Source: Thermococcus sp. (GTDB taxonomy: Archaea; Methanobacteriota_B; Thermococci; Thermococcales; Thermococcaceae). Taken from it: DNA of 53,363 bases. Both the position numbers and the translations under genes were made by a program. The stretch covers positions 1 to 53,363 of the forward strand of contig NZ_JALSLB010000038.1 in assembly GCF_026988555.1 (NCBI RefSeq), written 5' to 3'. How positions within the stretch are numbered: the stretch's first letter is position 1; every line of letters starts with the position of its first letter. Below are positions 1 through 53,363 of this stretch, piece by piece. Under the pieces are notes generated by a model. The model ran no database searches. It was given only the letters and a program-made list of their open reading frames with translations, and was not told the origin of the DNA.

Positions 1-1
1 G

Positions 2-535
2 AACTTCGCGCTCTGGCTCTCTGTCATGGCGTTTTATTACCTGTTGAACGGTTTGGTCACGCTGAGGGGACCTGTCTCACTTGGGTACTGGATGGTTGCG
101 ATAGTTTTAGCGGTTCCTTTAACTATTAAGATCTGGAACCGGCTCAAAGGGCTTTACTCGACGTTCTACCACAACTCCCGGAGAAACGGGCGCAAGATCG
201 CCGTCCTCGTGACGCTTCCGTGGGTTGTGGGTAGTGCTGTGGGATGGTGGTTAATACCTTCAATAACCTCAATAGGCGTCAGCGCGGACGCGAGACTCGG
301 GGTTGGGTTTCTAAGCTTTATTGGAATCTCACTCCTCGGGCAGTGGCTGGTGATGACCCAGGACAGGTGCGAGTTTGAGATGATGCCCTCTTTCATACTG
401 CCCCTCCTCGCAATCCCCATCGCGTGGAACATGAACAGCGGAACGATCACCTGGGTCAGCTTCGTAGTGGCCACGGGGTTCAGCCTCACGATCCTGTGGT
501 ACCTCTACTCGGCCTTCAGGGCGATAGAACGGTGA
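2..535 (+). CDS. Polytopic membrane protein, N-terminus cut by window edge
   Basis: The reading frame is open to the left edge, so the ATG at 26 is probably internal and the true start lies outside the window. The visible part is very hydrophobic, with about five to six membrane segments (for example GYWMVAIVLAVPL, LPWVVGSAVGWWLI, FIGISLLGQWLVM) separated by a short basic loop (YHNSRRNGRK). I recognise no family. The stop codon overlaps the ggtgat ribosome binding site of the next gene and only four bases separate them, so the two are cotranscribed. A membrane protein paired with a small winged-helix regulator is common in archaea, and suggests the regulator responds to or controls this protein (inference). 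Confidence 0.75.
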   Translation, partial: NFALWLSVMAFYYLLNGLVTLRGPVSLGYWMVAIVLAVPLTIKIWNRLKGLYSTFYHNSRRNGRKIAVLVTLPWVVGSAVGWWLIPSITSIGVSADARLGVGFLSFIGISLLGQWLVMTQDRCEFEMMPSFILPLLAIPIAWNMNSGTITWVSFVVATGFSLTILWYLYSAFRAIER

Positions 536-539
536 TAGC

Positions 540-836
540 ATGGAGCCCCTGAAGGAGCTGGCGAAAAACCATATCCTGGGAAGCCCAATAAGGTTGGGGA
601 TAATGCTCTACCTCCTGCCCAGGGAAAAGGCTCTCTTCAAGGAGCTGTTGGACGTTCTTGAGGTCACCCCCGGAAACCTCGATTCCCACCTGAAGACCCT
701 TGAAAAAGCCAATTACGTTGAAATCTACAAGGTCCTCGCCGACAGACCCAGAACCGCGGTGAGGATAACAGGGGAGGGGATAGAAAAGACGGGAGAGTAC
801 CTCAGAGCACTCAAAGAGGCCTTAAAGGCAGTTTAA
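540..836 (+). CDS. Small winged-helix transcriptional regulator
   Basis: A 98-residue protein made almost entirely of one winged helix-turn-helix domain. The helix SPIRLGIMLYLL is followed by FKELLDVLEVTPGNLDSHLKTLEKANYVEI, which reads as helix, turn and recognition helix, and then by a wing (RPRTAVRITGEGIEKTGEYLRAL). This is the pattern of the archaeal HTH_34/MarR-ArsR-like single-domain regulators. It should bind DNA as a dimer; no ligand site can be seen. It is translationally coupled to the membrane protein before it. It ends 10 bases before the convergent DUF460 gene. Confidence 0.85.
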   Translation: MEPLKELAKNHILGSPIRLGIMLYLLPREKALFKELLDVLEVTPGNLDSHLKTLEKANYVEIYKVLADRPRTAVRITGEGIEKTGEYLRALKEALKAV

Positions 837-845
837 CTGCCGGGT

Positions 846-2867
846 TCAATGTTTATTCAACTCCCCCGTACCGTGACCCCGCGACTCCCGTTCCCTCCGG
901 GCCCTCCTCCTGAGTTCCTTGACCCTCTCGATACGGTACTCCTCCACGATGTGCAGCAACCGTTTTGTCTCCCTCTCACGGTCCTCCTCCTCCCACCTGT
1001 CCAGAAGTGTCTCTACAGCCCGCTCAAGGGTCTCGCGCTCCACAACGGCGAACTCGTCAACGCGCTTAACGTCGAGTTCTTCTGCCGTGAAAAAAGGTAT
1101 ATGCGCCCCCCTAAGGACGTTCCTAACCGGCTCAGGGAGGGATTTTTCAGTTATGAGCGCGCGTATCTTTCTTTTTACCAGCTCCTCCGCTATTCCCCGT
1201 CCGGCCCCCGCAGGGTTGACCACAAAGAGAACGTCCCCCCGTTTTATACCAACGTCACGTCTCAGCCTGTCGAGCTCACGCCAGCTCAGAATCTCCATAA
1301 CCTTCAGGGGAACCGCACTTCCACGGATCTCCACAACGTTCATCCTTTTAACCTGAACGAGGTCCCTACTGAGATGCTCAATTACGGCCTTGGCTTCACG
1401 GAGCTGTTTCTCGAGAACCTCTATGCGCTTCACCTTCGCCTCAAGCTCCCTCTCGTGGAGAACCTTCTTCCTGACCTCCTCATCGTAGTCCGCTATCCTG
1501 CGTTCAAGTTTGCCTATCGTCTGCCTCTGCTCCTTTATTATCTCCCTCAGCTCGGCGTTCTCCCTCTCAAGAAACTCTATCCTCCACTCCAGCTCACGGA
1601 TGCGCTTTACGTACGGCGTAACATCGATGCTTGGTTTCTCCTCCGGCGCTTCTTTCTTGGGTCTTTCGCGCAGTGTAACCCTCTGCATGGCCTCCCCAAG
1701 GTTGTAGCCCTGTATAACGAGGGCCTTCACCTCGTCGGCCTTTCCCCTCAAACCTGCCTCGCGGAGTTTGGCCTCAACGTGCTCAAGCTTCGGCTTCAGC
1801 CGGAGATAGGCCTTGTAGGCGGCTGCCAGGGCGTCGCGCTGATGGTCGTCGTCAACGCTTATACCCAGGTTCCGGAGAAGTTCATTCTTCTCCTCAACAC
1901 GGAGGCTCTCCCCGGGAACGAAAAGGTTCGCCTTGAAGGAGCGTGCTATCTTCTCAACGAACCCCGGTGCCGGGGAGACGTCGGTGGCGACCACGATGGG
2001 ATGGCCGATGTCGCTTATGAACCGAAAGACCTCGCCGACCGGCATGTTCCTCTCGCTGTGGAGGGCAATCACCCTTCCGTTCAAATCTATGGCCGCTATA
2101 CCGACCGTTATCCCCGGGTCTATGCCGACTATGACGCTCCTCCTCTCGCGTACCGCCTCCTCGCCCCTGAGCGGAGCGAAGCCGAGTTCAGCCCTCTCAA
2201 CGGGCTGGATTCTCACCTCTACGTCCCCGCCGCGCGCGGGCCTTATCAGTCCCGCCAGCTCCTCCCTGCCCGCGTAGACCTTGAACTCCCCCTTGGCCAG
2301 GCCGTAGTCCTTCTCTTCAACTTCCAAGTCAAAGGGTATATCCGCCCTTCTGAGCCTCTCCTCTATCTCCCTCACCTTGTCGCGGACGAGGTTGTGAATC
2401 CTCTTCCTGTACCGGTCCTGACTCCAGCCACCCTTCCCGTGGCTTCTTCCGCGGGTTACCTTGATTATCACCTCGTCCTCGAAGGCAAGAACCTCATAGC
2501 CGACCCCTTTACTGGCCAGCAGGGCTGAAAGCTTGGCCTCCTCGTAGGGATCGAACCTGTCGGTTACCCTTATCCCATGCTCCTTTGCCAGGCTCTGAAG
2601 GCTTCTCCCCTCGCCCGGACGGCCGGTCACCTGGACGAGCTTCGTCCCGCTCGGAAGGGCTCGAAGAAACTTCCTGAGGTCGTCGCCGAGCTCGGTAACG
2701 CTGTCCATGGCCACTATATCCGGCCTCTTGCTCTGGATGAAGCGGATAAGGCGGTAGAGGGTGAACTCACCCTTTCTCTCAAGCCTGCCGTTGAACCAGC
2801 TCACGACGGCAAACCTCTTGGGGTTCTCGCTTATTATATCCACTCCGAGGATTAGAATAGGCCTCAC
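846..2867 (-). CDS. DUF460 RNase H-like fold protein with central coiled coil
   Basis: A 673-residue archaeal protein of the DUF460 family, predicted to contain RNase H/RuvC-YqgF-like modules. The N-terminus has the first strand ILGVDIISENPKRFAVV. A second RNase H-like strand, IVGIDPGITVGIAAID, lies near residue 247 and is followed by DDDHQRDALAAAYKAY, an acidic helix expected to complete an active site. Residues about 420-510 form a long charged coiled coil (RIRELEWRIEFLERENAEL...). The C-terminus is very basic (RRRARRERESRG), suggesting nucleic-acid binding. The start is a GTG. Its cellular role is unknown; a nuclease or Holliday-junction-type activity is inference from the fold. Confidence 0.85.
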   Translation of the reverse strand: MRPILILGVDIISENPKRFAVVSWFNGRLERKGEFTLYRLIRFIQSKRPDIVAMDSVTELGDDLRKFLRALPSGTKLVQVTGRPGEGRSLQSLAKEHGIRVTDRFDPYEEAKLSALLASKGVGYEVLAFEDEVIIKVTRGRSHGKGGWSQDRYRKRIHNLVRDKVREIEERLRRADIPFDLEVEEKDYGLAKGEFKVYAGREELAGLIRPARGGDVEVRIQPVERAELGFAPLRGEEAVRERRSVIVGIDPGITVGIAAIDLNGRVIALHSERNMPVGEVFRFISDIGHPIVVATDVSPAPGFVEKIARSFKANLFVPGESLRVEEKNELLRNLGISVDDDHQRDALAAAYKAYLRLKPKLEHVEAKLREAGLRGKADEVKALVIQGYNLGEAMQRVTLRERPKKEAPEEKPSIDVTPYVKRIRELEWRIEFLERENAELREIIKEQRQTIGKLERRIADYDEEVRKKVLHERELEAKVKRIEVLEKQLREAKAVIEHLSRDLVQVKRMNVVEIRGSAVPLKVMEILSWRELDRLRRDVGIKRGDVLFVVNPAGAGRGIAEELVKRKIRALITEKSLPEPVRNVLRGAHIPFFTAEELDVKRVDEFAVVERETLERAVETLLDRWEEEDRERETKRLLHIVEEYRIERVKELRRRARRERESRGHGTGELNKH

Positions 2868-2915
2868 CCTCTAAGGGTTCTGTGGAAAGGTTGGAGGGGC
2901 AGTTTAAAAAGCTTA

Positions 2916-3518
2916 TCAGCCCCTCAGGGAGGTTCTGATGGCGACCTCTAAGGCCGTCCTTATCGTTTCAACGGCCATTGAGGGCCTCGGCTTTTCCAAG
3001 GCCTGTTCGTGGCTGAAGGGGACGTGGATGAAGCCAGCCTTAGTTTCCATTCCAGCGACGGCTATCGTATGGAGCGCCGTGAACATCGCGGCGTTGCAGA
3101 CGTAGGTCCCGGCGGTGTTTGAAACCCCCGCGGGAATCTTCTCTCCCCTCAGGGCAGCAACGATGGCCTTTATAGGGAGTGTTGCGAAGTATGCCGCCGG
3201 GGCACCCTCAAAGACCGGCTCGTCCTCTGGAGCAAAGCCCTCATTATCAGGCATCGTCGAGTCCATGACGTTTATCGCAACGCGCTCGACGGTTATGTTC
3301 GACCTCCCGCCGGCTTGACCGGTCAAGATTACGATATCCGGCTTCCCACCGACAATCAGCCTTGGAAGAACCTTTCTGACGCCGTTGAAGGTCACCGGGA
3401 GCTGGCGTTTTATTATCCCAGCCCCTTCGATCTCATCCGGAAGTCCCGAAACGGCCTCCCAGGAGGGGTTTATCTCCTCGCCGCCGAAGGGCTCGAATCC
3501 CGTCACGAGCACTTTCAT
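2916..3518 (-). CDS. pcp: Pyrrolidone-carboxylate peptidase (pyroglutamyl-peptidase I)
   Basis: A 200-residue cysteine peptidase of family C15 that removes N-terminal pyroglutamate from peptides in the cytoplasm. The N-terminus VLVTGFEPFGGEEINPSWE is diagnostic. The catalytic triad is visible as Glu78 (in NITVERVA), Cys141 (in NTAGTYVCNAAMF) and His165 (in GFIHVPFSHEQ). Length is normal for the family. A second Cys seen in some Pyrococcus enzymes cannot be judged here. It is divergent from the flavoprotein gene that follows. Peptide degradation fits the peptide-fermenting life of Thermococcales, as does the M32 carboxypeptidase nearby. Confidence 0.95.
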   Translation of the reverse strand: MKVLVTGFEPFGGEEINPSWEAVSGLPDEIEGAGIIKRQLPVTFNGVRKVLPRLIVGGKPDIVILTGQAGGRSNITVERVAINVMDSTMPDNEGFAPEDEPVFEGAPAAYFATLPIKAIVAALRGEKIPAGVSNTAGTYVCNAAMFTALHTIAVAGMETKAGFIHVPFSHEQALEKPRPSMAVETIRTALEVAIRTSLRG

Positions 3519-3578
3519 GACATCACCGAAAAGGTTAGGTTTTTAGGGTTTAAAAGCTACTCCGGATGAGGGGTGAGG

Positions 3579-4691
3579 ATGAGGTACGACGTTCTTATCA
3601 TCGGTGCCGGGCCGGTTGGCAGCTACCTCGCCAACCTGCTCGCGAAGGACCTCAGCGTTGCCGTCGTCGAGAGAAAGGGCTCCTTCGGGGGTAAGGCCTG
3701 CACTGGCATAATAGGGGCCGAGAACTATGAGAGACTGGGGCTCCCTGAGGGGGCCATACTGAACAGGTTCAGAGGGGCAACCTTTTACTCCAGGATACAG
3801 AGCTTTCAGGTGGAGCGAAAGTCCCCCCAGGCATACATCGTTGATAGGAAAACGCTCGAAAAAGAGCTGGCGAAGAGTGCCGTTAAGAAGGGGGCTGAAT
3901 ACTACATGACGACGAGTTTCCAGGGCTTTAAGGATGGGAGGGCCATACTCCAGCACCTTGGAGAGAGGCTGGAAATTGAGGCAGACTTCTACATTGGGGC
4001 GGATGGTATCACGAGTGCCGTTGCGAAGAACATAGGTGCGGAGACCCGCGCGGAGATGCTCCCCGGCTACGAGGTGGAGGTGGTCGGCGAGTTCAAGAAG
4101 GATTTTGTGGAGGTGTGGGTGGACAAAGAGATGAACGAGGATTTCTTCTTCTGGGTTGCTCCCCTCAGCAAGAACCTGGCCAGGGTCGGCACACTTGGAA
4201 GCATCGACGCACTCGGGAAGTTCATACGGACGCGGGGACTCAAGGCAACGTCGATAATTGAGTTCAAGTCAGGAAGCGTTGGATTTGGGTGGAGGAAACC
4301 CTGGGTGTCGGGCAACATTGCCTTGGTGGGCGACGCGGCCCTTCAGGTAAAACCAACAACCGCCGGCGGGATAGTCTACGGGATGCTCTGTGCCCATTCA
4401 CTCAGGAGAGCGCTCCTGGAGGGACGCCTGAACTCGTATGAGAAGGAATGCTCCTTTGTGAGGAGGCAGATCTCCTTCGGACTCCGCTTCAGGAGGGTCT
4501 TCAAGGGGCTGAACCAGGAGGGGATAGAAAGGATCTTTGAGATTCTCGGGAGCAGAGAGGCAAGGGAAGTCATAGAAAGCCAAGCCGACTTCGACGACCA
4601 CCTAAAGACAGCAAAAGCCGTGATGAGAAGACCCCGTCTCCTTGCCGCGTTGCTGAGGGTGAGCCCCTCGATAATAAGGGCCCTTGTATGA
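3579..4691 (+). CDS. FAD-dependent geranylgeranyl reductase family protein
   Basis: A 370-residue flavoprotein. The N-terminal Rossmann motif YDVLIIGAGPVGSYLANLLA (GxGxxG) and the following VVERKGSFGGKACTGIIG are typical of the geranylgeranyl reductase family, whose archaeal members saturate isoprenoid chains of membrane lipids. A second FAD motif, IALVGDAALQVKPTTAGGI (GD plus PTTAGG), lies near residue 250. The ATG at 3579 is taken as start; a GTG two codons upstream is equally possible because the purine-rich stretch gatgaggggtgagg covers both. The ASCH gene follows 9 bases later. The substrate (lipid, quinone or polyprenol) cannot be told from sequence. Confidence 0.85.
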   Translation: MRYDVLIIGAGPVGSYLANLLAKDLSVAVVERKGSFGGKACTGIIGAENYERLGLPEGAILNRFRGATFYSRIQSFQVERKSPQAYIVDRKTLEKELAKSAVKKGAEYYMTTSFQGFKDGRAILQHLGERLEIEADFYIGADGITSAVAKNIGAETRAEMLPGYEVEVVGEFKKDFVEVWVDKEMNEDFFFWVAPLSKNLARVGTLGSIDALGKFIRTRGLKATSIIEFKSGSVGFGWRKPWVSGNIALVGDAALQVKPTTAGGIVYGMLCAHSLRRALLEGRLNSYEKECSFVRRQISFGLRFRRVFKGLNQEGIERIFEILGSREAREVIESQADFDDHLKTAKAVMRRPRLLAALLRVSPSIIRALV

Positions 4692-4700
4692 GGTGGTTCC

Positions 4701-5066
4701 ATGGCGACGTGGAGGATGGGACTTCAGGAGGAGTACCTCAGGGCCATCGCCGAGGGCAAGAAAAGGGTGGAAGGCCGCCTCTACGATGAGAGGAGGCAGG
4801 GGATAAGGCCAGGGGACACGATAATCTTCGAGAACAGGCTGATGTGTGTTGTGAAGGATGTGAGGGTTTACTCGTCCTTCCGTGAGATGCTGGAGAAGGA
4901 GGGCCTTGAGAATGTCCTCCCTGGCGTTGAAAGCATCGAGGAAGGAGTAAGGGTTTATAGGCGCTTCTACTCCGAGGAGAAGGAGCGGAAGTACAGCGTT
5001 GCGGCGATAGAGGTCGAGCCGGTGGGGTGGATCGGGGAGCCGTTAAGTGAGGTCCCAAAAAGTTAA
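4701..5066 (+). CDS. ASCH-domain protein (PUA-like fold)
   Basis: A 121-residue protein made of one ASCH domain, a PUA-like beta-barrel thought to bind RNA or modified nucleotides. The conserved beginning (LQEEYLRAIAEGKKRVEGRLYDERRQGIRPGDTIIFE) and the later VYSSFREMLEKEGLENVLPG and FYSEEKERKYSVAAIEVE are typical of small archaeal ASCH proteins. The start ATG follows gaggtggttcc. It probably shares a transcript with the flavoprotein upstream. ASCH proteins have been linked to translation and RNA metabolism, with amidohydrolase activity on N4-acetylcytidine in a bacterial example; no such claim can be made for this one. Confidence 0.85.
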   Translation: MATWRMGLQEEYLRAIAEGKKRVEGRLYDERRQGIRPGDTIIFENRLMCVVKDVRVYSSFREMLEKEGLENVLPGVESIEEGVRVYRRFYSEEKERKYSVAAIEVEPVGWIGEPLSEVPKS

Positions 5067-5099
5067 AGTCTCCTTTCCTATTTTAACATGGTGTGCGGT

Positions 5100-6602
5100 A
5101 TGAGAGAGAAGCTCCCCCTCATTCTTCTGGTTTTCATCGCCGGTTCCATATTGCCGCCAGCTGGAGCCAGTTCATTAATTGGCAGAGGTGCGGAGCACTA
5201 CATAAACGAATATCAGCTCAGAACCCTGAACGGTGTGTGGAACACCGGAAGCGTCTCCGGATGGTACGCATTCAGGGAGAACGAGACGTTCTACCTCACA
5301 TGCCTCAAAGTTATAGCCCTTGCGAGGAGCGGCTACCCGAGGAACTCTACAGAGTTTCGGCAACTCGTTGAATGGATAGAGTCAAAGCAGAGCGAGGACG
5401 GTTCTTTTCCGGCAATAATAACCGACGACTATCCAGAGCCGGACTCGGAGTGGTTCTACTGGGAACTCTCCAGATCGGCTGGAACAGGGCTGGCGATTTT
5501 AGCCCTCCTTGAGGCGGGAGAAAGCTCCAATTCCATGGAAATACAAAAGGCAGCCCAGTTCCTTCTGAGGAACGAGAGCGGGGACCACTGGGGGAGCACG
5601 GTTTACCTGTTCTGGGAGCAGACGGGCCTTCACGAGCTCAACGAGTCGCCGAGCATCGTTGCAACCGCCTATGCAATCGCCGCCCTCTCAAGGCTCGGCC
5701 ACAATGTCTCGGAAGAGTGGAGATGGCTGGAGGAAAGGCTGACGCCGGAGAGGCTCGTGGGCCCGTATCTGGACAACTTCTTCACGGACTTCCTCTTTCC
5801 CATGCCCTACCGCGATATGAGGGGAGCATACGAGAGCATAGTCCTGCCGCTGCTCTTTCTGAGGGAGGAGAAGGTGAGCCCTCCGAAGGAGACGCTTGAT
5901 TTTATATCCTCTCTTCTCGAAAGGACGCAGTACCTCGGAAACGCGACGCTGAGGCTGAGCTTTAGGAGGATTACCAACTACACGGTTGAAGAGAGGGTTT
6001 ATACCGTAAACGGCTGGGAAACCCTCAGAACATGGGGCGGAACCGGAAGAAGGGCCGAGATAAACGTCAGCCTGGGGCCCCCGGACCGGGAAAGCATCTT
6101 CCTGATACGCTCGGGGAGAGCCCTCCTTGAAAACGAATCCGGCTTCTTCAAGGGAAAAATGAGGCTCTATCCGGAATTTCCAAAAAACTATATACCCCTA
6201 ATCGGGAGCGGGTATGCCAAAAGGACGGTTTTCCGGTTCAGGGATGGAGAAGACTACGCCGTAATAGAGCCCCCCAACCTCGACGGCTCCTGGAACCACG
6301 ACGTTTACTCCACGGCGATAGCACTGATATGGCTCCACATGGCCGGTGCGAAGGGAGGGAATGTAGACGAGGCGTTGAGATTCCTTGAGCTCGCAAGCCC
6401 AAGGGAATCCATGGCCTTCGACGGCGATGCCTACGCGCTGATAGCCCTGAGCCTGTACGGGGAGAAGTGGGAAGCCAACGGATCTGAACCTGTGGAGAGT
6501 GAGTCAAACGCCCAATCCGGGATTTCATGGAGCCTGCCGGCGGTTTTTGGGATAGGGCTTTTGATCGGCGTGCTCATAGGTGCCAAAATGGGTAGAAAAT
6601 GA
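5100..6602 (+). CDS. Secreted, membrane-anchored alpha/alpha-toroid repeat protein
   Basis: A 500-residue protein with a signal peptide (REKLPLILLVFIAGSILPPAGA) and a C-terminal membrane anchor (WSLPAVFGIGLLIGVLIGAKMGRK). It is therefore probably held on the outside of the cell membrane. The region after the signal has prenyltransferase/terpene-cyclase-like repeats: helices ending in glycine-rich turns such as WIESKQSEDGSFPA, SAGTGLAILALLEAGES, and near the C-terminus WNHDVYSTAIALIWLHMAG and DGDAYALIALSLYG. Many N-x-S/T sequons are present. The start at 5100 is preferred because ggtgtg lies four bases before it and a weak TATA lies 35 bases upstream; an ATG at 5088 is in frame. Enzymatic function is not evident. 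Confidence 0.75.
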   Translation: MREKLPLILLVFIAGSILPPAGASSLIGRGAEHYINEYQLRTLNGVWNTGSVSGWYAFRENETFYLTCLKVIALARSGYPRNSTEFRQLVEWIESKQSEDGSFPAIITDDYPEPDSEWFYWELSRSAGTGLAILALLEAGESSNSMEIQKAAQFLLRNESGDHWGSTVYLFWEQTGLHELNESPSIVATAYAIAALSRLGHNVSEEWRWLEERLTPERLVGPYLDNFFTDFLFPMPYRDMRGAYESIVLPLLFLREEKVSPPKETLDFISSLLERTQYLGNATLRLSFRRITNYTVEERVYTVNGWETLRTWGGTGRRAEINVSLGPPDRESIFLIRSGRALLENESGFFKGKMRLYPEFPKNYIPLIGSGYAKRTVFRFRDGEDYAVIEPPNLDGSWNHDVYSTAIALIWLHMAGAKGGNVDEALRFLELASPRESMAFDGDAYALIALSLYGEKWEANGSEPVESESNAQSGISWSLPAVFGIGLLIGVLIGAKMGRK

Positions 6603-6626
6603 AGTTGCCGGTGAAGAAAAAAGAAA

Positions 6627-8123
6627 TCACAGATACCTCTCCTTCACCCACCTTATGAAGTAGTCCGGGTTCAGCTCCTCGCCGATGGACTTCTTAAGCA
6701 GCTCCTTCGGCGGGTAGATGCTTCCCCAGCGGTGTATCTTCTCCCTGAGCCAGGCCTTTATCGGCCCGAAGTCCGCATTGGTGATGTGCTCTTCCACGTT
6801 TAGGTCCCTCTTCATGTGGTAGTAGAGTTGGGCCGAGAGGAGCGTTCCGATGCTGTAGGTCGGGAAGTAGCCTATCGTTCCGTGCGCCCAGTGAATGTCC
6901 TGGAGTATTCCCTCGCGGTAGGTCTTGGGCCTTATGCCGAGGAGATTCTCCATCTCGTCGTTCCAGAGCTCCGGGAGGTCTTTGGCCTTGACGCCCTCGT
7001 TGAGCATCATCCTCTCAAGCTTGAAGCGGAGGAGTATGTGGAAGTTGTAGGTGACGACATCAGCCTCGGTCCTTATGAAGTCGGGCCTGACCATGTTGAA
7101 GTAGAGGTAGATGTCCTTGGGCGTGTAGTTGGCTATGAAGGGCAGGTTCTCCTTAAGGGTTGGATATATCAACCCGGCGAACTCCCTTGAGCGGCCGACG
7201 ATGTTCTCCCAGAACCTGCTCTGGCTCTCGTGGATTCCGAGGCTTACTCCACCCGCAATCGGGCTGAACATGAACCTCTCGTCCCCCTGGAGCTCATAGA
7301 GGGCGTGTCCAAACTCATGGACTGTGCTGAGAACGGTCATCCTGAAGTCGTAGCCCTCGTAGCGCGTGGTTATTCTGACGTCCTTTATTCCAAACTCCGT
7401 CGTGAACGGGTGGGCCGAAACGTCGAGCCTGGAGCGGACGCCGAGTGGGAAGCCGAACTTCTCTAGTATCATGCGGTTGACACGCTCCATCTGAGCCTGC
7501 TCGTATGCTTCCTTCTCAAGAGGATGACTCTGCGGAACCGTCCCCTCCTCCAGGATTCTGTCAAGGATGGGCTTAAGCTCCTTCTCCAGCCGGTCAAACA
7601 TCCTTGTGACGTCCCTAGTAGTTGTACCCTCCTCAAACATGTCAAGGAGAGCGTCGTAGGGCTCGTCCTCGTAGCCGAGGTAGTCAGCGGCACGCTTTGC
7701 CAGATCGATTATCCTGTCGAGCCACGGCTCGAACTTGGAGTAGTTATTGCTCTTTTTAGCTTCTTCCCAGGCCTTGGTTGCTTGGCTCGTGACCTCACTC
7801 ATCTCCCTGAGGAACTCCGGCGGGAACGAGCGGCTTATCCTTATATCCCTGTCAAGAACCCTGACCACGCCACGCTCGTACTCGTTGAGACCCTCGATGC
7901 CCTTCGCCTTTTCAACCAGCTCAACGAAGTCCGGCTTGAGAAGGAACTCCTGACTGAGAACTGAGAGCTCGCCCTGGGCAACGCTCCTCTCAAGGATTCC
8001 CTCCCTGGGCATGTTGACCTCCATGTCCCAGCCTAGGACGCTCTGGGCGTGGCCGATGGCCCATATTCTTCTGTACCTGGCCAGAATCTCCTTAATAGTC
8101 TCGTTCTGGAAGACGGTCTCCAT
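6627..8123 (-). CDS. Thermostable carboxypeptidase, M32 family
   Basis: A 498-residue zinc (or cobalt) carboxypeptidase that trims residues from peptide C-termini in the cytoplasm. The HExxH motif appears as TVHEFGHALYELQ near residue 268, followed by the family's GIHESQSRFWENIVGRSREF helix with the third ligand Glu. The N-terminus (NETIKEILARYRRIWAIGHAQSVLGWD) matches the known Pyrococcus furiosus enzyme, which has a similar length. An in-frame ATG lies 10 codons further upstream, but the ATG at 8123 is preceded by a very strong site, ggaggtggaggca, so I take it as the start. A TATA-like sequence (gatttaaaagc, minus strand) lies around 8165-8176. Confidence 0.95.
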   Translation of the reverse strand: METVFQNETIKEILARYRRIWAIGHAQSVLGWDMEVNMPREGILERSVAQGELSVLSQEFLLKPDFVELVEKAKGIEGLNEYERGVVRVLDRDIRISRSFPPEFLREMSEVTSQATKAWEEAKKSNNYSKFEPWLDRIIDLAKRAADYLGYEDEPYDALLDMFEEGTTTRDVTRMFDRLEKELKPILDRILEEGTVPQSHPLEKEAYEQAQMERVNRMILEKFGFPLGVRSRLDVSAHPFTTEFGIKDVRITTRYEGYDFRMTVLSTVHEFGHALYELQGDERFMFSPIAGGVSLGIHESQSRFWENIVGRSREFAGLIYPTLKENLPFIANYTPKDIYLYFNMVRPDFIRTEADVVTYNFHILLRFKLERMMLNEGVKAKDLPELWNDEMENLLGIRPKTYREGILQDIHWAHGTIGYFPTYSIGTLLSAQLYYHMKRDLNVEEHITNADFGPIKAWLREKIHRWGSIYPPKELLKKSIGEELNPDYFIRWVKERYL

Positions 8124-8270
8124 TGCCTCCACCTCCATATCCGTGTATTCCATTTCGCCCCACGCTTTTAAATCTTTTCGATGTCCATCTAAACGGGCGA
8201 GTAGAAGTCGATTACTCCAACCGGAAACCGCTTAAAGGGGTGAAGATAGTCGAAGGGGGGGATGTGAGTG

Positions 8271-9125
8271 ATGAAACTCGACTTGGTAGTTCTCGGTCAC
8301 GTCTCGATAGATCATATACGGTTTCCGGGAAGGAATGAAAAGTTACTTCCCGGCGGTGCAGCCGCAGCCGTGGCTACTTCGGCGGCTCTGGCCGGCGCGG
8401 GGGTTGGTCTGGTAACGAAAGTTGGTAGGGATTTTCCTGAAGGGTGGCTCAAAAAGCTCTCCGCGGTTCTCGACGTTAGGGGTGTTCAAATCCTGCCCGG
8501 CAGGACAATTCACATATACATGATTTACAACGAGGACGGGAGCGTTGATGCCCCCGTTGACATGGGAGTCGCTCGGAAAATGGGCGAGACTCCAATCCCT
8601 GAGGAATACATGGAGTCAAAACTGTTCCACATAGCCCCGATTCCTCCGGAGGAACAGCTCAAGGCCATTAAAAGGATTGAAAGGGAAAGGACAAGCCTAG
8701 ATTTCAACCCGACCTACATGGAGGATTATGCCGGAAAAACAGGTCTCATGAAGAAAATAATCTCAAGGGTCGAGGTCCTCTTTCCAAACGAGAGGGAAGC
8801 GCTAACGATAACCAAAACCAAAACCGTGGAAGAAGCCGCCAAAACACTGCACGGATGGGGGGCGAAGCTGGTCGTTATAACGCGCGGTGAGAGGGGGGTC
8901 CTTGTTTACGATGGGGATTTCAGAGAGTTTTCGGCACCCCCTATAAACCCTGAAGAGATCGTGGATCCAACGGGAGCCGGAGACGCTTTCGCAGGCGGTT
9001 TTCTGGCGGGCTACTCAAGGGGGCAACCTGTGGAGGAATGCGTCAGACTGGGTCTTGAGAGAGCCAGAGAGGTGCTGAAAAAAGAGGGGAGCTGGAGCAT
9101 CACCCCCTCCCCACGCTCCGAATGA
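8271..9125 (+). CDS. PfkB/ribokinase-family sugar or nucleoside kinase
   Basis: A 284-residue kinase of the ribokinase/PfkB superfamily. It begins LDLVVLGHVSIDHIRF, has the substrate-binding GGAAAAVATSAALAG segment, and ends with the family signature DPTGAGDAFAGGFLAGYSRG near residue 232, in which the second Asp is the catalytic base. LFPNEREALTIT is the usual PfkB ATP-side motif. The substrate cannot be fixed; archaeal members phosphorylate nucleosides, sugars or ADP-ribose derivatives. The ATG at 8271 follows a purine run (agggggggatgtgag); a GTG one codon earlier is possible. The 3' end overlaps the convergent membrane-protein gene by 26 bases. Confidence 0.88.
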   Translation: MKLDLVVLGHVSIDHIRFPGRNEKLLPGGAAAAVATSAALAGAGVGLVTKVGRDFPEGWLKKLSAVLDVRGVQILPGRTIHIYMIYNEDGSVDAPVDMGVARKMGETPIPEEYMESKLFHIAPIPPEEQLKAIKRIERERTSLDFNPTYMEDYAGKTGLMKKIISRVEVLFPNEREALTITKTKTVEEAAKTLHGWGAKLVVITRGERGVLVYDGDFREFSAPPINPEEIVDPTGAGDAFAGGFLAGYSRGQPVEECVRLGLERAREVLKKEGSWSITPSPRSE

Positions 9126-9531
9126 AGAGGTACAGCGCCACCAGCATAACTGCGGCGACTGCGGTCACCTCCATTGAGGGGAGCAGCGGGGCCAAGAACA
9201 CCAGGAAATAGTAGGTGGGAAGGGCCAGAAAAACGGCCAGTGTCAGGGGAACGTAGTGACGCAGGGGGGCTCGCTCCCTATCCAGGTAGGCAGTTTCAAC
9301 GGTAAGGAGGGCCAGGATCATCACGATTAAACCGTAGGAGCCCCCAAACCGTGTATAGAACAAAAAAGAACCAAGGAGCACCAGAAAAACCGCGCCCATG
9401 GAATACCACTGCAGCCCGAGGAGAAGGATGGGGAGAAGGAGGAGCCCCCTTTTATCCAGATACATCATCATTACCGTTAGCAGCAGGAAGGGGATAAGTG
9501 CAAAGGGCCTTCGTTTAATCGCTGGTTTCAT
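9100..9531 (-). CDS. Small polytopic membrane protein, last gene of MoxR-DUF58 operon
   Basis: A 143-residue protein with about five membrane segments (for example RPFALIPFLLLTVMMMYL, MGAVFLVLLGSFLFY, VPLTLAVFLALPTYYFLVFLAPLL). Its ATG overlaps the TGA of the DUF58 gene (ATGA), with a strong site ggaggtggtgaacat before it, so it is translationally coupled. I recognise no family. Its position in the operon suggests a membrane partner for the MoxR-DUF58 pair. Confidence 0.75.
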   Translation of the reverse strand: MKPAIKRRPFALIPFLLLTVMMMYLDKRGLLLLPILLLGLQWYSMGAVFLVLLGSFLFYTRFGGSYGLIVMILALLTVETAYLDRERAPLRHYVPLTLAVFLALPTYYFLVFLAPLLPSMEVTAVAAVMLVALYLFIRSVGRG

Positions 9532-10763
9532 ATGTTCACCACCTCCGCTATTGCGGCTTTGAGGGGCTTCTTAACGTCCCAATCAACGATCAGACCATAA
9601 GATGCCATCTTCTGCAGCATTACCCTCCGTTCAAGTGATAGAAGCTTAAGGGCAAGTTCCTCCTCCCTGCTTTTTGGATCGATAGCACTGTACGGGTTCG
9701 GACTTACGACAACAACGTTGTAGCCGAACTCCGACATGGTCTTAAGCGCGTTCCTGCTTTCCTCGGTTAGGAGTGGGGAGAAGTACAGAAGCTGGGCCCT
9801 GGGGGGAAATCGGCTACGGATTAGGTGCTCAACCTGGTAGGCTATCATGTTGTTCACGTCGGGTTTTGCCGTGCTCAGGAAGTCTATACATTTGAAGAAG
9901 TGCCTCTTGCCGTAATCAACGCGCACCCATAGCGGGACCTCCTCAGCCAGGAGAAGACCGAAACTGGTACCATCGTTGAGTGCGTTGAGCATCAGGGACG
10001 CCGCAGCCCGTACGAGGTCGTCGAAAACAATGAACCCAGTGTAGGATGCGTCGACTATAAAGACGACGTCAACCTTGCGCTCGCTCTCGTACTCGTTGGC
10101 CATTATCCTACCAGTCCTGGCGGTGGCCTTCCAGTTGATTATCTTGAGCGGGTCGCCGGGCTGGTACTCCCTTATTGCATGGAACTCAACGCCCTCCCCC
10201 ACCCTTGGCGACGGAAGCGGTCCAACGGTTATCTTAGTTCCTCTCGTTGAATAAGGCGTTGGGACATCCTGGATGCGGGGAACACCAACCAGCTCCTGGT
10301 AGATGTTCTCGACGCGATCCACATAGAAGAGACCAAAAGGATCCTCGTAGCTCAGCAGGATACTCTCAAACGGGTGAACCCCCCTCTTTACAAGAACCCG
10401 ATACCTTAGAACGCGTTCTTCCCCCTTGCTAAGGGATATAACACGGGAGTTGCTTCCCTCAACGACCTCCAGCCCCTCAGGAATCATATCCCTGATCCGG
10501 AGACTGGGGATCCTCTCGTTGGCTTTTAATCGGAGCTCGACATCGATGATCTCCCCCTCCAGCACCCGATCGTGGGGGAGTTTTCTGCTTATCTCAACGT
10601 CAAGCGTTGGCTTGAAGAAAAAGACGGCAACGAAGAGCAGCCAGAGTACGGGCAGTACAAGGTAGACCATCTCCCAGCGAAGTAGGAAAAACGCCATCAG
10701 TACCAAGACCCATAGAGCCATGAAGAGGTATTCGGCCTTCTCTGTAATCTTGAACTCCGTCAT
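9528..10763 (-). CDS. DUF58 (von Willebrand-A-like) membrane protein
   Basis: A roughly 411-residue protein with two N-terminal membrane segments (AEYLFMALWVLVLMAFFLL and MVYLVLPVLWLLFVAVFFF), a beta-rich part, and then the DUF58 core GEGVEFHAIREYQPGDPLKIINWKATARTGRIMANEYE. After that comes a vWA-like fold beginning VDVVFIVDASYTGF. DUF58 proteins are partners of MoxR AAA+ ATPases, which act as chaperones or metal-insertion factors on vWA proteins. Its start lies within the MoxR stop region (in-frame GTG at 10772 and ATGs at 10769 and 10763); 10763 has the best spacing from gagtgatggtc. It is the fourth gene of a five-gene minus-strand operon. Confidence 0.9.
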   Translation of the reverse strand: MTEFKITEKAEYLFMALWVLVLMAFFLLRWEMVYLVLPVLWLLFVAVFFFKPTLDVEISRKLPHDRVLEGEIIDVELRLKANERIPSLRIRDMIPEGLEVVEGSNSRVISLSKGEERVLRYRVLVKRGVHPFESILLSYEDPFGLFYVDRVENIYQELVGVPRIQDVPTPYSTRGTKITVGPLPSPRVGEGVEFHAIREYQPGDPLKIINWKATARTGRIMANEYESERKVDVVFIVDASYTGFIVFDDLVRAAASLMLNALNDGTSFGLLLAEEVPLWVRVDYGKRHFFKCIDFLSTAKPDVNNMIAYQVEHLIRSRFPPRAQLLYFSPLLTEESRNALKTMSEFGYNVVVVSPNPYSAIDPKSREEELALKLLSLERRVMLQKMASYGLIVDWDVKKPLKAAIAEVVNI

Positions 10764-10775
10764 GACCATCACTCA

Positions 10776-11729
10776 TTACTCGAATTTGGGAACGGGGACA
10801 CGATCTAGAAGTTTCTCCATTATACTATCCTGGCTGACCTTTGTGTACCACAGCTCTCTCTTAAGGATAAGCCTGTGGCTAAGGGCCGGTACCGCTACGG
10901 CTTTAACATCGTCGGGGATGACGTAGTCCCTGCCCCCCAGGGCGGCGTATGCACGGGAGAGCTTAAGCAGGGCCAGGCTCCCCCTGGGGGACGCCCCGAC
11001 GTCTATCTCCTTTCTGTCGTTTCTGGTGGTGGCCACTATGTCGGTTATGTACTCCAGGATAGCATCGCTCACGTAGACCTCCTCGATCGCCCTCTGCATC
11101 TCAAGGACCTCCTCTGGGGTGGTCACAGCCCTTAGGTCAACCTCCTCTTTCTTGCGGTTCATCCTCCTCCGCAGAATCTCCAGCTCCTCCCCCCGGTCCG
11201 GATAACCAACACGGAGTCTCACCAGAAAGCGGTCCAGCTGAGCCTCCGGAAGGGGGTAGGTTCCCTCCTGCTCTATAGGGTTCTGAGTTGCTATGACCAC
11301 GAACGGTCTCGGCAGGCTGTACGTTGTTCCCTCAATCGTGACCTGTCTCTCCTGCATGGCTTCGAGAAGGGCCGATTGGGTCTTGGGGGGTGCGCGGTTT
11401 ATCTCGTCGGCCAGCAGCACATTGGTAAAAACCGGCCCCTTTCTGAACTCGAATTCCAGCGTCTTCTGGTTAAAAACACTGACCCCGAGTATATCGCTTG
11501 GCAACAGGTCGGGCGTGAACTGAACGCGGGTAAACCGCATCCCAAGGGCCCCCGCAAAGCTCTTGGCCATCAGGGTTTTGGCCAATCCAGGAAGATCCTC
11601 TATGAGCACGTGCCCATCCGCCAGTATCGTCGTCAGCACGAGCTTCAGAACCCGGTCCTTCCCGACTATCGCCTTTTTAACCTCGTTCAGAACTTCCTTC
11701 CCTTTGAGACCCACTTCCTCCGCTTTCAT
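10776..11729 (-). CDS. MoxR-type AAA+ ATPase
   Basis: A 317-residue AAA+ ATPase of the MoxR class. Walker A is LIEDLPGLAKTLMAKS (the PGLAKT form usual in this class), Walker B is LLADEINRAPPKTQSALLEAMQERQVT, sensor 1 is VVIATQNPIEQEGTYPLPEAQLDRF, and the C-terminal lid contains DVGASPRGSLALLKLSRAYA. MoxR ATPases remodel vWA-domain partners, here most likely the DUF58 protein encoded immediately downstream. The start codon lies inside the preceding gene, with ggaggatatag ahead of it, so the two genes overlap by 53 bases. Confidence 0.95.
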   Translation of the reverse strand: MKAEEVGLKGKEVLNEVKKAIVGKDRVLKLVLTTILADGHVLIEDLPGLAKTLMAKSFAGALGMRFTRVQFTPDLLPSDILGVSVFNQKTLEFEFRKGPVFTNVLLADEINRAPPKTQSALLEAMQERQVTIEGTTYSLPRPFVVIATQNPIEQEGTYPLPEAQLDRFLVRLRVGYPDRGEELEILRRRMNRKKEEVDLRAVTTPEEVLEMQRAIEEVYVSDAILEYITDIVATTRNDRKEIDVGASPRGSLALLKLSRAYAALGGRDYVIPDDVKAVAVPALSHRLILKRELWYTKVSQDSIMEKLLDRVPVPKFE

Positions 11730-12162
11730 CTATATCCTCCTCCACAAGCTCAAGTGATTTCTCCAGATTAGCCAAAAAGTCACCCTCCCCGTAAAGTAAT
11801 CGAATCGCCTGAGTGGGCTCGGACTGAATCCTCCGGAAGGTCTGGTTGTAATCGTCAGAGGCCATTGCATACATCTCTGCTATCCTGTCGGCCACGAGTT
11901 TCCTTGCAGTTCTACCGTCCTTCGCCTTTTGTATGAGCCGCACCGCCCTTTCAAAATCAGAAAGCGGTTTCTGGTTGCGTTCCTGTTTTCCCCCCGCCAG
12001 CAGTCCACGGTAGAAAACTGAGAGGCTACCCCCGGAAAAAAGGAACAGGGCAAGTACCACCCCCAGGGCAATAACCGAAAACCACCTGACGGCGTATGAG
12101 CCCGAAAGGATCGCTATCAGTATAAAAGATACGACAAGGAGAACCTCAAACCTTCCCCTCAT
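11677..12162 (-). CDS. Small membrane protein of MoxR-DUF58 operon
   Basis: A 161-residue protein with two close N-terminal membrane helices (FEVLLVVSFILIAILSG and WFSVIALGVVLALFLFSGG). A soluble helical tail follows (FERAVRLIQKAKDGRTARKLVADRIAEMYAMASDDYNQTFRRIQ...), ending in a Ser/Gly-rich stretch. The start follows gaggggggtctgc. It overlaps both neighbours (17 bases with the gene before, 53 with MoxR), which indicates translational coupling. The helical tail with RTARKLVADRIAEMYA resembles small membrane proteins found beside DUF58 genes in other Thermococcales; I cannot assign a function. Confidence 0.75.
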   Translation of the reverse strand: MRGRFEVLLVVSFILIAILSGSYAVRWFSVIALGVVLALFLFSGGSLSVFYRGLLAGGKQERNQKPLSDFERAVRLIQKAKDGRTARKLVADRIAEMYAMASDDYNQTFRRIQSEPTQAIRLLYGEGDFLANLEKSLELVEEDIDESGGSGSQREGSSERG

Positions 12163-12997
12163 GCAGACCCCCCCTCATTCTTCTGTACGCCTCAAGGGCC
12201 CCCGCGGCGTCGTCCCAGGTGACCTTCTCGGGCGCGTATTTAGCCTTCTCAAAGAGCACGGTCAGTCTGGAAAACGTCTCATGCATGTACCTGACGTGAC
12301 CGGCGTGCTCCCAATGGGTCCAGCTCTCCTTATAGGGCAGATTAAGGGCCTCAAGCCAGAGGACAGCGTTTTTATATATCCCTACCACAGCATCACGGGG
12401 GTTTTCAAACATGTCCAACCCCGCTTCCTCGAGCCTCTTATCAAAGAGCTTCGCCCGGCGGCGCATTTCCCTCCTCTCACGTTTTCTGAGGACCTCCCTG
12501 TAGTAAACCCAGAGGAAATAGGCGAGTACGGCCAGCACGATGAGACCTATAAAATACGGCAGGTAACCGACGTAGGGAATGGAGTGCCCACCTGCACTCT
12601 CCTTGCCATAGGTCTGAACGTTCTGTCCCAAAGAACGGTTCAAGAAAACCCCAGACGAATTAGCCGCCTTGACTCCGAGCTTGATCCTGGAGTAGGGCCC
12701 CATGACAAAGAAGAACGCAACAATCACCGCCGAGATGAGGTACAGGATGAATTGAAGGGGGGTAACGGCGTAGGTTTCTCTTCCCCTCAGCGGTATATCA
12801 AGCCAGCTTAAAAAGAGGAGGACTAAAAACAGGACCCCGATCCCGGCGAGGGCTACCATTATGAAGCCGAGGTACTCCATGGGATGTTTCCCGGTTCCGG
12901 AGCTTAGCCTAATAATCGGATGCATTAACATTGCCATCAGGAGCATTGTGAGTCCAGCGAGGGATAGACTTTTTACCTTGGTGGACATACCTACCAT
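12146..12997 (-). CDS. DUF4129-type membrane protein, first gene of MoxR-DUF58 operon
   Basis: A membrane protein of about 284 residues with four hydrophobic segments (LAGLTMLLMAMLMHPII, MEYLGFIMVALAGIGVLFLVLLFLSWL, FILYLISAVIVAFFFVMG, YFIGLIVLAVLAYFLWVYY). Its cytoplasmic C-terminus (DAVVGIYKNAVLWLEALNLPYKESWTHWEHAGHV..., then FEKAKYAP) matches the DUF4129 pattern found next to transglutaminase/DUF58/MoxR genes. The open frame runs 63 codons further upstream, but that part is non-hydrophobic, overlaps the divergent gene and lies upstream of the shared promoter. ATGs at 12997 or 12988 are the sensible starts. Confidence 0.75.
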   Translation of the reverse strand: MVGMSTKVKSLSLAGLTMLLMAMLMHPIIRLSSGTGKHPMEYLGFIMVALAGIGVLFLVLLFLSWLDIPLRGRETYAVTPLQFILYLISAVIVAFFFVMGPYSRIKLGVKAANSSGVFLNRSLGQNVQTYGKESAGGHSIPYVGYLPYFIGLIVLAVLAYFLWVYYREVLRKRERREMRRRAKLFDKRLEEAGLDMFENPRDAVVGIYKNAVLWLEALNLPYKESWTHWEHAGHVRYMHETFSRLTVLFEKAKYAPEKVTWDDAAGALEAYRRMRGGLHEGKV

Positions 12998-13053
12998 AGA
13001 ACCTACATGCTCAGGTTTAAAAACTTTTACATGTAAGTAAAGGTGGTGAGAAG

Positions 13054-13548
13054 ATGGAGAAGCTTCCAAGGCTCTATATTGAGTGCAATGAGGAGGAGTG
13101 TACCGATGGAAGGATCCTGAAGGAAGAGTGCGTAATAATACAGGACAACCTGGAGGTCTGGTCAAAACCAGGCGAAAACCTTCCAACGTTCATAGAAACC
13201 GAAAAAGCAACCTTCCTCAAGAAGGAGGTGTACGACAGGTTCTACCTCTACGTGGATAAAACAGAGGGAAGGCTAGAGGCAGACGCCATACTGGTCCTCC
13301 CGGACGGCAGAACCAGAATCTACCTGAAGAAGGGCGATGAACTTCTCATGCTCCCAGTAGAGGGCTACACAAAGACGTTGATAGCTAACGTTGGCAACAG
13401 GGTGAGGAGGGGGGACCCATTCGCAGCCGTGACAACCAAAAAAGGGGAAGTGCACTACCTGAAGCCCCCAAAGACCGGCACCGTCGTCTTCATTGACGAT
13501 ATGAGCCTCAGACCGCACTACGTTTACTACATACTGCCTGAGGAGTAG
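13054..13548 (+). CDS. DUF2118-like archaeal protein
   Basis: A 164-residue soluble acidic protein. The C-terminal half (KKGDELLMLPVEGYTKTLIANVGNRVRRGDPFAAVTTKKGEVHYLKPPKTGTVVFI) looks like a biotinyl/lipoyl-type hammerhead fold: a flexible 'GNRVRRGDPFAAVTTKKG' turn with no lysine in an MKM motif. This is the pattern I associate with the archaeal DUF2118 family, of unknown function. The start ATG follows aggtggtgagaag, and a TATA-like box (gtttaaaaac) sits at 13015-13024, shared with the divergent DUF4129 gene. Confidence 0.65.
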   Translation: MEKLPRLYIECNEEECTDGRILKEECVIIQDNLEVWSKPGENLPTFIETEKATFLKKEVYDRFYLYVDKTEGRLEADAILVLPDGRTRIYLKKGDELLMLPVEGYTKTLIANVGNRVRRGDPFAAVTTKKGEVHYLKPPKTGTVVFIDDMSLRPHYVYYILPEE

Positions 13549-13549
13549 C

Positions 13550-13843
13550 TTATTCCTCCATACCCTTCATCATGGCGTCTATGCTCGACTTGAGGGCGAG
13601 CTTTATCCCATCCAGCGGGTCCATCCCCTTGAGTGTTCTCGTGTTGTTTGGGCTGGTTATTATCAGGGACCACCTGAAAATGCCCTCCTTCAAAGGTCTG
13701 CTCTGGAACATCGCTATGAACTTCTGCTCACCTAACGACACCTCAAGTATCTCGACATCGGTGTCGCCGAGTTTTGATGTGTACACATCTTTAACGAGGA
13801 GGTTCTCATACTCCGCCCTAAGCATGTCGGCAAGGTATCCCAT
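13550..13843 (-). CDS. Conserved small protein of unknown function
   Basis: A small protein of about 97 residues (GYLADMLRAEYENLLVKDVYTSKLGDTDVEILEVSLGEQKFIAMFQSRPLKEGIFRWSLIITSP...) with alternating strands and a C-terminal helix (DGIKLALKSSIDAMMKGME). It is soluble and has no Cys or His cluster. The ATG at 13843 is preferred because ggtg lies six bases ahead; an ATG ten codons upstream has a weaker site. It converges with the DUF2118-like gene, one base separating the two stops. I do not recognise the family. Confidence 0.6.
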   Translation of the reverse strand: MGYLADMLRAEYENLLVKDVYTSKLGDTDVEILEVSLGEQKFIAMFQSRPLKEGIFRWSLIITSPNNTRTLKGMDPLDGIKLALKSSIDAMMKGMEE

Positions 13844-13986
13844 ATAAACACCGCTATAGGAATGGGCCACCATTCCTTATACGCCTTCTGGTTCACGTAG
13901 TTCACATAGGTGGGTACTGTTGACCAAAAACGTTATAAGGGTTCGGGGCTAGCTTGGACGACGGATCTTTTAAGTTGGTGAAGAAG

Positions 13987-14466
13987 ATGAAGATTGAGAC
14001 TGGGGATTTTGTGGTGTTTAACTACGTAGGCAGATTTGAGGATGGAGAAGTCTTTGACACGAGTTACGAGGATGTCGCCAGGGAGAACGGGATATACGTT
14101 GAGGACAGGGAATACGGTCCCCTGGGCGTGAACGTCGGCGTTGGGGAGATAATTCCAGGTCTGGACGAGGCCCTGATAGGAATGGAGACCGGCGAGAAGA
14201 GAACCGTAACCATCCCACCGGAGAAGGGCTACGGCATGCCGAATCCCGAGCTCGTAGTAGACGTGCCCCTTTCACAGTTCTCAGATGTTGGCGTTGAGCC
14301 GGTGGAGGGAATGTACGTCATGACGGACTCTGGAATAGCCAAGATCGCTTCGATAGAGGGGGACGGTGTTAAACTGGACTTCAACCATCCCCTGGCCGGG
14401 AAAACCCTCGTTTTCGACGTGGAAATCGTGGACGTTCAGAAGGGTAAAGGGGGGGAAGGGGAGTAA
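13987..14466 (+). CDS. FKBP-type peptidyl-prolyl cis-trans isomerase
   Basis: A 159-residue cytoplasmic FKBP with a SlyD-like IF (insert-in-flap) layout. The beginning, GDFVVFNYVGRFEDGEVFDTSYEDVARENG, and the core, GVNVGVGEIIPGLDEALIGMETGEKRTVTIPPEKGYG, hold the isomerase site (VGxxIPGLDxALxGM). The flap then opens into a chaperone-like insert (NPELVVDVPLSQF...), and FNHPLAGKTLVFDVEIVDV closes the barrel. It catalyses proline isomerisation in protein folding. The start is set at 13987, with ggtg six bases ahead; the frame extends 11 codons further up from a TTG that lacks support. A TATA-like ttataagg is at about 13932-13939. Confidence 0.93.
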   Translation: MKIETGDFVVFNYVGRFEDGEVFDTSYEDVARENGIYVEDREYGPLGVNVGVGEIIPGLDEALIGMETGEKRTVTIPPEKGYGMPNPELVVDVPLSQFSDVGVEPVEGMYVMTDSGIAKIASIEGDGVKLDFNHPLAGKTLVFDVEIVDVQKGKGGEGE

Positions 14467-15372
14467 TCACATAGAGATGTTCATGGAGGTTGCCCCCTCA
14501 AAGATCATTACTCCCATAACCAGCATCAGCAGGCCGTACTTGAGGCCTGAGGAGTACTTCCCTTCTCTTATTACCCCAATACCAAAGCCAGAGATTATCG
14601 CCTGAATGCCAACGAATATCAGGAGTATGTTCTTTATCGCGGATACGGGGAGGGAAACCGCCCCGGCACCCCCTCCCATGGAGCCCATGACTTGGGTAAC
14701 GATTCCGAGGATGAGGGGCCCGATGAAGCCGCTCGTTATTATGAAAAACATGACCTGCATGCCGGTCGATGCCTTGCGCTCCTGCTTTATTCTGAGTATC
14801 TCTCTGACGTCATTGCCAACGTAGACGAGGACGTCCCCCATAGGTGCGCCCCTTTCCAGGGCCTCAATGATTATCATCATCGAACGATAGATAACGGAGG
14901 ACCGCCTGTTCCTGAGTGCAAACGCCTTCAGAGCTTCGACGGTCGGGCGCCCTTTCTTTATCTCGGCCACGGTCCTCCTGAACTCGTCGGTCAGTGACCC
15001 AAAGTTCGCAGTGGTGAGCTCCTCAAGCGCCTCAGAAAACGATATTCCAGCCCTGAGGGAGCTGGCCAGATAGAAGAAAGCATCTGGTAGCATCCGCTCC
15101 ATTTCGTCGGCGCGTTTTGTCACCCTCCAGTACGGGTATATGAACGCAGTCCCTACGAACACCGCCAGGAAAGCTATCAGACCGTAAAGAACGTTAAAGA
15201 GTGCAACGGCTGCACCGAATATAACCCCCAAGAGAAGGGAGATCACGAGGAACTCCAAAGCCATGAAGTTCAGGTTGGCGGAGTACACAAAGAGCTCATA
15301 CCTTCTAAGCCACTTCTCCGGGATCAGGCGCTCGGTGAGGGAAATCAGTGAGGACGATAATCTCTTTGCCAT
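14467..15372 (-). CDS. TadC/GspF-like pilus assembly membrane protein (second copy)
   Basis: A 301-residue type II secretion F-domain protein, the inner-membrane platform of type IV pilus-like machines. Pairs of membrane segments at both ends flank the cytoplasmic F domain (ERMLPDAFFYLASSLRAGISFSEALEELTTANFGSLTDEF, ending near EILRIKQERKASTGMQVMFF). It is the last gene of the operon, with start ATG 6 bases after the stop of the other F-domain gene region and preceded by ggtgaagtgtc. With the longer copy upstream it makes a TadB/TadC-like pair, as in bacterial Tad systems and some archaeal pili. It abuts the FKBP stop codon exactly. Confidence 0.9.
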   Translation of the reverse strand: MAKRLSSSLISLTERLIPEKWLRRYELFVYSANLNFMALEFLVISLLLGVIFGAAVALFNVLYGLIAFLAVFVGTAFIYPYWRVTKRADEMERMLPDAFFYLASSLRAGISFSEALEELTTANFGSLTDEFRRTVAEIKKGRPTVEALKAFALRNRRSSVIYRSMMIIIEALERGAPMGDVLVYVGNDVREILRIKQERKASTGMQVMFFIITSGFIGPLILGIVTQVMGSMGGGAGAVSLPVSAIKNILLIFVGIQAIISGFGIGVIREGKYSSGLKYGLLMLVMGVMIFEGATSMNISM

Positions 15373-15378
15373 GACACT

Positions 15379-16443
15379 TCACCTCGGCTCTCCCTTTTTG
15401 ATCATGTTAACGATTATAAGTGACAGCATGGGGAACGCAAGAAGCAGTACGACGGCCAGGGTTTCGGTGGGCATTATAAGCGTCTGGGTCATCATCGAAC
15501 CCGCCAGGATACCGACTACGAACATGGTGGGCATGACTATGGTCATGAACATGTAGATAAAGGCTATCCCGTTTACCCTCTGCACGTACTCCATCAGTTT
15601 CATCCTGTACTCAAAGGAGAAGTCCTCTGCAAGTTTATACAGTATGTCAGCCAGGTTCCCACCGAATTTGACGGCCCTAAGGATCTGTTTGACAACCCTG
15701 CTGATGCTGTCGGAGGCCATCTTGTCATCGAACTTCGCGAGTGCGTCCTCAAAGGAGGAACCGGTGCGCATGTCCCTTATTATGAGATCGAACTCCTCGG
15801 AGATGGCACCGTAGTCGGCTTTGGCCACGGACAGAAGGGCCTCAGAGATACCGACGCCCGCGCTCAGAAGGGACGCCATGTGCCTGAGAGCGTATGGCAT
15901 GGCCCTCTCCACCTCAGCAACCCTGCGCTTCCAGACAAGTTTGGGGTACTTTCTCATGTAAAAGAAAGTCCCCACAAAACCCAGGAAACCTATCAGAAGT
16001 GAGGTTGTGACTGGCATGTAAAGAAGGTAGGCCACGAGGACAGAAAAAAGCCCCAGGAATATACTAACACCGAGCATGGTGGCGACGTACCTGTCTTTGG
16101 GTGTCGTTATGTTGGCCCTGAACAGGTCCTCATCCAGTCCCTTTAGGGAGCTCGTGAGGGACTCAACAGGCCCTTTGAAGTAATGCAGCATGGCATCGGC
16201 AAGCCTCTCGGAGAACGGTTGCTTTATCTCCTGCTTTCTCCATTCAATAAGCTCCTCAATCTCCCTCTCTCTAGGGGGTGTCTCTTCTTCCTCCGTTACC
16301 TCCCTCTGTATCTCCTTAAGGGCCCTTAGCCTCTCCTGAACGGTTTTTCCCTGCGGAAGCCTTCGAATAGGCTTTTCAGCAACTTCTGTAGTTTTCCCAC
16401 CCAGCCTTTCCAGGAACGTCAGGAAACCATCGATGACCCCCAT
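15379..16443 (-). CDS. TadC/GspF-like pilus assembly membrane protein (first copy)
   Basis: A 354-residue F-domain platform protein. It carries an N-terminal soluble extension of about 120 residues (KTVQERLRALKEIQREVTEEEETPPREREIEELIEWRKQEI). Membrane segments (MLGVSIFLGLFSVLVAYLLY, TSLLIGFLGFVGTFFYM) come next, then the F domain (VERAMPYALRHMASLLSAGVGISEALLSVAKADYG and KFGGNLADILYKLAEDFSFEYRMKLMEYVQ) and C-terminal membrane helices. The ATG at 16443 follows ggtgattatc; a GTG three codons earlier is in frame but lacks a site. It should work with the TadA-type ATPase encoded just upstream. Confidence 0.9.
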   Translation of the reverse strand: MGVIDGFLTFLERLGGKTTEVAEKPIRRLPQGKTVQERLRALKEIQREVTEEEETPPREREIEELIEWRKQEIKQPFSERLADAMLHYFKGPVESLTSSLKGLDEDLFRANITTPKDRYVATMLGVSIFLGLFSVLVAYLLYMPVTTSLLIGFLGFVGTFFYMRKYPKLVWKRRVAEVERAMPYALRHMASLLSAGVGISEALLSVAKADYGAISEEFDLIIRDMRTGSSFEDALAKFDDKMASDSISRVVKQILRAVKFGGNLADILYKLAEDFSFEYRMKLMEYVQRVNGIAFIYMFMTIVMPTMFVVGILAGSMMTQTLIMPTETLAVVLLLAFPMLSLIIVNMIKKGEPR

Positions 16444-16454
16444 GATAATCACCC

Positions 16455-18413
16455 TCAGATTATACTCCTAATCTGTTTGCTGGTCTCGACACTGCCCTCC
16501 GCCTCTATCTTCTTCAGCAACGCCTCTTCATCTATGTAGAACATGCGGAGGTAGTGGCCAACTTCCTCAATGCTCCGGATACCCCTCTCAATCATCCAGT
16601 CAAGGATAATCTTCCTCTTCTCCTTTTCGAGATCAAGCTCGGTAACGCTCATTCCTGTGTGGTGAGAGAGGTCGTTTATAACTCTGCTCGGAACCCCCGT
16701 TGGAACCAGCTCATCCTTGGCCGGGTCGTATTTGTAGAGCTTGTTGAGCTGTACACTTTCCCCCTCCATCCCGGAGACCTCTGCTATCTCCGTTATTCTC
16801 CTGATGGTGCCCTTCTTCCTGCTGTGGAATCTCACCTGCATTATGATGATGTCGAGGGCGGGGATCATTATCCTGGGAACACTCATGGGGGGGCTTTCCA
16901 GCCTTACGATAGTCTCGCGGGCACTGTTGGAGTGTATCGTGCTCATACAACCGTCATGCCCCGTGTTCATGGCTGTGAACATGGTCCTCGCCTCGGCCCC
17001 ACGAACCTCACCCACGATGATCCTGTCAGGGCGCATACGGAGGGTGTTCTTAACCAGGTCGTCCATGGTGATCTCCCCCTTGCCCTCGATGTTTGGCGGC
17101 CGGGTCTCAAGCCTTACCCAGTGCTCAACGGGAAGCTGAAGCTCCGCCGTATCCTCTATTGAGATGACACGCTCGCTCGGCGGGATGAACATTCCAAGGG
17201 AGTTCAGGGTTGTCGTTTTACCTGAACCCGTCCCACCGGCAACGAGGATATTCGCGGGCTTCACCCCAAGGCCATCCACAAACAGCCAGAGGAGAGCGGC
17301 TATCTCACTGTTCATGGTGCCGTATTTTATCAAGTCAATGATGGTTAAGGGATCTTTTTTGAACTTACGGATTGTTATAGTTGGCCCGTCCAGACTGATT
17401 GGGGGGATGGTGGCGTTAACACGGCTTCCGTCCGGAAGGCTGGCGTCGAGCAGCGGACTCTGCTGATCTATGCGTCTTCCTACCTGCCTCGCAATACGTT
17501 CAATTATGTTGAGGATCTCTTTATCCTCTGAGAAGGTGATGTTGGTCTTGCACATGTTAAAACGCCTGTGCCACACATACACGGGCCTGCGGCTTCCTAT
17601 GACCATTATTTCCTCAAGGTTATCATCCCGGACCAGAAAATCCAGCTTTCCATAGCCTATCATGCCCTGAACTATGATCTCGGATAACACTTCCACCCTG
17701 CCCTCGGAGAAGGTCGGGGCTGCGTCCTTTATGAGCCGCCTTACGGCGTTCATAAACACACGCCTGCGTTCTTCAGGGTCGGGTATCGATGTAGGATCGA
17801 TGTGGATCTCCGTTATCGCCCTGTCCCTTATCATGTTCAACAGGTCGTTCTCTTCCTTCGTCAGCTTTGGAAGGCGAATCTCATATATTGGGATGGGCTC
17901 TCCTTTAACCCTCAAGATCCTGACGTTACCGTAGGCGTCAAGAACCTCAGCACGACCGGCGTAAGCGCTCTCCTGAGAAGAAGAAGCGGATCCGAGGATA
18001 TCCTGGATGGAAGAAGGGGTCCTGGGACGAGATGTTATCTTTGGTTTTTTGGGTTCCTCCTTAACCAGTATCTCATTGAGAACCTCAGCGCCAGTTGGTC
18101 TCGCCTTCATAGCCTCTTCAGGAGTCGTGGGCCTGCTCAGTATCTCGTCTAGGTCGGTCTTGCTTTCCTCACTGAGGAAGGGTATGGGAAGTTCCTCTTT
18201 CCTACTCCTCGATTGCTCCTCCTTCTCGCCTCCCCCAAGGATATCCTCCAAAGATGAACCGCCACCCGAAAATGGGAATTCTATAGCCTCTTCCTTCCCC
18301 TTGGAAGGTGTTCCCTTTTCTTTCTTAAGAACATTCTCCAGGAGGTCGTCCTCTTCGTTCAGTATCTCATCTATCCAAGAGGGGGTGCCCTTCTTTTTTT
18401 TCTCTTCCAGCAC
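16455..18413 (-). CDS. TadA/VirB11-type secretion ATPase
   Basis: A 652-residue hexameric ATPase that powers pilus-like assembly. The C-terminal two thirds contain the CpaF/TadA core: [52 protein letters not shown], Walker [17 protein letters not shown] near residue 394, Asp-box [11 protein letters not shown], Walker [17 protein letters not shown], and the His box [15 protein letters not shown]. The first 180 residues are low-complexity and highly charged, with three repeats of a short helix pattern ([37 protein letters not shown]), which looks disordered. The start is a GTG after ggtgagaacc. It is third in the operon, before the two F-domain proteins. Confidence 0.95.
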
Positions 18414-18419
18414 CGGTTC

Positions 18420-19418
18420 TCACCGCCCCTCGTTCATCCAGCTGATATGGTAGGTTATTTCAACCTCCTTCCCCATAAGGATTATCCACACAGGGAAATC
18501 AAACTCCGGCTCTGCAGGGGGCCTTGTGACGGCGGGCTCAACACTCGGACCAGTTATCAGGGTGCTCGTAAGCTGGAACATGTTGGAGGGCTGGGGCACG
18601 CTTGGAGGCTGCGGTGAAGAGGGCGCCTCAACGCCCATGTATCTCCAGATGAACGTCTTAACGTAGTCGCTGTACATCATGGTGTAGTTCGGGGTGAAGC
18701 CCGTGATGTTGGCTCCCTTGAATATCACCGGGATCGCCGCCGCAAAGAATGTCCTGAACTCCCCGTTGGAGGGGACGTTTGTGATGTTGAAGTGCACCAC
18801 GCCTTCGTATTCCAGGACTTTGATGTTCCCGTCGCGGAGGGGGAAGAGGCTCTGCATGTATATTATCTCCGGAGCGTTGAGAAGCTCGGGATAGACCACC
18901 CCACAGACCATGGTTCCGATATCGTCCTTGGTGAGAATATGACCACTGGTTAGGGTCCCGTTGGTGTAGCTCAACTCCGACAGCTGATCCCCTCCACCGC
19001 AGGCGTCCCGGTAATCCTGCATCGGGATGCGGTAGGAGTAGTTCTGGTTTATAATGAAGGTGACGACAACGGCCTCGTACGGGTATATCCAGAAGCCCAC
19101 GCGGTAGTTTAGGGTGTTCCGGGAGAGGGACGGGGGAAGTATGTGAACCGGCTGGGTGCCGTTCAGGTAGGAACCCATGGCCTCGGACCCGCCGAGGCGG
19201 TTGACCCTGAAGTCGTATCTGGGGTTGACTATTATGAACTTCGGAAACGGAGCCGTGTTCAGGAGCGTGACGTTGACCTCCATTGAAACGGTCCCCAGAA
19301 GGCCTATGTTATTGTAGGAGTAACCGTAGCTCGTGCTTCCCGGCAGTGTGTAGGTCGTTGCACCCACTAGAGACGAGGCTAGCAAAAGGATAAAAAGGGA
19401 CACTGCAACCTTTTTCAT
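18420..19418 (-). CDS. Secreted protein of the TadA-type pilus operon
   Basis: A 332-residue exported protein with a signal peptide (KKVAVSLFILLLASSLVGATTY). The body is beta-rich and aromatic, with many N-x-S/T sequons (NVTLLNTAP, NQNYSYRIP, NGTLTSGH, NITNVPSNG), as in glycosylated extracellular proteins. The end is Pro/Ser-rich (APSSPQPPSVPQPSN), followed by a closing strand segment. There is no C-terminal anchor. The start follows aggtggtgaaga. It ends 6 bases before the ATPase start, so it is made together with the pilus motor and may be a surface or secreted component of that machine (inference). No family recognised. Confidence 0.75.
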   Translation of the reverse strand: MKKVAVSLFILLLASSLVGATTYTLPGSTSYGYSYNNIGLLGTVSMEVNVTLLNTAPFPKFIIVNPRYDFRVNRLGGSEAMGSYLNGTQPVHILPPSLSRNTLNYRVGFWIYPYEAVVVTFIINQNYSYRIPMQDYRDACGGGDQLSELSYTNGTLTSGHILTKDDIGTMVCGVVYPELLNAPEIIYMQSLFPLRDGNIKVLEYEGVVHFNITNVPSNGEFRTFFAAAIPVIFKGANITGFTPNYTMMYSDYVKTFIWRYMGVEAPSSPQPPSVPQPSNMFQLTSTLITGPSVEPAVTRPPAEPEFDFPVWIILMGKEVEITYHISWMNEGR

Positions 19419-19429
19419 TCTTCACCACC

Positions 19430-20905
19430 TCAACCGGTAACCTTGGCTAGGTAGAGGTACTGCTGGTAGCTCAGTATGTCGGGTACGAATATCGACGGGA
19501 CCTTCACTATGACGAGGAACTGAGCGTTGGGATCCACGACCATAAGTCCGGAGCTCTTTTCAAGATCGATTACCTCCCAGCCGTAGTTCTCCAGCTGCTG
19601 TTCCACATTTGCCCCATTCTTGAGTTTACCTGCAGCCAGCGCCTTCAGGATCTGTGTGAGGTCAGTGCTGTAGCTGTAGACTGCCGAAACACTCTGGGAA
19701 GCACTCTGAGAGTTCGAGTAGGTGTCGGACGAACTCTGGCCGTTGCTTATGGTGGTTCCGCCGGGCTGGTACGTGGAGGACTGATCGCGCGAGTACTGGC
19801 TGGATGAGCTACTGCTTGATGAACTGCTCTGGCTCTGAGCCTCGTTCAGATTTATAAGGCCCGCCTGCTTGGGCAGGAGCACCAGTTCTATGTAACCCTG
19901 ATTGACGATCTCCTGGAACCTCGCACTGCTTGAGTTCTTGGCAAATATCACAATGTGATCTCCAGGGGACAGAAAAGCCCCGTTTATCCTGTCCCTTGAG
20001 AGGACAAGGGCTATATCAACGTACTCAACCTTCTGGACGGAGTAGCGAATTATCTGCCTGTAGTCGGAGATACCCGCGAGGTAGGCCTTGGCTTCGGTCT
20101 TCGAGAGAACCTTCTTTGTTCCATCGGGCATTATCAGAACAACACTCTGGGTGGGAACACTGTCGATCCTGTAGTCATAGTAGTCCCTCCACAGTTTAAG
20201 AAGATACGGAGCGGCATTTATCCGGGCGACCCCCTCCATGCTGCTCGCGTTGTTAACGCTCTCCTCCAGGCTCTTCAGCGAGTCCACAACCTCCGCCCGG
20301 ATGCTGTCCGGTAGTGGCTGGGCCAAGAGCGGCTGGAACTCAAGGGTCAGGTTCTGTATCTTCTCCCTCTTGGTCGCGTTGAGTTGCTGCTCAAACTTAA
20401 TGCGCTCCTGCTCCTGCAGGTACGCCTTGTACTGCTGATAAGCCTTGGCATAAGTGCCCTTGACGTCCACAGCCTTGACCTGATCAACGGAACTGGCGGA
20501 GGAGATCTCGCTCAAAAGCTTGCTCCTGGTGTTTTTTAGAAGGTTCTGCCCGTACGTTGTGTTCATATGAAGGGAATAGGCCTTGTAGTACTGGTTCACC
20601 TCGGCTATCTTGGAGTTTTTGGCCTCCTGAAGCTGATTGGCAGCATGGCTCTGGAAATACATCAGAGCACCAACTGCGACAAGGATTATCACGGTAATCA
20701 GAACGCCTGCACCGATGAGGATCTTCTTCCTACGTTCTTTATCACGAATGCTTCCTATCCCGCGGGGTTTCCTCGGGGGTTTTCTTAGGGTAGCTTTTGG
20801 AGGCCTTGAAACAGGTTGCGATTCGGCTTCAGTACTTGCTTTACCAAGCTCTCTTAACCGGCGAATCTTCGCCTCAATATCCTCGGACACGTTGAGCACC
20901 ACCAT
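19430..20905 (-). CDS. Membrane-anchored coiled-coil protein, first gene of TadA-type pilus operon
   Basis: A protein of about 490 residues with a basic cytoplasmic N-terminus (ATLRKPPRKPRGIGSIRDKERRKK), one membrane helix (ILIGAGVLITVIILVAVGALMYF) and a long helical region with coiled-coil character (residues about 85-230). Then come a small folded part, a Ser-rich linker around residues 352-408, and a C-terminal domain ending YQQYLYLAKVTG. I associate this with an archaeal family of unknown function (possibly DUF515), found with TadA-type genes. The start may be the ATG at 20905 or a GTG at 20890 that has ggtggtg eight bases ahead. The single-membrane, outward-facing layout suits a pilus-base or adhesin-like role. 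Confidence 0.7.
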   Translation of the reverse strand: MVVLNVSEDIEAKIRRLRELGKASTEAESQPVSRPPKATLRKPPRKPRGIGSIRDKERRKKILIGAGVLITVIILVAVGALMYFQSHAANQLQEAKNSKIAEVNQYYKAYSLHMNTTYGQNLLKNTRSKLLSEISSASSVDQVKAVDVKGTYAKAYQQYKAYLQEQERIKFEQQLNATKREKIQNLTLEFQPLLAQPLPDSIRAEVVDSLKSLEESVNNASSMEGVARINAAPYLLKLWRDYYDYRIDSVPTQSVVLIMPDGTKKVLSKTEAKAYLAGISDYRQIIRYSVQKVEYVDIALVLSRDRINGAFLSPGDHIVIFAKNSSSARFQEIVNQGYIELVLLPKQAGLINLNEAQSQSSSSSSSSSSQYSRDQSSTYQPGGTTISNGQSSSDTYSNSQSASQSVSAVYSYSTDLTQILKALAAGKLKNGANVEQQLENYGWEVIDLEKSSGLMVVDPNAQFLVIVKVPSIFVPDILSYQQYLYLAKVTG

Positions 20906-21268
20906 TAACCGTTATCATAAGCTTCTCCACTCAGATAGTCTTTTTGAATCTTCATCTTTATTTAGATTTCGGTGATGTTATGGAGAGAATAGAGGTTACA
21001 GTTAAGGAGATACGCGGGAAATGTCCGGTTTTCAAACCGGGCGACAGAATAACGGTAGAGGGGCCCTCAGTGAGGCTGGAAGAGACCGATGCGATTTGCA
21101 CCCATGCATTTGCATCGCTACTGCCGTACATAGTTGCCCTGCGAAAGGGTATTAAGCCGAGAGAGTTAGGCTTAGGCAGGGGAGAGAAAGCTTACATCCA
21201 GTGCCTCGACCCCGGGCTGCCATACACCGATGGCGGGACTGTGATCTTCGAGATAACGGTGGTGAGAG

Positions 21269-23445
<2,177 letters not shown>

Positions 23446-23476
23446 TCTATTTGTTCTATATATCCATACCCGCACA

Positions 23477-23504
23477 AATATAGTTAAATATATTTAACTA
23501 TATT
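23477..23504. promoter_or_regulatory. 28-bp perfect palindrome upstream of pstS TATA box
   Basis: Positions 23477-23504 read the same on both strands, with half site AATATAGTTAAATA. It ends 13 bases before the TATA box of pstS. A perfect palindrome of this length just upstream of BRE/TATA is a strong candidate operator for a dimeric phosphate regulator. The position suits an activator or a repressor. No known motif matched from memory. Confidence 0.7.
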
Positions 23505-23517
23505 CTATTGCGGCAAT

Positions 23518-23526
23518 CTTTATATT
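23518..23526 (+). promoter_or_regulatory. TATA box of the pst operon
   Basis: The sequence ctttatatt is the best TATA-like element between trm14 and pstS. It would place transcription start near 23548, giving a leader of about ten bases before the pstS ATG at 23558, which is usual for this genus. Confidence 0.6.
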
Positions 23527-23527
23527 T

Positions 23528-23553
23528 TCACCGTTTTATTCTCAAAACGGTGA
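23528..23553. promoter_or_regulatory. Inverted repeat over pst transcription start and ribosome binding site
   Basis: Arms TCACCGTTTT (23528-23537) and AAAACGGTGA (23544-23553) are perfect complements around a six-base spacer. The right arm contains the ggtgat ribosome binding site of pstS. Because the predicted transcription start falls near 23548, the full repeat would not be in the RNA, so it is more likely a DNA operator downstream of TATA (a repressor position) than an RNA hairpin. Confidence 0.6.
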
Positions 23554-23557
23554 TACC

Positions 23558-24697
23558 ATGAAAAAGGCCTTCGCCCTGATGGCTGTTGGAATCCTCCTGT
23601 TTGCCGTCCTTTCAAGCGGCTGCATAGGAGGCAGTACCTCGACCCAGACTCCCACGACGGTTACCCAGAAGGAGACTGTCACAGCAAAACCGGTTGTTTT
23701 GAGAACCACAGGAGCAACATTTCCGATGTACCAGATTCAGAAGTGGATTGAAGTTTACCAGAAGCTCAATCCCGATGTTAAGATCGAATATGAAGGTGGA
23801 GGCAGCGGGCACGGACAGGAGGCTTTCCTCAAGGGCTTGACCGACATCGGAAGAACAGATCCTCCCGTTAAGGAGGATGTGTGGAAGAAATTCCTAGCCA
23901 CAGGAGATCAACCGCTACAGTTTCCCGAGGTTGTTGGAGCAGTTGTTGTATCGTTCAACGTTCCGGGGGTTAAAGAACTCAAACTCAGCAGGGAAGTTTT
24001 AGCTGAGATATTCCTCGGTGAAATCCAGTACTGGGATGATCCAAAAATAAAGAACCTCAATCCTGATGCAAAACTTCCGCACGAAAAAATCATAGTCGTG
24101 CACAGGAGTGATTCAAGCGGAACAACCGCCATATTCACAACTTACCTCAGCCTGATAAGCAAGGAGTGGGCTGAGAAAGTCGGTGCTGGAAAAGTAGTAA
24201 ACTGGCCCGTCGATAAGATGGGCAGGGGGCTGGCAGGAAAGGGCAACCCCGGTGTCGTTGCAATTCTCAAGCAGACCAAATACAGCATAGCATACACGGA
24301 GCTCTCATATGCGATTAACGAAAACCTTCCAGTCGCTGCCCTTGAGAACAAGGCCGGCAAGTTCGTTAAACCAACGGAGGATACCATCAAGGCAGCTGTT
24401 GCAAATGTCAAAGCGTTCATACCAAGCCCCACGGAGGGCTACAAAGAAAACCTCAAGCAGCTTCTTGATGCTCCGGGTGATGAGTCCTATCCGATTGTGG
24501 CATTCACCCATATGCTGGTGTGGGAAAACAAGAACGGAAAGCACTACAGTCCGGAGAAAGCTAAGGCCATAAAGGCCTTCCTCAAATGGGTTCTCACGGA
24601 AGGCCAGAAACCGGAGAATCTCGCTCCCGGCTACGTTGGTCTCCCGAAAGAAGTTGCTGAGATAGGTCTCAAAGCAGTTGATATGATACAGGGGTGA
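23558..24697 (+). CDS. pstS: Phosphate-binding lipoprotein PstS
   Basis: A 379-residue ABC-transporter substrate-binding protein. It has a lipoprotein signal (ALMAVGILLFAVLSSGC, lipobox Cys22) and a Thr-rich linker. The PstS core follows: LRTTGATFPMYQIQKWIEVYQKL, YEGGGSGHGQEAFLKGLTDIGRTDPPV, VVHRSDSSGTTAIFTTYLS and GKGNPGVVA, in which the TGAT, GSG and RSDSSGTT segments bind phosphate. It is held on the outside of the membrane and delivers phosphate to PstCA. The start has ggtgatacc ahead. A T-rich stretch (gatttttcattatttc) follows the stop and may cause partial termination, so that PstS is made in excess of the downstream proteins. Confidence 0.95.
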   Translation: MKKAFALMAVGILLFAVLSSGCIGGSTSTQTPTTVTQKETVTAKPVVLRTTGATFPMYQIQKWIEVYQKLNPDVKIEYEGGGSGHGQEAFLKGLTDIGRTDPPVKEDVWKKFLATGDQPLQFPEVVGAVVVSFNVPGVKELKLSREVLAEIFLGEIQYWDDPKIKNLNPDAKLPHEKIIVVHRSDSSGTTAIFTTYLSLISKEWAEKVGAGKVVNWPVDKMGRGLAGKGNPGVVAILKQTKYSIAYTELSYAINENLPVAALENKAGKFVKPTEDTIKAAVANVKAFIPSPTEGYKENLKQLLDAPGDESYPIVAFTHMLVWENKNGKHYSPEKAKAIKAFLKWVLTEGQKPENLAPGYVGLPKEVAEIGLKAVDMIQG

Positions 24698-24741
24698 TTT
24701 TTCATTATTTCACTTTACCTTTTTGACTGGAGGGTAAAGAA

Positions 24742-25521
24742 ATGAAAGTCGGCGTAAACTCCTTCATAATCAGGGAGATTTCAGGCCACGGCTTTTCTGT
24801 AGATGAGCTTCCGGTTGATGTAATCGAGCTGGGCTTTGATGATATGCCGGTTTTAACTCCCTCCGGAATAAACTGGGAGGTACTGCACGAGCTCCTCTCT
24901 CTCAACGTTGATTTCACGCTTCATGCTCCCTGCTCCGATGGAAAGAACATCAAACTTGATCTCGGGGTAAATTCGAGAAAAAATATCAGAATAATGGAGA
25001 ACGTTTTCAGAATAGCCCAGATCCTTGATGCTGAATACGTTGTTGTTCATGGAGGAGATATCCGGAACAACTATCACAGGGCATTTATAAACACAAAGAG
25101 GCAGCTCATGGAAATAGCAACGATAGCCGAGGAATATGAAGTGAAGCTCGTCATGGAAAATCTAACTGACAACAGGATCGGGGCTTTTCCACACGAGCTA
25201 CTCCCGTTCCTCGAAAAAAATGTTTCAGTATGCCTCGACATAGGACATGCATTTCTGACATCACTGAAATACAGGCTTGATATCGGGGAATACTTCCTGC
25301 TCGATGATATAGAGCATGTGCACCTTCACGACAACAGCGGTGCGAGAGATGAGCACAGGGCTATGGGTGAAGGCCGCATCGATTTCAACAATATTCTTCC
25401 GAAAATACTGTTTAGAAAGCCAAAGAACATCATCTGGGAGATCAGAGAGTATCAGAAAGCGGATAATATCATCAAAAGCATTCTATCAGTTAAAAGTCCC
25501 AAAATCCGGGTGGTTCGATGA
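24742..25521 (+). CDS. Sugar-phosphate isomerase/endonuclease IV-like TIM barrel in pst operon
   Basis: A 259-residue protein of the xylose-isomerase-like TIM-barrel superfamily (AP_endonuc_2). Metal-ligand strands are visible: FTLHAPCSD, YVVVHGGDI, KLVMENLTDN (Glu), SVCLDIGHAF (Asp and His), and EHVHLHDNSGARDEHRAMGEGRIDF (HLHD and the GxG). These residues suggest two or three metal ions, as in endonuclease IV or sugar isomerases. It sits between pstS and pstC and overlaps the following phosphoesterase by four bases. Release of phosphate from an organic phosphate is a reasonable guess, but the substrate is unknown. The start follows ggagggtaaaga. Confidence 0.8.
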   Translation: MKVGVNSFIIREISGHGFSVDELPVDVIELGFDDMPVLTPSGINWEVLHELLSLNVDFTLHAPCSDGKNIKLDLGVNSRKNIRIMENVFRIAQILDAEYVVVHGGDIRNNYHRAFINTKRQLMEIATIAEEYEVKLVMENLTDNRIGAFPHELLPFLEKNVSVCLDIGHAFLTSLKYRLDIGEYFLLDDIEHVHLHDNSGARDEHRAMGEGRIDFNNILPKILFRKPKNIIWEIREYQKADNIIKSILSVKSPKIRVVR

Positions 25522-26234
25522 GATTCGTACATGTAACGGATATACATACAGTATCAACGGAGAGGGAATGCCGGGAACTCTATGGTATATCACTCAATCC
25601 AAGAATGGCTCTGCTAAAGGCAGCAAAATGGATCAAAAAATTGAATCCAGAATTCGTGGTGGTCACGGGGGACATAGCGGCCATGGCAGATAAGAGCTAT
25701 GCAGACCGGGTGCTGGGCTGGTATCTCACATTCAAGGAGTTTTTTGTGGGGCCCCTTGAGAGGAGAGGGATTAAGGTGTTCCTGATTCCGGGAAATCATG
25801 ATGTCAACAAAGCTTTCGGGCTTGATGTTTATAAAGCCCTCTTCGGGCAGGACAGCTATTTCGTTGATATCAATGGAACGAGGCTCATCTTCATAACACC
25901 TAAGATGAGGACAAGAAAATGCAGACCAACAGATGAACTGATAAACTGGCTCAGGGAGATTGTAACCCCAAGATCCATCCTATTCTCCCATTATCCACTT
26001 TCCCAGTGGAAAAGAAAGGAGGAAATACTTGACATTATTGACGGAAATGTGATCGGATTCTTTTCGGGCCATCTTCACAGAAACGGCCTCAGGCTTGACA
26101 ATGGCTTTCCGGAAGTGCAGACCTCAGCGCTCTCCGGCAGCTGGTGGAATCTGTGGGGAGATGAGGGGAGCATCAGAATAGTCCGGGTGGATCAGAGAGG
26201 AATCTCATCAAAAATAGTTTCGGCAGGTGGTTGA
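25518..26234 (+). CDS. Calcineurin-like metallophosphoesterase in pst operon
   Basis: A 238-residue binuclear metal phosphoesterase. The motifs appear in order: HVTDIHT (DxH), FVVVTGDIAA (GD), LIPGNHDVN (GNHD), ILFSHYPLS (His) and GFFSGHLHRNG (GHxH). No signal peptide is present, so it acts in the cytoplasm. It overlaps the TIM-barrel gene before it (ATGA) and touches pstC after it. Together the two enzymes look like a phosphate-scavenging pair, for example acting on phosphodiesters or sugar phosphates (inference). Confidence 0.88.
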   Translation: MRFVHVTDIHTVSTERECRELYGISLNPRMALLKAAKWIKKLNPEFVVVTGDIAAMADKSYADRVLGWYLTFKEFFVGPLERRGIKVFLIPGNHDVNKAFGLDVYKALFGQDSYFVDINGTRLIFITPKMRTRKCRPTDELINWLREIVTPRSILFSHYPLSQWKRKEEILDIIDGNVIGFFSGHLHRNGLRLDNGFPEVQTSALSGSWWNLWGDEGSIRIVRVDQRGISSKIVSAGG

Positions 26235-26235
26235 T

Positions 26236-27150
26236 ATGAGGGACAGACTGAAACTGATCCTGTTTCCTGCGGTAATTTTTGTTTTTGTGCTCTTTGCTCT
26301 GATGCTCGGGGTTTACTTTTACAACTCAATGCCAATATTTCACAGGGAGGGTCTTGACATATACCTGAAGAACATCTGGAACGCTGCGGAAGAGGCGGAG
26401 AAAGAGTACTACGGAATTCTGGCGGCAATCTGGGGAAGTGTCTATACATCCCTCGTGGCACTCATTATAGCTCTTCCCCTTGCAACAGCATACTCAATAT
26501 TCGTCGTTGATTATTCCCCCAAAAAGCTCAAGAACATCCTCATAATACTCTCGGACGTGATGGCTGGCCTGCCAACAATTATCTACGGTATATGGGGTGT
26601 GTTTGTCCTCGCACCACTCCTGAGAAGATACATCATGCAGCCCCTCCACGACCACTTTTCGTTCATACCCTTCTTTTCGTACCCCCCTCTATCCGGCTTT
26701 TCGTACTTTTCGGCCGGAGTCCTCCTCGGAATAATGGTAACACCCTTTGCCTCTGCCATAATAAGGGAAGCATATCAGATGATACCCTTCACATACAGAG
26801 AAGCAGCCTACAGCCTCGGCACAACCAAACTTGAGGCAACAAAAATACTCCTCGGATACATACGGCCGGCAATATATTCCGGGACAATACTGGCATTCGG
26901 CAGAGCTGTCGGAGAAACGGCGGCGGTTAGCCTCATTATAGGAAACACGTTTAACCTGACACTCGCTCTGTTTGCACCGGGATATACGATATCCTCATTG
27001 ATAGCAAATCAGTTCGGGAACGCCTTTATCTACAGCTACATGACATCCGCACTGTTTGCCGCAGGTCTTGCACTGTTTGTTATAGGACTTGCCGTCAATA
27101 TCCTCGGAATTCACATGCTGAGGAGGTGGGAACGCAATGTCAAGCTATGA
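26236..27150 (+). CDS. pstC: Phosphate ABC transporter permease PstC
   Basis: A 304-residue membrane permease with six membrane segments, the first being LKLILFPAVIFVFVLFALMLGVYFY. The permease EAA loop is [34 protein letters not shown], and ILAFGRAVGETAAVSLIIGN is the PstC/PstA hallmark. It forms the transport channel with PstA. The ATG at 26236 with ggtggttgat ahead is preferred; the open frame starts at a GTG three codons earlier inside that ribosome binding site. It overlaps pstA by 14 bases. Confidence 0.94.
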   Translation: MRDRLKLILFPAVIFVFVLFALMLGVYFYNSMPIFHREGLDIYLKNIWNAAEEAEKEYYGILAAIWGSVYTSLVALIIALPLATAYSIFVVDYSPKKLKNILIILSDVMAGLPTIIYGIWGVFVLAPLLRRYIMQPLHDHFSFIPFFSYPPLSGFSYFSAGVLLGIMVTPFASAIIREAYQMIPFTYREAAYSLGTTKLEATKILLGYIRPAIYSGTILAFGRAVGETAAVSLIIGNTFNLTLALFAPGYTISSLIANQFGNAFIYSYMTSALFAAGLALFVIGLAVNILGIHMLRRWERNVKL

Positions 27151-27976
27151 TTACAGCACAAGGAAAATCAAAGAAAAGGCATTCCTGCTTATCGTCGCAT
27201 TTTTGACGTTCACAATGTTCATTCCACTGTTCCATATCTTCCTCACCGTTTTCATCAGAGGATTTCCGGTTCTGGCTGAGAACGGGACAAAATTCATAAC
27301 CGGCACCTTTCAGGACGGAGGAATAGGGCCGGCCATCCTCGGGACACTGATGCTCGTTGTTCTCGCATCCCTCCTGGGACTGCCGGTCGCATTGCTCGTC
27401 GGAATCTATGCCTATGAATACCCCCGGAGCAACATCGGAAAGATAACAAAAGCCATCCTCCAGATAATGCTGGAATTCCCAACAATACTCGTCGGAATCT
27501 TTGTAATGCAGATCCTCGTGTTTCCCATGGGCTCATATTCCGCCCTGGCCGGGGCTCTGTCACTGGCAATAATAATGATGCCGTATATAGCGGTGTATAC
27601 AACGGAGGCACTCAGGCAGATACCCTTCACCTACAGGGAAGCCGCATTCGGTATGGGTCTGACGAGGATTAAAGTGGTTTTCAGAATTCTTATTCCCATG
27701 GCAAAGAGAGGTATCCTGACAGGTGTTCTGATAGGAATTGCAAAGGTTGCCGGAGAAACCGCACCCCTCTTATTCACCGCCGGCGGAGCATACCAGACGT
27801 ACTATCAGGGCATCACAAAACCCGTGGGTGCAATTCCCCTTTTGATATACCAGCTCATCCAGAGTCCGAGCAATGAATACCACGAGATAGCATGGGGAGC
27901 TTCACTCGTGCTCCTCATAATATTCCTCGCACTGTTTATTCCGGTAAGACTGAGTCTTAAGGAGGTGAAATTATGA
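27137..27976 (+). CDS. pstA: Phosphate ABC transporter permease PstA
   Basis: A 279-residue permease with six membrane segments. The EAA loop [32 protein letters not shown] and [25 protein letters not shown] match PstA. It pairs with PstC. The start lies within the end of pstC after gaggtgggaacgca. The stop TGA overlaps the pstB ATG (ATGA). Confidence 0.94.
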
Positions 27977-28749
27977 GCATAACCTCAGCCGACCTCGCAA
28001 TTGAAACCGTCAGGCTGAAGATATGGTACGGGGATAACATGGTTATAAAGGGAATCAATCTCAAGATTCCAAAAAACGTTGTATTTGCCCTGATGGGTCC
28101 GAGCGGATGCGGAAAATCAACCCTGTTAAGGGCGTTTAACAGACTCCTCGAACTCAGAGAAAACACAAGGGTTGAGGGTGAGGTCAGACTGTTCGGGAAG
28201 AATATTTACAGGGAGGATGTGGATCCCATTGAAATAAGGAAAGACGTTGGCATGGTCTTCCAGTATCCGAATCCCTTCCCCCACCTAACGATTTACGACA
28301 ACGTTGCAATTGGTGTTAAGCTCAACGGACTTGTTAAGAACAGAGAGGAGCTTGATAAAAGAGTTGAGTGGGCTCTAAAAAAAGCAGCGCTCTGGGATGA
28401 GGTGAAGGACAGGCTCAGGGATTATCCTGCAAACCTGAGCGGGGGGCAGAGGCAGAGACTCGTCATTGCACGGGCACTGGCCATGAAACCTAAAGTGCTG
28501 CTGATGGACGAACCCACAGCAAATGTTGACCCTGTCGGCACAAAGAAAATTGAAGAGCTGCTCTTTGAGCTGAAGCAGGATTACACAATAGTCCTCGTTA
28601 CCCATTCACCCGCCCAAGCCGCCCGTATAAGCGATCACGTTGCATTCCTCTACCTCGGAGAGATCATTGAGGTGGGCCCAACAAGAAAGGTTTTCGAGAA
28701 TCCAGAACATGAGCTAACCGAGAAGTATGTAACGGGGGCACTTGGATGA
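27973..28749 (+). CDS. pstB: Phosphate ABC transporter ATPase PstB
   Basis: A 258-residue ABC ATPase. Walker [18 protein letters not shown] lies near residues 43-51, with the Q-loop in [18 protein letters not shown]. The signature [16 protein letters not shown] is near 155, Walker B is [13 protein letters not shown], and the switch His is in [29 protein letters not shown]. The FQ(Y)PNPFP element and the early RAFNRL are specific to PstB. It drives phosphate import through PstCA. It overlaps both neighbours by four bases and has ggaggtgaaatt ahead of the start. Confidence 0.96.
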
Positions 28750-29339
28750 AATCACGGCTTTTCAGGGAAATCCAAAATCTCTTCGAGGAACTGGGGAATA
28801 CCGCTATGGATGCACTTTGCCCTGAAACGATTGGGGATGAGGTCAGAACGGAGGAGCTTCTATGGAAAGCGGCTGATCTAAGAGAAAAGCTCAATGATAA
28901 AACCATAGAGGCCTTAATACGATATCAGCCCCTCGCAAGGGATATGCGGTTCATAAGGGCGGTTCTCGGCTCGACATATGACACATACAGGGTGGTGCGT
29001 CATGCCTCACGGATCAATGTTGTTCTGAATATCTCACCCGACGAAAAGGCTGAGCATGTCGCGCGTGATGTGTTTAACCTGATCCGCCCGTGGTTAAACC
29101 ACGGAATATCCGCGATTGGCAGGGATGCCCGGATACCCGTGGATGATCTTCCCTTTTTTGAGTCTTCGTTCGAGGAACTGTGGGAGCATTTCTCGAAAAC
29201 AGATGATCCAAAAATCATGGCCGTGCTCATTCATGGAGAGGGAATATTCAATCATACAAAACACATTCTAAGCTCCGCCCTGTATTATCAGCTGGGGAGG
29301 AAGGGGCTGGAAAAGTCCCCCATACTTCTGATAACCTGA
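28746..29339 (+). CDS. phoU: PhoU-like phosphate signalling protein (copy 1)
   Basis: A 197-residue helical PhoU-domain protein. Two three-helix repeats can be seen; the first has [48 protein letters not shown]. The element [12 protein letters not shown] is the PhoU signature region that binds a metal cluster, but the second repeat ([32 protein letters not shown]) has lost much of the usual D/E-rich motif. PhoU proteins contact PstB and restrain phosphate uptake. It is translationally coupled to pstB (ATGA). Confidence 0.85.
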
Positions 29340-29357
29340 AACATTAAGGTGGTGGCT

Positions 29358-29960
29358 ATGAGAAAACTGCTTGAGATTGGTATGGAGCAGATAAGAAAGC
29401 TGCTGAGGGAAATGGGAAACCATGCACTGGAGTCCCTCAACTCGGTTGAAAAAAGCATGGATGGCAGATTTGACTCCACAGAAGAGATTGCAAGCAGACT
29501 CCATATACTTAGGGGAGAGGTTCTTGACATCGCTACAGAGCTGCTCGTCAGGTATTCCCCGATGGCGGGTGATCTGCGCTTCATACAGAGTGCAATAGAT
29601 GTTAGCTATGACCTGTACAGGATATCGAGGTATGCCATGGAAATAGAACGCACCCTCAAGATTACCGGTGTCAGCTGCCCCTTTGAAAGCTCAAGGCATG
29701 CCCTCAAAATTGTGAGGGATATGGTCGAGCTGGCGGTTAATGCTTTCCTCGAAGGGGATGAGGTGGCTATTGGAAGGCTTATGGAGATGGACAGGGAAGT
29801 CGATGGGCTCTACATAAACTCGATAGAACTGCTAACAGAGGACTCAAGTCCATGTGTGGCCGTTGAGGCTCTCATAATACGGCACCTTGAGAGGATAAGC
29901 GACCATGCCAAGTATATAGGCGAGGCTACAATCTATGTAAAGGAGGGAAGAAGGATTTAG
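29358..29960 (+). CDS. phoU: PhoU-like phosphate signalling protein (copy 2)
   Basis: A 200-residue PhoU protein with two well-formed three-helix repeats. The first contains LLVRYSPMAGDLRFIQSAIDVSYDLYRISRYAMEIE, and the second contains VAIGRLMEMDREVDGLYINSIELL and LIIRHLERISDHAKYIGEATIYVKEG. The ERISDHA motif is the canonical PhoU metal site, so this copy looks more complete than the one before it. The ATG at 29358 follows aaggtggtggct. It is the last gene of the pst operon. Two non-identical PhoU copies suggest a division between transporter control and another signalling role. Confidence 0.88.
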   Translation: MRKLLEIGMEQIRKLLREMGNHALESLNSVEKSMDGRFDSTEEIASRLHILRGEVLDIATELLVRYSPMAGDLRFIQSAIDVSYDLYRISRYAMEIERTLKITGVSCPFESSRHALKIVRDMVELAVNAFLEGDEVAIGRLMEMDREVDGLYINSIELLTEDSSPCVAVEALIIRHLERISDHAKYIGEATIYVKEGRRI

Positions 29961-29979
29961 GAAAAAAGAGCTCAAAACC

Positions 29980-30663
29980 TCATTGATGTTTATTCCCCAT
30001 TTTTTCAGCTAAGACGTCCTCCTCAAGCTTCCCAATTCCCTCTATCCATGCCTCAACCCTATCACCGTGCCTGAGCGGGCCGACTCCAGCCGGGGTCCCG
30101 GTCGCTATTATGTCGCCCGGCTCAAGGGTCATTATGGCCGAGACGTATTCGATTATCTCCTGGACTTTGAATATCATCTCGCTCGTCCTTGCAAGCTGTC
30201 TAAGCTGGCCGTTTACCTTGAGGCCGATTTCAAGGTCATCTATGCTCAGTTCGCGTTTATCAACCACCCTCGGGCCGATCGGTGCGAAGGTGTCGAAGCC
30301 CTTCGCTATCGTCCAGGGAAGGCCCCTCTCCCTTGCCTCGGCCTGAAGGTCTCTCGCGGTTATGTCAAGGATTACCGTGTAGCCCAGAACGTAGTCCATT
30401 GCCTTCTCTTTTGGAATGCGATTCGCGCGCTTCCCGATTATCACCGCAAGCTCAACCTCGTGGTCAACGCGCTTGCTCATCCCCGGCAGGATTATCGGCT
30501 CGTCCGGACCGATTAAGGCGCTCGGGGGTTTTAAGAAGAAGACGGGCTTTTTATGGACGTCGCTGTTCATCTCCTTGGCGTGCTCGGCGTAGTTCCTGGC
30601 AAGGGCCACTATCTTGCTCGGATGGAGCTCGTAGAAACCGTCCAAGTAAGGAAGCCGTACCAT
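29980..30663 (-). CDS. Fumarylacetoacetate hydrolase family protein
   Basis: A 227-residue FAH-family enzyme: a C-C bond hydrolase, isomerase or oxaloacetate decarboxylase acting on beta-diketo acids with Mg2+. The motifs VALARNYAEHAKEM, PVFFLKPPSALIG, RVDHEVELAVIIG (the metal-binding E-x-E), GYTVILDITARDLQ and the Ser/Gly turn IIATGTPAGVGPL are all present. The substrate is not predictable; archaeal members are often annotated 2-hydroxyhepta-2,4-diene-1,7-dioate isomerase without proof. The start follows ggcggtgatggt, with TATA-like gtttaactttt (minus strand) near 30693-30703. Confidence 0.9.
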   Translation of the reverse strand: MVRLPYLDGFYELHPSKIVALARNYAEHAKEMNSDVHKKPVFFLKPPSALIGPDEPIILPGMSKRVDHEVELAVIIGKRANRIPKEKAMDYVLGYTVILDITARDLQAEARERGLPWTIAKGFDTFAPIGPRVVDKRELSIDDLEIGLKVNGQLRQLARTSEMIFKVQEIIEYVSAIMTLEPGDIIATGTPAGVGPLRHGDRVEAWIEGIGKLEEDVLAEKMGNKHQ

Positions 30664-30770
30664 ACCATCACCGCCTGTGATTGGGAAGGGAAAAGTTAAA
30701 CCTTACTGTACGATTGATAGAGGTAATAAGTGGAAACGCCAAAGGTCAAGCGGTGGCGGGAGTTCCAGAA

Positions 30771-31925
30771 CTAACGGAGCGGCTCCGGAATGCTCTTATC
30801 CCACTGCTCCCTCGCCAGCTCGCCGGTGTACTTGAACTTCTCGACCTTCTTCTCGGCCTCCTTGCGCTTCTTCTGGTGCTCCTCCAGGAAGTTCTGAACC
30901 TTTTCGATGAGATAGCGCTTGCACTGGCCGCAGAGGAGCTCGCCGTTTTTACATGCGTGGTAGCGTTCCATGAGCTTTTTATCATCCTTCTCGAAGAATA
31001 TCTCCATCCACTTGAAGACGACACACTTCTCGGGTTCGCCGCCCTTTTCACGCTGCTCCTTCGCCGTCGCCCTCCCACCGGTGAGGGCATACTTCCATAT
31101 CTTCTTGCCGGCCCCCTCCGGGTCGTCGGTGAGGTAGACGGCAGTTTCGGGCTTTGAGGCGCTCATCTTGCCCTCGAGGCCCATCAAACCGGGTACGAAC
31201 TTTGAGTGAATGGCAGCGGTCTTGTAGTAGCCCAAACTTTCGGCGAAGTCCCTCTGGAGCCTCCAGTACGGGTCCTGGTCTATGGCCGCGGGGATTAAAC
31301 ACCTTTTCTTCTCGAAGAAGGTGGGAGCAGCCTGAATCGCAGGGTAGAATATCATTCCAATCTTGCTCTGCTCCGTGAAGCCAAAAACAGCACGGGCCAT
31401 CGAGTAGTTTATCTTCTTCGCTATCGGTATCGCCATCTCGTAAATCTTCGTGAACTCGCTGTCCTGGAAGATGAAGGTTTTATCGGGGTCAAAGCCGACC
31501 GCTATGATGTCGAGGATGTTGTCGTAGGCCCATCTCTTCGTGTCCTCGAAGGTGAGCCTCTCCTTGAAGAGGAACTTCTCGTCGTCAGTTATCTGGACGT
31601 AGAGGTTGACGCCAAACTTCTCCTGGAGCCACCTGGTCGCGAAGAATGGAATGATGTGGCCTATGTGCATTGGGCCGCTCGGACCCCTCCCTGTGTAGAG
31701 GAAGAAGCCCTTCCCTCTCTCGTAATCCGCTAAGACCTTGTCGTAGTCCCTGTGGGAGAAGAAGAACCTCCTCCTGAAGTAGATGGGCAACTCGCTCTTG
31801 GTCAGTTCTGAGGTCTTCTCTATCAGCTCGTCCGTGAGCGGACTGGTTCCAAATTCCTTTATCAGCTTTGCGTAGTCCACTACACCTTCAACATCCCATG
31901 GGGTGACTTTAAACTCGTCGTCCAT
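30771..31925 (-). CDS. trpS: Tryptophanyl-tRNA synthetase
   Basis: A 384-residue class I synthetase that charges tRNA-Trp. The HIGH motif is PMHIGHI near residue 86, inside YTGRGPSGPMHIGHIIPFF, and the KMSKS-type loop is GKMSAS near residue 253. Length, N-terminal extension (PWDVEGVVDYAKLIKEFG) and the KMSAS form are those of the archaeal/eukaryotic TrpRS. A CxxC pair (LLCGQCKRY) is in the C-terminal domain. The start follows ggaggtgttttga. An origin-box-like palindrome lies 15-27 bases before the start codon (listed separately), and no clear TATA is near, so the transcript may have a longer leader. Confidence 0.97.
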   Translation of the reverse strand: MDDEFKVTPWDVEGVVDYAKLIKEFGTSPLTDELIEKTSELTKSELPIYFRRRFFFSHRDYDKVLADYERGKGFFLYTGRGPSGPMHIGHIIPFFATRWLQEKFGVNLYVQITDDEKFLFKERLTFEDTKRWAYDNILDIIAVGFDPDKTFIFQDSEFTKIYEMAIPIAKKINYSMARAVFGFTEQSKIGMIFYPAIQAAPTFFEKKRCLIPAAIDQDPYWRLQRDFAESLGYYKTAAIHSKFVPGLMGLEGKMSASKPETAVYLTDDPEGAGKKIWKYALTGGRATAKEQREKGGEPEKCVVFKWMEIFFEKDDKKLMERYHACKNGELLCGQCKRYLIEKVQNFLEEHQKKRKEAEKKVEKFKYTGELAREQWDKSIPEPLR

Positions 31926-31939
31926 TCAAAACACCTCCA

Positions 31940-31960
31940 TTTCCAGTGGAAACGAAGCCC
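31940..31960 (+). repeat. Isolated origin recognition box upstream of trpS
   Basis: TTTCCAGTGGAAACGAAG begins at 31940. It matches the archaeal ORB core plus its ACGAAG extension better than most copies inside oriC, yet it lies 20 kb from the origin, between the ribosome binding site and upstream region of trpS. Orc1/Cdc6 binding here is inference. Confidence 0.6.
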
Positions 31961-32094
31961 AAGGCTAAGCCGAGACAGAAGAGGGAGGCTTCATCAAGGC
32001 CAAAAGCAATCACCGGGCATGGGAAGGAAAAGGGAATAAGGGGATTTAAAGTTTTTGGAGAAGCCCATAAAAACCCCACCGCTTAGCTGTCCTC

Positions 32095-32940
32095 ATGAGC
32101 CGTGAAACCAAGGGGACACTCCTGGCCTTCATGGTGCTGATCCTGTTAGGGATTGAGCCCGTTGTAATCAAGGCCAACCCCGTCAATCCGCTCTCCTTCG
32201 CCTCGCTTTCGGCCTTATTCGCTTCGCTGTTCCTCTGGCCGGTTCTTATGGCAAGAGGCCACGCCCGGGAAATCCTAGAGAAGCCCGAGGAGCTAAAAAA
32301 GGCCTTCCTCACGGGCCTTTTCGCAACCGCCATAGCCTATTCCCTCTTTACCTACGGGACGAGGCTGAGTTCCGCCGTAAACTCAGCCATACTGACTCGC
32401 TTCGAGGTGTTCTATTCTTTCCTAATCTCATGGCTCCTCCTGAGGGAAAGGATAACTGGAAGGGCTGTGGTTTCGGCCCTAGCCCTAATTGTGGGTGTTT
32501 TCCTGGTCGTTGGCCAGGGGAAGAGGCCCGAGTTAATGAAGGGTGACTTTCTGCTCCTTCTAACTCCCCTCTTCTGGCAGCTCGGCCATGCAGTGGCGAA
32601 GAGAACTGCCTACAAGCCCCTAACCATAGCAACGCTAAGGAACACCTTCGGAGGGCTTATCCTCCTCGTTCCAGTCCTCTTAAAAGGTTTCGCCTTCACA
32701 GGGCTGGCCCTCGCGGAGGGCCTGATCATCGCCCTAACCCAGAGCCTCTGGTATTCCGCCATAGCGAGGATTAATCTCTCGAAGGCGACGGCGATTTTAA
32801 CTCCGGCACCCGCTTTGACGGTGCTCCTCTCGATTGCAGTCCTCAGGGAGAGCGTTACCCCCCACCACATCGCGGGCTTAACCTTAATAACCGCCGGAAC
32901 GCTCCTCGTAAGCAGGGAGGAAAGCGGGGTAAAGGAATAG
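32095..32940 (+). CDS. EamA/DMT-superfamily transporter
   Basis: A 281-residue membrane protein with ten hydrophobic segments arranged as two EamA repeats (LLAFMVLILLGIEPVVIKANPV... and LLLTPLFWQLGHAVAKRTAY...). Each ends with the LLRERITGRAVVSALALIVGVFLVV / VLRESVTPHHIAGLTLITAGTLLV motif. Members export or import metabolites such as amino acids or nucleotide sugars; the substrate is unknown. No ribosome binding site precedes the ATG, and an ataaaaa box lies 25 bases upstream, so translation from a leaderless message is likely. Confidence 0.9.
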   Translation: MSRETKGTLLAFMVLILLGIEPVVIKANPVNPLSFASLSALFASLFLWPVLMARGHAREILEKPEELKKAFLTGLFATAIAYSLFTYGTRLSSAVNSAILTRFEVFYSFLISWLLLRERITGRAVVSALALIVGVFLVVGQGKRPELMKGDFLLLLTPLFWQLGHAVAKRTAYKPLTIATLRNTFGGLILLVPVLLKGFAFTGLALAEGLIIALTQSLWYSAIARINLSKATAILTPAPALTVLLSIAVLRESVTPHHIAGLTLITAGTLLVSREESGVKE

Positions 32941-33012
32941 TACCCACCAAAAAACCAACACAAAACGCCATCTTTTGAAAAGAGAAGAACATTAAACGTG
33001 ATAAAGAAAAAG

Positions 33013-34422
33013 TCAGAGCTTCCCGTTCTCCATCAGCCACTCCCCGTAGCGGACGAGGGCGTAAACCGCGTCGACACCGTCTTCAACGGTCTCGTAGACG
33101 GGAACGCCCTTGAGCTCGATGTTCCTGGCCATCTTGTGCGGGTAAGCTCCGCCAGGGGCAACGAAAACTATTGGCTTGCCGTAGGCCCCCATTCTCTCCA
33201 TGGCCTCAACGATTCCCCCGTCAAGGGCCGGGCTCTGGAAGAGCGCTATGACAGCGAGGACGTCGACGTTCGGATCTTCTAGGGCGTAGCGCATGGCTAT
33301 CTCGTAGCGGCTGGATGGAGCGTCGCCTATTACATCTATCGGGTTCCTGTAGCTCATGTGGCGCGGGAGCTTGCCCTCCTCGATGTCTTTCCTAAAGCGT
33401 TCGTTGGTTTCCTCGCTCAGCTCCGCGAGTTTCATGCCCTTCTCAAGCAGGCCGTCGCTCATCATGACTCCCGCCCCACCGCCGTTGGTAACTATCGCGA
33501 CCCTGTTGCCCTTCGCAGGCTTCTGCATAGCCAGGGCCTTCGCGTAGTTGAAGAGCTGGCGCATGTTCTTGGCGCTCAGAACGCCGGTCTGCTCGAAAGC
33601 GGCCTTGTATATTTTGAAGGAACCGGCGAGTGAACCTGTGTGGGAAGCGGCGGCCTTCGCTCCGGCCTCGGTCCTCCCGCTCTTGAGCACCACAACGGGC
33701 TTCTTGAGGATGACCTCCTTTGCCGTGTTGAAGAACTTCCTCCCGTCCTTGACGCCCTCTATGTAGCCGGTGATGACACCTGTCTTCGAGTCATCACCGA
33801 GGTAGGCCATGAAGTCGCTCTCGTCCAGATCGGCCATGTTGCCGAGGCTGATGAACTTGCTCATGCCTATCTTGTGGCTGGCGGCCCAGTCGAGGATTGC
33901 AGCACCGAAGGCACCGCTCTGGCTCATGAAGGCGACCTTTCCGAAGGAGGGTCTAGCCTGCCTCTCCGGCGGGTTGAAGTTACAGTCAAAGCCGTTCTCG
34001 AGGTTGGTGACACCGAGACAGTTCGGACCAACGAGCCTTATTCCCCACTTCCTGGCGCGTCTGACGAGCTCCTCCTCAAGCTCGGCCCTTCCAGCCTCCT
34101 TAAAACCGGCGGAGATGACGACCGCCGCCTTGACACCCTTTCTACCGCACTCGTCTATGACGTCGGGTACGAACCGGGCCGGGACCGCTATTACCGCAAC
34201 GTCGATCTCACCGGGCACCTCCTGAACGCTCCGGTAAACCCGAAAACTCTTTCCGTGGATTTCTATCTCGCCACCCCTAACGTTGACGGCGTAGACCTTT
34301 CCATTGAAACGGAGCGTTATCGAGCGCATTATCGCGTTTCCAACCTTTCCGGGGACGTTTGACGCCCCGATGACGGCAACGCTTTTTGGATAAAACAGGA
34401 AATCGAGCTTTGGAGCCTCCAT
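33013..34422 (-). CDS. ADP-forming acyl-CoA synthetase alpha subunit
   Basis: A 469-residue alpha subunit of NDP-forming acetyl-CoA synthetase, which makes ATP from acyl-CoA at the end of sugar or peptide fermentation. It has an N-terminal CoA-binding Rossmann domain (FYPKSVAVIGASNVPGKVGNAIM). Succinyl-CoA-synthetase-like domains follow (VGPNCLGVTNLENGFDCNF; AFMSQSGAFGAAILDWAASHKIGMSKFISLGNMADL). The phospho-acceptor His is in AASHTGSLAGSFKIYKAAFEQ. No beta subunit gene is adjacent, which is usual in Thermococcales. Which paralogue (acetate, branched-chain or aryl acid specific) cannot be told. The start follows ggaggtgggcaag. Confidence 0.93.
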   Translation of the reverse strand: MEAPKLDFLFYPKSVAVIGASNVPGKVGNAIMRSITLRFNGKVYAVNVRGGEIEIHGKSFRVYRSVQEVPGEIDVAVIAVPARFVPDVIDECGRKGVKAAVVISAGFKEAGRAELEEELVRRARKWGIRLVGPNCLGVTNLENGFDCNFNPPERQARPSFGKVAFMSQSGAFGAAILDWAASHKIGMSKFISLGNMADLDESDFMAYLGDDSKTGVITGYIEGVKDGRKFFNTAKEVILKKPVVVLKSGRTEAGAKAAASHTGSLAGSFKIYKAAFEQTGVLSAKNMRQLFNYAKALAMQKPAKGNRVAIVTNGGGAGVMMSDGLLEKGMKLAELSEETNERFRKDIEEGKLPRHMSYRNPIDVIGDAPSSRYEIAMRYALEDPNVDVLAVIALFQSPALDGGIVEAMERMGAYGKPIVFVAPGGAYPHKMARNIELKGVPVYETVEDGVDAVYALVRYGEWLMENGKL

Positions 34423-34492
34423 CTTGCCCACCTCCGAAGTTTTTTCGGGAGTCCGTATTTAAATCTTCCCGCACATGGACGTGCACCGAAAG

Positions 34493-34509
34493 ATGGATAT
34501 TTTATCCAT
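34493..34509. promoter_or_regulatory. Inverted repeat between acyl-CoA synthetase and HTH operon
   Basis: ATGGATA and TATCCAT are separated by three T residues, a perfect 17-bp inverted repeat. It lies about 70 bases upstream of the synthetase start and 24 bases upstream of the TATA box of the HTH operon, so it could control either gene. Confidence 0.4.
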
Positions 34510-34532
34510 ACGCTGGAAGTACGAGGCTTTAC

Positions 34533-34596
34533 TTATATAAACGTTGCGAGGGAAAGGGTTATATTGTAGAACGTTAAAAGGAGGATAGGAACGTTC
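34533..34596 (+). promoter_or_regulatory. Promoter of HTH-DUF211-HTH operon with phased AACGTT boxes
   Basis: A good TATA box (ttatataa) is at 34533-34540, placing transcription start near 34562. AACGTT occurs at 34540, 34570 and 34590, spaced 30 and 20 bases, which puts all three on the same face of the helix. The last is part of the 8-bp palindrome GAACGTTC. Boxes downstream of TATA would suit repression, probably by one of the operon's own regulators. Confidence 0.5.
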
Positions 34597-34612
34597 AAAT
34601 TGGGTGAGGAAG

Positions 34613-35188
34613 ATGTCGAAGGTTAAGGTCGTTACCGATCCGGAAGTCATAAAATTAATGCTTGAGAGCACAAGGAGGCAGATACTCAGCCTGCTTCGTA
34701 GCAAGGAAATGACGATTTCACAGTTGAGTGAGATACTTGGTAAGACCCCACAGACTATATACCACCACATAGAGAAGCTCAAGGAGGCCGGCCTCGTAGA
34801 GGTAAAGAGAACCGAGATGAAGGGCAACCTCATCGAGAAATATTACGGAAGGACCGCAGACGCGTTCTACATAAACCTCTACCTCGGCGACGAGGAGCTC
34901 CGCTACTTCGCCCGCTCAAGGCTCAAGACCAAACTTGGAATATTCAGGGCCCTAGGGTATGAGTTCGACGATGAGAAGCTCCTGGACATCATGGACAGGC
35001 TCCTGAAGAAGGAACACGAGTACAAGACCCAGATAAGCCGGGAGATAGAAGAAAACGAGGAGAGACTCAGGGACGCCTCAGATGAGGACATAATACACGC
35101 CATAGAATGGCTCTCGATGGCCCGTATGGCGAGGGATGAGGAATTCAGAAAATTGATGGAGGAACTCGGCAAAACCCTTAAAAAGTGA
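34613..35188 (+). CDS. ArsR-like winged-helix regulator (first of pair)
   Basis: A 191-residue regulator. The N-terminal winged helix (DPEVIKLMLESTRRQILSLLRSKEMTISQLSEILGKTPQTIYHHIEKLKEAGLVEVKRTEMKG) is of the ArsR/HTH_20 kind. The remaining 110 residues form long helices rich in Glu/Lys/Arg (LDIMDRLLKKEHEYKTQISREIEENEERLRDASDED) that probably give the dimer. No Cys or His ligand cluster is present, so metal sensing is unlikely. The ATG at 34613 follows gggtgaggaag. It is the first gene of a three-gene operon with a DUF211 protein and a related regulator. Confidence 0.87.
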   Translation: MSKVKVVTDPEVIKLMLESTRRQILSLLRSKEMTISQLSEILGKTPQTIYHHIEKLKEAGLVEVKRTEMKGNLIEKYYGRTADAFYINLYLGDEELRYFARSRLKTKLGIFRALGYEFDDEKLLDIMDRLLKKEHEYKTQISREIEENEERLRDASDEDIIHAIEWLSMARMARDEEFRKLMEELGKTLKK

Positions 35189-35212
35189 GGTTTAAAGTGG
35201 AAGCGATGGGAC

Positions 35213-35515
35213 ATGGCCAGAGGCATAAGATTGTTGGTTTTGGACGTTCTTAAACCACACCAGCCGATCGTTACGGAGCTGGCGCTTGGACTCAGCGAAC
35301 TTGAAGGGGTTGAGGGTGTCAACATAACTCTCGTTGAGATCGATAAAGAAACCGAGAACATCAAGATAACGATGGTCGGCGATGACCTCGACTACGACGA
35401 GATAGTAAGAACAATAGAGGAATTCGGTGGCGTTGTTCACAGCATAGATATGGTGGCCGCCGGGAAGAAGATCGTCGAAGAGGGCGAAACTCCCCAGGAC
35501 AAGCTGGAGGAGTAA
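35213..35515 (+). CDS. DUF211 protein (ferredoxin-like/ACT-like fold)
   Basis: A 100-residue archaeal DUF211 protein, recognisable from GIRLLVLDVLKPHQPIVTELALGLSELEGVEGVNITLVEIDKETENIKITMVGDDLDYDEIVRTIEEFGGVVHSIDMVAAG. The beta-alpha-beta pattern is ferredoxin-like and resembles small-molecule-binding ACT/RAM domains. Function is unknown. Its place between two winged-helix regulators suggests that it modulates one of them or senses a ligand for them (inference). Confidence 0.9.
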   Translation: MARGIRLLVLDVLKPHQPIVTELALGLSELEGVEGVNITLVEIDKETENIKITMVGDDLDYDEIVRTIEEFGGVVHSIDMVAAGKKIVEEGETPQDKLEE

Positions 35516-35517
35516 CC

Positions 35518-36075
35518 GTGAGAGAGGTTCTCATCATAACAGACCCCCAGGTAGTTAAGGTGCTCTCCGAGGAAACCCGCTTTGGGATATTGAAGCTTCT
35601 GAGGGAGCACCCCATGACGGTCAACGAGCTCAGCCACGCCCTTGGAAAAGAGAGAACAACGATATACCGGCACATTAAAGCACTCGAAAACGCGGGGCTA
35701 ATTGAGGAATTTGACAACCAGAGGAACGAGAAGGTTTACGCAAGAACCGCGAGGATGTTCTTGATAAAGGCAGAGCCCGACGAGAGCGTGGAGAAGTTCC
35801 GAGAGGCCTATCTGCAGGTCGAGGCCGAGAAGCTCGTCATGATACTTGAAAAAGCGGGGTTCAAAATAAGCAACAGGGCCAAGCTTGTGAAGGTTGCCAA
35901 GGAAGTCCTCAACGAAATAGAACTCAACTCACAGCCAGTTCTCAAAAGGATCTCCCAGGCGGACGTTGAACTCACCGAGATAGAGTTATTCCATCTCCTC
36001 AACATGCTGGTGTTCATGCAGAGCTGCAAACTCTGTGAACGGGCCCGGAGAACCAGAGAACTGATAGAACTATGA
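35518..36075 (+). CDS. ArsR-like winged-helix regulator (second of pair)
   Basis: A 185-residue regulator homologous to the first gene of the operon: TDPQVVKVLSEETRFGILKLLREHPMTVNELSHALGKERTTIYRHIKALENAGLIEEFDNQRNEKVYARTARMF. The C-terminal half is helical and contains a CKLC pair (MQSCKLCERARR), absent from the first regulator, that might bind metal or form a disulfide. The start is a GTG three bases after the DUF211 stop, with ggaggagtaacc ahead. A GAACGTTC palindrome like that in the operon's own leader lies 22 bases after its stop. Confidence 0.87.
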   Translation: MREVLIITDPQVVKVLSEETRFGILKLLREHPMTVNELSHALGKERTTIYRHIKALENAGLIEEFDNQRNEKVYARTARMFLIKAEPDESVEKFREAYLQVEAEKLVMILEKAGFKISNRAKLVKVAKEVLNEIELNSQPVLKRISQADVELTEIELFHLLNMLVFMQSCKLCERARRTRELIEL

Positions 36076-36096
36076 TGTCACGCCGTTTTTGAAACT

Positions 36097-36104
36097 GAAC
36101 GTTC
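36097..36104. repeat. GAACGTTC palindrome between HTH operon and amylase
   Basis: An eight-base palindrome identical to the one at 34589-34596 in the leader of the HTH operon. It lies about 60 bases upstream of the amylase TATA element. It may be a shared operator; a chance match cannot be excluded for eight bases. Confidence 0.35.
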
Positions 36105-36164
36105 CGTTTTTGGTCCGTAGATGGATGTTCTTTCATATTCTCCAATGAACATTAATGACAAAGC

Positions 36165-36188
36165 TTAAATATTTCACCGCGAGTGATA
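36165..36188 (+). promoter_or_regulatory. Amylase promoter with Thermococcales glycolytic motif
   Basis: A TATA element (ttaaata, 36165-36171) is followed directly by TTTCAC-N5-GTGATA (36172-36188), which matches the consensus TATCAC-N5-GTGATA in 11 of 12 fixed positions. TrmBL1/Tgr represses when this motif lies downstream of TATA and is released by maltodextrins, so the amylase is expected to be induced by its products. Confidence 0.8.
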
Positions 36189-36230
36189 TATTCTGGGCAG
36201 ATGGCCCGTTGAGTGCACACGGTGGTTGAG

Positions 36231-37607
36231 ATGAAGAGGGAAGTGTTCGTTCTGTTGCTTGTTCTGGTGGTTTTAACCAGCGTTTCCGCCGTCCCCGTTG
36301 GGGCCCAGAGTCTTGAGAACGGGGGAGTGATAATGCAGGCGTTCTACTGGGACGTCCCCGGCGGTGGAGTCTGGTGGAACACCATAAAGGAGAAGATACC
36401 AGAGTGGGCCAGCGATGGGATATCAGCGATATGGATTCCGCCAGCGGAGAAAGGGGCGAGCGGCGGTTATTCTATGGGATACGACCCCTACGATTTCTTC
36501 GACTTGGGGCAGTACTACCAGAAGGGGACCGTTGAGACCCGCTTCGGCTCGAAGCAGGAGCTAGTAGACATGATAAACACCGCCCACGCATATGGGATAA
36601 AGGTAATAGCGGACATAGTCATAAACCACCGCTCGGGCGGTGACAGTGAATGGAATCCATACACAAACAGTTACACCTGGACGGACTTCTCAAAAGTTGC
36701 CTCTGGCAAGTACAAGGCTCACTACATGGATTTCCATCCCGACAACTACAGCACCTCGGATGAGGGAACCTTCGGAGGTTTCCCGGACATAGATCATCTG
36801 GTTCCCTTCAACCAGTACTGGCTGTGGGCAAGCAACGAGAGCTACGCAGCGTTGCTGAGGAGTATTGGTATCGATGCCTGGCGCTTCGACTACGTCAAGG
36901 GTTACGGGGCGTGGGTAGTTAAGGACTGGCTCAACCGGTGGGGTGGCTGGGCCGTCGGCGAGTACTGGGACACCAACGTCGATGCACTCCTCAACTGGGC
37001 CTACGCGAGTGGGGCAAAGGTCTTCGACTTCCCGCTCTACTACAAGATGCACGAAGCCTTCGACAACAACGACATACCCGCCTTGGTCGATGCCATCCAG
37101 AACGGCGGAACCGTCGTCTCCCGCGATCCATTCAAAGCCGTAACCTTCGTCGCCAACCACGACACCAATATAATATGGAACAAGTACCCGGCCTACGCAT
37201 TTATCCTGACCTACGAGGGGCAACCGGTCATATTCTACCGTGACTTTGAAGAGTGGCTCAACAAGGACAAACTCATCAACCTCATCTGGATACACGACCA
37301 CCTCGCCGGCGGAAGCACGAAAATCCTGTACTACGACAACAACGAGCTGATATTCGAGAGAACTGGGTACGGGGACAAACCAGGTCTCGTAACATACATA
37401 AACCTCGGAAGTGACTGGGCCAACCACTGGGTGAACCTAGGTTCGAAGTTCGCGGGGGCCACGATCCACGAGTATACAGGAAACCTCGGAGGATGGGTTG
37501 ACCGGAACGTCCAGTACGACGGATGGGTCGAGCTGACCGCACCACCGTACGATCCATCGAACGGATATTACGGTTACACCGTATGGAGCTACGCCGGCGT
37601 TGGATGA
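36231..37607 (+). CDS. Secreted alpha-amylase, GH13
   Basis: A 458-residue precursor with signal peptide ([24 protein letters not shown]) and a mature alpha-amylase that cuts internal alpha-1,4 bonds of starch outside the cell. The catalytic residues are Asp in AWRFDYVKG (about 218), Glu in AVGEYWD (about 242) and Asp in FVANHDTN (about 309), and INHRSGGD is the calcium region. It closely follows the Pyrococcus enzyme, but two of the three zinc ligands recalled for that enzyme are changed: the stretch reads [12 protein letters not shown] and PDIDHL instead of His and Cys at those sites. The mature protein has no Cys. The start follows ggtggttgag; an upstream in-frame GTG at 36213 is not needed. 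Confidence 0.96.
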
Positions 37608-37611
37608 GCCT

Positions 37612-37629
37612 GTTTTATTTAAATTTTTT
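37612..37629 (+). terminator. T-rich terminator after amylase
   Basis: Just after the amylase stop the + strand reads two T-rich runs (gttttattt and aatttttt), the usual signal for intrinsic termination by archaeal RNA polymerase. There is no stem-loop ahead. It separates the amylase from the convergent nnr gene. Confidence 0.6.
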
Positions 37630-37659
37630 ACTTGTCAAAAGTTATAGAAGCAGAGGAAA

Positions 37660-39102
37660 TTAAAAATCCAGAACCCACTTCACAGCGTGCGGCACCTTCT
37701 CCGCAACCTCCAAGGCGGTGAAGTTCTCACCGAGCTCCTCCTTTACTATGCCCCCAGCGAGACCGTTAAGGAAGGCACCGGCTGAAGAGGCCCTTAGCGG
37801 TTCGTTGCCGAGCGCGAGCAGAGCGCCAACGAGGCCCGCTAAAACATCCCCGGTTCCACCGGTGGTCATTCCCCTGTTGCCGGTTTTGTTGTACTTCCAG
37901 ATTTTTCCGTCGCTGATGATGTCATAGGAGCCTTTTAGGAGGATAACGCCGTCAATTTCCCTCGCCTTTTCTTTCACCACATCGGCCTTCTCCGTGAGTG
38001 AACCCTCCGGCCTCACTCCGAAGAGAACTTTGAACTCGCCAGCGTGGGGCGTCAGGACGAAGGTCTTGCCCCTAAGAACGCTTAAGTCCCCGGCTATTGC
38101 CTTTAGGCCATCGGCATCGATGACCATCGGCTTCTCACAGCGCTTGATGAATTCTCCCACAAACTCCCCGGTTTTCCCGGCGAGACCAATTCCCGGGCCG
38201 ATAACGACGGCATCGGCCTTTTCTGCCAGTGTCAGAACTTCTTCAAGGTGTTCTTTTGTGAAGTTCTTTCCCCCGACGGGCCTCAAAATTAAGTCGGGAT
38301 CGCTTATCCGTTTCGCCGGCTCGGAGGGCATCGCCAAGTAAACTAGATCGACAAGGTAGCCCGCGGCCTTGGAAGCGAGATATGGAGCACCGTAGTAGTC
38401 CCTGCTCCCACCGATGATGAGCAGTTTACCGTTCTGTCCCTTGTGCTCGCCCTTCTTCCTTAAAGCGAACTTTGCATCACCGGGGCCGACGAGGTGGTAA
38501 AGCTCCTTTGGATAACCTATCTTGACCACAACACGCTCGAAGCCTTCATACTCCTCCTTGTCCCACTGGAAGGTCACCGCGAAGTCGGCCTTAACGCGAA
38601 CCGAGGATGGATAGCCGCTCGGCAGGTCGACGCTAACTATCTTCGCCATTCCCGCGTATTCGTTAATCTTCTCTATCGCGGAGTGTATCGGCTCCCTCGG
38701 TTCGCCCCTCGTTCCCGCCCCTAGGAGAGCGTCAACGATGACATCATAACCGCCCAGGTCGAGGGATTTTATGTAATGGGAGTCCTTGAGAACCCTGATC
38801 TTCACGAAATCAAGGCCCTTCAGGATTTCCCAGTTGTGCCTCGCTTCCTCGCTCCTTATCTTTGCCTCATCTCCTACGAGGAAGAGTGTGACGTCGTTCT
38901 CGAAGCTGAGATGCCGGGCTGCAACGAAGCCATCGCCACCGTTGTTGCCCGTTCCGGAGAAAACCGCTATCCTGAGGCCCCGTCCAAAGCGCTCCTCAAC
39001 CATTCTCGCGACTCCCGCTCCGGCGTTCTCCATGAGCTGATGGGGGGTAATCCCGAGCCATTTCGCGTTTATGTCCCAGGTGTAAACGTCCTCGATTCGC
39101 AT
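37660..39102 (-). CDS. nnr: Bifunctional NAD(P)H-hydrate epimerase/dehydratase
   Basis: A 480-residue repair enzyme that restores NAD(P)H damaged by hydration, a reaction favoured by heat. The N-terminal YjeF epimerase domain has HQLMENAGAGVARMVEERFG, FSGTGNNGGDGFVAARHL and SVDLPSGYPSS. The C-terminal ADP-dependent ribokinase-like dehydratase has GKLLIIGGSRDYYGAPYLAS, VIGPGIGL, FVLTPHAGEF and NRGMTTGGTGDVLAGLVGALLA. Length is normal for the fused form. The ATG at 39102 follows ggtgatactc, and gatttaatacttt (minus strand) is a likely TATA. Confidence 0.96.
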   Translation of the reverse strand: MRIEDVYTWDINAKWLGITPHQLMENAGAGVARMVEERFGRGLRIAVFSGTGNNGGDGFVAARHLSFENDVTLFLVGDEAKIRSEEARHNWEILKGLDFVKIRVLKDSHYIKSLDLGGYDVIVDALLGAGTRGEPREPIHSAIEKINEYAGMAKIVSVDLPSGYPSSVRVKADFAVTFQWDKEEYEGFERVVVKIGYPKELYHLVGPGDAKFALRKKGEHKGQNGKLLIIGGSRDYYGAPYLASKAAGYLVDLVYLAMPSEPAKRISDPDLILRPVGGKNFTKEHLEEVLTLAEKADAVVIGPGIGLAGKTGEFVGEFIKRCEKPMVIDADGLKAIAGDLSVLRGKTFVLTPHAGEFKVLFGVRPEGSLTEKADVVKEKAREIDGVILLKGSYDIISDGKIWKYNKTGNRGMTTGGTGDVLAGLVGALLALGNEPLRASSAGAFLNGLAGGIVKEELGENFTALEVAEKVPHAVKWVLDF

Positions 39103-39289
39103 GAGTATCACCGTTTGATTCTTAGACCCAAAGTATTAAATCGTTTTCAACCCCCATCCAAGTCGACAACAAGGCCAGCAGAAACAGGAGGCCACACGGA
39201 AAGAGCCCACGACGGAGTATCGGCATCGCAGGAGAAGAGCCCCCATAAAAACCCCAGAAAAAGGGGAAAGTTTCAATGCCCACTCAGAC

Positions 39290-39562
39290 CTAGTTATCCC
39301 CTGTTTTTTTGGAGTCTGGGGACTGTGAGCTGAGGTACAGCAGTACCGTTATTAGAACCGAACCAAGAACAAAGATCGTAACGACAGTGTCCAGGCCATA
39401 CAGAGGATTCATAAAGTACAGTGAACCCGAGTAGCTGCCACAGCTCATAGAGAGACACAGGAGCTTCCGGATGGTATAATATAGTATCAAAAAACCCACC
39501 ATGTAGAGGAACACGAACCCCATAGCAACCTTTTTAATTATTTCTTCACATGATGTGGCCAT
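39290..39562 (-). CDS. Small two-to-three-helix membrane protein
   Basis: A 90-residue protein with hydrophobic segments VAMGFVFLYMVGFLILYYTI and VVTIFVLGSVLITVLLYLSS, and a Cys/Ser/Gly-rich loop between them (CLSMSCGSYSGSLYFMNP). The frame extends 44 codons upstream into the macro-domain gene, but ATG 39562 with gtggtaatc ahead is the sensible start. I recognise no family. It lies 31 bases after the macro-domain gene, on the same strand. Confidence 0.55.
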   Translation of the reverse strand: MATSCEEIIKKVAMGFVFLYMVGFLILYYTIRKLLCLSMSCGSYSGSLYFMNPLYGLDTVVTIFVLGSVLITVLLYLSSQSPDSKKTGDN

Positions 39563-39593
39563 GATTACCACAAAAGTAAAAATACACCGGAGG

Positions 39594-40157
39594 TTATAAT
39601 GTTTTCGCAACCCGATAAAGGGCCTCCCACGCGGTTTTGTACGATTCACCCGAGTACAGCACGAGGTAAACTTTCTCCACACTCCTCGCTTCATTGGAGA
39701 ACTCTTCGACAGTCCTCCCGAGGGTCTTCACGACCCCTTCCAGCGGGCAGCCGTAGATACCGGCGCTTACCGCTGGAAACGCTATCGTCCTAGCCCCAAG
39801 CTCGTCGGCCTTTCTCAACGCGCCGAAAATTGCCTTTCTGAGCTTCTCCCTTTTGTCCTCGTCCCATATCCCGCCGCAGTAGGGCCCAACCGTGTGGAGG
39901 ACATAACGGATTCCATAACGTTCAAGCTTCATCGCCGGCGTTACGACGACCTCACCGTGCTCAATGAAATCCTTCCCAAGCTGCTTCCTCATGGCTTCCC
40001 TGCTCACCTTGATGTACTCACGGGCGTTTCCAGCTGCTGCTTTGGCTATGGCGTAGGCGACGCCACCCCCGTGCTCCAGATGGCGGTTGGCGGCGTTAAC
40101 TATCGCCTCGGCAGGAAAGCGGGTTATATCCCCACGGACAATCTCAAAGGAAACCAT
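39594..40157 (-). CDS. Macro-domain protein (ADP-ribose/O-acetyl-ADP-ribose hydrolase type)
   Basis: A 187-residue single macro domain: FEIVRGDITRFPAEAIVNAANRHLEHGGGVAYAIAKAAAG, then YVLHTVGPYCGG and TIAFPAVSAGIYGCPLEGVVKTLGRTVEEF. The first Asp (GDIT), Asn pair (VNAAN) and glycine loop (GGGVA, SAGIYG) form the ADP-ribose pocket. It probably removes ADP-ribose-type modifications or deacetylates O-acetyl-ADP-ribose. The frame runs 49 codons further upstream, but the ATG at 40157 has ggtgagtccg ahead and matches family length. Confidence 0.94.
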   Translation of the reverse strand: MVSFEIVRGDITRFPAEAIVNAANRHLEHGGGVAYAIAKAAAGNAREYIKVSREAMRKQLGKDFIEHGEVVVTPAMKLERYGIRYVLHTVGPYCGGIWDEDKREKLRKAIFGALRKADELGARTIAFPAVSAGIYGCPLEGVVKTLGRTVEEFSNEARSVEKVYLVLYSGESYKTAWEALYRVAKTL

Positions 40158-40268
40158 CGGACTCACCGTGATGCAATATTCCTGGGTCCTAAAACGCGTT
40201 TCCCCGGACACACGATCAGTGTCAGTAATACTTAAAAACTCTCGATACTGAAAACGAGCGGTGGTAGT

Positions 40269-41099
40269 ATGGAAGCGTTCAATGCCATTGGAGAAGCAAT
40301 TCACGCTATGTCTAAGGATTCGAGGTTATGGCGTTATCCTCTGTTAGGCTCCACGGCTGCAGCGGTCATGCTGGCCGCTGCCGGCGTTGGTAGCGACGCC
40401 AGGTTGGTGGACAACCACCCAAACGTCCCCCTTGTGGTGATCATCACCATCGCTCTCTTGGTCATTCTGATAAAAGTCAGTCTGGTGTACTACCCTGCCA
40501 AAGCCTATCAGTACCAAACAACCGAAACCGAGTTCTCCGAGACCGGACTTGCGCTGAGGTCCATCCCAAGGGGCATGATCACGGTGCTGCTCTCCATAGG
40601 ATACGGAATAGTACTGGGGCTTCTGGTGCTTGTGCTCGCAATACCGTTTATAGTGCTCTACTTCATAATGAAGGGGTTATTCGGCCCAGTGGGTAGCGTG
40701 ATCGGTGTGATCACCGCCCTCCCCTTAGTAGCCTGGGGGATTGGAGTAGCTGCAATTATGGTGCCGGCGTACATCCTATCTGGGGACCCAGGCGAAGGTT
40801 TCAGCATGATCGGCACGGCGTTCAACCTGAAAAAGGAATTCATGGCGTTCGGGGGCATCCTCCTCTTAATAACCCTCGCAACAATCCTCGCGGTCGACGG
40901 GATGGAGGAGATATTATCCTGGACGTTTAGGGGACTCCCTGGCGCCCTAGCAGTGGGAAGTGTAGACGGAGCGGCCACTGGTGCCGTAAGTGCCCTGAGC
41001 AGCATAGCCGGTGCCGCTATGTACAGATGTCTCTCCAGCGGGCCCGTAAGAATAAAAGAGGATGTGAAAATAGACCCGGACTGGCTGGCCAGCCTCTGA
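40269..41099 (+). CDS. Polytopic membrane protein of unknown function
   Basis: A 276-residue protein with about six membrane segments (LVVIITIALLVILIKVSLVYYP, MITVLLSIGYGIVLGLLVLVLAIPFIVLYFIM, GVITALPLVAWGIGVAAIMVPAYIL, FGGILLLITLATILAV). A glycine/alanine-rich part comes near the end (GALAVGSVDGAATGAVSALSSIAGAAMY). The layout recalls archaeal glycerophosphodiester-phosphodiesterase-like membrane domains and DUF6159-type proteins, but I cannot place it firmly. The start follows agcggtggtagt. It is convergent with the deaminase gene; the stops lie next to each other. Confidence 0.7.
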   Translation: MEAFNAIGEAIHAMSKDSRLWRYPLLGSTAAAVMLAAAGVGSDARLVDNHPNVPLVVIITIALLVILIKVSLVYYPAKAYQYQTTETEFSETGLALRSIPRGMITVLLSIGYGIVLGLLVLVLAIPFIVLYFIMKGLFGPVGSVIGVITALPLVAWGIGVAAIMVPAYILSGDPGEGFSMIGTAFNLKKEFMAFGGILLLITLATILAVDGMEEILSWTFRGLPGALAVGSVDGAATGAVSALSSIAGAAMYRCLSSGPVRIKEDVKIDPDWLASL

Positions 41100-41100
41100 G

Positions 41101-42375
41101 CTAAGCCAGTTTTTCTATCGTTTTTTCTGCCCCATCAAGGATTCTCTCCTCGTCGAGCGTGAGAACCTCGCGGTCGAGCATTATGATTTTTCCGTCGACT
41201 ATCGTCGTCTCGACGTCGTTTCCACTGGCAGAGTAGACGAGGTGGCTTATCACGTTGTTCACCGGCCTTAGATGTGGCCTGTTAAAGTCAATGATGATCA
41301 TATCCGCCAGGTAGTCCTCCTTTATGACACCCGCGTTGAGGCGAAGAGCCCTGGCGCCGTTGATGGTGGCCATTCTAAAGACTGTCTTGGCGTCCGCCAC
41401 CGTCGGGTCAAGGGTGTGGACCTTGTGGAGCAGGGCCGCTAACTTCATCTCCTCGAGCATGTCAAGGTTGTTGTTGCTCGCTGCCCCGTCCGTTCCGAGG
41501 CCGACGTTCACACCCGCGTTGAGCAGCCTCTGGAGGGGCATCACCCCGCTTGCGAGCTTCATGTTGCTGGCAGGGTTGTGGGCGACGGTGACGCCGTGCC
41601 TCGCGAGTATCTGTATGTCCCTGCTGTCGAGCCAGACGCCGTGGGCCATAATTAAATCGCTCCCAAGGAAGCCTATCTCATCGAGCAGCACAACGGGGCT
41701 CTTGCCGTAGCGCTCCTGAATCTTGCCGAGCTCCGCCATCGTTTCGCTCACGTGAATCGTTATGAGACTGTTATGCTCGTTCGCCAGCTTCCTGACCTCC
41801 TTGAGCAGGGCCAGCGAGCAGGTGTAGGGGGCGTGGGGCCCAAAGACGAAGTGAACCCTGTCAGAGTTAAGGTCTTCAATGGCCTTCCTCTCGCGAAGGG
41901 CCTCTTTTATCTCATTCCCGGTCTTCTCTGGGTCGCCGAGGTCTATCATCCCGTAGGAGAGGTAGCCCCTCAAGCCGGCTTCAAGAACTGCCTCAGCCAC
42001 CGCGTCCATCTGGAAGTACATGTCGAGGAAAGCCGTTGTCCCGGTCTTTATCATCTCAAGCGCCCCGAGGTAGGCACCGGCCTTTATATGCTCCCTCGTG
42101 AGCTTCGCCTCTCTTGGCCATATGTGGTTCTGGAGCCAGTCCATCAGCGGAAGGTCGTCCGCTAAGCCACGCAGAAGGCCCATCGGGGAGTGGGTGTGCA
42201 GGTTTACGAAGCCCGGGGAAACGACCCTTCCCTTCGCATCGATGACGGTATCGGCGGCCTCGTTTATATCCTTGGAAACCTTGGCGATGCGGTTTCCCTC
42301 TATGAGAACGTCAGCCCTTATCACCTCAAAGTTCTCGCCGTAGATAACACGTCCGTTTCTTATGAGAATGCTCAT
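41101..42375 (-). CDS. mtaD: 5-methylthioadenosine/S-adenosylhomocysteine deaminase
   Basis: A 424-residue amidohydrolase of the MtaD class that deaminates MTA, SAH or related adenosine compounds. Metal ligands are visible in VNLHTHSPMGLLRGLADDLPLMDWLQNHIWP (HxH), VFGPHAPYTCS (His), TIHVSETMAE (His) and GTDGAASNNNLDMLEEM (Asp). The frame extends 26 codons upstream into the MFS gene, but ATG 42375 with ggggtggtgctc ahead is the start. It may work with MTA phosphorylase encoded at 46.1-46.9 kb in salvage of the polyamine or SAM by-product MTA. A degenerate origin-box-like sequence lies 28-40 bases upstream. Confidence 0.92.
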   Translation of the reverse strand: MSILIRNGRVIYGENFEVIRADVLIEGNRIAKVSKDINEAADTVIDAKGRVVSPGFVNLHTHSPMGLLRGLADDLPLMDWLQNHIWPREAKLTREHIKAGAYLGALEMIKTGTTAFLDMYFQMDAVAEAVLEAGLRGYLSYGMIDLGDPEKTGNEIKEALRERKAIEDLNSDRVHFVFGPHAPYTCSLALLKEVRKLANEHNSLITIHVSETMAELGKIQERYGKSPVVLLDEIGFLGSDLIMAHGVWLDSRDIQILARHGVTVAHNPASNMKLASGVMPLQRLLNAGVNVGLGTDGAASNNNLDMLEEMKLAALLHKVHTLDPTVADAKTVFRMATINGARALRLNAGVIKEDYLADMIIIDFNRPHLRPVNNVISHLVYSASGNDVETTIVDGKIIMLDREVLTLDEERILDGAEKTIEKLA

Positions 42376-42402
42376 GAGCACCACCCCTTTTAAAGAGCCC
42401 TG

Positions 42403-42415
42403 TTTCCGGTGGAAG
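42403..42415 (-). repeat. Degenerate origin-box-like palindrome upstream of mtaD
   Basis: TTTCCGGTGGAAG resembles the origin-box core TTTCCAGTGGAAA with two differences. It lies within the end of the MFS gene, upstream of the deaminase start. It could be chance. Confidence 0.3.
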
Positions 42416-42436
42416 TTAAAAAGGTGTCGGGAATAA

Positions 42437-43636
42437 TCAAAAGCCATGACCAACCGCCCGAGTGGACTTAAGCTTGAGGAGGATCAAAATTCCAACCGGA
42501 GTCAGTGACGCTGGAATAAGAAACGTTAACCCCGGGCCGATGCCCCAGAGAAAAGTCCCAACTACAGGCCCCGGAACCGCGGAAAGTTTGGCCAGCGAAG
42601 ATTTGAAACCGAGAACAAGGGCCCTGTGTTCAGGCGTCGTGTTCTCGATCAGGTACCTGCTGGAGGCGACGTTAAGTTGCTCGACGAAGGCGAGAAACCA
42701 CAGAGACATAAAAGCGCCCGAGAACGGAGCGAGTGCGAAGAGAATTAGCAGGGGGATGGAAAGGAAATCCTTCAGTATTAGGGAGTTCAAACTGCCGATT
42801 CTGTCCACAACATAGCCGGCGATAAATGCTCCAACGAGGGTTACAAAGCCTATAGAAGAGTAAAGCCAAGAGATTTGAGAAACCGTGAGCGAGTAAACCT
42901 TTTGAAGGAACACAGGGACGAAGGGAGACGCTATAGAGCTGACGAAGAGCTCAAAGCAGATGTAAGCCATGAAAAGCTTCAGAAGGGGCTCTTTAAGCAG
43001 TGCCACCCCCTTAAGAGCTTCCCCAAATCTTTCAAAGGCTCCGTCGGTTTTTCTCGCTGCGGTTTCAGAAACACGGAAGTAGAGAAAAATGGAGACAGCT
43101 ACAAACGGGGCCGAGAGGGTAAAAAGACGGGGATTATCGAGCCTCCCTGCCAGAGAGCCGAAGATGAAGTAACTCAGGATTCCGGAAGCACTGCTCGCCA
43201 TGAAGAGAAGCGATATCGCCTTTCCCATACAGTCTATCGGTACGGACTCCGCTATGAGGGAGAACAACGCCGGGGAGGGAGCGATGAAAGATGCACTAAG
43301 CACTATCGCAGGCAAAACGAGCAATCCGCCACCCGAATCCGCCACAAGGGCGAGGGAAAGCAGGGCCAGCACCTCAAAAACCGCCGATACAAGGATTACA
43401 CGCCTCCTCTCGTGTGAATCAGCCAAAGCCCCGGCAACAATTGGCAGGAAGCCTGCGAAGACGTTGCTAACCATTGCAAAGAGGCCCACAAGAGCAGGAC
43501 CACCGATGGAGGCGAGGGTTATGTTCAGGTAGTAGCCGATGAGATAGGCCACCGCAAAGACGTTTATGGAGTAAGCCAAGAGCAGTGTCCTAGCGTTACC
43601 GCTCTTTAGCAGTGTCCGATAGCCGGGAGTTGCCAA
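42437..43636 (-). CDS. Major facilitator superfamily transporter
   Basis: A 399-residue transporter with twelve hydrophobic segments. The MFS loop between segments 2 and 3 is VAGALADSHERRRVILVSAVFEV (pattern G-x3-D-x2-RR), and GYVVDRIGSLNSLILKDF is its copy in the second half. It is an exporter-like member of the DHA type by overall look, substrate unknown. The start is a TTG with ggtgattaggc ahead, inside the preceding small-protein gene (41-base overlap), so the two are translationally coupled. Confidence 0.9.
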   Translation of the reverse strand: MATPGYRTLLKSGNARTLLLAYSINVFAVAYLIGYYLNITLASIGGPALVGLFAMVSNVFAGFLPIVAGALADSHERRRVILVSAVFEVLALLSLALVADSGGGLLVLPAIVLSASFIAPSPALFSLIAESVPIDCMGKAISLLFMASSASGILSYFIFGSLAGRLDNPRLFTLSAPFVAVSIFLYFRVSETAARKTDGAFERFGEALKGVALLKEPLLKLFMAYICFELFVSSIASPFVPVFLQKVYSLTVSQISWLYSSIGFVTLVGAFIAGYVVDRIGSLNSLILKDFLSIPLLILFALAPFSGAFMSLWFLAFVEQLNVASSRYLIENTTPEHRALVLGFKSSLAKLSAVPGPVVGTFLWGIGPGLTFLIPASLTPVGILILLKLKSTRAVGHGF

Positions 43637-43946
43637 GCCTAATCACCTTCACCGCAAAGCCTTTCCTCCTTGCCTCGGAGTAGAGGTCGTCAATGGTTCT
43701 TAAAAGCTCCATCTTTAGGCTTTCATCGACTTCCAGCTTCTCGATTTCAGTTTTCAGTCTTTTCCAGGCTTCGTCGTTCCTGCGTTTGGTTTTCTCATTG
43801 CTCCTCCACGTGAGAAAAGCAGCCAACACCGCAGCACCGATGAGGATGAAGACATTCCTGTGCGTCTCAGGCAGGAGTGAGGCGTAGAGTGCAAAGAGGG
43901 CTATGGCAACGACTTCTGGAATATCACCGGCGGAAAAGAGCCTCAC
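43596..43946 (-). CDS. Small membrane protein, paralogue of the protein at 44841-45146
   Basis: A 116-residue protein with two N-terminal membrane helices (PEVVAIALFALYASLLPE and NVFILIGAAVLAAFLTWRS) and a soluble helical tail (KTKRRNDEAWKRLKTEIEKLEVDESLKMELLRTIDDLYSEARRKGFAVKVIRLG). It shares the pattern IALxAxYxSxLPxxxR, GxAVLAAFLT and a tail ending xVxRL/I with the protein encoded at 44841-45146, so the two are paralogues. The likely start is a GTG at 43946 with ggtggttgtc ahead. It overlaps the MFS gene. Function unknown. Confidence 0.65.
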   Translation of the reverse strand: MRLFSAGDIPEVVAIALFALYASLLPETHRNVFILIGAAVLAAFLTWRSNEKTKRRNDEAWKRLKTEIEKLEVDESLKMELLRTIDDLYSEARRKGFAVKVIRLGNSRLSDTAKER

Positions 43947-43955
43947 GACAACCAC

Positions 43956-44242
43956 CAGAAGACGTTAAAAGAGTGAATTAAAAAAGTTTTCTACATCAGA
44001 AAACGCCTCAGCAAGTGGAAGACCCAAAAAGATTAGAAAAATCAACTAACAACTCCCCTTTCGCTTACAAGCCCGGCACATTTATCCGCGCAGCAAAAGA
44101 CAAACGTTAAAGAGAGTAAAGCTAAAACAAGCATGAAGATTTACTTGAGGAGAAGAGATAAAACCCGAAAGCAGAAAAAACCTTTAGGGATAAAACCCAA
44201 AAGAAGTCGATGGTTTTCCCCCATTGCCACCACCGGCCGACT
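43956..44242. other. AT-rich non-coding gap
   Basis: About 290 bases without a convincing gene, containing the probable promoter (cttttttaattcac, minus strand) of the small membrane protein at its left end. A 37-codon basic open frame (44133-44246, plus) has no ribosome binding site and was not called. No repeat or palindrome of note was seen. Confidence 0.5.
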
Positions 44243-44773
44243 TTAAGTCTTAACCCTAATCTTCTTGTACTCTACGACAATCACCAAACCATCCTGCTTT
44301 ATTGTAATCCTATCTGGAAGTTTTCCATCAAGCTGAATTTCGTATGTTGGCAGTCCGGGAGTTTTTGGTCTCAGTAAGAGCGTGTTACCCTTCTTCGTGA
44401 CGTTAAACGAGTCGAGGTTGTTGAGTATTGAGGCGAAAGGGTCGAGGGCGTTGACGTCCTCTATGGTGGCGTTGAGGACAAACGTTCCGTTGGAGGTTAC
44501 AACCTTCTGGATGCCCTTTTCAATGATGATCTTTTGAACCATGGAGCTGTTTATGTAATCTTCTCTCGTGATTTTGTCTGGCTTTGTGAAGTTCACGTAG
44601 CTCTCAAACGTCTGGTTGCCGATTTTTATTGTTTCATGCGCCGTGAAGGAATTAATGGAGTGCCAGTAGAAGAGGACATCCTTAATCGAATTACTTGAGG
44701 AGGAGATACATCCGCCAGCTGAAACTACCATTGTCAAACAGAGGACAATAAAAGCTATGAGAATCCTATTCAT
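44243..44773 (-). CDS. Lipoprotein with LolA-like beta fold
   Basis: A 176-residue exported lipoprotein: signal NRILIAFIVLCLTMVVSAGGC with lipobox Cys22 and a Ser-rich linker. The body alternates strands as in LolA/outer-membrane-lipoprotein-sorting-like folds (NSFTAHETIKIGNQTFESYVNFTKPDKITREDYIN..., then GNTLLLRPKTPGLPTYEIQLDGKLPDRITIKQDGLVIVVEYKKIRV). In archaea such proteins sit on the outer face of the membrane, with roles unknown. The start follows ggggggtgaaaa. It has its own TATA-like ctaattaaagc. Confidence 0.75.
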   Translation of the reverse strand: MNRILIAFIVLCLTMVVSAGGCISSSSNSIKDVLFYWHSINSFTAHETIKIGNQTFESYVNFTKPDKITREDYINSSMVQKIIIEKGIQKVVTSNGTFVLNATIEDVNALDPFASILNNLDSFNVTKKGNTLLLRPKTPGLPTYEIQLDGKLPDRITIKQDGLVIVVEYKKIRVKT

Positions 44774-44840
44774 TTTTCACCCCCCACTTTAGATGCTTTA
44801 ATTAGCATAGAGATTTGCCAACATAGATAGCAATATCCGT

Positions 44841-45146
44841 TTACTGGGATTCATTCGTCTTAATCCGAAAAACTTTGAAGTATACTCCACGTTTCTTTGA
44901 CTTTAGGAATGTTTTTATTTCAGTGTAGAGCTGTTCTTTCACATTGTCTTCAATATCAAGCTCTTCCATAGTTTGTCTGAGGGACGCATCCATTTCTGAC
45001 TCAGCAAGTTTCCTGTTATAAAGCGTCAAGAAAGCCGCTAAAACTGCAGTTCCAAGTATTCCCCCGATATCCCGGTAGTTATCCGGAAGAATTGAAATAT
45101 AAAAAGCCCAGAGGGCTATAGCTAAGATGTCAACACCCTTTCTCAT
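44841..45146 (-). CDS. Small membrane protein next to halocin-like gene
   Basis: A 101-residue protein with two membrane helices (VDILAIALWAFYISILPD and IGGILGTAVLAAFLTLYN) and a cytoplasmic helical tail (SEMDASLRQTMEELDIEDNVKEQLYTEIKTFLKSKKRGVYFKVFRI). It is a paralogue of the protein at 43596-43946. It begins six bases after the halocin-like gene, with gggtgatgcctc ahead, so both come from one transcript. A membrane protein cotranscribed with a possible membrane-active peptide is a natural candidate for immunity or export, but this is inference. Confidence 0.7.
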   Translation of the reverse strand: MRKGVDILAIALWAFYISILPDNYRDIGGILGTAVLAAFLTLYNRKLAESEMDASLRQTMEELDIEDNVKEQLYTEIKTFLKSKKRGVYFKVFRIKTNESQ

Positions 45147-45152
45147 GAGGCA

Positions 45153-45923
45153 TCACCCACAGGCATGTATCATCTTACAGAACTTGGAGGCTCCCCACGT
45201 TCCACAGATGGTTCCACCCCCAAATTCTAGTGCATATTGAACAAAATCGTCACATGGTGGAATACAAGCTGCTACGCATATAACTACAATCCACGGCTCT
45301 TCAATAAATGCTGCGCAAAATATCCCACATACACCTCTGCATCCAATTTGAACAATTCTATGAACTCCAAATCCACAAGCAAAGGCAAAGAAGTATTTAC
45401 ATATCGTACATTTCCCAGGCAGTCCCCACTCAGGAGCAGGGATTGACTTAACTACCTTTTCAAGTTTCCCGTTTTTATAGTAGTATATTTCAACTGTTTT
45501 GTTTTTATATATAGCTATCCCAGTGGCATCGCCAAGTTCATTTCTAACATGTATTACAGTTGCACGATATTTCCCATATGCTGGGACTTTTATGATTTCA
45601 GTTGTCCCCTTTGATGAAGAAACCAGTAGAATCGTAGCATTATTGAAATCTGGAGTGAAATGAAACCCATAGAGGTTCCTTCTCAAAGCTAATGAATCCT
45701 TAACATTAAATGCTTCAAGTGCTTTAAAGTAAGCTACCGGGCCCTTCAGTTCCTGCACCTTGAGATCCTTCGGCAGGCTCACGTTCCCGGAGCAGCATGG
45801 GCATCCAACGGTTTGAGGGGTGCCCTGTGTTGACTTTGGCACAGTATCGGACGCCGCCATAGCAGAGCTGGCCGTTAGACCCCACACGAGGAACACAACT
45901 ACTACAGCCAGGAACCGCTTCAC
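45153..45923 (-). CDS. Secreted precursor with halocin C8-like 12-Cys C-terminal domain
   Basis: A 256-residue exported protein. It has a Sec-type signal peptide (KRFLAVVVVFLVWGLTASSAMA), a GCPCCSG cluster, a soluble middle domain (about residues 50-165) and an 88-residue Cys-rich hydrophobic end. The end has C172-x2-C175-K-Y-x5-C183, then Cys 195, 199, 203, 216, 220, 224, 240, 249, 255. The CxxCKYx5C beginning and the C-G-x7-C-x5-C ending have the same spacing as halocin C8 recalled from memory, whose precursor also combines a soluble N-terminal immunity part with a C-terminal peptide. The GTG at 45923 has ggtgat four bases ahead; an upstream ATG at 45956 lies inside the TATA box. Confidence 0.75.
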   Translation of the reverse strand: MKRFLAVVVVFLVWGLTASSAMAASDTVPKSTQGTPQTVGCPCCSGNVSLPKDLKVQELKGPVAYFKALEAFNVKDSLALRRNLYGFHFTPDFNNATILLVSSSKGTTEIIKVPAYGKYRATVIHVRNELGDATGIAIYKNKTVEIYYYKNGKLEKVVKSIPAPEWGLPGKCTICKYFFAFACGFGVHRIVQIGCRGVCGIFCAAFIEEPWIVVICVAACIPPCDDFVQYALEFGGGTICGTWGASKFCKMIHACG

Positions 45924-45954
45924 GAGCATCACCAGCATTAATGAAGACAAACTC

Positions 45955-45962
45955 ATATTTAA
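45955..45962 (-). promoter_or_regulatory. TATA box of halocin-like operon
   Basis: On the minus strand ttaaatat lies here, preceded by a purine-rich BRE-like gtaaagc. It places transcription start near 45931, eight bases before the GTG start at 45923. Confidence 0.55.
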
Positions 45963-46140
45963 GCTTTACTCTTTACTATCGTGTATTTGTTTTTTTTTTC
46001 AAAGTTAGATAAAAGACTTTACTTGGAGTTTGTCCAACAACAATCCGTGGAGATTATTTAGGTTTAAAAGCGCACCAACAGGCAGTAGTAACAAAAGCAA
46101 CAGAAACAACAAACAAAATAGAGGGAGAAGTACCAAAATT

Positions 46141-46914
46141 TCACACGAACATTGTCCTAAGCACATCGGCACAGCCACACTTCCTCTCCTCCGGAATCCC
46201 CGGGATGGCCTTCTTGAGCAACTCCTGAACCTTGTAGTTGTTCTCGGTCATAACCTTGAGAACCTCCTGTGCATCGACGGGCTTCTCGGCCCAGACGTCG
46301 TAGTCAGTGACGGTCGCTATGTTCGCGTAGCACATGCCGAGCTCTCTAGCGAGGTTTATCTCAGGCACAAGGGTCATGCCAATGATGTGGGCGTACTGGC
46401 GGAACATGAAACTCTCCGCCCTAGTTGAGAACCTCGGGCCTTCAATGCAGACGTAGGTGCCCTTCTCGTGGACGGGGAAGCCGAGCTCTTTTGCTGTTTC
46501 GTAGAATATCTTCCTCATTTCCGGGCAGAACGGGTCGGCCATCGAAACGTGGGCGACGCGCGGCCCGTTGTAGAAGGTGTAGTCCCTCTTCTTGGTGAAG
46601 TCGATGAACTGGTCTGTTATGACGATGTCCCCTGGTTTGTACTCCTCGCGGAGCGAGCCGACGGCGGTAACGCCTATGACCCTCTCAACGCCGAGCTCCT
46701 TGAGAGCCCAGATGTTTGCCCTATAAGGAACCTCGTGCGGCGGAAACTCGTGGTGCTTCCCGTGCCTTGGGATGAAGGCTACCTCAACGCCCCCGATTTC
46801 ACCTATTTCCACCGGAGCAGAGGGCCTGCCGTAGGGCGTGTGAACCTTCAGGGTTTCCTTCGGCTCGAAGACGCCGTAGACTCCAGAACCACCTATGATG
46901 CTTATCCTCGGCAT
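46141..46914 (-). CDS. mtnP: S-methyl-5'-thioadenosine phosphorylase
   Basis: A 257-residue purine-nucleoside-phosphorylase-family enzyme that splits MTA with phosphate into adenine and methylthioribose-1-phosphate. The phosphate loop is [13 protein letters not shown] with [41 protein letters not shown]. The base-binding segment is [28 protein letters not shown], followed by TVTDYDVW. The CGC pair near the C-terminus ([10 protein letters not shown]) matches the disulfide-rich hyperthermophile enzymes. The ATG at 46914 follows ggtgatgacc. It is GC-richer than the genes around it. An origin-box palindrome lies upstream of its TATA box. Confidence 0.95.
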
Positions 46915-46943
46915 GGTCATCACCGTGTTAAATGATACCCCGA

Positions 46944-46953
46944 ATCATATAAG
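46944..46953 (-). promoter_or_regulatory. TATA box of MTA phosphorylase gene
   Basis: Minus-strand cttatatgat, with ggcaacc as BRE-like sequence directly upstream, about 30-40 bases before the start codon at 46914. Confidence 0.6.
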
Positions 46954-46960
46954 GGTTGCC

Positions 46961-46980
46961 TTTCCAGTGGAAATATAACT
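46961..46980 (+). repeat. Isolated origin recognition box upstream of MTA phosphorylase
   Basis: TTTCCAGTGGAAA (46961-46973) is a perfect 13-bp core palindrome, and the following TATAACTCCCC resembles the extension of the origin copy at 52176. It lies just upstream of BRE/TATA of the phosphorylase gene and 5 kb from oriC. Confidence 0.6.
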
Positions 46981-47000
46981 CCCCAGGTTAACCAATGGCA

Positions 47001-47372
47001 TTATCTTGCAGTCCCGCGGGAAGGCAGTAATAAACCCAACGACAGCAGAGAACCGTACCAGAGGACAAGCCACGGCAGAAAAACGAGGGCCGTGTGTAAG
47101 TCAACTCCACCTAGAAAAACGCTCGGAAATTCAAAGAGAAGAGCGATTGCCACGTAAACCATCAGGGGAGCCTTCAAAGGCAACCGGGAACCGGAAAAAC
47201 CCAGTAGAAGCTCAAACATGGTCATAACGACGATGTAACCCAACCAAGCGAGAGCCGGCAGTTTATCGAAGATTAGGAAGTTGTACATAATCGTCAAAAA
47301 GAGTGGATAGGTAAAGGCGAAAGCTCTCAGGAAGAGCCTCAAAAAGATGAGAAAACGAAGGGAGTATCGCAT
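47001..47372 (-). CDS. Four-helix membrane protein of unknown function
   Basis: A 123-residue, strongly hydrophobic protein with about four membrane segments (FLIFLRLFLRAFAFTYPLFLTIMYNF, WLGYIVVMTMFELLLGF, APLMVYVAIALLFEFPSVFL, ALVFLPWLVLWYGSLLSLGLLL). It is encoded 13 bases after the secreted protein at 47386-48210, with gaggtagtgagat ahead of its ATG, so the two are cotranscribed. I recognise no family. Confidence 0.65.
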   Translation of the reverse strand: MRYSLRFLIFLRLFLRAFAFTYPLFLTIMYNFLIFDKLPALAWLGYIVVMTMFELLLGFSGSRLPLKAPLMVYVAIALLFEFPSVFLGGVDLHTALVFLPWLVLWYGSLLSLGLLLPSRGTAR

Positions 47373-47385
47373 ATCTCACTACCTC

Positions 47386-48210
47386 TCACGAATAATAATG
47401 CCAGACCTTGGACATGTCAGGGTTCGTATCCACAGTGTCCATAAGAGGGTTCCACGTATTGCTAACATAAACTTCAATGGAAGAGGAATAAGGCTTAATC
47501 CCATAGCCGTGGGTGGGCGCTGGCGTTGCATATGTCTGACTTATCTCATGGCAAAGCAAATATCCACATTCTGTGTAAGTGCTAAATGTCGTTGGAAATG
47601 TTATTAGGCCATCTTTGACTTTGATGTTCTCAATGTCCTCGCAACCATAACTGCTATCCCGTCCAGGATACCTAACACAACGAATCTTATTGTATACATC
47701 ATCAAGTGAAGGGTTCGGATGGTCTTCATCATAAAAATGGAGTTCATACGTTACACTTGTTGAGTCATAATAGACAACGATTTTAAAGAGGTCATTATGA
47801 CCATTCACGTTGTATTGGTATCCTTTACTGTCAGTTCCTGCTCCCCCATCAATATCAACTTTCACTTGAACCCACCAGTGTATTGGGTATGGAATCGACG
47901 AGCTCATCGGAGCGTAGTAGTAATCGTAAACCTTACCGTTATTCCTAACGGAGGCAACTTTAATGGGCTTCACAACCAAAACTTTAGCGTTCTTGGGATA
48001 AAAGCTCTTCTGGAGAACAAGGCGTGTAAGTTCATCCCCAAAGTGGGGATTCTCTACAGTTCCTCTGGCTTTGTTCAGGTCACTCTTGCAGTGGACAAAC
48101 ATGTCAACTGCCGTCCATCCACTTACATCTGCCCGAGGCCTAAGCACTAACAAACCCTGAAAAAACAAAACAGACACCAGCACTCCAGCCAAGAGTCTTG
48201 CCCATCTCAA
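47386..48210 (-). CDS. Secreted protein of unknown function
   Basis: An exported protein of about 274 residues with a signal peptide (RWARLLAGVLVSVLFFQGLLVL). It has a Trp/Tyr-rich beta body and four Cys in the second half (IRCVRYPG, SYGCEDIE, TECGYLLCHE) that could form two disulfides. GCxNIE-like and ECGYLLCHEISQTYATPAPTHGYGI are striking, but I know no family with them. The likely start is a TTG at 48210 with ggtgatgtcc ahead; GTG/ATG at 48222/48216 overlap that ribosome binding site. It is AT-richer than housekeeping neighbours and belongs with the accessory stretch. Confidence 0.65.
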   Translation of the reverse strand: MRWARLLAGVLVSVLFFQGLLVLRPRADVSGWTAVDMFVHCKSDLNKARGTVENPHFGDELTRLVLQKSFYPKNAKVLVVKPIKVASVRNNGKVYDYYYAPMSSSIPYPIHWWVQVKVDIDGGAGTDSKGYQYNVNGHNDLFKIVVYYDSTSVTYELHFYDEDHPNPSLDDVYNKIRCVRYPGRDSSYGCEDIENIKVKDGLITFPTTFSTYTECGYLLCHEISQTYATPAPTHGYGIKPYSSSIEVYVSNTWNPLMDTVDTNPDMSKVWHYYS

Positions 48211-48443
48211 GGACATCACCACTAGACATTGGCATTAGACCCGTACATAGTTTTCTATTGACAATAGTTTAAAACACAAAACTCAAAATAGAAAGTATGG
48301 ACGCCTTAAGGAATTTCTAATGATTTCTCGTAATATTCGACCCGTTATAATACAAGACAAATCGACCCAACATTGACTCCGGAACGATGGAGTCCAAAAC
48401 TTTAATAACCTCTGGGAATTAAATATTGGCCGGAGGTGGTGGG

Positions 48444-49172
48444 ATGGAAAATGGGAAGCCGGTAAAGGTCGTCCTACCGGAGATCAAAAAACCAATTTTC
48501 ATCGAGGGCTACCCCGGGGTCGGGCTGGTTGGGCACATAGCGGCCAACTTCCTGGCCAGGGAGCTTGGAATGAAGATGATAGGCTACGTGGAGAGCCCGT
48601 TCATTCCGCCGATGAGCATCATCCTAGAAGGAAAACCCAACCCCCCGCTCCGATTCTACGGAAAGGACAACATAATCGTGGCGGTTGCGGACATCTACGT
48701 CCCGCCCACCCTGGTGAGCGAGATAGCCCGGGAGCTCGTGAGGTACCTCAAAAAAAGCAACGCCCAGAAGATAATATCGCTCGGCGGCATAGGAATAGGC
48801 CTCTTCAAGGAGGAGATGGACGTCTGGGGAGTTGGAGCCAAGGAGGAGCTGAACAGAGAGCTTGAGGACCTGGGGGTGAAACTCCTCCAGTACGGTTCAA
48901 TAATGGGGATGAGCGGAAAGCTCCTCTGGGAGGCGAGCAAGGAAGAGCTCAGCACCTATGTGCTGTTGGGGGAGACCTTCGGGGACAGACCCGACCCGAG
49001 GGCCGCTGCCAACGTTGTGGAGGTTCTGAAATCGCTGACTGGAATAGACGTGTCAACAGAACCGCTTCTCAAGGAGGCTGAGGGGATAGAGGAACAGCTC
49101 AGGAAGATGCATGAACAGATGGAAGCGGCCCGCCAGAAGGCCCAGAAGCAGTACGAGAGCATCTACCTATGA
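48444..49172 (+). CDS. PAC2-family proteasome assembly chaperone homologue
   Basis: A 242-residue archaeal PAC2-type protein: KKPIFIEGYPGVGLVGHIAANFLARELGMKMIGYVESPFIPPMSII, then NIIVAVADIYVPPTLVSEIARELVRYLKKSNAQKIISLGGIGIG and LLGETFGDRPDPRAAANVVEVLKSLTGIDVSTEPLLKEAEGIEEQL. The family is related to eukaryotic proteasome assembly chaperones, and archaeal members (PbaB-like) bind the proteasome. The C-terminal helix (EEQLRKMHEQMEAARQKAQKQYESIYL) ends in a hydrophobic-Tyr-x pattern similar to proteasome-docking tails. The ATG at 48444 follows ggaggtggtggg. The next gene starts 10 bases after its stop. Confidence 0.92.
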   Translation: MENGKPVKVVLPEIKKPIFIEGYPGVGLVGHIAANFLARELGMKMIGYVESPFIPPMSIILEGKPNPPLRFYGKDNIIVAVADIYVPPTLVSEIARELVRYLKKSNAQKIISLGGIGIGLFKEEMDVWGVGAKEELNRELEDLGVKLLQYGSIMGMSGKLLWEASKEELSTYVLLGETFGDRPDPRAAANVVEVLKSLTGIDVSTEPLLKEAEGIEEQLRKMHEQMEAARQKAQKQYESIYL

Positions 49173-49182
49173 GGTGATGGGG

Positions 49183-49566
49183 ATGGAGGCAGTTGTGCTG
49201 GCGGGAATGGCAAGGCGTATCCTCGACGAACTCATGAGGAACCCGTACAGGACCGTTGAACTCAGGGGGGCTAGGAACGTACTGGCCGTTGAGGAGGCCC
49301 TGGAAAGCACCCTGCGGCTGTTCCTGACGTACGATCCGTTCAGCGATGTGAGGGTGGGTACCGAGGGGCTTCTGGTGGAGCTGCTTGGTGCAGAAAAGCT
49401 GGAGACAAGGGTTCCATGGGAAGAGAGCGACGAGAGGGAAGTAACCGTATGCAGGGCCAAGGTAAAACTGGTCGGTCTGGGAAGGGTGGTTGAGGTCGAG
49501 AACAGAAGAGGGGTGATGATCGTCCACATCCGTGAGCCAATACCGCAGGAAATGGGGATGGGCTAA
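49183..49566 (+). CDS. Small conserved protein downstream of PAC2 homologue
   Basis: A 127-residue soluble protein: EAVVLAGMARRILDELMRNPYRTVELRGARNVLAVEEALESTLRLFLTYDPFSD, then VRVGTEGLLVELLGAEKLETRVPWEE and EVTVCRAKVKLVGLGRVVEVENRRGVMIVHIREP. It looks like a helical front and a strand-rich end. I do not recognise the family. The ATG at 49183 follows ggtgatgggg; an ATG two codons earlier overlaps that site. It is cotranscribed with the PAC2 gene and overlaps the convergent nucS by four bases. Confidence 0.7.
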   Translation: MEAVVLAGMARRILDELMRNPYRTVELRGARNVLAVEEALESTLRLFLTYDPFSDVRVGTEGLLVELLGAEKLETRVPWEESDEREVTVCRAKVKLVGLGRVVEVENRRGVMIVHIREPIPQEMGMG

Positions 49567-50321
49567 AGGAGTGTTGTCTGTCTGCCCTTTCCAGCACCCG
49601 TGCGCCGTGGGGGTTCAAGCTTCCGGAACTCCAGCCCCTCTTTCTCAAGGAGGCGTCTGGCCCCGGAGGTTAAGGATGGAGCAACCAGAATGCCCCTAAC
49701 GTTTCCCCCATTCTCTTCCACCAACGTTTCGACGTAGCGCTTCAGCTGACTTACGGCATGAAGCTCGGCCCTCCTGCGCTTCAGTTCGAGCACAACGAGG
49801 TTGTCCCGCGAGTCCTTCCCGAGTATATCAACTATGCCGTGCCGTATCTGTTTCTCACGGAACAGAGGTCTAAACCCGGGTTCTATCAGTTCCGGACTTC
49901 CAAATATCATCTCGGCCATCTCGGATTCACTCCCGGTAAGAGAAAGCTCCTCGTAATCCTCTGCCCGAAACGCGGAGACCATATACACGTCTTCAAGTTC
50001 AACTTCCAGGATTTCACGCGGTTTTTTACGTACAGAAACCAGAATGGGGTCCTCCCGGAGTTCAAGACGGACCCGACTTCCAGGCGGTTGCCAGTTCACG
50101 GGTTCCCGCTTCTTGGCCTGATGGATGAGAAACGAACCGTCCGGCTTTATAAGTATCACCCGGTCCCCCGAGCCAAGTTCACTCTTTGCTCGACCATCGT
50201 AGTGCACCCTGCAGCGGGCGAAGATCGTGAGCACATCCCCCTCCAAAAGGGCCGAGTCCACGATGTTCACGAGTTCTTCTGTGGAAGGGTTTGTTGAAAC
50301 CAGGACTTTTTCCCCGGACAT
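49563..50321 (-). CDS. nucS: Mismatch-specific endonuclease NucS/EndoMS
   Basis: A 252-residue nuclease that recognises mismatched DNA and cuts both strands. The N-terminal beta-barrel (LTIFARCRVHYDGRAKSELGSGDRVILIKPDGSFLIHQ) binds DNA. The C-terminal RecB-like domain has RHGIVDILGKDSRDNLVVLELKRRRAELHAVSQLKRYVE, with active-site Asp near 165, Glu and Lys in ELKRR and Gln in QLKRY. The C-terminal tail may bind PCNA, though no exact PIP box is seen. It lies 30 bases after radA on the same strand, so mismatch cutting and recombinational repair genes share a transcript. Confidence 0.96.
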   Translation of the reverse strand: MSGEKVLVSTNPSTEELVNIVDSALLEGDVLTIFARCRVHYDGRAKSELGSGDRVILIKPDGSFLIHQAKKREPVNWQPPGSRVRLELREDPILVSVRKKPREILEVELEDVYMVSAFRAEDYEELSLTGSESEMAEMIFGSPELIEPGFRPLFREKQIRHGIVDILGKDSRDNLVVLELKRRRAELHAVSQLKRYVETLVEENGGNVRGILVAPSLTSGARRLLEKEGLEFRKLEPPRRTGAGKGRQTTLL

Positions 50322-50351
50322 GGGGGAAAATTGGAGGGGGTGTTAAAAAGT

Positions 50352-51416
50352 TTAATCCTCTGCCCCCTTCTCCGTGATCCGGAATATCGCCTCGCCTTCG
50401 GGAAGATGGGGGCTGTCTATGAGCCTGGCCACGCGCTTGCCGGCCTTGCCTTTCCTCAGGTAAATCCTAAGCGTCGCGCTGTGGGCCAGGATGTGGCCGC
50501 CTACTGGCCTCGTCGGGTCGCCGAAGAAGGCATCGGGCTTGGCCTGAACCTGGTTTGTGACGAAGACCGCTATATCGTAGAGGTCCGCTATCCTGTGCAG
50601 GTCCGAGAGGTGTTTGGCCAGCTTCTGCTGCCGCTCTGCAAGGGTTCCCCTGCCGACATACTCGCTCCTGAAGTGGGCCATGAGAGAATCCACTATTAGG
50701 AGTTTAACCGGCCTATCGGTCTCGGCCTTCTCTTTGATTATCTCCTCAGCCCTCTCGATGAGGAGCATCTGGTGGTTGCTGTTGAAGGCTCTGGCAACGT
50801 AGATGTTCTTGAGCACCTCGTCCGGGTCGAGACCACGGTTCTCGGCGATCTGTCTTATTCTTTCGGGTCGGAAGGTGTTTTCGGTGTCTATCCAAACGAC
50901 AGAGCCGTGAAGACCACCTTCCTCGTGCGGGAGCTGAACCATCACCGCCAGGGTATGAGCGAGCTGAGTCTTTCCGGAGCCGAACTCTCCGAATACCTCC
51001 GTTATGGCCTGGGTCTCGACTCCGCCGCCGATGAGTTTGTCAAGGCTCTTGCTTCCTGTGGAGACCTTGCCTATGATGCTCCGCTTTGCCATGTACTCAT
51101 CGGCACGCATGAATGTCCCGATGTTTGCCGCTTCCCTCGCGGCTTGGATTATCTTGAGGGCGGCACCCTCACTTATGCCGGCTATCTCCTTGAGCTCCAT
51201 TGGGGAGGCAACTGCAATGGCCTCGATGCTATCGTAGCCAGCATCCCGAAGTTTCTCGGCGGTGGCGGGGCCCACCCCAGGCAGGTCCTCAAGGTTTTTA
51301 GCGGTGGAGGCCGCTTTACTCTTAGTTGAACTGGAGGAGGTCTCTTCCACAACATCGAGCTCTTCAAATTCATCAAGCTCTTTTATTTCATCTTTGGCAC
51401 TCTTTTTCTTAGCCAT
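50352..51416 (-). CDS. radA: DNA repair and recombination protein RadA
   Basis: A 354-residue archaeal RecA/Rad51 recombinase that coats single-stranded DNA and drives strand exchange. The N-terminal tail is acidic with a Ser-rich linker. A helix-hairpin-helix domain follows ([30 protein letters not shown]). The core has Walker [18 protein letters not shown] near residue 146, Walker [18 protein letters not shown], and loops with [26 protein letters not shown]. No intein is present, unlike some Thermococcales radA genes. The start follows ggtgggtgagacttc. It lies beside oriC, as I recall for other Thermococcus and Pyrococcus genomes. Confidence 0.97.
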
Positions 51417-51465
51417 GAAGTCTCACCCACCGAAACTACCTTTGGTGGGGGTAAAGATTGGAAGG

Positions 51466-51473
51466 TTATATAC
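51466..51473. promoter_or_regulatory. radA promoter TATA box, nearly symmetric
   Basis: On the minus strand gtatataacc lies about 50 bases before the radA start and is its likely TATA. Because the box is nearly symmetric it could also serve the + strand and start a transcript near 51495, at the beginning of the GC-rich block. Confidence 0.55.
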
Positions 51474-51489
51474 TTTTCTTTTTATAGGA

Positions 51490-51812
51490 CCCGACGGGGG
51501 AGAAGCGGCACGCGAACCAATCACCACAACACGAGCTGCAGGTTCCCAGTGGTGGTGCTGAGGAAGAGAGAATGCCTGTTTCAGGGGAAAAGAACAGCAT
51601 AGGAACTCGTTTCCCAGAAAAAGCCGAGGATTTTATCACTATCAGCCCAGCACCATGGGGTGCTCCCATCGAGGTCCGGGCTGAGCACGGGGCATCCGTG
51701 TAGTAACCGAGCAGGAAAGGGTCTGTCCAGGTTGAAGCTTCCTAAGAACGTCAAGGTACGTGAGCCCCAGGGAGCAACGGGATCAAGGTGTTCAATACGG
51801 GCCGGCTCTTAA
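51490..51812. ncRNA. Candidate structured RNA or GC-rich block between radA and oriC
   Basis: A GC-rich island in an otherwise AT-rich gap, with several strong hairpins and no supported protein. TCAGCCC (51643-51649) pairs perfectly with GGGCTGA (51679-51685) and encloses the stem AGCACC-ATGG-GGTGCT (51650-51665) plus a 13-base one-sided bulge. CACGG-GGCAT-CCGTG (51687-51701) follows. GAGCC (51762) pairs with GGCTC (51804). A TATA-like box at 51466-51473 would start a + transcript near 51495. I found no match to RNase P, SRP or tRNA signature sequences. The strand is unproven. Confidence 0.4.
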
Positions 51813-51850
51813 AAATGCATCACAACGTGTCCAGTGTGCAACGTGAATGG

Positions 51851-51870
51851 TTCCAGTGGAAGGAAAGGTC
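51851..51870 (+). repeat. Origin recognition box 1
   Basis: TTCCAGTGGAAGGAAAGG in + orientation. It faces box 2, 58 bases away, as an inverted pair on one side of the AT-rich element. Confidence 0.7.
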
Positions 51871-51900
51871 CTTTTCGATGGTCGTCTCATATGGGCCCCA

Positions 51901-51920
51901 GAGTTTCATTTCCACTGGAA
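51901..51920 (-). repeat. Origin recognition box 2
   Basis: On the minus strand TTCCAGTGGAAATGAAACTC, an intact core plus the extension shared with box 3. Opposite orientation to box 1. Confidence 0.75.
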
Positions 51921-52071
51921 CTGGGGTTTGGAGAATGGACGGTTTCACAACGGCGAAAAATGTAAATAAGGGATTTATATCCAAAGCTACCAACGTCAAC
52001 CAGTATAGTGTTCATAATATCACCTTAAAATCGCTGAAAATTAGTTAACTTAAAATAAAAAATCGTATATT

Positions 52072-52088
52072 TATGAACATTGTTCATA
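52072..52088. repeat. Palindrome inside the AT-rich origin element
   Basis: TATGAAC and GTTCATA around ATT, perfect arms of seven. It sits in the most AT-rich part of oriC, directly before a strong TATA-like run (aatatataaat, 52091-52101). It may be a protein site or part of the unwinding element. Confidence 0.5.
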
Positions 52089-52175
52089 GGAATATATAAA
52101 TATCATCAGTTCTAGAAAGTTGGGATAGCTTAATTAGGAAGAAAACGTAGTTTAAAGTAGCTTTACAAAGCCTGC

Positions 52176-52195
52176 CTCCACAGGAAATGAAACTC
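52176..52195 (+). repeat. Origin recognition box 3
   Basis: CTCCACAGGAAATGAAACTC. The core is degenerate but the GGAAATGAAACTC extension equals that of box 2, which supports common origin. Confidence 0.6.
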
Positions 52196-52311
52196 CCTGG
52201 GATTACAGATGTGCTTTTATATTTAAAATCCTTAAGCGGTTTTGTTTTCTCATATTGTACTTAAATAGGCTTCAGTGTATATTCTATGATGCACTTTTAT
52301 AATCATTCTTC

Positions 52312-52331
52312 TTTCAGTGGAAGTCTCATCG
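52312..52331 (+). repeat. Origin recognition box 4
   Basis: TTTCAGTGGAAGTCTCATCG: right half of the core intact (CAGTGGAA), one base missing on the left. Confidence 0.5.
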
Positions 52332-52395
52332 GCCCCCACCCGATCTTTACACATGAAAACTTTCAATATCCATTTGCGGTCAGTATCGAGTGTTG

Positions 52396-52415
52396 TTTCC
52401 CCTGGAAACGATACG
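52396..52415 (+). repeat. Origin recognition box 5
   Basis: TTTCCCCTGGAAACGATACG: core with two central changes and the AACGA extension typical of full-length boxes. Confidence 0.6.
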
Positions 52416-52448
52416 GTTATTAACTCCTGAGGCTATTTCGCCTGGTGG

Positions 52449-52460
52449 TTCCAGTGGAGG
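52449..52460 (+). repeat. Origin recognition box 6, over a start codon
   Basis: TTCCAGTGGAGG. It covers the GTG start of the following gene, so origin binding there could block its translation start region or transcription. Confidence 0.55.
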
Positions 52461-53077
52461 ATATTGAGGAGACCATACTGAGGTGGCTCAGGGAGGGTGA
52501 GGATAGTGCTAAAGACATCGTTGACCTCCCCTGGGTCGTGAACCCGGTTCGTGATCATGTGTACCTGGCGGAACACCCTCGACTGCCGTTTACTCTTCTG
52601 CTGGTTTTTTCCGATGAGTTCGTTCAGCTGGTGGTTCCACTTGGACTGGAGACGCTGTCAATGAACACTGAGGACCGGCTTAGGATTTACCATGCTCTCC
52701 TAAAGCTCAACGACGGCATCAACCTGCTCAAGTACACCCTCTCAAGCATGAACGATGAGGTCACCCTCCGGGTGGATCTTGATAAGAAAACCCTCGGTAA
52801 ATCCGAGTTCAATGACGCGCTCACCGTTCTCTTGGTGGGTCTTCAGGCCGCGGTCACCAATCTCGGGCTTGAGGAAGAATTTTCCAACGAGATCTTCGAA
52901 CGCCTCGTTGGTATGGTTGTCTCAAGGCTTGAGAAGGGTGCCACAAAGGAGGAACTCATGCAGTTTCTGGTTCAGAAGGTCGGGATGCCTGGGAAGGACT
53001 CCAGAGAACTGCTTGCTATGGTCTTGAAAGCGCATAAGGAAGCCTCCTCCAGGACTCAGGATGTTGGGTATTTCTGA
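52454..53077 (+). CDS. YbjN/type-III-chaperone-like fold protein in origin region
   Basis: A 207-residue acidic protein. The N-terminal part (EETILRWLREGEDSAKDIVDLPW) is followed by a strand-turn-strand body (LPFTLLLVFSDEFVQLVVPLGLETLS), a helix (TEDRLRIYHALLKLNDGINLLKYTLSS) and EVTLRVDLDKKTLGKSEFNDALTVLLVGLQAAV. This is the pattern of the YbjN/CesT chaperone-like fold. The C-terminus is helical (EELMQFLVQKVGMPGKDSRELLAMVLK). Function is unknown. The likely start is the GTG at 52454, five bases after ggtgg; another in-frame GTG lies at 52445. It stands alone between origin boxes, with a T-rich stop signal (ttcttttt) after it. Confidence 0.75.
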   Translation: MEDIEETILRWLREGEDSAKDIVDLPWVVNPVRDHVYLAEHPRLPFTLLLVFSDEFVQLVVPLGLETLSMNTEDRLRIYHALLKLNDGINLLKYTLSSMNDEVTLRVDLDKKTLGKSEFNDALTVLLVGLQAAVTNLGLEEEFSNEIFERLVGMVVSRLEKGATKEELMQFLVQKVGMPGKDSRELLAMVLKAHKEASSRTQDVGYF

Positions 53078-53150
53078 CCATCCTGTTCGTCTCGGACCCT
53101 TCTTTTTACATTCTCCTGTCCAGCAAGGCATATAAACCCCTGACTGCTAC

Positions 53151-53324
53151 TTATCCCTGCTTCCACTGTATCCAGTGCGTCCTGTGGAGTGTGTGTTTGA
53201 TATCCAACTTGTTTAAAAATAAATTGCCATATATCCCAAATAATATTAAAAATATGGAAAAAAAAGAGGATGAATTTAATGCTTCATGTCAAATAAACAT
53301 GGCTGAGTATGATTTCCAGTGGAG
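53151..53324. other. Second cluster of origin boxes and AT-rich run upstream of the last gene
   Basis: On the minus strand TACAGTGGAAGCAGGGATAA (53151-53170) and on the plus strand TTTCCAGTGGAG (53313-53324) are origin-box copies. They flank a very AT-rich run at about 53210-53290. This may be a second part of oriC or an operator through which Orc1/Cdc6 controls its own gene; a TATA-like gaatttaat lies at about 53271-53279. Confidence 0.6.
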
Positions 53325-53335
53325 TGGTGGTGAGC

Positions 53336-53363
53336 ATGGATGATACTTACCTGGGTTCGGTGT
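53336..53363 (+). CDS. cdc6: Start of probable orc1/cdc6, cut by window edge
   Basis: Only nine codons are visible (MDDTYLGSV), after an excellent site ggtggtgagc. The sequence alone identifies nothing. The position does: origin boxes immediately upstream, radA and nucS on the other side of oriC, and the recalled order in Thermococcus and Pyrococcus, where the origin initiator gene orc1/cdc6 follows. Confidence rests on context only. Confidence 0.5.

Follow-up and report, generated by a model that had tools for sequence, protein, structure and literature searches.

Peptide bacteriocins of archaea are, to our knowledge, known experimentally almost only from halophiles, the sulfolobicins apart. 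The described system closest to the locus reported here is that of halocin C8, with which it shares a signal-bearing precursor that ends in a C-terminal Cys-rich hydrophobic peptide. Halocin C8 is exported by the Tat pathway (PMC11509114) and owes its immunity to HalI, the N-terminal part (PMC11509114; PMC8628083), whereas the precursor described below carries a Sec signal and has an unrelated N-domain and a separate downstream gene that co-varies with the tail.

Polymorphic toxin systems of bacteria and archaea, which follow the CDI/Rhs-type logic, are similar in other respects. They share a constant N-part, an interchangeable C-part, a cognate gene directly downstream, and the occurrence of orphan cassettes and orphan immunity genes. 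Unlike these toxins, the precursors found here are small secreted proteins of 256-370 aa that lack a delivery apparatus and have disulfide-rich peptides instead of enzymes as tails. Pfam and NCBIfam searches of the 256-aa precursor detected neither dedicated delivery machinery nor a pre-toxin domain, only a signal peptide being present. Because such machinery (T5SS, T6SS, T7SS or similar) and a pre-toxin domain are missing, we do not file the system as a classical polymorphic toxin. The VARTIG modules share the archaeal order, shuffling of the C-terminal part and associated membrane-protein genes, but they are large Ig-domain proteins and the accessible part of their description reports no identified toxin and no Cys-rich peptide tails (PMC8416519).

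The precursor and its Cys-rich tail

The window, a stretch of 53,363 nucleotides from a Thermococcus sp. contig, harbors the precursor gene at 45153..45923. Judging by the flanking genes and the relatives, the organism is of the Thermococcus type within the Thermococcaceae. An earlier note had given exactly these coordinates, but the gene lies on the minus strand, which is open, while the plus strand contains many stops at 45153-45923. Translation from a GTG start at 45923, preceded by a Shine-Dalgarno-like GGTGAT, gives a protein of 256 aa composed of a signal peptide, an N-terminal domain (N1) and a Cys-rich tail. The predicted Sec-type signal peptide (residues about 1-24, 45852..45923, minus strand) has the sequence VKRFLAVVVVFLVWGLTASSAMA with an AxA site (ASSAMA followed by AS), is conserved across the alignment of homologues and lacks the twin arginine (RR) motif of a Tat export signal. 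The N1 domain, delimited by alignment and region-wise identities, covers residues about 25-168 (45420..45851, minus strand) and has a CPCC motif near positions 41-44. Up to about residue 66 all tail types have this domain in constant form, and the remainder varies more by tail type.

The candidate mature peptide (45156..45419, minus strand) comprises 88 residues with 12 Cys, is hydrophobic and is predicted to be helical. Translation thus bore out the proposal that a secreted protein ends in an 88-residue, 12-Cys hydrophobic domain. Cys makes up 0.40% of the residues encoded by the 46 remaining long, non-overlapping ORFs of the window, in which 88-residue stretches contain at most 4 Cys; against this background the binomial probability of 12 Cys in the tail is 2.7e-15. 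The full-length precursor had zero Pfam/NCBIfam domain matches. Among 94 Thermococcaceae genomes, precursor relatives were found in 11 others, next to one short remnant and one tail-only match. A scan of genome contigs with the single protein returned no precursor relative, while an alignment-based scan recovered four MAG loci. The plasmid collection contained no match to P0001.

The first and last Cys motifs of the tail, CTICKYFFAFAC (C-x2-C-K-Y-x5-C) and CGTWGASKFCKMIHAC (C-G-x7-C-x5-C), correspond to CSACKYAAGQVC and CGDAVAKEACNRAGLC of halocin C8. For both motifs the spacing is identical, exactly as the earlier note had stated. The identity of the halocin C8 sequence was checked with the NCBIfam model TIGR04449 (halocin_C8_dom), with which it scores 61.5 bits. 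The two peptides differ in Cys count (12 in the window tail, 10 in halocin C8) and in the spacing of the middle part, whereas the outer motifs are alike.

A profile search with the halocin C8 family, which the earlier note had recommended, supported the assignment in part. The isolated tail had one match among 18,950 NCBIfam models, and this was TIGR04449, aligned over positions 1-67 of 69; the score of 18.8 bits (E 0.0025) falls short of the curated cut-off of 24 bits. In a TIGR04449 search of its own genome the full-length precursor was not matched. Above the cut-off the model matched proteins in six Thermococcus genomes of the 94 Thermococcaceae genomes searched. One of these matches is L030, a full-length relative at the same locus that is 43% identical to the window precursor and the tail of which passes with 41.7-44.2 bits. 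Tail clusters were defined by phmmer single linkage at E<=1e-5, which places the window tail in cluster T1 together with ten other Thermococcus tails (11 members). Several T1 tails score 36-48 bits with TIGR04449, and all T1 tails detected by this model align across its whole length. An HMM built from the ten other T1 tails, with the window excluded, matched the window precursor ORF (E 3.8e-11) and nothing else among the window ORFs.

Using an HMM made from only four haloarchaeal domains, the Thermococcus tails were not significantly matched; the kinship of the tail with halocin C8 rests on TIGR04449 and on intermediates. Profile-profile comparison of the tails with the haloarchaeal domains (hhalign) gave an E of 1.6e-4 over 71 columns, at a probability of only 51%; a reversed-sequence control of equal Cys density gave 0.12. 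We regard the relation to the halocin C8 family as real but distant, the tail not being a formal member by the curated cut-off. By homology, the best reading of the predicted precursor is that of a halocin-C8-type bacteriocin. The idea of a halocin C8-like precursor thus holds for the type of the C-terminal peptide, with TIGR04449 as sole match and a same-locus homologue that passes, although the tail alone stays below the cut-off.

Structure prediction of the tail was suggested as well and produced a helical model, at modest confidence. The AlphaFold model of the 88 residues, calculated from a single sequence, has four helices with a low-to-medium pLDDT of 65.7. Foldseek found nothing significant for it in the PDB (best E 0.92) and a PDB sequence search gave no match. 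In view of this model confidence and the lack of a significant Foldseek match we do not claim a fold for the tail. A full-length AlphaFold model based on five sequences was unusable (pLDDT 42.6).

The locus and the joint exchange of tail and downstream gene

In related genomes the gene order is MTA phosphorylase, precursor, small membrane-protein gene, lipoprotein-like gene, and then MFS transporter and/or amidohydrolase genes; no regulator or kinase occurs in this conserved neighborhood. The window follows this order, with all genes on the minus strand. The MTA phosphorylase-like gene (46141..46923), which is the same neighbor in homologous loci, forms the constant upstream flank. The candidate immunity gene (44841..45146) begins 7 nt past the precursor stop codon, with which its SD sequence overlaps (GGGTGATGCCTCATG), and the two genes are likely in the same operon. 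It encodes a predicted membrane protein of 101 aa with hydrophobic segments at residues 4-20 and 27-43. The hydrophobicity is moderate, since no 19-residue segment exceeds 1.6 and the two 17-residue segments reach 1.9-2.0.

The conserved lipoprotein-like gene that comes next (176 aa, 44243..44773) is a constant cassette flank in homologous loci. It is followed by a remnant of a small membrane-protein gene (43994..44146; an 86-aa gene that is intact in another genome is 52.8% identical to it over 53 aa) and by a second small membrane-protein gene (119 aa, 43596..43955), which is 32% identical to the 101-aa protein and is a probable orphan immunity gene. Orthologues of the latter occur in two other genomes, in one at the same locus and in the other beside the same MFS and amidohydrolase genes. 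According to domain searches and comparison of loci, the constant downstream flank (41101..43636) consists of the MFS transporter gene (42437-43636), which some loci have, and the amidohydrolase gene (41101-42453).

Some loci differ from this arrangement. In genome G059 the gene that directly follows the precursor (L039:5118-5936) joins a multi-helix membrane part, at its N-terminus, to a lipoprotein-like domain, as if the immunity and lipoprotein genes had merged, and the lipoprotein may belong to the system. At L087:2657-3175, L040 about 4860-5219 and L128:4647-5108 the precursor is missing, and the MTA phosphorylase and amidohydrolase genes enclose a gene for a secreted staphylococcal-nuclease-like protein, which may be another cargo of this hotspot. 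Immediately past the MTA phosphorylase gene the window also encodes a 278-aa secreted protein (47386-48222, minus strand) without family match; its distribution is patchy too, clear relatives being limited to L029, plus a fragment in L033.

At the same locus in other genomes the gene downstream of the precursor is unrelated, encoding 123-136 aa (type B), 171 aa (type C), 79 aa (type D) or 110-118 aa (type E). Precursor residues 1-66 are 47-82% identical between tail types (58-82% without the most distant locus, of type E, which is 47-56% identical to the other types) and 71-74% within types. Tails are 91-98% identical within a type versus 21-41% between types, and for the downstream genes these values are 74-88% versus 13-30%. 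The MTA phosphorylase is 90-98% identical throughout the compared loci. Since tails and downstream genes diverge between types while the N-domain start and the flanks are steady, the two change together within constant surroundings. Type A, the tail of the window with its own gene, was found in one genome only.

In total, 55 distinct Thermococcaceae precursors were collected. They have 2 unrelated N-domains, their tails fall into 13 clusters and the downstream genes into 22. Most of the other tail clusters have no demonstrable homology to T1, so we do not call all of them halocins. A downstream ORF is present for 53 precursors; it was picked mechanically as the nearest ORF, and a few picks are probably wrong. 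Among the 81 pairs that share a downstream cluster none had discordant tail clusters (0/81). When the pairing was shuffled, which ignores genome relatedness, the number of discordant pairs was 72 on average and 57 at minimum. Many downstream proteins consist mainly of membrane helices and have 60-120 aa. Downstream cluster I3 accompanies T1 tails on both types of N-domain (L029/L031 and L041). In genome G070 a silent cassette lies behind an intact precursor; it comprises an N2 precursor that is truncated at the N-terminus and bears another tail, and a membrane gene of its own. Over 299 bp of the constant part the two copies share 92.6% identity, which should be enough for recombination.

N-domains, immunity and orphan genes

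The second N-domain (N2) occurs in 29 of the 94 genomes, often in several copies, and has no detectable homology to N1 beyond the signal peptide. Besides T1 tails, N2 precursors bear many other Cys-rich tails, in which the number of Cys reaches 20. The genome of the window itself has two N2 precursors, at C10 22700-23497 (L090) and C17 9329-10198 (L091) of G000, with 8- and 12-Cys tails, each with its own downstream membrane gene. At L102:5491-6525, L109:4509-5555 and L121:2530-3369, precursors with tails of up to 20 Cys overlap by 9 nt with the gene of a multi-helix membrane protein of 324-327 aa; homologues of this protein, apparently orphans, occur upstream of further N2 precursors as well. 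Arrays of differing orphan immunity-like membrane genes surround the N2 precursors of L097, L102, L106, L107 and L111, and these apparently are immunity islands.

From the resemblance to halocin C8 it had been expected that the soluble N-terminal domain would confer immunity. Of the proposed layout the signal peptide, the soluble middle part and the C-terminal peptide were all found, but not the immunity role of the N-domain. N1 and N2 are unrelated to the haloarchaeal N-domains (hhalign E 0.12 and 0.65), and one N-domain bears several different tails, remaining constant while these change. Because the N-domain does not track the tail, the scheme in which the N-part provides immunity is unfit here. 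The separate downstream gene appears to be the better candidate. Behind halocin C8-like genes, at 20-24 bp, two of the three haloarchaeal loci have a 68-aa gene with two hydrophobic segments, located on plasmids of Halobacterium salinarum and Haloferax larsenii (L126:3304-3510 and L127:3299-3505). Although the system is described as single-gene, this is possibly a dedicated immunity gene, and separate immunity genes may therefore exist in haloarchaea too.

Homologues of the downstream genes were found apart from a toxin in many of the fetched loci, with more than 60 matches, some of which are pieces of one gene. Genome G060 has at the locus of the window an A-type gene that is 48% identical to the 101-aa protein, with no precursor match. 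Intact D- and E-type genes are present at this locus in G029, next to remnants of a precursor (49 aa) and of an A-type gene. The locus also has E- and D-type genes in G015, and a D-type gene occurs in G080; neither of these two genomes has a precursor match. In occurring in precursor-free genomes these orphans seem to behave as immunity genes do.

Interpretation and significance

We conclude from these comparisons that the locus would belong to a system of polymorphic toxin-immunity cassettes in which bacteriocin-like peptides are the toxins. Quite probably the window gene codes for a halocin C8-type bacteriocin, secreted and rich in disulfides, in precursor form, and makes up one exchangeable toxin-immunity cassette together with the gene of the 101-aa membrane protein as immunity factor. 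The precursor would be exported by Sec, after which the N-domain, acting as a leader or cap and not in immunity, would be removed extracellularly by a protease. The released peptide of 80-90 residues, helical and stabilized by disulfides, may then act on the membrane of related strains. The cognate membrane protein would protect the producer as well as non-producers that keep orphan genes.

Other explanations are far less probable. One is that of halocin C8 proper, with toxin and N-domain immunity in a single gene and an incidental downstream membrane gene. The layout of signal, soluble N-domain and Cys-rich tail is alike, and HalI is indeed the halocin C8 immunity factor (PMC11509114; PMC8628083); we nevertheless consider this improbable, since neither N-domain is related to those of haloarchaea, the same N-domain start occurs with several tails, the downstream gene tracks the tail type, and a 68-aa two-helix gene lies 20-24 bp downstream in two of three haloarchaeal loci. 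Equally improbable is a variable surface protein, such as an adhesin, phage-receptor decoy or structural cap, with a tail that diversifies to escape viruses and a downstream protein as anchor or partner. A predicted secreted, disulfide-rich and hypervariable product would suit such a role, and hypervariable surface modules (VARTIG) are known in Thermococcales (PMC8416519). Against it, the tail shows kinship with a bacteriocin family, and downstream genes occur as orphans, single or arrayed, at loci that lack the precursor or have a different type of it, which suits immunity and not an anchor.

Co-variation of a secreted peptide with a membrane protein is also what a ligand-receptor pair would give, and the peptide might signal as a pheromone or in self-recognition, through a small cognate receptor in the membrane, without killing. 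This is less probable still, as the conserved neighborhood is without regulator or kinase, membrane helices account for most of many 60-120-aa downstream proteins, and the homologous family is antimicrobial. We give hardly any credence to a metal-binding or redox protein unrelated to bacteriocins that resembles halocin C8 by Cys density. Scores are inflated by Cys-rich tails and the structure search gave no significant match, but the reversed control reached an hhalign E of only 0.12 compared to 1.6e-4, all T1 Thermococcus tails that TIGR04449 detects align with it from end to end, and the genes behave as cassettes.

Beyond the toxin-immunity cassette of the window, a wider proposal has in our judgment an even chance of being right. 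The Thermococcales would then have an undescribed, widespread form of kin discrimination with at least two secreted, mutually unrelated N-domains and about a dozen kinds of exchangeable peptide toxins of 6-20 Cys, each with its own membrane immunity gene, cassettes being exchanged by recombination in the constant part and orphan immunity genes against the peptides of other strains being hoarded in islands.

The prospect that a Thermococcales member would widen the peptide archaeocins has lost some of its novelty, because TIGR04449 already detects Thermococcus proteins above its cut-off and the NCBI pipeline can therefore name them. In 2019 Makarova et al. reportedly enlarged the halocin C8 family in mBio, with members from diverse archaea, and are said to have treated archaeal polymorphic toxins. 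With a tail family that is already modeled by NCBI and was reportedly extended in 2019, we consider the novelty moderate. Among the papers listed in literature searches there was no experimental report of archaeocins or bacteriocins in Thermococcales.

If the cassette reading is correct, hyperthermophiles deploy heat-stable disulfide-rich peptides against their relatives, with strain-specific antidotes. Peptides of the halocin C8 type would be modular, one peptide family being combined with unrelated N-domains and separate immunity genes. The availability of matching toxin and immunity genes and of natural non-producers that carry orphans would make specificity directly testable in the genetically tractable Thermococcus kodakarensis. 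The joint swap of a tail and its probable antidote gene at one chromosomal site speaks for chemical warfare between hyperthermophiles and for self-recognition.

Follow-up and report, generated by a model that had tools for sequence, protein, structure and literature searches.

We have analysed a window of 53,363 bp, the complete sequence of C38, one of the 68 contigs of a Thermococcus draft genome of 1.97 Mb. Its right end carries nucS and radA, a gap rich in origin recognition boxes (ORBs), a 210-aa ORF and the beginning of orc1/cdc6 (Table 1). A preliminary description, made from the sequence alone, had placed the chromosomal origin (oriC) between radA and the gene that follows, partly from the nucS-radA context, and both of these genes were confirmed by family models. 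An orc1/cdc6 gene does begin at 53336, where the description had looked for one, and it is complete on contig C53, which shares the window's final 225 bases save for a single difference, an A in a poly-A run. The encoded Orc1 is complete (415 aa; TIGR02928 match of 496 bits, above the cut-off), and this genome has one full Orc1. On C53, orc1 is followed by the genes for the PolD small subunit (DP1) and the PolD large subunit (DP2), the latter of which looks intein-bearing. The 210-aa ORF separates orc1 from oriC, so that orc1 is not the next gene; searches of Pfam and NCBIfam with this ORF gave zero matches. At some distance, an ORF at 25518-26234 is metallophosphatase-like and matches an anti-phage protein model weakly (E 3e-5), far under the cut-off.

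Table 1. Features of the predicted oriC locus, its neighbouring genes and off-origin ORBs. Positions are those of the window except where a contig is named.
Feature	Position	Strand	Remarks
ORB without G-string, TTCCAGTGGAAACGAAGCCC	31941-31960	+	leader of trpS (30771-31925, minus strand)
ORB without G-string, TTCCAGTGGAAATATAACTC	46962-46981	+	39 bp upstream of mtaP (46141-46923, minus strand)
nucS	49563-50321	-	NF003270
radA	50352-51416	-	TIGR02236
Left outer mini-ORB, TTCCAGTGGAAG	51851-51862	+	58 bp from left ORB; spacing common to most relatives
Left full ORB, TTCCAGTGGAAATGAAACTC	51901-51920; 51890-51920 with G-string	-	core TTCCAGTGGAAA, tail TGAAACTC, then TGGGG
AT-rich region, predicted to unwind	51921-52175	none	255 bp between full ORBs, 68% AT
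Non-ORB element	52071-52102	+	palindrome TATGAACATTGTTCATA then TATAAATA, inside AT-rich region
Right full ORB, CTCCACAGGAAATGAAACTC	52176-52195; 52176-52203 with G-string	+	G-string GGG only
Degenerate mini-ORB, TTTCAGTGGAAG	52312-52323	+	conserved in sister species L032
Degenerate ORB, TTCCAGGGGAAACAACACTC	52388-52407	-	core block identical in sister species L032
210-aa ORF between oriC and orc1	52445-53077	+	homologues 51-62% identical beside oriC in most relatives
Mini-ORB, TTCCAGTGGAGG	52449-52460	+	within very start of 210-aa ORF
Weak box, TCCTGTGGAGTG	near 53180		upstream of orc1
ORB without G-string	53305-53324	-	orc1 leader, 12 bp before start codon; plus-strand reading TTCCAGTGGAGT at 53314
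orc1/cdc6, first 28 bases	53336-53363	+	complete gene on C53 (L028:197-1444)
Full ORB upstream of tpiA	C45:7516 (L343:1501-1520)		3' end of phosphopantetheine adenylyltransferase-like gene

The DNA between radA and oriC was compared with that of L032, a relative whose Orc1 is 100% identical in the best segment. L032 was rejected as a member of the same species, since a DNA identity of 89-91% makes it a sister species. It carries an intact channel-like gene of 341 aa (L032:1319-2344, minus strand), of which positions 51470-51810 of the window appear to hold a remnant (potassium-channel/TrkA-N-like by eye), and about 829 bp have been lost between radA and oriC in this genome. The GC-rich segment at 51.5-51.8 kb was also considered as a structured RNA gene; this was rejected on the same comparison, which identifies it as the decayed channel gene, and a search of the segment against Rfam gave zero matches up to an E value of 1.

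All eight boxes of the preliminary description, six in the gap and two before the last start codon, were located. The two full ORBs match TTCCASTGGAAAYGAAACTC with no mismatches (51901-51920) and two mismatches (52176-52195), respectively, and they have opposite orientations, as described, with their GAAACTC ends pointing outward. This is the sole inverted ORB pair detected in this genome. The GGAAATGAAACTC extension, by which the description had recognised some of the boxes, is genuine ORB sequence. A reading of the right ORB as a decayed box was rejected, CCACAGG being the usual form of the core in the clade. When two mismatches are tolerated, 51417-52460 has six core-like sites, whereas dinucleotide shuffles average 0.17 (n = 500; largest 2), and three sites have at most one mismatch, against 0.014 in the shuffles. 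The AT content of the window peaks between the full ORBs, whether measured over 100 bp or 150 bp, with 80% AT at 52004-52103 and 32% GC across 51900-52099, which bears out an AT-rich core at about 52.0-52.1 kb. In an alignment of the Thermococcaceae loci compared below, TATGAACATTGTTCAT ... TATAAATA is conserved inside the AT-rich region, and the element formed by the palindrome and TATAAATA is kept in most of the genus Thermococcus and in the T. barophilus group. As a separate observation, a second protein that binds the origin may have its site at the palindrome TATGAACATTGTTCATA together with TATAAATA.

The neighbourhood of orc1 was compared in 61 Thermococcaceae genomes. An inverted ORB pair lies upstream of orc1 in 53 of the 61 loci, with a gap of 250-271 bp that is 60-72% AT, and the left-ORB consensus across the aligned loci is the full box TTCCAGTGGAAATGAAACTCTGGGGGG. 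We take G022 to be T. kodakarensis and G075 to be T. barophilus; a genome among the 53 with the pair is presumably that of P. abyssi. The position of orc1 is 1,712,158 in G022 and 1,671,692 in G075. Published marker-frequency data place the peaks of these species at nearly identical coordinates, 1,712,000 in T. kodakarensis and 1,671,000 in T. barophilus (PMC11005403), which connects this locus with origins of demonstrated activity. 2D gels and RIP mapping have located the origin of P. abyssi (PMC4010727).

Among the closest parallels, the oriC of T. kodakarensis KOD1, upstream of TK1901 (cdc6), resembles that of the window in its position on the radA side, its 255-bp ORB gap, its AT-rich core, the 58-bp mini-ORB spacing and the orc1-PolD operon (PMC5663688). 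It differs in that its two ORBs precede the aligned start of orc1 by 784 and 509 bp and that a homologue of the 210-aa ORF was not detected, whereas the window has that ORF in between, the CCACAGG variant in its right ORB and shorter G-strings. T. barophilus MP shares the succession of an ORB pair (253-bp gap), an intervening ORF and then orc1, while P. abyssi shares an ORB pair (256-bp gap), orc1 and PolD genes, and ORBs in the PolD small-subunit gene. In seven genomes of one genus (g4), zero ORB pairs were found upstream of orc1. In the three g4 genomes in which the stretch spans the radA side (G065, G067 and G069; loci L369, L370 and L373), the pair adjoins radA and the 210-aa ORF, with a gap of 251-253 bp, and lies hundreds of kilobases from orc1-PolD. 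The initiator gene is thus unlinked from its origin in these genomes, and the ORB pair is separable from orc1.

With the inverted pair in place, orc1 at 53336 and the same pair in 53 of the 61 loci, we consider it very probable that the oriC of this Thermococcus species lies at 51.85-52.46 kb, in agreement with the preliminary description. The anatomy of this oriC, its conservation in the 53 loci and the adjoining initiator gene are directly visible in this species, and the locus is a further case of a known origin type that has been mapped experimentally in relatives. The winged helix of Orc1 binds the ORB core, and Matsunaga (2007), as related in citing works, reportedly obtained Orc1 footprints on the boxes of the Pyrococcus oriC. 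The AAA+ domain of Orc1 binds the G-string (PMC3936714). Judging from relatives, Orc1 binding, melting and firing would also be expected at the predicted oriC. The product of the gene that begins at 53336 would occupy both inverted full ORBs, with its winged helix contacting the core and the GAAACTC tail and its AAA+ domain the G-string, and the mini-ORBs would assist it there. Orc1 on the outward-facing ORBs would open the AT-rich stretch between the pair, where MCM would be loaded for bidirectional replication. The leader of orc1 has an ORB as well, a candidate autoregulatory site through which Orc1 may gauge its own abundance. The base-level map of this oriC can serve as a guide for footprinting.

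The G-strings of the window, with four G on the left and three on the right, are among the shortest of the 53 loci, in which the medians are six and five. A G-string of at least five is found on the left in 49 of the 53 loci (5-7 G) and on the right in 47, and the short left variant is common to the window and sister species L032. Altering either G-string abolishes the function of oriC1 in Haloarcula hispanica (PMC3936714). Since both G-strings are short, this origin may be weak, and this would agree with the finding that two relatives can do without oriC: T. kodakarensis grows without cdc6 and oriC and lacks a log-phase peak (PMC5663688), and T. barophilus continues to grow when its oriC, which is used mainly in stationary phase, is deleted (PMC11005403). 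By analogy, the origin described here is probably dispensable as well and shares the work with RadA-dependent initiation. The viability of T. kodakarensis, the shortened G-strings and the requirement for both G-strings in H. hispanica could also be taken to mean that the locus is an inherited and largely silent origin, at which the boxes persist and hold Orc1 or regulate orc1 while replication depends mostly on RadA-dependent recombination. We regard this as unlikely, given that a stationary-phase peak at oriC is present in all three Thermococcales tested (PMC11005403) and that the core, tail, AT-rich element and spacing are kept both here and in the sister species. Strand composition, sampled at 20 stretches of the complete relative G062, is weak evidence on the oriC reading. 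GC skew is unchanged across the locus (p 0.91) and the GGGT cumulative minimum is displaced by about 60-180 kb to the left of it, both of which count against that reading, while the GGGT strand bias does change, from 0.48 on the left to 0.55 on the right (p 0.007).

It is very hard to credit that some ordinary transcription factor uses the boxes as operators for the neighbouring genes, with no role in replication. In favour of this are a core that is almost a palindrome and the presence of closely similar boxes at mtaP, trpS and malic enzyme, in either the promoter or the leader. Against it, the motif is asymmetric, with GAAACTC on one side only, the ORB G-string is present at the origin, the same pair occurs at the mapped Pyrococcus abyssi origin, and exact cores cluster round oriC in all genomes examined.

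As an oriC, the locus is of a known kind; its interest lies mainly in the boxes found off the origin and in the way that the G-string divides the two sets. The exact 12-mer core occurs in 3-12 copies per genome, mostly within about 30 kb of oriC. Two outlying boxes, both of them intact, lie in the window: the mtaP ORB abuts the BRE/TATA of that gene (GGCAACCCTTATAT), and the trpS ORB adjoins the trpS Shine-Dalgarno sequence, GGAGGTG. Within the genus Thermococcus, 40 of 48 genomes have the exact core before mtaP, and for trpS the figure is 41 of 49. At the mtaP site, the core columns have a mean of 1.94 bits vs 0.44 for the upstream flank, which is a clear footprint; that at trpS is less telling, since the entire trpS leader is conserved. 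Where trpS lies at least 70 kb from oriC (70-134 kb), the box is kept in six of eight genomes and lost in two, and this loss (2/8, vs 0/41 other genomes) has a P of 0.02, uncorrected for shared ancestry. Both the mtaP and the trpS ORBs are absent from the T. barophilus group and Pyrococcus. The former thus differs from the window at both genes, as does P. abyssi, in which mtaP directly borders the origin without a promoter ORB and trpS lies elsewhere, also without one. The full box upstream of tpiA occurs in G012, G016, G025, G030 and G032 as well, and about a dozen genomes, including T. kodakarensis, have a full box near the TATA-like box of malic enzyme. ORB-like sites inside radA were not counted; they encode a conserved ISTG, written TCCACTGGA in 35 of 42 cases, and the protein is conserved too, despite the biased codon choice.

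A further ORB cluster lies on C53 (L028:1444-2150), in the linker-coding part of the gene for the PolD small subunit (DP1). Such repeats have been reported before (Berthon et al. 2008, PMC2643942), and we therefore rejected the idea that they are new; our analysis adds 60 genomes and a codon test to that report. Of 115 STG triplets, 111 are encoded by TCC-ACT-GGA, vs about 1% expected from codon use, which shows that the ORBs in the PolD gene are kept at the DNA level. In Haloarcula, an ORB cluster downstream of an origin has been proposed to repress it (PMC4010727), and this is a possible model for the PolD cluster.

The two sets of boxes were compared by the run of G in the 12 bases beyond the 20-mer box, with a threshold of at least five. 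Such a run accompanies 96 of 106 origin ORBs vs 3 of 240 off-origin ORBs (trpS, 0/48; mtaP, 0/43; orc1 leader, 0/31; PolD gene, 3/118); the rows are related genomes, so that the counts overstate independence, yet the split is nearly complete. We propose that an origin ORB be distinguished by its core, its GAAACTC tail and a G-run of at least five, but the two oriC ORBs of the window fall short of this, with four and three. The off-origin ORBs are putative Orc1 sites that would regulate genes or titrate the initiator. Orc1, rather than another dyad-binding factor, is suggested as the ligand by the asymmetric tail that they have in common with the origin box. Gene regulation is suggested by the placement of off-origin boxes at BRE/TATA and ribosome-binding sites, and the main alternative to it is Orc1 titration.

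Our hypothesis, which we hold tentatively and at slightly less than even confidence, is that in Thermococcus Orc1, the single replication initiator, also acts at the off-origin ORBs in regulation or titration (compare bacterial DnaA), and that possession of a G-string distinguishes the sites that fire from those that are bound without firing. The sites concerned are those at mtaP, trpS, tpiA, malic enzyme, the orc1 leader and the PolD small-subunit gene. Sulfolobus Orc1-2 is a precedent for an Orc1-family protein active at promoters (PMC9738581), as the off-origin ORBs suggest here, but it is a non-initiator paralogue, whereas the single full Orc1 of this genome would need to fill both roles. 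A literature search, which did not extend to the P. abyssi Orc1 ChIP-chip study, turned up no description of ORBs in Thermococcus promoters, and this is weak evidence of novelty. If the hypothesis is true, the conserved boxes that lack a G-string, in the PolD gene and at promoters of metabolic genes, would give Orc1 a second job, which bears on why Thermococcus retains Orc1 and oriC though both can be deleted.

A minor observation concerns the trpS leader itself. The segment 31925-32040 (minus strand) is conserved family-wide and allows a reading as a short ORF (GTG ATT GCT TTT GGC ...) that overlaps the trpS start; it could be a leader peptide or an RNA element.
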